Positions 1-29,942 of a stretch of DNA of 29,942 nucleotides are shown here, piece after piece (the first letter of the stretch is position 1; each line of letters opens with the position of its first letter). This DNA is from a bacterium (GTDB lineage: Bacteria; SM23-31; JAUVVT01), in assembly GCA_030616165.1 (NCBI GenBank), contig JAUWXV010000016.1, positions 1 to 29,942 on the forward strand. Direction: 5' to 3'. The notes below the pieces were generated by a model, which was not told the origin of the DNA, made no database searches, and saw nothing but the letters and a program-made list of their open reading frames with translations. The position numbers were made by a program, and so were the translations under genes.

Positions 1-303
1 AAAGGTTATTGAAGGAACAATAACTTCGTCCCCGCATCCAATGCCCGCAGCCCTGAGTGCAATTTCAATTGCAACGGTGCCGTTTGCACAGGAAATGCCA
101 TACTTTGCATCTTGATAGGCTGCAAATTTTTGTTCAAACTCTTCTGCTTTTGTTCCTGGGTCTGCTCCACGCATCCCTGAAAACCATGTCCTGCTTTTTA
201 TCACTTCTTCAACATATTTCAGTTCACGTTCGTCATAATGCGGCCATAAGAAAAAATCTTTTTTACGAAGTTTCTCTCCACCGTTAATTGCTAATTTACT
301 CAT
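1..303 (-). CDS. DegT/DnrJ/EryC1/StrS aminotransferase, N-terminal part (cut by left edge)
   Basis: The minus strand opens with ATG at 303-301, preceded by a strong AGGAGG ribosome site. It reads 101 uninterrupted codons to base 1. The protein starts MSKLAINGGEKLRKKDFF, continues with EEFEQKFAAYQDAKYGISCANGT and ends GDEVIVPSITF. This is the N-terminal fold of PLP-dependent sugar aminotransferases: an SCANGT-type turn near the cofactor phosphate, then the DEVIVPS strand. Family members transfer an amino group to keto-sugars or cyclitols, usually for surface glycans. The PLP lysine lies outside this piece. The fragment at 28991-29942 begins just where this one stops, so the two may be one gene. 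The family is clear, but the substrate cannot be inferred. Confidence 0.9.
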   Translation of the reverse strand, partial: MSKLAINGGEKLRKKDFFLWPHYDERELKYVEEVIKSRTWFSGMRGADPGTKAEEFEQKFAAYQDAKYGISCANGTVAIEIALRAAGIGCGDEVIVPSITF

Positions 304-1587
304 TGTTATTCCTCCTCTCTTTGTAATATCATTTTAAAATACATAACTTTTAAACAAATATGCTTTTAATCTAAATATTTTATTTGCAATTAATACATAT
401 GAAACTACAAAGAATATTTTGGTATTATAATTTTTAATTGACATTAAAAAAAGAACATTGGATGTATTAAAAACTCTTATGGAAAATAAAAGGAGTATCC
501 ACCTATGCTAAAGCTGAACCAAACAGTTTACAGGAAAAATAATATACAAAAAGAAAATACTTTTGTCAACAGTTTAATTGAGTTAAATTTTCCAAATAAT
601 TCTTGATTTATCCCAGAAAAATAATTAAAATGACCTAATCTGAATTATTCATAAATTGTAGTTATCGTTTATCAGCCATTAGCTTTTAGCTTAATAATTG
701 GTTTATTAAGCATTTGTTTAAAATATGATAGTTTACTGATAATTTCATCATAAGTTTTTGAGTTTATATATTTCAAATCATAACAAAATAATATTTGATA
801 TTCTAATTCGTTTGCATAACCAAAAGCAATTCACAGGAATCTGCAAAATAGGCGTCACTATTTTTTAATAACTAATGAGGTGATTTTTTAACCCTTTAAC
901 TAATAATTCTTCTATTAGTAGAAAATAGAATATTTAATGTCAAATGTCAAAATCCAAATGTCAAATCAAGCTCAAAATCCAAATATCAAAATAACTATAA
1001 ATACACAAGTTTTGACATTTAGTCATTTGGATTTTATTTGGCATTTGAGCTTTGAAATTTAAGCTTTTATTAGTAATATACCATAAAACTGCTTTTTTCA
1101 GGTGCGAATATTTAAAGTTAATGTATTAACAAATCGTTACACTAGTGTGCATACACAGACGTTTATGGTTTAGAGCTGGTTTTCGTCTTAATCACGAAAG
1201 TATAGAGAATATGTTATCTGAATTTGTTATTGGCAATTCGAAGGAGATAAGAAATAAATTAAAGAAAATTTTTTTATAATATACTTTATCTTATCTGAAA
1301 TGTCAAGGTTTAGTTGTTATCAGGGAGATACGCCGAAATTCAGTTATAGAAACTAACAACTTTTTTGTCAAAAATGCTTGTGAAAATCATCATTTGTTTC
1401 GTATATTGTATCATTGCTACTCCTTAATACTTGGTTTCTTTTCCATTTTCACACTAACCTAACAGAATTTTGAATCTATTTAGGTATCAGGGTTCAGGAT
1501 ACAGGATTTATTGTTGTGTGTGGAAATTTTTCTGTTTTTTTTTGCGGTAAAATTTAACAGAACATTAATCTCTATTGAGGAGGGAAA
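304..1587. other. 1.28 kb AT-rich intergenic region, no convincing gene
   Basis: This gap separates the divergent DegT gene and alcohol dehydrogenase, so it should hold both promoters, but I could not fix either. A TTGACA at 438-443 is the only good -35-like word, and no clear -10 follows at normal spacing. A repeat-rich patch at 937-1050 is listed separately. An open stretch at 1130-1279 (+) has a possible GTG start at 1145 and would encode about 44 residues, including GFRLNHESIENMLSEF. It has no ribosome site and resembles nothing I know, so it may be a gene remnant. Confidence 0.6.
937..1050. repeat. Short direct and imperfect inverted repeats (TCAAATGTCAAA / ATCCAAATG words)
   Basis: TCAAAATCCAAAT occurs twice in direct orientation, at 947-959 and 972-984. 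Complementary words follow at about 1011-1050 (TTTGACATTTAGTCATTTGG, then GGCATTTGA), making an imperfect inverted repeat around 1000. The patch has no coding potential. It looks like a dispersed non-coding repeat or the decayed ends of a small element. No second copy was seen in this window. Confidence 0.55.
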
Positions 1588-3018
1588 ATGAAAAGAGATA
1601 TAAATCAAAGGTCATTCCCAGAAAAGATTAACAAAAAAGCAGGAATCAGATTAATTGAAAATGGAGTTTTTGAAGGAATGGAGCCTATTATGAAAGAAAA
1701 TATTCAAAGGGCTGCAAAAATCCTGATGGATTGGAAAGGAGATTCCTATACCTTTGGGACTAGTGAGGATGTATTGAATAAAACAGGAGAATATGCGGGA
1801 AATTTCGGCAAAAAAGCCCTGGTCGTCGCCTCATTAGGGAAGATTTGGGTAAAAAAATTCCTCGAGAGGGTTCTCAATTCCCTAAAAAGCCATGGATTTG
1901 AATATGTAAATATATTTGATGCGAAGCCCAATGCTCCCAAAGAAGATGTTTATCGGATTGCTCTCTGGCTCTCCAAGACAAAATCGGATGTGATTGTTCC
2001 CATAGGTGGGGGCAGCACTATCGATGCGGCTAAAGCAGCAAGTATCCTTGCCAGTTACTCACCTTCCGAAGCAGTCAAGGAATTAGGTGCAAATGAAGAA
2101 ACAGCCTCCACTATAGAGCCATATTTTGGAACAGGAAATGTGTCAAAGATGAGAGAGAAAACATCGAAATCCATTATACCTATTTTAGCGATTCAGACTG
2201 CAGCCAGTTCTGCTGCACATCTTACTAAATATTCCAACATTACGGACCCTGTAATCGGACAGAAGAAGCTCATAGTTGACGATGCCATTGTTCCCACAGC
2301 AGCAATCTTCGACTACAGCATAACACTTAATTCCCCCACAGAACTGACGCTTGATGGAGGTTTGGATGGGATTGCACACTGCTGGGAGGTTTTTATGGGA
2401 GCCACAGGAGAGAGTTATTATGAAAAGGTTAAAGAGATTGCCCAATTGTCTATCTGGCTTATTATTAGGGGTCTTCAAAAGGTACAAAAAGATTCAAAAG
2501 ATACTGGAGCGAGGGTCGCTCTGGGGCTGGGCACGGACCTCGGGGGATATGCTATTATGTTAGGGGGGACCAGCGGTCCTCATCTGGGGAGTTTTTCTCT
2601 GGTGGACGTATGCAGTCACGGCAGGGCATGTTCGGTATTGAATCCTTATTATACAGTTCTATTCGCTGAAGCGATTCAGGAGCAGTTGAAGAGTATAGGA
2701 GATATCTATAAAGAGGCAGGATATATTAAAGAGAGATTAGAAGGGAAAAAGGGGAAAGAGCTTGGACTATTAGCGGCAAGAGGGATGATCGAGTTTTCCA
2801 AAGCATTGGGTTTTCCGACGACTCTGAAGGAATTAGGGACTACAAGGAAACATCTTGAGAGGATGCTCACAGCGGCAAAAAATCCTCAACTCAGGATGAA
2901 ACTTCGGAACATGCCTACGCCTATGGATGTGGAGAGTGGGGATGTTGAACGCCTTATGAAGCCCACAATTGAGGCAGCATATTCGGGTGACCTGGACATT
3001 ATCGTAAAGGAATGTTAA
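1588..3018 (+). CDS. Iron-containing alcohol dehydrogenase family protein
   Basis: This is a 476-residue protein of the Fe-ADH (group III) superfamily, which performs NAD(P)H-linked alcohol/aldehyde interconversion in the cytoplasm. The start is supported by GAGGAGGG just upstream of the ATG. The nucleotide-binding signature is VIVPIGGGSTIDAAKAAS (about residues 132-149). The metal site begins with LDGIAH (Asp-x3-His). The region that normally supplies two more His ligands reads GPHLGSFSLVDVCSHGRA. It keeps two histidines, but they are 12 residues apart where FucO has 14, and the first is shifted. At 476 residues it is longer than typical members (about 385), with roughly 60 extra N-terminal residues. 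It probably belongs to a divergent subfamily, and the substrate and metal are unknown. The sulfatase gene follows on the same strand across a palindromic repeat. Confidence 0.85.
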   Translation: MKRDINQRSFPEKINKKAGIRLIENGVFEGMEPIMKENIQRAAKILMDWKGDSYTFGTSEDVLNKTGEYAGNFGKKALVVASLGKIWVKKFLERVLNSLKSHGFEYVNIFDAKPNAPKEDVYRIALWLSKTKSDVIVPIGGGSTIDAAKAASILASYSPSEAVKELGANEETASTIEPYFGTGNVSKMREKTSKSIIPILAIQTAASSAAHLTKYSNITDPVIGQKKLIVDDAIVPTAAIFDYSITLNSPTELTLDGGLDGIAHCWEVFMGATGESYYEKVKEIAQLSIWLIIRGLQKVQKDSKDTGARVALGLGTDLGGYAIMLGGTSGPHLGSFSLVDVCSHGRACSVLNPYYTVLFAEAIQEQLKSIGDIYKEAGYIKERLEGKKGKELGLLAARGMIEFSKALGFPTTLKELGTTRKHLERMLTAAKNPQLRMKLRNMPTPMDVESGDVERLMKPTIEAAYSGDLDIIVKEC

Positions 3019-3020
3019 TA

Positions 3021-3100
3021 GTCTCCTCGATAAATCGAGGGATTAATGATATTTAATAGTTTGAAAACCTTTCATTAACGCCCGACTTTAGTTAGATAGT
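3021..3100. repeat. Two-part palindromic intergenic repeat, copy A
   Basis: Positions 3025-3040 are the palindrome CCTCGATAAATCGAGG. ATTAATGAT, a variable centre, CATTAACGCCC and a decayed second arm (GACTTTAGTTAG) follow, to about 3100. The reverse complement of 12434-12514 has the same order of parts: the CTCGATAAATCGAG stem, TTAATGATATTT, CATTAAC, then CTTTAGTTAG. The two sites are therefore copies of one dispersed element in opposite orientation. Here the second stem has lost its symmetry. It lies between the alcohol dehydrogenase and sulfatase genes and could act as a transcript-end hairpin. Confidence 0.8.
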
Positions 3101-3115
3101 TTCCAAGGACAAGTT

Positions 3116-4456
3116 ATGGATAGACGTACATTTATTAAAGGTATGGCTTCTTCAGTTGCTTTATCTTCTATACCGCAAAATATCAAAATTGGCAGTTCCG
3201 AAAAAAATCAGAATCATCCTAACATAATATTTATATTTTGTGATGACCTTGGTTATGGTGATTTAGGATGCTATGGCAATCCTGTTATCCGCACACCCCA
3301 CCTGGATAAATTAGCATCTGAGGGGATGCGGTTCACCGATTTTTACGCAGCATCGCCTGTGTGTTCACCTTCCCGAGCAGGCACTATAACAGGAAGAATA
3401 CCAAACCGCACTGGCATTTACGACTGGATTCCAGCTAACAGCGGCGTATATTTACGGATTGATGAAGTATCTGTTACGCGGATTCTCAAGAGTATGGGTT
3501 ACACTACCTGTCATTCAGGCAAATGGCATTTAAACAGCCGATTTGACGGGTCTGAACCTACACCGAGCGAACACGGATTTGATTTCTGGTTTTCCACACA
3601 AAACAATGCTAACCCGAGTCACTATAATCCGGATAACTTTATTCGCAATGGAGAGACCGTTGGCGAGTTGAAAGGATACTCGAGTACAATAATCATTAAT
3701 GAAGCCATTGAATTTATCCACCGTGTCTATCGTCAGCCATTTGTCGTTTTCATCTGGTTTCATACACCACATGAGACAATAGCTACACCAGATGAATTTG
3801 TAGATTGGTACCCGGAGTTTGCAGACCGTACCAAATCTGAGTACTACGGGAATATCAGTCAAATGGACTACGAGGTGGGAAGATTGTTGCAGGTAATTGA
3901 AGACCTTAAACTAAAGGATAATACACTGGTAATGTTCACCAGTGATAATGGTCCGGAGACCTTACACCGCTATCGCGGTGCAATCCGTTCACACGGCCTG
4001 CCGGGGCCATTGAGGGGAATGAAACTGCATATATATGAAGGAGGTATTAGAGTTCCCGGAATACTCCGCTTTCCAGGGAATACACAGCCCGGTCAGGTAT
4101 GCCATGAACCGACCAGTTGTGTGGATATACTGCCGACTTTTTGTGAGATTGCTGGAGCGAAAGTGCCTGACGATCGGGCAATCGATGGTACAAGCATTTT
4201 ACCAATATTTAAGGGGAAACCAATTCAAAGGCAAGTACCCCTATACTGGCAGTACGATAGGGCTCTGAGCAAACCAAAAATTGCTACCCGAGAAGGGGCA
4301 TGGAAGCTACTTACTACTGCCGATTTGCAAGACTTTGAATTGTATAACTTGGAGGATGATTGGGGAGAAACAAAAAATCTTGCTAATAGTGAACCCAAGC
4401 GTGTTAAAACTATGTCAAAAATATTGAAGTGGATGCATAAAAATGTCAATCAGTAG
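3116..4456 (+). CDS. Exported sulfatase (cysteine-type, formylglycine-dependent)
   Basis: This 446-residue protein of the alkaline-phosphatase-like sulfatase family would hydrolyse sulfate esters, most likely on sulfated glycans outside the cytoplasm. The N-terminus MDRRTFIKGMASSVALSS matches a twin-arginine export leader (RRxFxK). The catalytic signature CSPSRAG has Cys83 as the residue converted to formylglycine. Metal ligands are visible in FCDDLGYGD (Asp43, Asp44) and TSDNGPE, and GKWHL supplies the usual Lys and His. The C-terminal part (ELYNLEDDWGETKNLA) is typical of the family. In anaerobes the Cys is matured by a radical SAM enzyme (anSME). The radical SAM protein at 4815-6185 carries a B12 domain and is not of that type. 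The glycan target cannot be predicted. Confidence 0.93.
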   Translation: MDRRTFIKGMASSVALSSIPQNIKIGSSEKNQNHPNIIFIFCDDLGYGDLGCYGNPVIRTPHLDKLASEGMRFTDFYAASPVCSPSRAGTITGRIPNRTGIYDWIPANSGVYLRIDEVSVTRILKSMGYTTCHSGKWHLNSRFDGSEPTPSEHGFDFWFSTQNNANPSHYNPDNFIRNGETVGELKGYSSTIIINEAIEFIHRVYRQPFVVFIWFHTPHETIATPDEFVDWYPEFADRTKSEYYGNISQMDYEVGRLLQVIEDLKLKDNTLVMFTSDNGPETLHRYRGAIRSHGLPGPLRGMKLHIYEGGIRVPGILRFPGNTQPGQVCHEPTSCVDILPTFCEIAGAKVPDDRAIDGTSILPIFKGKPIQRQVPLYWQYDRALSKPKIATREGAWKLLTTADLQDFELYNLEDDWGETKNLANSEPKRVKTMSKILKWMHKNVNQ

Positions 4457-4555
4457 AAAATAAAAGCAGGATTAGGGTATGCAGGAAAAACTTTTTTATA
4501 TCATACCAAAACTTTGGTAAATTTTGGATATTTTAATTCACAAAAGCCCAGGTAA

Positions 4556-4575
4556 GGGCGGTTCACGAACCGCCC
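4556..4575. repeat. Perfect palindrome GGGCGGTTC-AC-GAACCGCCC
   Basis: Nine-base arms at 4556-4564 and 4567-4575 flank a two-base loop, and CCTGC follows directly. It is strongly G+C-rich against an A+T-rich background. Similar GGCGGTTCGCGAACCGCC palindromes occur as dispersed repeats in several bacterial groups (from memory, not searched). It lies 100 bases after the sulfatase stop and could form a transcript-end hairpin, but no U-tract follows. Confidence 0.75.
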
Positions 4576-4613
4576 CTGCAAGAGACGGAATATATTGTTT
4601 ATTAATTGTTTAA

Positions 4614-4657
4614 ATGCTGAAATAATACTGAATCAAGTTCAGCACAGGATTCAGCAT
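4614..4657. repeat. Imperfect inverted repeat (ATGCTGAA ... TTCAGCAT)
   Basis: ATGCTGAA at 4614-4621 pairs with TTCAGCAT at 4650-4657. Inside it lies a second match, CTGAA ... TTCAG (ACTGAATCAAGTTCAGC). It resembles the widespread 'CTGAATCAAGTTCAG' intergenic repeat type. Together with the palindrome at 4556 it accounts for the only recognisable content of the 358-base gap at 4457-4814. No gene is evident there. Confidence 0.6.
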
Positions 4658-4814
4658 GACAGATAAATTCTACTTGTTTTAAGCAAGATTTAACGATCAA
4701 CACGTTGCAGTGTGTTCGATTGAAGCGCCTTATTAGGTATGAAAGCTTATGATTTGCAGATTTCATCGCTCTTATCTTGTGCCTGGCACTCGGTTTTCTT
4801 TGCACTCTACTTAC

Positions 4815-6185
4815 TCAATCGTGTCTATTACCCCATTGACGATTGAAGTCCACGTATACCTTGCGGCTAAGATAGAGATTTCTCCTGTATGAAAGATTGG
4901 CCACCAAGCTGAATATCGGCTTGCGGCGTTGCCACAAGCTTCTGCATATCCTGCGCAGAATGCGAGGAATAGAATAGAAACTCCAGTTGCAGGAGTTCAT
5001 TTCTTGGATGATGCTGTCTATAGACAAATGCTTATACCGGGCCACTGGGAAGGTCAGCGTGTAGTATTTCCAGTCTTCCGGGAACACATTGAGGGCGATG
5101 CGATCCTCTGATTTCATCTGATTCCACAGGCCTGTGCCAGGCAAGGGTGTCAGGTACATCACATTGATATTGTCCACTCGGTATTTGCTTGCCATGTTGG
5201 CAATATGTTTGCCGATGCCAGGTTTATGTATGTCCAAACCAATGATAAAGGAACCCACGACTATGATATTGTGCCGCTGTATGCGTCGTACAGAAGCGCG
5301 GAAGTCCCGGCCCTTCAGAAGGTTGAATTTCTTGCCGATCTCGAGAAGCCCTTCCAGCTCAGGAGATTCAAAGCCGATGAAGATGCCGATGCACCCGGCC
5401 TTCGCGGCCAACGCCATAAGCTCTTCATCATCAGAGAAGTTAATTGTGGCTTGGGCAACCCATTTCTTTCGCAGGTTCGCCTGTGCAATGGCGCGGAACA
5501 GGTCCTTGGCGCGGGCAATGTGTTCAGGGCGCGTGCCAATGAGGTTGTCATCCACCACCAGAACATGTTTCTCACGGACTAACTGTAATTCCCGCACGAC
5601 ATCCGGAATTGGTCGCTGCCGGTAGCGCGTCCCGTTGAACGCCGTCACGCTACAAAAACTGCAGTTTAACGGACAGCCGCGTGTTGTCTGAATTGCTCCA
5701 AAGGCATATCCCGTTGCCAGCAAATCATGACGGGCGAAGGGGACTTCGTTTATATCAGCTAGCCCTCCATCATATCGGTGCTTCAGTCTGCCATGCCGAG
5801 CATCCTCAAGAACCTGTGGCCAAATACCATCAGCTTCCCCCGTGACGACAGAGTCAACACGCTCCATGACCTCGTCCTGGCACATGGTTGCGTGAATACC
5901 CCCCATAACGATGGGTACTCCCAAACGCCGGAAGTAAGTGGCCACTTCATAGGCGCGGTTTGCCTGTGAGGTGAAAGCAGTAATACCCACTAAGTCCGGA
6001 AGAGGCATGGCCGAATAGTCCGGCACGCCTAAGTTCTCGTCCACAATCGAGATTTCCCACTCCTGTGGGGTCAAGCCCGCGAGAACCATAAGGCTGAGCG
6101 GTTTCCATACGCGGTAACGGTTCCAGCGGCTCTCTTTGACTAAACTGACAAGCGAATTGGAGGGATTTATCAAATATAATCGCAT
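4815..6185 (-). CDS. B12-binding domain radical SAM protein
   Basis: This 456-residue protein has an N-terminal cobalamin-binding-type domain (about 1-130, including PDLVGITAFTS and VPIVMGGIHATM). A radical SAM core follows, with RGCPLNCSFC giving Cys171, Cys175 and Cys178 for the SAM-binding [4Fe-4S] cluster. The C-terminal region (about 280-430) resembles the DUF4070-type tail of this class. Related proteins methylate or rearrange lipids and natural products, and the substrate here is unknown. It is isolated and opposite in direction to both neighbours. Its base composition differs sharply: a 60-base sample at 5461 is about 60% G+C, against 25% for 9481-9540. Recent horizontal acquisition is likely. 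Start: ATG at 6185; a GTG 12 bases upstream in another frame is not preferred. Confidence 0.88.
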   Translation of the reverse strand: MRLYLINPSNSLVSLVKESRWNRYRVWKPLSLMVLAGLTPQEWEISIVDENLGVPDYSAMPLPDLVGITAFTSQANRAYEVATYFRRLGVPIVMGGIHATMCQDEVMERVDSVVTGEADGIWPQVLEDARHGRLKHRYDGGLADINEVPFARHDLLATGYAFGAIQTTRGCPLNCSFCSVTAFNGTRYRQRPIPDVVRELQLVREKHVLVVDDNLIGTRPEHIARAKDLFRAIAQANLRKKWVAQATINFSDDEELMALAAKAGCIGIFIGFESPELEGLLEIGKKFNLLKGRDFRASVRRIQRHNIIVVGSFIIGLDIHKPGIGKHIANMASKYRVDNINVMYLTPLPGTGLWNQMKSEDRIALNVFPEDWKYYTLTFPVARYKHLSIDSIIQEMNSCNWSFYSIPRILRRICRSLWQRRKPIFSLVANLSYRRNLYLSRKVYVDFNRQWGNRHD

Positions 6186-6307
6186 AGCGTGTATTCACTC
6201 TTGGATAGGGATTTACTTATTTTCCCCGATATTCCCCATATTAAAATCAAATATGACTTTAGTTTGAGTTTTTGTTATATTTTAAGTAAAAAATAACAAT
6301 TTTTCCA

Positions 6308-6640
6308 TTAAGTGCAACTGTTTTTTTTTATTTTAAATAATATTATCTGTTTCTTTCTGATTAAGATGTTTTCCCTTAAAATAGGATGACTGGAGATACC
6401 TGTCCAACGGTTATTATGAGAAAGTGTAGCAGTATTGGGTCTTGCCGCATTCTTGCCCCTGTGCTTTTTTCCTGTAATAACTCTCATTACAGGATCAAGC
6501 GATAAACGCTGTGCATCATTGACATCTTCATAACCCGCAAGGCGGATGTATACTGATTGTCGTAGTAAGGAGGTCATGTCATGCTGAATATTACGTCCAG
6601 TTCGTCTATCGCTAAAAATAGCATCAACCGAGTTAAATTG
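6308..6640 (-). pseudogene. IS1380-family transposase remnant
   Basis: The minus strand reads, without a proper start, QFNSVDAIFSDRRTGRNIQH followed by LLRQSVYIRLAGYEDVNDAQ and RLSLDPVMRVITGKK. The RLAGYEDVNDAxRLxxDPxMR string is the N-terminal signature of IS1380-type DDE transposases. After about residue 65 the reading loses resemblance and ends after roughly 110 codons, whereas intact members have more than 400. An in-frame stop lies just upstream of QFNSV. Both ends are missing, so it cannot move itself. An internal ATG at 6577 would give an 89-residue product, which I regard as an accident. It lies directly downstream of the ceramidase remnant, marking this as a former insertion or deletion site. 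Confidence 0.85.
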
Positions 6641-6665
6641 ACCAGGTTAGTAGATTATCCGAAAT

Positions 6666-7077
6666 TTACCGCAGTTTTTTAATTTTGTTCAAAAGTTGGA
6701 GTGCAGCATCCACAAGTTTTTCCCCCTCACCATTTTTTATGCGGCTTACTTCAACTTCGTATGCCCCTTCATCAAATGCTTTCTCATCAGGCACATAACC
6801 GAGGTCAGACTGAGATTGTTCTATGATAAATGTATATTGAAATGGAGATTTCTCTTTGACACCCAACCCAAGTTCTACAAATATTTCTCCGGGAAGAGAA
6901 ACTAAAGCAATATCCCCAATCCCAAAAGTTTGCACTTCGGCTTCAATTGGTTTACCATGAAGTTCCTGAACTCTCAATATTTTCGCTGCTATTCTTGCTT
7001 CTTTTGTAAACGAACCCGGTGAAAATCGTTCTTTAGCATTTATTCTTGCCCATTCTATTTCTCCTTTTGTATATTTA
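6666..7077 (-). pseudogene. C-terminal remnant of a neutral/alkaline ceramidase-like protein
   Basis: From an in-frame stop near 7077 the minus strand reads IYKGEIEWARINAKERFSPG, then IAAKILRVQELHGKPIEAEV and GIGDIALVSLPGEIFVELGL, ending at a normal family C-terminus (stop at 6666-6668). It corresponds to the last third of ceramidase-like proteins. LPGEIFVELG, LGYVPDEKAF and GAYEVEVSR match FPGELFHEIG, VGYLPTQKAF and GGYEPAGTR in the intact gene at 27342-28718. The catalytic N-terminal domain with its metal-binding histidines is absent. A TTG at 6977 could start a 103-residue peptide, but this is most likely a dead 3' fragment. The transposase remnant 25 bases away suggests how it was truncated. 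Confidence 0.85.
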
Positions 7078-7354
7078 TTGAGACGTTTAATACTTAAGTT
7101 TGGCTAACTGTCAACACAAAGTCAAAATAATAAATATTAAGTAATACCGGGATTTCAAAAAATTAGATGCTTCAGTATTACAGAATAAATTTCTTGATTT
7201 ATAATATTTAAAATATTATATTTTTTGCTTTATAAACATTCTTTATAATTTCATAAAGAAAATTTTCTTTTGTAGCTGGTAACTTCTAAATCTTACAGCC
7301 CTTTATAAAGATTATTTAATAAAAAACATGAAATTATATGTCAAGGAATAATCT

Positions 7355-8407
7355 ATGAATTTTACGCCTAAATGTATTGCGACAACTATCGGGAGCTTCC
7401 CTTATAAAGAACCCGACAAAATAACAGAGAAAATATTCGAAACACTGTTAGATATACCAAACTGGGCACAACTTCCTAATCTGAATTTTAGAGAAAGCAT
7501 GTATATTCAATATAGTGAAGGTATGCCCTGTATTGTTATAGACGAAAACAAGGGGACGATTTACTTTGATACATCAGGGGATATCTACGAAAAACTTGAC
7601 ATATTTTATGAAAAATATGTAGAAAAAGATATCGATTACTTCGGTATAACGAGAGAATTTTCTTCAGGATTTTATGCTTTTGAAAATTACTTGAATAATC
7701 AGGATTCAGGAAGGATAAAGTTTTTGAAGGGACAGGTAACAGGTCCTGTAAGTTTTGGTCTGACTGTAACAGATGAGAATAAAAGGGCAGCATTATACAA
7801 TGATGGGCTTGTAGATTCGATTGTCAAGTGCTGTGCAATGAAGGCTGCCTGGCAGATTACGAGATTAAAAAGATTTCTTAAGAATATAATAATTTTTATC
7901 GATGAACCATACCTGAGTTCATTTGGCTCTGCCTTTATCAACATTTCGCGTGAACAGGTAATAGATTATATCAATGAGGTTACAGATACCATTCATGAAT
8001 ACGGCGGGATTGCAGGAGTCCACTGCTGCGGAAATACCGACTGGTCTATTCTCATGGATACAAGAATTGATATTATTAACTTTGATGCTTATGAGTATTT
8101 TCAGAGTTTGGTGCTTTATCCAGAGAATTTGAAAAAATTTTTCAGAAACGGAGGGATTCTGGCATGGGGCATCGTTCCTACGTCCGGAAAGATAAAGGAT
8201 GAAAATACTGATACCATCCTTGAAAATTTTGAAAACAAGATAGAGGTTTTATCGAAAAAAGGATTTGATAAAAATGAAATTCTTGACAGATGTTTGATAA
8301 CTCCAAGTTGTGGGATGGGAACATTATCAATAAATTTATCCGATAAAGTACTCGAGATATTAAATAATATTTCAACTAAATTAAGAGAGAAATACTATAA
8401 CATTTAA
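7355..8407 (+). CDS. mesB: Folate-independent core methionine synthase (MesB-like, MetE catalytic domain)
   Basis: This 350-residue protein corresponds only to the C-terminal catalytic barrel of MetE, starting with TTIGSFPYKEPDK. Zinc ligands are visible: His223 and Cys225 in HCCGNTDW, Glu247 in FDAYEYF (24 residues after the His, as in E. coli MetE), and Cys319 in TPSCGMGT. The folate/N-terminal barrel is absent. Such 'core' enzymes methylate homocysteine from a methyl-corrinoid donor. The MesB family is known from anaerobes with the Wood-Ljungdahl pathway and is predicted to use the corrinoid iron-sulfur protein. Its position at the head of the acs cluster fits that. AAGGA precedes the ATG. 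The 277 bases upstream are A+T-rich with no clear promoter. A different methyl acceptor or a corrinoid methyltransferase role is the alternative. Confidence 0.75.
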   Translation: MNFTPKCIATTIGSFPYKEPDKITEKIFETLLDIPNWAQLPNLNFRESMYIQYSEGMPCIVIDENKGTIYFDTSGDIYEKLDIFYEKYVEKDIDYFGITREFSSGFYAFENYLNNQDSGRIKFLKGQVTGPVSFGLTVTDENKRAALYNDGLVDSIVKCCAMKAAWQITRLKRFLKNIIIFIDEPYLSSFGSAFINISREQVIDYINEVTDTIHEYGGIAGVHCCGNTDWSILMDTRIDIINFDAYEYFQSLVLYPENLKKFFRNGGILAWGIVPTSGKIKDENTDTILENFENKIEVLSKKGFDKNEILDRCLITPSCGMGTLSINLSDKVLEILNNISTKLREKYYNI

Positions 8408-8425
8408 ATTTTAATCTACAAAAAA

Positions 8426-9196
8426 TTGATTGCAGATAAAAGTATTTTTGCAGTGGCAGGCAAAGGGGGGACCGGAAAAACAACAATTTCAGGTCTTTTA
8501 ATTAAGTATCTCACCCAAATATCAAATGCCCCTATACTTTCTGTAGATGCTGATCCCAGTATATGTCTTGGTGATTTACTTGGAATGAAGGTTGAAGAAA
8601 CGCTTGGTGATATTCGTGAAAGCGCACTCGAAAGCCCTGAAGAAATACCGAAAGGGATGGCCAAACATGAATACTTTGACTTTAAGATACAGTCTTCAAT
8701 TGTTGAATCAAAGAAAATAGATTTATTGACAATGGGAAGACCTGAAGGACCGGGCTGTTACTGTTACGTAAACAGTATTTTAAGAAGTTGTATTGACAGA
8801 TTATCCAAAAAATACAAATATGTTGTAATAGACTGTGAAGCAGGGCTTGAACATTTAAGCAGAAGAACAACGGTTAATATCGATTACCTTTTCATAATAT
8901 CGGATATTTCAATTAAAGGGGTGAAAACTGCCAATGCAATATTAGACTTGATAGAAAATCTAAAAACAGCTGCCAGAAAGAAAATATTAATCTTCAACAG
9001 GGTAGATAGTGGAAAAAAAGAAAAAGTAATCGAAGAACTGATTAAACACATTAACGTGGATAAGTTTGAACATATAGGAAAACTCCCGGAAGATAAGAGG
9101 GTTTTCGATTTAGAAATGAAGGGAGAATCTATAATCAATTTACCTGACGATTCTCCTATTTTTTCATCTTTTGTTGATATTATAAACAAGATATAG
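8426..9196 (+). CDS. CooC/AcsF-type nickel-inserting ATPase, copy 1
   Basis: This 256-residue MinD/SIMIBI-class P-loop ATPase would deliver nickel to CO dehydrogenase or acetyl-CoA synthase. The deviant Walker A is GKGGTGKTT at residues 12-20. The metal-binding CxC is Cys111-Tyr-Cys113 in GPGCYCYVN, and VVIDCEAGLEH is the Walker B region. The best start is TTG at 8426 with no obvious ribosome site, 18 bases after the mesB stop and in the same frame, so coupled translation is likely. The GCYCYVNSILR form of the CxC loop differs from the GCACPEN form in the next gene. That suggests the two serve different clients. This copy may be the AcsF-type, but the assignment is an inference. Confidence 0.85.
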   Translation: MIADKSIFAVAGKGGTGKTTISGLLIKYLTQISNAPILSVDADPSICLGDLLGMKVEETLGDIRESALESPEEIPKGMAKHEYFDFKIQSSIVESKKIDLLTMGRPEGPGCYCYVNSILRSCIDRLSKKYKYVVIDCEAGLEHLSRRTTVNIDYLFIISDISIKGVKTANAILDLIENLKTAARKKILIFNRVDSGKKEKVIEELIKHINVDKFEHIGKLPEDKRVFDLEMKGESIINLPDDSPIFSSFVDIINKI

Positions 9197-9201
9197 ATAA
9201 A

Positions 9202-9975
9202 ATGAAAATAGCGATAACAGGAAAAGGAGGAGTTGGAAAGACCACAATTGCAGCACTTTTGTCAGTCTCTTTTGAAAAAGCAGGATACAAAGTTATAGCA
9301 ATAGATGCAGACCCTGATTCAAACTTTGCTTCTGCTCTGAATTTTCCCAACGTTGATAAAATTATTCCTTTAGTGGAAATGAGAGAGTTGATTAAAGAAA
9401 GAGTGGGCGCTGAGCCCGGAAACGTTGGTATGTATTTTAAACTGAATCCAAAAGTCGATGATATTCCCGATAAATACTGTATTAAAAAAGATAATATCAA
9501 ATTAATAATAATGGGAACCATAAAAAAGGCAAAAGGGGGATGTGCCTGCCCTGAAAATGTTTTTTTAAGGGAAGTCATAAATCATGTTTTGACGGAAAGA
9601 GACGAGGTGGTAATTATGGATATGGATGCAGGGATTGAACATTTAGAAAGGGGAACCGCAGAAGGTGTGGATGCGGTTCTTATAATCTCGGAACCTTCTA
9701 AATTGAGTATTGATACATCAAAAAGAATTAACCGCCTGTCAAAAGAATTAAAAATCAAAAAAGTCTTCTCCGTTGGAAACAAGATATCCTGTATTGATGA
9801 AGAAAATTATATAAGAGAACAGCTCAAAGAAGTCCAGCATATATCATTTATTCCATACAGCAGTGGTTTGAGGAAGGTATATTTAAACGATGGAGATTTA
9901 CTTAAATCACCAAAAGAAATATTTGATAAGATAAAAGAAATAAAGGAATACCTTGAAAGAGAGTTAAGGAATTAA
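9202..9975 (+). CDS. cooC: CooC-type nickel-inserting ATPase, copy 2
   Basis: This 257-residue P-loop ATPase has Walker A GKGGVGKTT at residues 7-15, the CxC metal site Cys114-Ala-Cys116 in GGCACPENVFLRE, and VVIMDMDAGIEHLERGT as the Walker B/switch region. CooC dimerises on ATP, binds Ni(II) at the CxC pair and loads the C-cluster of CO dehydrogenase. The CACPEN loop is the classical CooC form. The ATG lies 5 bases after the previous gene and the stop lies 2 bases before the CO dehydrogenase ATG. It is therefore tightly cotranscribed with its expected client. Confidence 0.9.
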   Translation: MKIAITGKGGVGKTTIAALLSVSFEKAGYKVIAIDADPDSNFASALNFPNVDKIIPLVEMRELIKERVGAEPGNVGMYFKLNPKVDDIPDKYCIKKDNIKLIIMGTIKKAKGGCACPENVFLREVINHVLTERDEVVIMDMDAGIEHLERGTAEGVDAVLIISEPSKLSIDTSKRINRLSKELKIKKVFSVGNKISCIDEENYIREQLKEVQHISFIPYSSGLRKVYLNDGDLLKSPKEIFDKIKEIKEYLERELRN

Positions 9976-9977
9976 AT

Positions 9978-11912
9978 ATGGCACATAATAATAATTTTAA
10001 AAATTTATCCATTGACCCAACGGCGGTCAAGATGCTGAAAAAAGCAGAAAAAGAAGAGATTTCTATAGTCTGGGACAGATATGAAAATATGAAACCACAG
10101 TGTAGATTTGGAGAACTCGGAATATGCTGCAGTATCTGTAATATGGGACCATGTAGGATTAAGCCTTTAAAAGATAGTGCTCAAAAAGGCATCTGTGGAG
10201 CAGACTCTGATGTTATAGCATCCCGGAATCTTGCAAGAAGAGTAGCCGCAGGAGCAGCAGCCCACTCTGACCATGGAAGAGACATTGCTCATACACTGCT
10301 CTTAGCGGCGTCCGGAAAGGCTTCAGACTACACGACTTTTGATGCGGATAAACTTATATCAATTGCGGAAGAGCTTGGCATAAAGTGTGAAAGTTTGAGC
10401 ATAAATGATATTGCAGCAAATGTGGCTGAAATTATCCTTGGTCAGTTTGGCAGTCAGTCTGGGGAGATTATATTTGCCAAGCGCGCTCCGAAAAAACAGA
10501 TTGAAAGATGGAGAAGCCAGGGAATAATGCCGCGCGGAATCGACAGAGAAATAGTGGAGCTTCTCCATAGAACACATGTTGGTGTGGATTCAGATTATAA
10601 AAACATAATATATTCCGGGTTCAAGGCAGCAATTGCCGATGGATGGGGCGGATCAATGATAGCCACAGAATTAAGTGATATTCTTTTCGGCTCTCCTAAA
10701 CCGATAAGGGCAAGTGCAAACCTCGGTGTCCTTGAAGAAAAAATGGTAAATATAATCGTTCATGGACATGAACCAACTCTCTCTGCAATGGTGGTCAAAG
10801 CTTCAAAGGATGAAGAGCTGAACAGATTGGCAAAGGAAAAAGGAGCAAAGGGAATTAATGTTGCCGGTATGTGCTGTACAGCAAATGAGATTCTGATGAG
10901 GCAGGGACTCCCGGTGGCGGGTAACTTTTTACAGCAGGAACTCGCGGTAATTACAGGTGCGGTGGAAGTGATGGTTGTTGACGTTCAGTGTATTATGCCT
11001 GCTCTGTCCGAGATTGCAAAGTGCTACCACACAAAGTTAATTACTACGTCTGATAAAGCTAAATTTAAAGATACAGAGCATATATCCTTTGATGAAGAGA
11101 ATGCCATAAAAACTGCAAAAAGAATAGTAAAAACTGCCGTTGAAAATTTTCAGAACAGAAGAAAGGATTTAGTTAACATCCCGAATGAAAAAATGGAACT
11201 CGTTGCCGGCTTTACTTCCGAAAATACTTTTCATTTTCTTGGCGGAAGGTTCAGAGCTACATACAGACCTCTTAATGATGCAATAATTTCGGGAAGAATA
11301 CGGGGAGTGGCGGGAGTTGTGGGCTGCAATAACCCGAAAATATGCCATGACTATGGTCATCTTACACTTGTAAAAGAATTGATAAGGAAAGATGTTCTTG
11401 TTATTCAGACTGGATGTTCAGCGATAGCTTCTGCTAAAGCGGGGCTTCTTAAACCGGAAGCGGCGTTTAAATATGCGGGAAAAGGATTAAGAGAAATATG
11501 CGAGGCTGTTGGTATACCCCCTATTCTGCATATGGGTTCTTGTGTTGATAATTCACGAATTCTCATAGCATGCTGCGAAATGGTAAAAGAAGGGGGAATC
11601 GGAGACGATATAAGCCAGTTACCTGTGGCTGCCGCTGCCCCGGAAGCTATGAGTGAAAAGGCTGTTGCTATAAGTTTTTATGCAGTTGCTTCAGGTATAT
11701 TCACTGTATATTCGCCTCAGCCTAATGTTTTAGGAAGTAAAAATCTCCTCAATCTTCTATGTAATGAGTTAAATAAAATTTTCGGTGCTTCATTTGCATT
11801 TGAAGAGAACCCCGTTAAAACAGCAGAATTGATTATAGACCATATTGATTCAAAAAGAAATGCTTTGAAACTTAATCCTGTAATGTATGAGTATGAAGAA
11901 AATATACCTTAA
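9978..11912 (+). CDS. cooS: Anaerobic Ni-Fe CO dehydrogenase catalytic subunit (CooS/AcsA)
   Basis: This 644-residue protein interconverts CO and CO2 + 2e-. The N-terminal CRFGELGICCSICNMGPCRI motif gives Cys42, Cys50, Cys51, Cys54 and Cys59, with Cys73 following: the B- and D-cluster ligands. All six C-cluster ligand positions can be read: HGHEP (His near 262-264), AGMCC, DVQC, VVGCNNPKIC, QTGCSAI and HMGSC. It is full length for the bacterial family, so the Ni-Fe-S site should be intact. It sits between its maturation ATPases and a CooF-like ferredoxin, with acsB further downstream. It could work in the CODH/ACS complex (as AcsA), as a CooS-CooF electron donor, or both. No second CODH is in the window. 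It overlaps the next gene by 26 bases. Confidence 0.97.
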   Translation: MAHNNNFKNLSIDPTAVKMLKKAEKEEISIVWDRYENMKPQCRFGELGICCSICNMGPCRIKPLKDSAQKGICGADSDVIASRNLARRVAAGAAAHSDHGRDIAHTLLLAASGKASDYTTFDADKLISIAEELGIKCESLSINDIAANVAEIILGQFGSQSGEIIFAKRAPKKQIERWRSQGIMPRGIDREIVELLHRTHVGVDSDYKNIIYSGFKAAIADGWGGSMIATELSDILFGSPKPIRASANLGVLEEKMVNIIVHGHEPTLSAMVVKASKDEELNRLAKEKGAKGINVAGMCCTANEILMRQGLPVAGNFLQQELAVITGAVEVMVVDVQCIMPALSEIAKCYHTKLITTSDKAKFKDTEHISFDEENAIKTAKRIVKTAVENFQNRRKDLVNIPNEKMELVAGFTSENTFHFLGGRFRATYRPLNDAIISGRIRGVAGVVGCNNPKICHDYGHLTLVKELIRKDVLVIQTGCSAIASAKAGLLKPEAAFKYAGKGLREICEAVGIPPILHMGSCVDNSRILIACCEMVKEGGIGDDISQLPVAAAAPEAMSEKAVAISFYAVASGIFTVYSPQPNVLGSKNLLNLLCNELNKIFGASFAFEENPVKTAELIIDHIDSKRNALKLNPVMYEYEENIP

Positions 11913-12321
11913 CTTGCATAAGTGCCTGGGATGTAAAAGCTGTGAAATTGCCTGTGGAGTGGAACACTCATCAAGTAAAGAATTATTCTCAGCAATAAAT
12001 GAGTTTCCGCTTCCGATAAAAAGAGTTTCGGTCTTCTCAACTGTTAGCCACTGCATTCCGGTTAGATGTTTACATTGTGAAGATGCACTCTGTCTTTTCG
12101 CCTGTAAAAGTGGTGCAATATCAAAAGATGAAAGCACGGGAAGAATAATTATAGATTCAGAAAAATGCATTGGCTGTTGGACGTGCATAATGGTATGTCC
12201 AATAGGGACAATTTATATAGATGAAACAGGTAAAACTGCGGTAAAGTGTGACCTTTGTGCAGAAAAGGAGATACCTGTGTGTGTTTTGTCATGTCCGACC
12301 AGTGCTTTATTTTATAAATAA
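11887..12321 (+). CDS. cooF: CooF-like 4x[4Fe-4S] ferredoxin
   Basis: This 144-residue iron-sulfur protein of the CooF/DMSO-reductase-chain-B class would take electrons from CO dehydrogenase. Four cysteine groups can be read: CLGCKSCEIAC (13-23), RCLHCEDALCLFAC, CIGCWTCIMVCP and CDLCAEKEIPVCVLSCP. They are enough for four cubane clusters. It overlaps the end of cooS and the flavoprotein gene follows, giving a CooS-CooF-oxidoreductase order. A second ATG two codons in (11893) is an equally possible start, and no clear ribosome site separates them. There is no signal peptide, so it is cytoplasmic. Confidence 0.9.
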   Translation: MSMKKIYLNLHKCLGCKSCEIACGVEHSSSKELFSAINEFPLPIKRVSVFSTVSHCIPVRCLHCEDALCLFACKSGAISKDESTGRIIIDSEKCIGCWTCIMVCPIGTIYIDETGKTAVKCDLCAEKEIPVCVLSCPTSALFYK

Positions 12322-12433
12322 TTAAGATTTTTTGTGTAATGTTTTTAGACTTATTTATTAACAAACAGTGTTTTTGTACTTCTGAATTTATTTAACCCTG
12401 AACTTTTTGATTACAGTTAAATGTTGAATTCTG

Positions 12434-12514
12434 AACCCCTAACTAAAGTTAGGGGTTAATGAAATGACAATCAGATATCAAAATATCATTAACCCCTCGA
12501 TTTATCGAGGGGGC
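12434..12514. repeat. Two-part palindromic intergenic repeat, copy B
   Basis: Arms AACCCCTAACT (12434-12444) and AGTTAGGGGTT (12447-12457) form a perfect 11-bp stem. CCCCTCGAT (12493-12501) and ATCGAGGGG (12504-12512) form a perfect 9-bp stem. The inner halves also pair with each other (AGGGGTTAATGA with TCATTAACCCCT), so the unit can fold as two hairpins or one long one. It is the inverted counterpart of copy A at 3021-3100. It sits in the 263-base gap between the ferredoxin and flavoprotein genes, where it could attenuate or process the operon transcript. Confidence 0.88.
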
Positions 12515-12584
12515 AATAAAACAAGCGTAATATTATCAAACCGTTTTAATGGTTTTAGAATTTATTAAAAATCCAAAATAAGTT

Positions 12585-13865
12585 ATGAAATATTTGATTA
12601 TAGGAAACAGCGCATCAGGGATTGGGGCTGCTGAAGCTATAAGAGAGGTTGATGAGAAATCAGAAATTGTTATGATAACCGATGAAATGAAGACAATTTA
12701 TTCGCGCCCCCTTCTTTCTTATTTATTTGATGGAACTATCCTGAAAAAGGATTTATACTATCGTCCAGATGAATTTTATGAAAAGAAAAAGGTAGATATA
12801 ATTTATAACAAAAAGGTAAATAAAATTTTTCCTGAAGATAGCTTTGTTCTTGTTGAAAGCGGTGAGAAAATATTTTATAATAAACTTTTAATAGCAGCCG
12901 GTGCTATTCCAAAGATTCCTAATATTCCAGGAATCGATAAGGAGGGAGTTTTTAGTTTCAGAAATCTAAATGACCTTGAAAGAATTCTTTCTAAAATCAA
13001 AACAGCAGAAAAAGCATTTGTCCTCGGTGGAGGGAATATAGGTCTTCAGGCTGCATGCGGTCTGAAAAGTTACGGCATCGATACAACTGTTGTGGTTAGT
13101 TCCTCGTATTTATTGTCTCAGCTTGCAGATGAAACAGCAGGTGAAATTTATAAAGATTTATTCGAAAAAAACGGGATAAGTATAAAAACCAATTCTAATG
13201 TTACAGAAATTTCAGGAGATAAAAGAGTAGAAAAGGTGAAATTCAAAGATGGTACAACGGAAGACTGTCAGATTTTAATTATTGGAAAAGGTGTAAATCC
13301 GAACATCGAGTTTTTAAAATCCACGAATATAAAATGCAGGCAGGGTATAGAGGTGGATGAATATATGAGGACAAATATAAATGATATATATGCTGCCGGA
13401 GATATTACAGAGACCGTCGATATAGTCACAGGTAAAAAGACGATTAACGCAGTATGGCCATGTGCATACGAACAGGGAAGGATAGCAGGGTTCAATATGA
13501 CCGGATTAATGAAAAAATATCAAGGTTCAATCAGGATGAATGCTGCAGAGTTCTTTGGTCTCCCATTTATATCAATAGGCATCGTAAAAATAAAGGAAGA
13601 AGATTACGAAATCATTTCTAATCTTGATAAGGAGAAAAATATTTATAAAAAACTTGTAACCAAAAACAATATTATAATTGGACTATTATTCGTAAAAGAT
13701 ATTGATAAAGCAGGTTTATACCATAATCTCATAAAAAAGAAAATTGATATATCTCCCGTTAAATCGATTCTTTTAAAGGATAATTTTAACACAGGAGTAC
13801 TTATTTCTTTGATAAAAAAGGATAAGGATTTATTAACTGAGGATGTTTTAAGCGATATTATATAA
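12585..13865 (+). CDS. FAD-dependent NAD(P)H oxidoreductase of the CooS-CooF module (FNOR-like)
   Basis: This 426-residue pyridine-nucleotide-disulfide-type flavoprotein has FAD-binding IGNSASGIGAAEA at residues 6-18, an NAD(P)-binding loop GGGNIGLQAA at 148-157 and a second FAD contact YAAGDITE at about 268-275. Where disulfide reductases and NADH oxidases have a redox Cys, this protein reads YSRPLLSYLFDG. It therefore resembles ferredoxin/rubredoxin or nitrite-reductase-type flavoproteins. Beside CODH and a CooF ferredoxin, as in acetogen CooS-CooF-FNOR modules, it probably passes electrons from CO to NAD(P)+ or the reverse. The C-terminal 110 residues are lysine-rich and weakly conserved. 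No clear ribosome site precedes the ATG. Confidence 0.82.
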   Translation: MKYLIIGNSASGIGAAEAIREVDEKSEIVMITDEMKTIYSRPLLSYLFDGTILKKDLYYRPDEFYEKKKVDIIYNKKVNKIFPEDSFVLVESGEKIFYNKLLIAAGAIPKIPNIPGIDKEGVFSFRNLNDLERILSKIKTAEKAFVLGGGNIGLQAACGLKSYGIDTTVVVSSSYLLSQLADETAGEIYKDLFEKNGISIKTNSNVTEISGDKRVEKVKFKDGTTEDCQILIIGKGVNPNIEFLKSTNIKCRQGIEVDEYMRTNINDIYAAGDITETVDIVTGKKTINAVWPCAYEQGRIAGFNMTGLMKKYQGSIRMNAAEFFGLPFISIGIVKIKEEDYEIISNLDKEKNIYKKLVTKNNIIIGLLFVKDIDKAGLYHNLIKKKIDISPVKSILLKDNFNTGVLISLIKKDKDLLTEDVLSDII

Positions 13866-13902
13866 AGAAACTTTTTAAAATTCAATATGCGGAGTTTAGT
13901 TC

Positions 13903-16092
13903 ATGTCGAAGATAATTGCGTCTGCTGCAATAAGGGGTGCTCACAAGATATTTTCAAGAGCAGAAACGCTTCTAAAAGAGACTGTTAAAAAAAATGGTGA
14001 ATCCCGGGAGGTTAAGTTTCCTGGAACAGCCTACTATCTTCCGGTGGTATATGCTCTTACGGGGAAAAAAGTAGAAAGATTATGCGATATGTATGAACCT
14101 CTCAATCAGGCAAAATCACTCCTGCCGAAGATTCCAAGTGAGAATTTGTGGCTTCCCTATCTTGGTGATGCGCTTGATGCCGGGATAGCCACATTAATTG
14201 CAGAGGAAATAATAGAAGCGCTGAAATTTGTGAATGGAAATGAACCTATAAATGGGATATGGTTAGGTCCAACGACAGACGCAGTGTTAAGAGAACAGGG
14301 GATAAAACTTGTAGATGGCAGGATGCCGGGATTTGCGGCATGTGTTGGTGCACCAAAAACGAAAGAAGAAGCAGTTAAACTCACCAGAGACCTCCAGGAG
14401 CGGAATATACTTGTTTTTATGTCAAGTCATACGAATGGAGTAAGCATGGCTGAACAACTCGCCGAAGAAGGAATTGAAATGAACTGGGATACTTTTCTCG
14501 TTCCTTATGGAAAAGACACATCCGCAACAGTTCATGCGCTTGGCTTTGCGGTTAGGGCTGCCATGACCTTTGGAGGAATTACTCCGAACGGTTTGAAAGA
14601 GGCAAGAGAAATTTTGCTTTATAATAAAAATAGGGTTCATGCGTTTGTCCTTGCACTTGGTGAAGTTGATGACGAGAAATATGCCACAGCGGCAGGAGCA
14701 ATAAATTTTGGATTTCCGGTGATTGCAGATACTGATATCCCCCAGATTCTTCCGACAGGTATATGCACTTATGAACACGTTGTATCAAATATTCCATACA
14801 ATGAGATGCCCTCCAAGGCAATTGAAGTAAGAGGGCTTAAAATAAAAATCACAAAAATCCCGATACCTGTTCGATGCGGACCGGCTTTTGAGGGTGAAAG
14901 AGTGAGAAAAGAAAATCTTGCCGTGGAGTTCGGTGGTAAATACACCACATCTTTTGAGTATCTCATAAGTAAGGGATTAGACGAGGTTGAAGATGGTAAA
15001 ATTGAAGTTGTGGGACCTGAAATCGATGATGTTGAAGAGAAGGCAAGGCTGCCCCTGGCTATCATTATCGAAATAGCAGGAAGAAAGATGCAAAAAGATT
15101 TTGAATCTATCTTAGAAAGGCATATTCATACTTTCCTATCTCAGGCAATGGGTGTTATGCATTTAGGTCAGAGGGATATCAACTGGATAAGGATTGGAAA
15201 AGAGGCAAAAAATGCAGGGCTGAAGTTCAAGCACCTTGGAATCCTTTTAAGAGCAAAGCTTTTGAGTGAGTTTCCTGCTATTGTTGATAAGGTTCAAGTA
15301 ACATTATATACTAATGAAGAGGATGTAAAAAGGCTCTATCCTGCAGCAAAATCTGCTTACGAAGAGAGAGATAAAAGAATGGGTGAACTGACGGATGAAA
15401 GCGTGGATACGTTCTATTCATGCCAGCTGTGTCAATCCTATGCTCCGAATCATGTATGCGTTATAACACCTGAAAGGCTCGGTCTCTGCGGGGCTTATAA
15501 CTGGATTGACGGCAAAGCCGCTTACGAAATTAGCCCGCATGGTGCAAACCAGCCTATTAAAAAAGGAGAATGCTTAGACTCCGTGAAGGGAAAATGGAAG
15601 GGTGTAAATGATTTTGTCTATGAGCGGTCAAACAACACCCTTCCCAGTTTCAGCGCATATTCAATGATGGAAGACCCGATGACTTCGTGCGGATGTTTTG
15701 AATGCATTGCGGGTGTTCTTCCGGGAACTAAGGGGATAATGATAGTTGACAGAGAATATCAGGAGATGACCCCATCAGGGATGACATTTTTTAATCTTGC
15801 AGAGTTTGTCGGAGGCGGGCAGCAGACTCCAGGTTTCATCGGTATCGGAATACTTTATATTGTCAGCAAGAAGTTCATATCAGCAGATGGAGGTTTGAAG
15901 CGTGTGGTATGGATGACAAAAAACATCAAGGAGAGATTGAAAGATAAACTTGCCGAAAGAGCAAAAGAGATTGGCGAAGAAGATTTACTCGATAAAATTG
16001 CAGATGAATCTGTTACAACCGAACTGGAACCCCTTATAGAGTTTCTTAATAATGTTAATCATCCTGCTCTTAAAATGGAGGAATTGTTTTAA
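13903..16092 (+). CDS. acsB: Acetyl-CoA synthase (CODH/ACS beta subunit)
   Basis: This 729-residue protein joins CO, a methyl group from the corrinoid protein and CoA into acetyl-CoA. The length equals that of Moorella AcsB, and the N-terminal CODH-docking domain, which archaeal CdhC lacks, is present. The A-cluster ligands can be read: Cys507, Cys510, Cys519 and Cys529 in SCQLCQSYAPNHVC...GLCG, and Cys596-Gly-Cys598 in TSCGCFEC. Each is one residue beyond the Moorella numbering. GCGGAG precedes the ATG. The order AcsB-AcsD-AcsC-AcsV downstream forms a near-complete carbonyl branch. A set of hairpins follows the stop. Confidence 0.97.
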   Translation: MSKIIASAAIRGAHKIFSRAETLLKETVKKNGESREVKFPGTAYYLPVVYALTGKKVERLCDMYEPLNQAKSLLPKIPSENLWLPYLGDALDAGIATLIAEEIIEALKFVNGNEPINGIWLGPTTDAVLREQGIKLVDGRMPGFAACVGAPKTKEEAVKLTRDLQERNILVFMSSHTNGVSMAEQLAEEGIEMNWDTFLVPYGKDTSATVHALGFAVRAAMTFGGITPNGLKEAREILLYNKNRVHAFVLALGEVDDEKYATAAGAINFGFPVIADTDIPQILPTGICTYEHVVSNIPYNEMPSKAIEVRGLKIKITKIPIPVRCGPAFEGERVRKENLAVEFGGKYTTSFEYLISKGLDEVEDGKIEVVGPEIDDVEEKARLPLAIIIEIAGRKMQKDFESILERHIHTFLSQAMGVMHLGQRDINWIRIGKEAKNAGLKFKHLGILLRAKLLSEFPAIVDKVQVTLYTNEEDVKRLYPAAKSAYEERDKRMGELTDESVDTFYSCQLCQSYAPNHVCVITPERLGLCGAYNWIDGKAAYEISPHGANQPIKKGECLDSVKGKWKGVNDFVYERSNNTLPSFSAYSMMEDPMTSCGCFECIAGVLPGTKGIMIVDREYQEMTPSGMTFFNLAEFVGGGQQTPGFIGIGILYIVSKKFISADGGLKRVVWMTKNIKERLKDKLAERAKEIGEEDLLDKIADESVTTELEPLIEFLNNVNHPALKMEELF

Positions 16093-16093
16093 A

Positions 16094-16190
16094 CTTACTT
16101 TCTTTTTCAAAAGAAAGTAAGCTCCGCCACAGCGGATCCGCCTTAGGCGGAAAAGAAACTTTAGACACCTTTTTTTCAAAAAAGGTATCT
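16094..16190 (+). terminator. Cluster of three hairpins after acsB
   Basis: Hairpin 1 has 13-bp arms CTTACTTTCTTTT (16094-16106) and AAAAGAAAGTAAG (16109-16121). Hairpin 2 is TCCGCC-TTA-GGCGGA (16137-16151), beside a shorter TCCGC...GCGGA at 16123-16136. Hairpin 3 is ACCTTTTTT-TC-AAAAAAGGT (16167-16186), extending to AGA/TCT after one mismatch. None is the textbook GC stem plus U-tract, since the U-runs lie inside the stems. Partial termination or mRNA processing between acsB and acsD is plausible. The set may also be a dispersed repeat. Confidence 0.6.
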
Positions 16191-16219
16191 GTATTTCTTT
16201 ATTAAAATAAGGGATTGAT

Positions 16220-17164
16220 ATGGAGATTGAAATACCTATAAAGAAATGGTCTGGTAAAATTAGAGCCGTTACAATTGGAACCGAAAAAAATGGTATAACA
16301 ATTGGAGGCGAAGACACTCTTCCATTTCATCACTTTGAGGGGAGTATTCCTAATAAACCTATAATAGCTTTTGAAGTTCAGGATATATACCCATCAGACT
16401 GGTTAGATGTTGTAAAGGAACCTTATGGTGAATACTTAAAAAATCCTATTGAATGGGCAAAAGCGGCTGTCGTAAAATATAATGCAGATATGGTCTGTTT
16501 GAATTTGCTCAGCACTCATCCAGACCGTGAAAATAGAAGTGCCGATGAGGCTGCCGAACTGGTAAAGAACATAATCTCCGAGATAGATGTACCGCTCATC
16601 ATCAAGGGACCCGGTTCTTCTGAAAAACAAAACCAGGTACTTAACAAATGCGGTGAAGCGGGTGCAGGCAAGAGATGTATAATAGCTTCTGCTGTCGAAG
16701 ATAATTATAAAACTATTACCGCAGCCTGCCAGGCTTACGGACATATAGTCGTTGCAGAGACACCAATTGACGTTAATCTCGCCAAGCAGTTAAATATATT
16801 AATATCCGATATGAACTTCCCACCCGGGCGAATAATAATTGACCCCCTTACCGGGGGACTCGGATACGGGCTTGAATATACATATTCAGTTATGGAAAGG
16901 ATAAGGCTTCAGGCACTTGGCGGTGACGCGATGCTCCAGATGCCTTTCATCTGTTTTGTTGGACAGGAAGTCTGGAGAGTCAAGGAAGTTAAAGTCGATG
17001 AATCTGTGGAGCCGCTGTGGGGTGATATGAAAAAAAGAGGAATTTGCTGGGAGGCAGCAACAGCAATTACTCTTCTGTTATCAGGTGCCGATATATTAGT
17101 AATGCGTCATCCGGAGGCGATAAATATCGTGAGGAAATCTGTTGGTAGATTAATGGAGAAATAA
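16220..17164 (+). CDS. acsD: Corrinoid iron-sulfur protein small subunit (CODH/ACS delta)
   Basis: This 314-residue protein matches AcsD, the TIM-barrel small subunit that pairs with AcsC to hold the corrinoid carrying the methyl group to acetyl-CoA synthase. Recognisable stretches include IAFEVQDIYPSDW near residue 50, IIKGPGSSEKQNQVL in the middle, IIIDPLTGGLGYGLEY at about 210-225 and GADILVMRHPEAI near the C-terminus. Length is close to the Moorella protein (about 320). It normally sits next to acsC, but here a four-helix-bundle gene bounded by inverted repeats separates them. Confidence 0.95.
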   Translation: MEIEIPIKKWSGKIRAVTIGTEKNGITIGGEDTLPFHHFEGSIPNKPIIAFEVQDIYPSDWLDVVKEPYGEYLKNPIEWAKAAVVKYNADMVCLNLLSTHPDRENRSADEAAELVKNIISEIDVPLIIKGPGSSEKQNQVLNKCGEAGAGKRCIIASAVEDNYKTITAACQAYGHIVVAETPIDVNLAKQLNILISDMNFPPGRIIIDPLTGGLGYGLEYTYSVMERIRLQALGGDAMLQMPFICFVGQEVWRVKEVKVDESVEPLWGDMKKRGICWEAATAITLLLSGADILVMRHPEAINIVRKSVGRLMEK

Positions 17165-17179
17165 TTAAACGATTTAATA

Positions 17180-17607
17180 TTTACGATTTACGAAATTTTT
17201 ACATATTCTAACTAAATTATAAATAAGATGAATAGAGATGATTTAAAAAATAGGACAAAAAAATTTGCACTTGATGTTATAAAAATTTGCGATCAATTAC
17301 CGGAGTATAATGCTTTAATTGTTTTTTCAAAACAGTTAATACGTTGTTCAAGTTCAATAGGTGCGAATTATAGGTCAGCTTGCAGAGCAAAATCAAATAC
17401 TGATTTTATTAATAAATTAAAGATAGTTGAAGAGGAGACAGATGAGGCAATTTATTTCTTGGAGCTATTAAAGGAAATAAATGACAAAAAAATAAAAGTT
17501 ATAGATAGTTTGATAGACGAAGCAAACGAGTTATTAGCCATTTTTGTTGCTTCCATAAAAACAGCAAAAAAAAGAAATTCAAAAAATCTAAAATCGTAAA
17601 TCGTAAA
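17180..17607. mobile_element. Possible small inserted element: four-helix-bundle gene between inverted repeats
   Basis: TTTACGATTTACGA at 17180-17193 recurs as its exact complement, TCGTAAATCGTAAA, at 17594-17607. These 14-bp arms bracket one complete small gene, and the right arm overlaps its stop codon. Cutting between the arms would bring acsD and acsC to about 90 bases apart. The pattern suggests insertion into a formerly tight operon. No transposase and no clear target duplication were seen. Each arm is also internally repetitive (TTTACGA twice), so a hairpin origin is possible. Confidence 0.5.
17228..17599 (+). CDS. Four-helix bundle protein (23S rRNA intervening-sequence protein family)
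   Basis: This 123-residue, lysine-rich, all-helical protein matches the family: LKNRTKKFALDVIKICDQLP at the start, SKQLIRCSSSIGANYRSACR in the middle, and KLKIVEEETDEAIYFLELL. Members were first noted in insertions within 23S rRNA genes and also stand alone; the fold is shared with Avd of diversity-generating retroelements. The function is unknown. No rRNA or reverse transcriptase is here. The gene is out of place between acsD and acsC and lies within inverted repeats (17180-17607), so it is probably a passenger insertion and not a pathway part. ATAAG precedes the ATG weakly. Confidence 0.88.
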   Translation: MNRDDLKNRTKKFALDVIKICDQLPEYNALIVFSKQLIRCSSSIGANYRSACRAKSNTDFINKLKIVEEETDEAIYFLELLKEINDKKIKVIDSLIDEANELLAIFVASIKTAKKRNSKNLKS

Positions 17608-17680
17608 TTTTATGTCTCTGCGGTGAAAAAAATGTAGATAAAAACACAATTTAATTCTTAATAATATTACTGGAGTTAAA

Positions 17681-19024
17681 GTGGCACTTACTGGTCTTGA
17701 AGTTTTTAAACTTTTACCGAATACAAATTGCAGGGAATGTGGATTTGCTACATGTCTGGCATTTGCAATGCGGCTCGCAGCTAAAAAGATAGAGGCTGAA
17801 GAATGTCCATATTTGTCCGAAGAAGCAAAGGAGATATTGGGTGCTTCTGCTGTTCCTCCTATCAGACTTGTAGAAATTAAAAGCGGGGACAAATCTGTTA
17901 AAATCGGTGAAGAACTGGTAATGTTCAGGCATGAAAAAAAATTCTTTCACCAAACAGCATTTTCTGTTTGCATTGATGATTCAGAAGACGAAAGAGAGAT
18001 AACTGAAAAATTAGAAAAGATAAAAAAGATAAACTTTGAAAGGGCAGGCGAGATATTAAAACTCGACCTGATAGCAGTCAAAGATACATCCGGTGACAAG
18101 CAGAAATTCTGTAAGACCATTAATTTAATAAAGAATTTTATCGACCTTCCATTAATATTGTTCTCTGAAAATCCTGAGATAGTTACCGTTGGACTGGAAG
18201 AAATTCCCGATGATAAACCTCTGATATACTCGGCAAATAATGAGAATTGGGAAAAAATGACTGAACTTGCAAAAAAATATAACGCTTCACTGGCAATTAC
18301 CGCTGAAGATGGTCTAAAAGGTCTTTCAGAATTATCAGAAAGGATAAAAAACAAAGGATTTGAAAATATTGTTCTTAATCCGAAGTGCAGAAGTTTAACA
18401 GAAATTCTTACAAATTATACATTAATAAGAAGGCTTTCACTTGAAAATAATTACAGAAACCTTGGCTATCCCATAATTTTATATTTAGAAAATGAAGATA
18501 ATTTTATAAATTCTGCCGTAGGAATATGTAAATATGCCTCAATAGTAGTTTTTAATGATGTGAACGACTGGGAATATCTTCCCCTTTTGACCTTGAGGCA
18601 GAATATTTTTTCTGACCCTCAAAAGCCTCTTCAGGTTGAACCTGGAATTTACAAAGTAGGTGAACCGGATGAAAGTTCACCAGTTTTTGTAACTACTAAT
18701 TTCTCCCTTACGTATTTTATAGTATCGACGGAAATAGAAGGTGCGGGATTTTCAGGACATTTAATAATAACAGATGCAGAGGGCCTGTCTGTATTGAGTG
18801 CATGGTCGGCAGGAAAATTCTCCGGTGAAATAGTAGGTAAGTTTGTAATAAATTCGGGAATTGAAAATAATATTTCACACAGGAATATCATTATTCCTGG
18901 ATATGTTGCAGTAATAAGCGGGGAACTTGAGGACTCCCTACCCGGCTGGAATGTATATGTGGGACCGCAGGAGGCTTCAGACATACCTTCTTATTTAAAA
19001 GAAGTATGGTCAAAAGAAAACTGA
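17681..19024 (+). CDS. acsC: Corrinoid iron-sulfur protein large subunit (CODH/ACS gamma)
   Basis: This 447-residue protein has the N-terminal [4Fe-4S] motif Cys17-x2-Cys20-x4-Cys25-x16-Cys42 (NCRECGFATC...EECPYL), at exactly the positions known for the Moorella protein. A TIM-barrel middle and a C-terminal corrinoid-binding region follow (TNFSLTYFIVSTEIEGAGF to about the end). It binds the methyl-cobamide with AcsD and hands the methyl to AcsB, or possibly to the MesB-like enzyme at 7355. The start is GTG with TGGAG 6-7 bases upstream; a GTG start fits because the iron-sulfur motif then takes the family numbering. The acsV gene begins 10 bases after the stop. Confidence 0.96.
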   Translation: MALTGLEVFKLLPNTNCRECGFATCLAFAMRLAAKKIEAEECPYLSEEAKEILGASAVPPIRLVEIKSGDKSVKIGEELVMFRHEKKFFHQTAFSVCIDDSEDEREITEKLEKIKKINFERAGEILKLDLIAVKDTSGDKQKFCKTINLIKNFIDLPLILFSENPEIVTVGLEEIPDDKPLIYSANNENWEKMTELAKKYNASLAITAEDGLKGLSELSERIKNKGFENIVLNPKCRSLTEILTNYTLIRRLSLENNYRNLGYPIILYLENEDNFINSAVGICKYASIVVFNDVNDWEYLPLLTLRQNIFSDPQKPLQVEPGIYKVGEPDESSPVFVTTNFSLTYFIVSTEIEGAGFSGHLIITDAEGLSVLSAWSAGKFSGEIVGKFVINSGIENNISHRNIIIPGYVAVISGELEDSLPGWNVYVGPQEASDIPSYLKEVWSKEN

Positions 19025-19034
19025 ATATAAATCA

Positions 19035-20990
19035 ATGAGAGAAAAATATAAAAATATGGGTGAAGTTTCTGAATTCTTCGATATAAAATTTTTACCTGAA
19101 AACATATCAATAAATGTAAAAAAGGATACCACAATCCTTGAAGCCATTGAAAAAGCAGGATTATCAATTAATACAGAATGCGGAGGTTACGGAAGTTGCG
19201 GAAAATGCAAAGTAAAAATTATTAAAGGCAGTTTTAAAAAACATAAACATATAAAACTTTCCGAAGAAGAAATTAAAGACAATATTCAACTTGCATGTCT
19301 TACAGAAATAGTTGATAATCTTGAAGTCTATATCCCAAAAAAGAGAGAACTCGAAGTCTCCAAGCCACCCCAAAAAGAAAAAATTTTATATAAAAGTGAA
19401 TTTATAAAAGATTCTGCACCCTTTATCTTCAATTACAGACCTCTTTCAGAGCAAATAACATTTAAAGTTGAACATCCTGATATAGAAAACAATCCTGATG
19501 ACTTTGAAAGAATTAAAATGAAACTGAGAGAATTAAGGGTTGCAGATGATATCAGATGTCCAATCTCGGTACTAAAAAAAATACCGGATGAACTAAGAAA
19601 GAAAGATGGTTTAATTACTCTTACAATATCAGAAAGCAACAATTTAGTGGAGATTATAAACATCTCTGCATTTAGTGAAAAGAAATATAACTACGGATTA
19701 GCAGTGGACATTGGCACAACAACAGTTGCTGTCCAACTCGTAAATCTAAGCGAGGGAAAGGTTATCTCTGAAAGTTCGGAATATAATCAGCAAACATTAT
19801 ACGGGGCTGACGTTATCAACAGGATTGTTTATGCTTCAAAGGAAGGCGGTCTTGAAAAACTAAGAACTAAGGTATTATCTACTATAAATAATTTAATCAA
19901 TGACATCTTGAAAGAAACGGGGATTGAAAGAGATTCCATAAACTGCTGTTCCATCTCAGGAAATACAACGATGCAGCACCTATTTCTCGGAATAAATCCA
20001 AGGTATATAAGGGAGGAGCCTTATGTTCCGGCGGTTTTGCATTTTCCAAAGTTTAAAGCAGAAGAGTTGATGCTGAATATTAATCCGAATGGGATTGTTT
20101 ATATCACACCTGGTGTTGCCAGTTATGTTGGAGGCGATATAACAGCAGGAGTTCTTCAAGCCGGGATTAATCGAAGCAAAAAACTCACTCTTTATGTTGA
20201 CCTTGGAACAAATGGAGAGATTGTACTTGGTAATTCGGATTGGATGACAGCCTGTGCCTGTTCGGCAGGACCTGCTTTTGAGGGTGGAGGATTAAAATGT
20301 GGAATGAGAGCCGCGCCCGGGGCAGTGGAAAAAATAAAAATTGATGAAGATACAGGCTTACTTGAGTACGAGGTTATTGGCGGTGGTAAACCAAAGGGAA
20401 TTTGCGGGTCTGCTGTGATTGACATTATTTCTGGTCTATATTTTTCAAATAATATTAATCAAAAAGGTAAATTCAATATTGAAAATGAAAGTAGAAGACT
20501 GAAGAAAGTGAATAAATACAGCGAATTTGTCATTGTATATGGAATCGAAACCTCAACAGCGAAGGATATTGCAATCACCGAACACGACTTGGATAACCTT
20601 ATAAGAACAAAAGGGGCTATCTGGGCAGGTATATCAACCCTTTTAAAAGCAGTTGAAATAAAACCAGCGGATATTGAGAGAATAATTATTGCTGGAGCAT
20701 TCGGAAATTATATTAATGTTGAGAATGCAATTCTTATCGGGATGCTTCCTGATGTGGAGATTGAAAAATTTCATTTTTTAGGGAATGGTTCTCTCAAGGG
20801 AGCGGCTCTTGCACTTATCTCAGATGAGATGAGAACCGAAATAGAAGAAATTTCAAGAAAAATTACAAACTTTGAGTTAAGTTCAACTCCGGGCTATATG
20901 GAAGAATTTGTGGCTTCACTTTTTATTCCCCATACTAACTCCGAACTCTTTCCGTCATTTATTAAGAAGAGACAGGGGAATAAATTGTAA
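19035..20990 (+). CDS. acsV: Reductive activator of the corrinoid iron-sulfur protein (RACo)
   Basis: This 651-residue protein has an N-terminal [2Fe-2S] ferredoxin domain (CGGYGSCGKC: Cys49, Cys55, Cys58, then Cys88) and a C-terminal ASKHA-type ATPase domain (DUF4445). Its nucleotide-site strings are LAVDIGTTTVAVQLV, LYVDLGTNGEIVLG, CSAGPAFEGGG and IIAGAFGNYINVENA. RACo uses ATP binding or hydrolysis to reduce inactive Co(II) corrinoid back to Co(I). It lies immediately after acsC, its client. The electron donor to its ferredoxin domain is not defined here; the CooF-like ferredoxin or the flavoprotein of this cluster is a candidate. A second ATG seven codons in is an alternative start. Confidence 0.94.
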   Translation: MREKYKNMGEVSEFFDIKFLPENISINVKKDTTILEAIEKAGLSINTECGGYGSCGKCKVKIIKGSFKKHKHIKLSEEEIKDNIQLACLTEIVDNLEVYIPKKRELEVSKPPQKEKILYKSEFIKDSAPFIFNYRPLSEQITFKVEHPDIENNPDDFERIKMKLRELRVADDIRCPISVLKKIPDELRKKDGLITLTISESNNLVEIINISAFSEKKYNYGLAVDIGTTTVAVQLVNLSEGKVISESSEYNQQTLYGADVINRIVYASKEGGLEKLRTKVLSTINNLINDILKETGIERDSINCCSISGNTTMQHLFLGINPRYIREEPYVPAVLHFPKFKAEELMLNINPNGIVYITPGVASYVGGDITAGVLQAGINRSKKLTLYVDLGTNGEIVLGNSDWMTACACSAGPAFEGGGLKCGMRAAPGAVEKIKIDEDTGLLEYEVIGGGKPKGICGSAVIDIISGLYFSNNINQKGKFNIENESRRLKKVNKYSEFVIVYGIETSTAKDIAITEHDLDNLIRTKGAIWAGISTLLKAVEIKPADIERIIIAGAFGNYINVENAILIGMLPDVEIEKFHFLGNGSLKGAALALISDEMRTEIEEISRKITNFELSSTPGYMEEFVASLFIPHTNSELFPSFIKKRQGNKL

Positions 20991-21094
20991 AACTTATTTA
21001 TTTTGAATAATTCATAAAAAACATAACTTGATAGCTATTAGCTGTTAGTTATTAAAATCCAATTATTATCCTTTTAGATGGAGGCAAATATATA

Positions 21095-21643
21095 ATGGAA
21101 AACAAGTTTGTTTTATTTGTGATTGGTGAAGACCGCCCTGGAATAGTTGCAGGGATTAGTGGGGTTCTCTACAAAAATAATTTCAATATCGAAGATTCCA
21201 GCATGACAATTCTTGAAAGATACTTTGCTATGATATTGATAACATCTTCAAAAGTGAGATACAGTATTCCGCTCCTAAAGAAAAAATTTAAAGAAGTAGA
21301 GAAGAAATTGAGTCTTTATATTTCAGTTAAAAGGATTGCGCCTGTTCGTGAAAAAGAAGAGATGTTTATAAATGCTGAGCCTTATATAATAACACTTATC
21401 GGGTCAGACCGTATTGGAATTGTGCATAAAATAACAAATCTTATTGCCGAAAGAAACATTAATATTACCGATGTTAAAACGGAAATCATAGGGGAAGAAA
21501 AAATACCTATCTACACTATGATATTAGAGTTGGAGATACCACCAGAGATAGACATAAAAAAGTTCAGGTCAAGTCTTTTCCGGCTGGGAAAAGAACTGAA
21601 TGTTAAAATAACATTAAAACCGATTGATATACTTAAATTATAG
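21095..21643 (+). CDS. Double-ACT-domain protein (GcvR-like)
   Basis: This 182-residue protein is built of two ACT domains. The first is residues 4-75 (GEDRPGIVAGISGVL...NIEDS) and the second about 93-172 (GSDRIGIVHKITNLI...NITDVKTE). No DNA-binding or catalytic domain is attached. Such proteins resemble GcvR, the regulatory partner of the glycine-cleavage activator, and usually sense amino acids. GGAGG lies about 12 bases before the ATG. It starts 104 bases after acsV and ends 3 bases before the deformylase-like gene, so it probably closes the same transcript. A role sensing glycine or another C1-linked amino acid is an inference from position only. Confidence 0.8.
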   Translation: MENKFVLFVIGEDRPGIVAGISGVLYKNNFNIEDSSMTILERYFAMILITSSKVRYSIPLLKKKFKEVEKKLSLYISVKRIAPVREKEEMFINAEPYIITLIGSDRIGIVHKITNLIAERNINITDVKTEIIGEEKIPIYTMILELEIPPEIDIKKFRSSLFRLGKELNVKITLKPIDILKL

Positions 21644-21646
21644 ATT

Positions 21647-22153
21647 ATGAGCATTCTTCCTGTAATAAAATATCCGCATCCACTACTTAAAACAAAATGC
21701 AAACCGGTTTCAAAGATAAACGCAAAGATTTCAAAGTTGATAGATGACATGATAGAAACAATATACTCATTTCCGGGATGTGTGGGTATTTCAGCGCCCA
21801 AGGTCGGAAAACCTCTACGAATAATAATATTCGACGTATCCAAACACAAAAAGGCTCCTCCTTCAAATCACAATCTGACGGTCATGGTGAATCCTGTTAT
21901 GATTGAGAAAAAAGGAAAAACAATAACTCGTGAGGGCTGTCTTAGTTTGCCAGATTTTACAGGAAATGTTACAAGGGCAGAAAGTATCAAGGTCAAGGGA
22001 AAAGATAAACACAGCAAGCGAATAGAATTTTACTTAGTGGGATTAGAATCTGTCGCCTTTCAGCACGAGCTCGACCATCTCGATGGGATTCTCTTTATCG
22101 ACAGAATTTCATCTTTAAAAACGGACATCTTCACGAGAAAAAGGTATCTGTGA
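21647..22153 (+). CDS. def: Peptide deformylase-like protein with altered motif I
   Basis: This 168-residue protein of peptide deformylase fold and length would remove the formyl group from nascent N-formyl-methionine. Motif II is EGCLSLP (Cys98 metal ligand). Motif III is QHELDHLDG (His140 and His144 metal ligands, Glu141 catalytic). Motif I, normally GxGLAAPQ, reads GVGISAPKVG: the conserved glutamine that stabilises the transition state is Lys52 here (AAG, one change from CAG). It may be a less active or repurposed paralog. It follows the ACT gene by 3 bases. Placement at the end of an acs operon is unusual. Without the rest of the genome I cannot say whether a canonical def exists elsewhere. 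Confidence 0.85.
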   Translation: MSILPVIKYPHPLLKTKCKPVSKINAKISKLIDDMIETIYSFPGCVGISAPKVGKPLRIIIFDVSKHKKAPPSNHNLTVMVNPVMIEKKGKTITREGCLSLPDFTGNVTRAESIKVKGKDKHSKRIEFYLVGLESVAFQHELDHLDGILFIDRISSLKTDIFTRKRYL

Positions 22154-22368
22154 ATTAATGACATTCTTATAACATACTATCATATATTTATAAAAATTTT
22201 GGCTAATCAATAGATTTAAAATAATTGTAAAATCATAAAAAAATATCTCTGTTTTTCTTGATTTTTTATTTTTTCTCGTGTTATACTTGGCAAAATTTAT
22301 TTAATCTACTATAGGAATTCAAAAAACTAATCTTTTATAAATAATCAAAAGTATCTTTATTAACCGTT

Positions 22369-22481
22369 GTCATTCCGAGTAAAGCCCGAAAGGCGAAGTC
22401 GAGCAATCTCCAGCTAATTTGAGATTTCTCCAATACGTCCCCCCCCGCTTTCAGCGGGGGGGAGACTTCGGTCGAAATGAC
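22369..22481. repeat. GTCATTCC...GAAATGAC palindromic repeat with C8/G7 hairpin
   Basis: The unit starts GTCATTCCGAG and ends GGTCGAAATGAC, with CGAAGTCGAG and GAGACTTCG as inner complementary parts. It belongs to the 'GTCATTCCGAG' class of intergenic inverted repeats seen in many bacterial genomes (recalled, not searched). Near its right end lies a very stable hairpin: CCCCCCCGC (22440-22448) pairing with GCGGGGGGG (22454-22462). It occupies the 436-base gap between converging genes (22154-22589) and may end both transcripts. Nothing else recognisable is in that gap. Confidence 0.75.
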
Positions 22482-22589
22482 ATGGAGGTTTTGAGTATCT
22501 TATTTCTTTTATTTATCATCTCATCACGACTTATATAACCCATTCTATACCAATGCCATTTTGTAAGAATCAGGAATTGTTCATTAAAT

Positions 22590-23537
22590 TTATCCAGCCA
22601 TTACAAATGTCTTTTTTACAAATGCCACGTTCAGCCTCGTGTCTTCAATAAAACGATCCTTTCGTCCACTCGTTTCTAAGACGAGCCATTTATCATAACC
22701 AATATCCGAGAGTGCCTGAGCACATTGCTTCATATCCACCTGTCCTTCGGGACTTCCCAGAATTCTTGTTTTATTATCTTTTAGATGAACTTCGCAAATA
22801 CGCTCATTGCCGAGCATCCTTATTTCTCCTGGAACATCATAGCCATAACTCCAAGAGTTTCCCACATCGTAGTAAACCTGTGCCATTTTTGAGCCAATAC
22901 GGTCAATTATTTCAAGGTTCTGCTTTGCAGTAAGTGTGTTTTCAAGACCCATTACCACACCTGCGTCCTCTGCCCGGGGTGCTATCTGTCGAAGGGCTTC
23001 GACAACTCTCGTCACGCCTTCTTCGTTGAGTTCGTAGGATGAAAATTTTCCATCCTTCAAATCTCGAAGCTTTCTATTATCGTCTCGTAAGCGAAGTTCG
23101 CCGTTACTGAAAAAAGCCATAAGGATATTTTTGGCTCCAAGGGCTTTGGCAGCCTCTATTGCGTCGATTACATACACTGCGGATTGTGGTTCAGAAGCAA
23201 GAGGAATTCTGTTCAAAATACTTCCAGCAGCAACTGAATGAAATGTGATGTCATAGCGCTTGCCCATCTCGATGTATTTTTTGCGAACTGCTTGCTCGCG
23301 AAGAGGCATGTTATCAGGACGTGTGCCAACACTGACCTGAATACCTTCAAGATGAGCTTCTTTTGCTCTTGGAATTAAATCGGGATCAGCCGATCCCCCA
23401 AGATTCCAGTCGCACATGCCAACTCCGGCTGCACCGACAGCAGGAACGAGAGTTTTTTTACAAAACACGCCAGCCATACTCATTGCAGCAACGCCAAGAC
23501 CAGATTTTCTTAAAAAATCTCTTCTATTAATTATCAC
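22590..23537 (-). CDS. Tat-leader sugar phosphate isomerase/epimerase-like TIM barrel protein
   Basis: This is a 315-residue protein of the AP-endonuclease-2 / xylose-isomerase-like barrel family. The N-terminus MIINRRDFLRKSGLGVAAMS is a twin-arginine leader (RRDFLRK), so the mature enzyme is likely exported. Barrel strands with probable metal ligands include GVVMGLENTL, VYYDVGNSW and ICEVHLKDN. I chose GTG at 23537: AGGAGG ends 7 bases before it, whereas the TTG at 23543 overlaps the ribosome site too closely. Relatives are isomerases or epimerases of keto-sugars and often accompany Gfo/Idh oxidoreductases, as here. The substrate is unknown. A 483-base gap separates it from the upstream Gfo/Idh gene on the same strand. 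Confidence 0.85.
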   Translation of the reverse strand: MIINRRDFLRKSGLGVAAMSMAGVFCKKTLVPAVGAAGVGMCDWNLGGSADPDLIPRAKEAHLEGIQVSVGTRPDNMPLREQAVRKKYIEMGKRYDITFHSVAAGSILNRIPLASEPQSAVYVIDAIEAAKALGAKNILMAFFSNGELRLRDDNRKLRDLKDGKFSSYELNEEGVTRVVEALRQIAPRAEDAGVVMGLENTLTAKQNLEIIDRIGSKMAQVYYDVGNSWSYGYDVPGEIRMLGNERICEVHLKDNKTRILGSPEGQVDMKQCAQALSDIGYDKWLVLETSGRKDRFIEDTRLNVAFVKKTFVMAG

Positions 23538-24020
23538 GGTCAATCCTCCTTTTGTTTAATGGTCTTTTTTAAGATTTATTTACTAATTGTCAAATAACAA
23601 ATTCAATAAATGTTTATATATTATTGGTTATAATTTAAATATATAAAACTTATTTTACAATAAAATTTATCGAATATTTTAAAATTATGCTGTCAGCTTC
23701 TTTCCGCCTGCTCGGGAATGATATTTGTTTAGAATTTTTTTCCTATTTTTAGAATATTTTTTATTTTGATAATTAAAAACATATAATTTAATCTGTAAAA
23801 ACTATAAAAAAACTCTATTATTTATTTTTATTCGGAATACTTCTTCTTTTTATTGATTTATTCTATCTTCACATACCAATCCTTAAAAAATATTATATAA
23901 CTTCCTGATTCTAAATCTTTTTTCTCCGTATCTTTCTCATTAAATACATATCCAACATTTTTTATGGATTTTTTAACAGGTCTTAATCTTTTTTATCGAA
24001 TTTAATTGTGACGTGCTATT
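23538..24020. other. Very AT-rich intergenic region
   Basis: This holds the ribosome site for the gene to the left and otherwise long A/T runs. There is no open frame with coding character and no clear hairpin or promoter. A short G+C island (TTTCCGCCTGCTCGGGAATG, about 23700-23720) stands out, but I found no partner for it. Confidence 0.6.
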
Positions 24021-25127
24021 TTACTCTCGGGAGTCTTCGTTCAGCCATAAATCGATAGGCTTTTTGATACCTTCAGGTCGAAACGGCAATTTAATCTTGC
24101 GACCTGTCCCCGCCGACTTGTAAGCGGCGTAGAGGACTTCCAGCACTACACGTCCGTCTTCCCCTGTTGCCTTAGGTTCTTCCTTGCCGCGTACACACCG
24201 AGCAAAATGGTGCAATTCATGTGGAAAGCCGTAATTCCAAAGTTCCTCGAACACAGGATATGTCCAGCACTGGGTGGTTGGCGCTTTTTCCACAGCATAA
24301 CCGTAGCCGTATTCGCTGTATGTCGGAAGAGCATTACCCATATGCATATTGCCATATGTGACGCCGCCTTCACCGTAAACCTCGATGCAATCATCCATAC
24401 CGCCGCGTCGCGCCCAACTGTCCTCTATCAAGCCCACGGCACCGTTGGCAAACTCGAGGATGCAGATGGAGTTGTCCTCACCTTTGGTCTTGTCACTGTG
24501 AACGTGCGTGGACATCTGGCAATATACGTTTTTGATCTCTGGTCGATCCAGGAACCAGTAACAGAAAGCAATGCCATGACAGCCCATGTCCATCAACACG
24601 CCGCCGCCGGACAGTTCAACGTCCCAGAACCACGGTGCATGTGGACCAAAGTGTTTCTCACTCTGTTTGACCAAATAAACCTTACCAAATGCGCCTTCGT
24701 CAGCCATCTGCTTCGCTCTGACGTACTTGGGTGCAAAGAATAGTTCCTCGGCGAACATCAGAAGCACACCTTTGCGCCTGCACGTTTCAATCATCAAGTC
24801 TGCTTCTTCCAGCGTCATGCACATTGGCTTTTCACACACCACGTGCTTTCCGGCGTTTGCTATGTCAATGGTCATTTGCGCGTGCAGGTAGTTCGGCGCC
24901 GTGATTGTTACCATCTCAATGTCATCTTCGGCAAGCATTCTCTTATAGTCGGTAAAGACGCGTGGTATGCCATATTTCTTCGCCAGTTTCTCTGCGTTGC
25001 CAGGCGTGGGCGAGGCGACTGCGATAACCTCTGCCTCATCAGGCATGATTCGAAATGACTCGGCATGAATACCAGCCTGAAACTGCGAACCAATTATTCC
25101 AACTTTGACTCTTCCCTTATTGGACAT
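24021..25127 (-). CDS. Gfo/Idh/MocA-family oxidoreductase
   Basis: This is a 368-residue NAD(P)-dependent oxidoreductase. It has an N-terminal Rossmann fold (VGIIGSQFQAGIHAESF at 9-25), the family motif HVVCEKPMCMTLEEAD with Glu99-Lys100-Pro101, and a C-terminal substrate domain (MDMGCHGIAFCYWFLDRPE). Members oxidise or epimerise sugars and inositols. AAAGGAGG precedes the ATG. There is no export leader, unlike the neighbouring isomerase-like protein. The gene is clearly richer in G+C than most of the window (about 58% in 24601-24660), a sign of transfer from another genome. It likely works with the isomerase-like gene downstream in uptake or breakdown of an unusual sugar. Confidence 0.9.
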   Translation of the reverse strand: MSNKGRVKVGIIGSQFQAGIHAESFRIMPDEAEVIAVASPTPGNAEKLAKKYGIPRVFTDYKRMLAEDDIEMVTITAPNYLHAQMTIDIANAGKHVVCEKPMCMTLEEADLMIETCRRKGVLLMFAEELFFAPKYVRAKQMADEGAFGKVYLVKQSEKHFGPHAPWFWDVELSGGGVLMDMGCHGIAFCYWFLDRPEIKNVYCQMSTHVHSDKTKGEDNSICILEFANGAVGLIEDSWARRGGMDDCIEVYGEGGVTYGNMHMGNALPTYSEYGYGYAVEKAPTTQCWTYPVFEELWNYGFPHELHHFARCVRGKEEPKATGEDGRVVLEVLYAAYKSAGTGRKIKLPFRPEGIKKPIDLWLNEDSRE

Positions 25128-25838
25128 TATTAACCTCCTTTTGCTTTATGTTAAACTTTTCTGTAAAATAGATAAAATTATAGAAAAAATGACTCACGAC
25201 CATTATGTTAAGGTATTTATATCGAATGTAAAAATCATAATAAAAAAATCTATTAAAATCAAGTAAAGTTTAATCGAAGAAAAAAGTGATTGTCATTATG
25301 TTTTGCTGGCATTTTTATTACTCTCCCACCATATATTATTGTTTTTCAATAGTTTCTTATTTTATTCACCAGAAATATAGTCCGATTCCTGTTAAACCTA
25401 AGTTATAAGGAATTCACATGATATGGGGAGAAGTGAGATTTTGAAAATTTGGGCGGATTCTATAAGCCATGAGCAGGTTCTCTGGTATAACTCAAACTTA
25501 TACAGAAACTTTAGCATTGAATGTTAATGAAATTTAATACCTAATTATACCTCTATTTTTTATTAAGATATAAACTTTTCTGCTAATGACGGATTCGTCT
25601 ACGGCGGAGAAAATTGATACTATTTATATAAATCAAAAAAACTAATACAAAATATTACTTGCATAAAACTATTTTCTTTTGTAAGATTTCTCTGACCAAT
25701 TTAATTTTGTATTATATAAAATTTCCATATTATAAAGATTAAATTGTGTCTGAGAAAGACATAATCCTGAAATTTGGAAAATTGAAATTACACAATTACT
25801 ATATTCGCTAAATCTATAACATCAAATGGAGGTAAATA
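25128..25838. other. 711-base intergenic region between divergent genes
   Basis: It separates the divergent Gfo/Idh and permease genes and must contain promoters for both; none is clear enough to call. A small frame at 25423-25527 (+, MGRSEILKIWADSISHEQV..., 34 residues) lacks a well-placed ribosome site and matches nothing I know. It may be a remnant. A G+C-rich word (GACGGATTCGTCTACGGCGGAG, about 25586-25607) is reminiscent of the TCCGCC/GGCGGA hairpin at 16137. Confidence 0.55.
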
Positions 25839-27233
25839 ATGTCTGATATCAGTGCTAACTCGGAAGTGAAGCTCCGGCGGGTTTTGAAATTGAGAGATTT
25901 GGTTATTTACGGCATCATTTTGATTCAGCCTGTTGCAGCTCTTCCCCTGTTTGGTTTCGCCAACAGAGATTCCCAGGGTCACGCAGTAACTTGTATCCTC
26001 GTTGCAATGGTTGCTATGATATTCACTGCAATCAGTTACGGTCGAATGGCAAATCGGTATCCTGCGGCGGGTTCGGCATACACATATGTAGGCAGAGGAC
26101 TTCACCCATATCTGGGATTTATTGCCGGATTCACAATGTTCATGGATTATATGATTGTTCCAATTATTTGCACTATCTATACAAGCATAACTGCCAATCA
26201 TATGCTCCCGATGATTCCACTGCGTGTTTGGTTTTTATTTTTTGCAGGCGGTTTTACTCTTCTCAATCTTAGAGGTATTGGAATGACGAATCGTGCAAAC
26301 TGGCTGCTTATGATTGTGTTGAGTGTGGTTGTTTTTTGGTTTATGGGTGCGGCAATACGGTTTGTTTTTATGAAGGGTGGAATTATTGGCGGACTATTCA
26401 CTATAGAACCAATTTTCCATTCTGATACCTTTTCCTGGACTCTCATCGGAAGTGGGACTGCCCTTGCTGCACTGACCTATATTGGGTTTGACGGATTGAC
26501 GACTTTATCAGAAGAGGTAGAAAACCCGAGACGAAATATTCTCCTTGCAACGGTGCTTACCTGTGTAATAACAGGAGTCTGGAGCGGTTCACAGATTTAC
26601 CTTGCACAGGCATCGGTCTCATGGGCGGAATGGCCACAGTTTATCGGTGATATGGTGAGAAAATTTGGAGCAGGCAATGAATTAGAAAAGGCAATTATTG
26701 GAGTAGCAAATCTCGTTGGAGGTCACATTCTGGAAATTGTACTTGCATTTATGCTTATGGTGGCAAGTGTTGGTTCAGGTGTCACTGGTCAGGTTGGAGC
26801 AGCGCGCGTGATGTACGGAATGGGGCGTGATAGAATGCTTCCTCAAAAATTCTTTGGACATCTGGACAAAAAACATGCAGGTCCCTCCTATAATATCATG
26901 CTTATTGGAGTGATAGCTTATATAGGAGCAAATGTTCTTTCATATGACGCATGCGCACATCTAATAAATTTTGGCGCCTTTCTTGCATTTATGTTAGTTA
27001 ATGCTGCTGCGATATATGAGTATTTCTTCAAAGCGGAACAAAAAACATCCGGAGCTTTCTTTAAACATGTTCTACCACCGGCGATAGGAATCGTTGCCTG
27101 TTTTTATATTTGGAGTCATCTTCCATTACGCACATTCATTATTGGAGGTTCATGGTCGCTTGTCGGGATTATTTATCTGGCATTCATTTCCAAGGGATTC
27201 CGTAAACTGCCAAAAGTGAGTGATGTTTTTTGA
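25839..27233 (+). CDS. APC-family amino acid/amine permease
   Basis: This 464-residue integral membrane protein has about 12 hydrophobic segments, the first at about 22-41 (YGIILIQPVAALPLFGF) and the last near 435-455. The start of segment 1 and the YGRMANRYPAAGSAYTYVGRGL loop after segment 2 are the hallmark of APC-superfamily amino acid or polyamine transporters. Segment 6 contains ALTYIGFDGLTTLSEEVENP, also typical. AATGGAGG precedes the ATG. It is followed after 108 bases by the ceramidase-like gene on the same strand; the pair may share a transcript. The substrate cannot be told from sequence alone. Confidence 0.9.
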   Translation: MSDISANSEVKLRRVLKLRDLVIYGIILIQPVAALPLFGFANRDSQGHAVTCILVAMVAMIFTAISYGRMANRYPAAGSAYTYVGRGLHPYLGFIAGFTMFMDYMIVPIICTIYTSITANHMLPMIPLRVWFLFFAGGFTLLNLRGIGMTNRANWLLMIVLSVVVFWFMGAAIRFVFMKGGIIGGLFTIEPIFHSDTFSWTLIGSGTALAALTYIGFDGLTTLSEEVENPRRNILLATVLTCVITGVWSGSQIYLAQASVSWAEWPQFIGDMVRKFGAGNELEKAIIGVANLVGGHILEIVLAFMLMVASVGSGVTGQVGAARVMYGMGRDRMLPQKFFGHLDKKHAGPSYNIMLIGVIAYIGANVLSYDACAHLINFGAFLAFMLVNAAAIYEYFFKAEQKTSGAFFKHVLPPAIGIVACFYIWSHLPLRTFIIGGSWSLVGIIYLAFISKGFRKLPKVSDVF

Positions 27234-27341
27234 TGAGTAAAATTTAAAATAATGTTAAATGTGACTTACGGTTAAAACTTGGGAAGTAGATTCCCTGAGT
27301 GATAACAATAAAATAATAAACTATACTATGAGGTGTAGGTT

Positions 27342-28718
27342 GTGAAAAAGAGAGTGAGTACTTTAAAAAACTTATTACTGTTTCAAAATATAATTGGAAT
27401 AGTAATCCTTTTTTTCTTTGTATTATTAATTCATTCTTCAACAGCCTTCTGTCAGAATAATATTTTAAAAGCCGGAATTGCAAAAACTGATATAACACCG
27501 ACAGAAAGTCTTTATATGGGAGGGTATGGTCTAAGAATAGGTCCTTCAGATGGAGTTTATGGAAAGATTTATATAAGGGCAGTTGTGTTTGATGATGGTG
27601 TAAAAAAGGCTGTATTCGTCGAAGGTGACGTTATAGGTTACCGGGACTATGACGGCATAAGAGAACAAGTATCAAATGCAACAGGAATACCTTTTGAATA
27701 TATTATACTTGGCAATGTTCACAATCATTCCGCGCCAACTCCTGGCGGTCAAAACGCCGATTCAGAATGGAACAAACAATTCAATGATAAGATTATTTCA
27801 ACAGTAAAAAGGGCTTTAGAAAATCTTGAACCTGTGAAAATCGGAGGTGGAATCGGACATTCTAAAATTGCTATGAACAGGCGAAAAAAAATGAAAGAAA
27901 CAATATCACATATAACATATGATGAAAATGCAGCCAGTCAGTCATTTGGAAAGTATAAAACAGATAGTCCAGTAAAAATCCGTGAGATAGAAGGGGTAAT
28001 TCGCCTTGGAGCCAATCCTGAAGGTCCAATTGATAATGAAGTTGGAATTCTCAGAATTGACGATATGTCAGGGAGACCAAAAGCAGTCTTTGTTAATTAT
28101 GCATGTCACGGCACTTCCCTGGGAGGAAGAAATAACACTATAAGTCCCGAGTGGAATGGTCATATGTTAGAATATGTTGAGAAAAATATTCCCGGAGTGA
28201 CAGGTATATTTGCACAAGGCGCAGCAGGAGATATAAATCCAAGATTTGTTGGCGGTCTTGACGGTTATAAAAGTAACTTAGAAAAAACTGCTGAATTGGG
28301 ATATGAGATTGGGAAGGAAGTCGTAAATGTTTTTAATTCGATTACAACAACTAAACCTATCAATCCTCAAATAAGATTAGTTCATAAGGATATTCTCTGC
28401 CCCCGAAATTATAGAGACCTGCGCAATGATTTTAAAAATACAACTGTTACAGTTTCTATAACCGCTTTAAGAATTGATGATTTTACATGGGTTACTTTTC
28501 CCGGCGAACTGTTTCATGAAATCGGAAAAAGAATAAAATCAAGTACTCACAGCAAATATCCTTTTATCGTTGGATACTGCAATGGAAGTGTTGGTTATCT
28601 CCCAACCCAAAAAGCCTTTAGTGAAGGTGGTTATGAACCTGCCGGGACTCGCTTTGACCCTATTTCTGAACATGTTCTGGTAAAAGAAATCAAGAATATG
28701 CTCATTGAATTGTTTTAA
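27342..28718 (+). CDS. Exported neutral/alkaline ceramidase-like hydrolase
   Basis: This is a 458-residue protein with a membrane-spanning signal region (residues about 15-36, IIGIVILFFFVLLIHSSTAF), followed by the ceramidase-type catalytic domain. Typical strings are KAGIAKTDITP, NVHNHSAPTPGG (probable metal ligands His127/His129), YACHGTSLG, and GAAGDINPR. The C-terminal part includes FPGELFHEIG and VGYLPTQKAF. It is much shorter than true neutral ceramidases (about 650-700 residues), and many such bacterial proteins have unknown substrates; an amide or lipid hydrolase is likely, ceramide not proven. The start is GTG after GAGGTG. A dead paralogous fragment lies at 6666-7077. A strong terminator follows. 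Confidence 0.85.
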   Translation: MKKRVSTLKNLLLFQNIIGIVILFFFVLLIHSSTAFCQNNILKAGIAKTDITPTESLYMGGYGLRIGPSDGVYGKIYIRAVVFDDGVKKAVFVEGDVIGYRDYDGIREQVSNATGIPFEYIILGNVHNHSAPTPGGQNADSEWNKQFNDKIISTVKRALENLEPVKIGGGIGHSKIAMNRRKKMKETISHITYDENAASQSFGKYKTDSPVKIREIEGVIRLGANPEGPIDNEVGILRIDDMSGRPKAVFVNYACHGTSLGGRNNTISPEWNGHMLEYVEKNIPGVTGIFAQGAAGDINPRFVGGLDGYKSNLEKTAELGYEIGKEVVNVFNSITTTKPINPQIRLVHKDILCPRNYRDLRNDFKNTTVTVSITALRIDDFTWVTFPGELFHEIGKRIKSSTHSKYPFIVGYCNGSVGYLPTQKAFSEGGYEPAGTRFDPISEHVLVKEIKNMLIELF

Positions 28719-28744
28719 TAATGCAATTATTAACTATTTGGACG

Positions 28745-28784
28745 AAAAAAAGCCTCCTGCAAGTCTCATGCAGGAGGCTTTTTT
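28745..28784. terminator. Strong bidirectional intrinsic terminator
   Basis: Arms GCCTCCTGCA (28752-28761) and TGCAGGAGGC (28769-28778) pair perfectly around a 7-base loop. An A7 run lies before and a T6 run after, so the hairpin terminates in both directions. It lies 27 bases after the ceramidase-like stop and downstream of the converging DegT gene, serving both. Confidence 0.95.
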
Positions 28785-28990
28785 ATAATATATGTGCGTT
28801 TCATCATTTATTACAGGGAACGAGCGGTTGAATCAATAACTCTGACATTGAGAAGACTTTTTATGGTTTTAATTGATATTTCTTCGCTGCCAGTGTGCTA
28901 ATTTCTTCTCACGATGATGCCAATACTATTTCACAATGTAACTATAGAGAGTAAAATTAATTACTACAATCTTTGATGATGAAAATAATG

Positions 28991-29942
28991 TTATAATAAT
29001 TCTTCTGCGTTTTCTTGAATTTTAACCATAGCAGCAACAATATCATCCATGTCAGACTGCGGTGACAGAAGTACCTGATGAAAAATAACCACAGTTTCTT
29101 CACAAAGTCTATCGGATACCGGCAGCTTCGTATCTTTTATATTTACCTCTTTCCCATAGTATGGACATGTATAAGGACATCCCTTTGCACCCTCTGGAAT
29201 ATTTTCAAACATTGGATTTTTTGTAAGCGGCCATGGATAACCGATGAAGGAGGGGATACCTTCAGCATTTAATGCATCAACGAACTTGTTTCGCGAAACG
29301 CCGGAAAATTTATCTTTGTCATATCTCAGAAGATAGAGATAATATCCATTCACCTTTGTCATTCCATCTCCTGGAAAAGGAGAAATACCATTGACATTTT
29401 CGAATTTTTTTGCAAGATAATTTGCATTATCATTTTTCTTTTTTATTTGTTCATCAAGCCTCTCAAGTTGTGCGATAAGCATGGCAGAAAGAACCTCAGC
29501 AAGCCTGTAATTAACCGGCAAGACATAATGAACATACCATGATTCACCGGCATGTCGACCACAACTTCTGTATTGAATACATTTTTCCGCCAAATCAGGA
29601 TTATTTGTTGTTATAATACCACCCTCACCAGCGGTCATATTTTTACTTTCCTGAAAACTGAACGTTCCCAAATCTCCAATTGCTCCGACTTTTCGTCCGT
29701 CCTTATTTACAGCACCATGAGCATGGGCAGAGTCTTCTATGACAATGAGATTGTGTTTTTTTGCAATATCCATGATTTTGTCCATATCGCAGCAGAATCC
29801 ACCGAAATGAACCAGTATTATTGCTTTTGTTTTATCGGTTACTGCTTTTTCTATTTCGGCAGGGTCAATACACTGATTAGAATCCAATACATCAACAACA
29901 ACAGGAATTGCGTTTACCTGAAGCACTGCGCTCAGGGTTGCA
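28991..29942 (-). CDS. DegT/DnrJ/EryC1/StrS aminotransferase, C-terminal part (cut by right edge)
   Basis: The minus strand is open from the right edge. It begins ATLSAVLQVNAIPVVVDV, continues to EDSAHAHGA (cofactor-binding Asp region) and SFQESKNMTAGEGG (the PLP Schiff-base lysine), and stops at 28991. About 317 codons are present. A GTG at 29926 is only an internal codon, since family similarity continues upstream of it. The family normally reads DEVIVPxxTF(V/I)ATxxAVL here. The fragment at 1-303 ends exactly at VPSITF, so together they make a standard protein of about 419 residues if one codon ending in T bridges them. The role is sugar or cyclitol amination with PLP; the substrate is unknown. 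Confidence 0.93.
   Translation of the reverse strand, partial: ATLSAVLQVNAIPVVVDVLDSNQCIDPAEIEKAVTDKTKAIILVHFGGFCCDMDKIMDIAKKHNLIVIEDSAHAHGAVNKDGRKVGAIGDLGTFSFQESKNMTAGEGGIITTNNPDLAEKCIQYRSCGRHAGESWYVHYVLPVNYRLAEVLSAMLIAQLERLDEQIKKKNDNANYLAKKFENVNGISPFPGDGMTKVNGYYLYLLRYDKDKFSGVSRNKFVDALNAEGIPSFIGYPWPLTKNPMFENIPEGAKGCPYTCPYYGKEVNIKDTKLPVSDRLCEETVVIFHQVLLSPQSDMDDIVAAMVKIQENAEELL

Follow-up and report, generated by a model that had tools for sequence, protein, structure and literature searches.

A heptad-armed four-helix-bundle gene between acsD and acsC as a probable copy of a small transposase-less mobile element

Genes for the intervening-sequence protein (IVP, also S23p) are widespread and have no assigned function, and the description of the rRNA intervening sequences (IVSs) as transposition remnants is decades old but has come with no mechanism. 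The IVS in the 23S rRNA of Coxiella is 428 nt long with a 28-bp stem, and the S23p ORF in it is preceded by tandem GACAGAT heptamers, at the first of which RNase III cuts (PMC4990558). IVP ORFs also occur in rRNA insertions of the CPR (PMC11270868), and the protein family, PF05635, has been reported to be homologous to Avd of diversity-generating retroelements (PMC10053308). Separately, intergenic heptamers have been described, namely TAACTGA in Beggiatoaceae and cyanobacteria (PMC4679880) and GGGAATC in Xanthomonas, the latter with 70-75 convergent inverted pairs (PMC4692102); these reports propose regulation or G-quadruplexes and mention no IVP gene (PMC4679880, PMC4692102). A literature search that covered few subscription papers gave no report in which IVP genes located outside rRNA are connected with inverted heptads or with polymorphic insertion, so an earlier mention is possible. 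IVSs and intergenic heptamers are thus each known on their own, and what appears new from the comparisons below is that IVP genes outside rRNA are joined to inverted heptads and to insertion polymorphism.

We analyzed a bacterial contig of 29,942 nt (the window), in which a small gene lies between acsD (16220-17164, + strand; CODH/ACS delta subunit, NF003376, 441 bits) and acsC (17681-19024, + strand; CODH/ACS gamma subunit, NF003195, 558 bits), so that these matches uphold the neighbours named in an earlier note on this DNA. The small gene (17228-17599, + strand, 123 aa) runs in the same direction as both host genes and matched PF05635 with 60.5 bits (cut-off 33.8) and TIGR02436 with 81.3 bits (cut-off 24), both above the curated cut-offs, in agreement with its reading as a four-helix-bundle gene. 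By these profile matches it is a 23S rRNA intervening-sequence protein and is related to S23p and Avd, which form pentameric four-helix bundles; the closest solved structure by sequence match, 2rld (E=5e-14), has five chains. The 14-bp inverted repeats described as framing the gene are indeed present: the left arm consists of two TTTACGA heptads, TTTACGATTTACGA (17180-17193, + strand), with a looser inverted match over 17175-17193, and the right arm consists of two inverted heptads, the complement of TTTACGATTTACGA (17594-17607, - strand), lying over the stop codon. Exact inverted matching of the left and right flanks extended to at most 15 nt, and the arms were computed to be able to pair around the IVP gene. 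The element is located outside any rRNA gene, and an Rfam search of positions 16900-17900 gave no match.

The extent of the block was initially drawn too small. Another locus in the same genome (on contig C321), situated between two codirectional genes, shares both outer flanks with the window, over 35 nt on the left (88.6% identity) and 80 nt on the right (82.5%, E=4e-18); the shared flanks contain heptads, and between them lies a short loop and no gene. Since both outer flanks recur at this gene-less locus, essentially the entire 516-nt gap between acsD and acsC is repeat DNA, and the inferred insertion (17165-17680, + strand) comprises an outer flank, the left arm, the IVP gene, the right arm and a dispersed tail, GTCTCTGCGGTGAAAA...TAATAATA..GGAG (17608-17680, + strand), that runs up to the acsC start codon. 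Copies of the tail were found at C321:3303, C142:1655, C36:218 and C301:239, each immediately 5' of an ATG. This tail of about 60 nt, GTCTCTGCGGTGAAAA..AAAAACACA..TAATAATA, occurs at least five times, each time directly before a start codon, as if it supplied a 5' UTR or a ribosome-binding site. At acs, the sequence immediately before the acsC start comes from the insertion, which occupies the space separating two core Wood-Ljungdahl genes.

In four distant relatives (a Cloacimonadota MAG, a Nitrospiraceae MAG, a Methanomassiliicoccales MAG and genome G050), acsD and acsC were adjacent with no gene between them. Their spacing there ranged from overlapping to about 40 nt, not the roughly 90 nt predicted for the two genes without the block. 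None of the five same-class genomes searched contained an acsC match. Because the empty junctions come from distant relatives only, we infer the insertion at acs itself.

We queried the 3.74-Mb genome, which is 90% complete, by targeted searches. The 14-mer TTTACGATTTACGA occurred 16 times, compared with no occurrence of a reversed control. The TTTACGA matches formed tandem arrays of 2-4 units and mostly had no adjoining IVP gene, which identifies the repeat as a heptad array and not a fixed transposon end; the view of the 14-bp repeat as a specific terminus has to be given up, as it is a tandem heptad found elsewhere in two, three or four units. A scan for TTTACGA hairpins with loops of 5-35 nt gave matches only at the gene-less C321 locus, and the reversed pattern gave equally many. 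TTTACGA heptads and ACCGCAGACGCAAAGG-type sequences also form longer composite dispersed repeats without IVP genes. Ordinary REP palindromes, distinct from the heptads, adjoin the RAYT-type Y1 genes of this genome.

The prediction that other copies would carry the same terminal repeats failed when taken literally: the IVP gene on contig C18 is accompanied on both sides by TTTAGTA/TTTAGAA heptads, and that on C184 by AGCTATT/AGCTTTT heptads. The conserved feature is the architecture of inverted tandem heptads and not the heptad sequence. The window itself (contig C249) contains a second IVP element (635-878, - strand), internally deleted and with AGCTATT-type heptads, that was 89% identical to C297:5577-5813, where the same deletion is found, and 78% identical to the longer C184 copy. 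Judged by these alignments, the 635-878 and C297 copies are dispersed non-autonomous deletion derivatives of a C184-type element.

We then surveyed IVP loci with TIGR02436 in 145 genomes, 48 of which were positive, and obtained 90 loci with usable flanks from about 47 genera; these loci share ancestry and are not phylogenetically independent. Arms were scored by local alignment of the left flank to the reverse complement of the right flank, with a threshold of 14. This score was reached in 54 of the 90 loci (60%), compared with 1.0% of AT-matched mismatched flank pairs from other genomes and 1 of 51 control ORFs (2%) taken from other ORFs of the same loci. The 40% of loci without clear arms may be old or resident copies. 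Flank autocorrelation was 0.37, 0.35 and 0.34 at lags 7, 14 and 21 in both flanks, compared with about 0.27 at other lags, with a smaller peak at lag 8, and the heptad periodicity was absent 400-600 nt away, inside the IVP gene and in 40 intergenic control segments. In favour of a chance inverted repeat in AT-rich DNA, first-order Markov flanks reached an inverted match of at least 14 nt in 12 of 3000 trials; the 16 genome copies against none for the control and the excess of armed loci over both sets of controls refute this explanation, and its remaining probability is negligible. Armed loci had a median span of 514 nt and a median arm of 35 nt, and in 16 of the 54 the right arm extended over the stop codon, as it does in the window. 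These results establish the architecture as general in the IVP family, and with high confidence we describe the element as one IVP gene between two arrays of tandem repeats, usually of 7 nt, each array being the inverted copy of the other.

Within a locus the arms matched each other, and between loci the heptads differed. A heptad was common to the closest IVPs only, with no general correlation between protein and heptad, which leaves recognition of the heptad by the protein a hypothesis. An IVP from Planktothrix, a member of a different phylum, was 52.6% identical to the window IVP and surrounded by the same TTTACGA heptads. The arms were strand-polar in gene orientation (G>C in 46 loci and G<C in 5, p=2e-9), a G-richness that may in part arise because the left array serves in ribosome binding. 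The upstream neighbour was codirectional in 80 of the 90 loci. No 23S rRNA motif was detected in the surveyed loci, and for this reason the case for rRNA-borne heptads rests on the Coxiella paper.

Plasmids of cyanobacteria (Nostocales) provided filled and empty versions of the same sites. At the first site, the unit was present in Trichormus variabilis and Scytonema plasmids and missing from Fremyella and Nostoc carneum plasmids with about 98% flank identity; a remnant of an arm and the gene start persisted in Nostoc C052, and Brasilonema carried an 84-nt inverted-heptad hairpin without a gene at the same position (folding z=-6.3). At the second site, the unit was present in pNsp_a of Nostoc ATCC 53789 and missing from four related plasmids. 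One junction beyond it, pNsp_c carried a different IVP with GGGAAAA-type heptads, which was missing from the others. A single strain thus has two unrelated IVP units at adjacent junctions of one plasmid operon, which suggests insertion hot spots. Downstream of the IVP on pNsp_b of this strain stood an array of over 30 tandem GCGACTT-type heptads. In a third full/empty set (Aulosira) the junctions were less tidy. The inserts at sites 1 and 2 measured 414 and 418 bp, and the 5-nt direct repeats GTAAT and TTCTA at these sites are a candidate target duplication, seen at two full sites and one gene-less site with mismatches beside the 5-nt core, which could be chance in AT-rich DNA. Because one and the same plasmid site is found with the unit and without it, the unit appears to be mobile, and, found in many phyla and without a transposase, to be a widespread mobile element. 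Comparative data of this kind demonstrate mobility in relatives rather than at the acs copy. The proposal of a minimal transposase-less unit within an operon accordingly stands for the family, given the empty, filled, decayed and gene-less states and the twin in the same genome, whereas at acs it is probable.

Beyond acs, the unit was found in a DISARM operon (drmD|IVP|pglX), between cas10 and cmr3, and in conjugation operons. IVP genes recurred in defence-like operons of Cyanobacteriota and Chloroflexota, with helicase/DUF1156 genes on one side and methylase/HEPN genes on the other, drmD|pglX of DISARM included. Where Planktothrix has the insertion, the homologous DISARM junction of Oscillatoria contained a different gene with (CCCGACT)n heptads and no IVP (L133 1798-1991). 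The recurrence in defence-like operons of two phyla would fit an IVP gene that resides in the operon and serves the host, next to which simple heptad repeats, common in bacteria (PMC4679880, PMC4692102), expanded by slippage. Among the cyanobacterial plasmids dN/dS between IVP loci was 0.10-0.14, and the protein therefore appears to be maintained by purifying selection, a value likewise compatible with a resident gene. However, slippage does not make inverted, locus-matched arms on both sides, the genes beside IVPs otherwise show no relationship (acs, cas10-cmr3, conjugation operons), and the empty sites at about 98% identity disfavour residence, so that we regard this explanation as very improbable. 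We instead consider it highly likely that the acs block is a copy of a small transposase-less, heptad-armed IVP mobile element, inserted between operon genes and related to the rRNA IVSs.

Which enzymes would move such an element bears on two further explanations. In the first, Y1 transposases (HUH, RAYT or IS200-type) would act in trans on a DNA unit of REP/MITE type, with the IVP as a passenger. IVP presence indeed tracked Y1_Tnp, which was found in 39 of 48 IVP genomes and 41 of 97 others (odds ratio 5.9, p=7.6e-6; 145 genomes, phylogeny ignored), and the association also held within DDE-positive and DDE-negative strata, whereas across the same genomes there was no association with RT (p=0.69) or DDE_Tnp_1 (p=0.59). 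In addition, the gene-less hairpins resemble REPs, and the window's genome has seven Y1 matches, six without an internal stop. However, these six genes had ordinary REP palindromes or no clear repeat and no heptad flanks, nine of the 48 IVP genomes had no Y1 match, and a passenger role is at odds with the purifying selection on the IVP gene (dN/dS 0.10-0.14). IS200-type insertion is not known to make a target duplication, which also counts against Y1 transposition; we consider this explanation unlikely. DDE_Tnp_1 had no match in the window's genome.

The second explanation, insertion through RNA, holds that a reverse transcriptase copies the element's RNA once this has folded, the IVP playing the part of its homologue Avd. 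The reported Avd homology of PF05635 (PMC10053308), the strong codirectional bias of IVP loci and the placement of rRNA IVSs within transcripts, as RNase III substrates (PMC4990558), would all be in keeping with it. Selection alone can give a codirectional bias, though, and both the lack of association between RT and IVP across genomes (p=0.69) and the lack of an RVT_1 match at E<=1e-5 in the window's genome (90% complete) count against this route, which we consider as unlikely as the first. As candidate partners we rejected both RAYT as the cognate enzyme, which was associated across genomes yet had no heptads beside the Y1 genes of the window's genome, and reverse transcriptase as a universal partner, which showed no association across genomes.

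For the preferred reading, a heptad-armed IVP mobile element, we propose the following mechanism. In a transcript or single strand, the heptads would pair to form a stem whose loop holds the gene, and an IVP pentamer would bind this stem and be required for spread. A nuclease, polymerase or transposase supplied in trans would cut and join, leaving a short target duplication. The arms could be kept alike through slippage and hairpin-templated copying, processes suggested by arms that are locus-matched yet fast-changing. Insertion between codirectional operon genes would be tolerated, with expression by read-through, and the acs insertion would be one such event. More tentatively, and with rather less than even confidence, we suggest a class of bacterial mobile elements, spread over many phyla, whose sole protein is a non-catalytic Avd-like pentamer that recognizes its own, fast-changing heptad hairpin and borrows host enzymes for movement, with the 23S rRNA IVSs and at least part of the intergenic heptamers of cyanobacteria, Beggiatoaceae and Xanthomonas as members, remnants or non-autonomous derivatives. 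IVP genes outside rRNA that travel as armed units of about 415 bp would give this family a role, the cyanobacteria in which full, empty, decayed and gene-less sites occur are culturable and offer a test system, and the element is a candidate origin for intergenic heptamer repeats.

The element shares features with several known systems. It resembles diversity-generating retroelements in that its four-helix-bundle protein is reportedly homologous to Avd (PMC10053308), but no reverse transcriptase, template or variable repeat was found at the element. Like REP/RAYT systems it includes dispersed palindromic intergenic repeats, and Y1 genes co-occur with it across genomes; in contrast to them, the RAYT genes of the window's genome have no heptad flanks, and the arms of the element are tandem and hundreds of nucleotides apart. 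Like MITEs it is short and dispersed, has inverted-repeat ends, lacks a transposase and gives rise to internally deleted copies, and the acs block itself has terminal inverted repeats and no transposase gene. Unlike MITEs, it carries a conserved protein under purifying selection and ends in variable tandem heptads instead of a fixed TIR, and no parental IS was found for it in the window's genome, where DDE_Tnp_1 was searched. With the intergenic heptamers it has in common a 7-nt unit, an intergenic position, the occasional inverted pair and the want of an explanation; a link of those heptamers to IVP is putative. It comes closest to the 23S rRNA IVSs, such as that of Coxiella, through its protein family, similar size, heptamers and the inverted-repeat stem that also encloses the IVP ORF at acs. 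Versions of rRNA IVSs without an ORF are known as well, a further likeness to the IVP element. Unlike the IVSs, the element lies between protein-coding operon genes, and its heptad differs at nearly every locus. Thus, with the same protein, size and inverted heptads but a place outside rRNA, the acs block would work like an IVS without being one.
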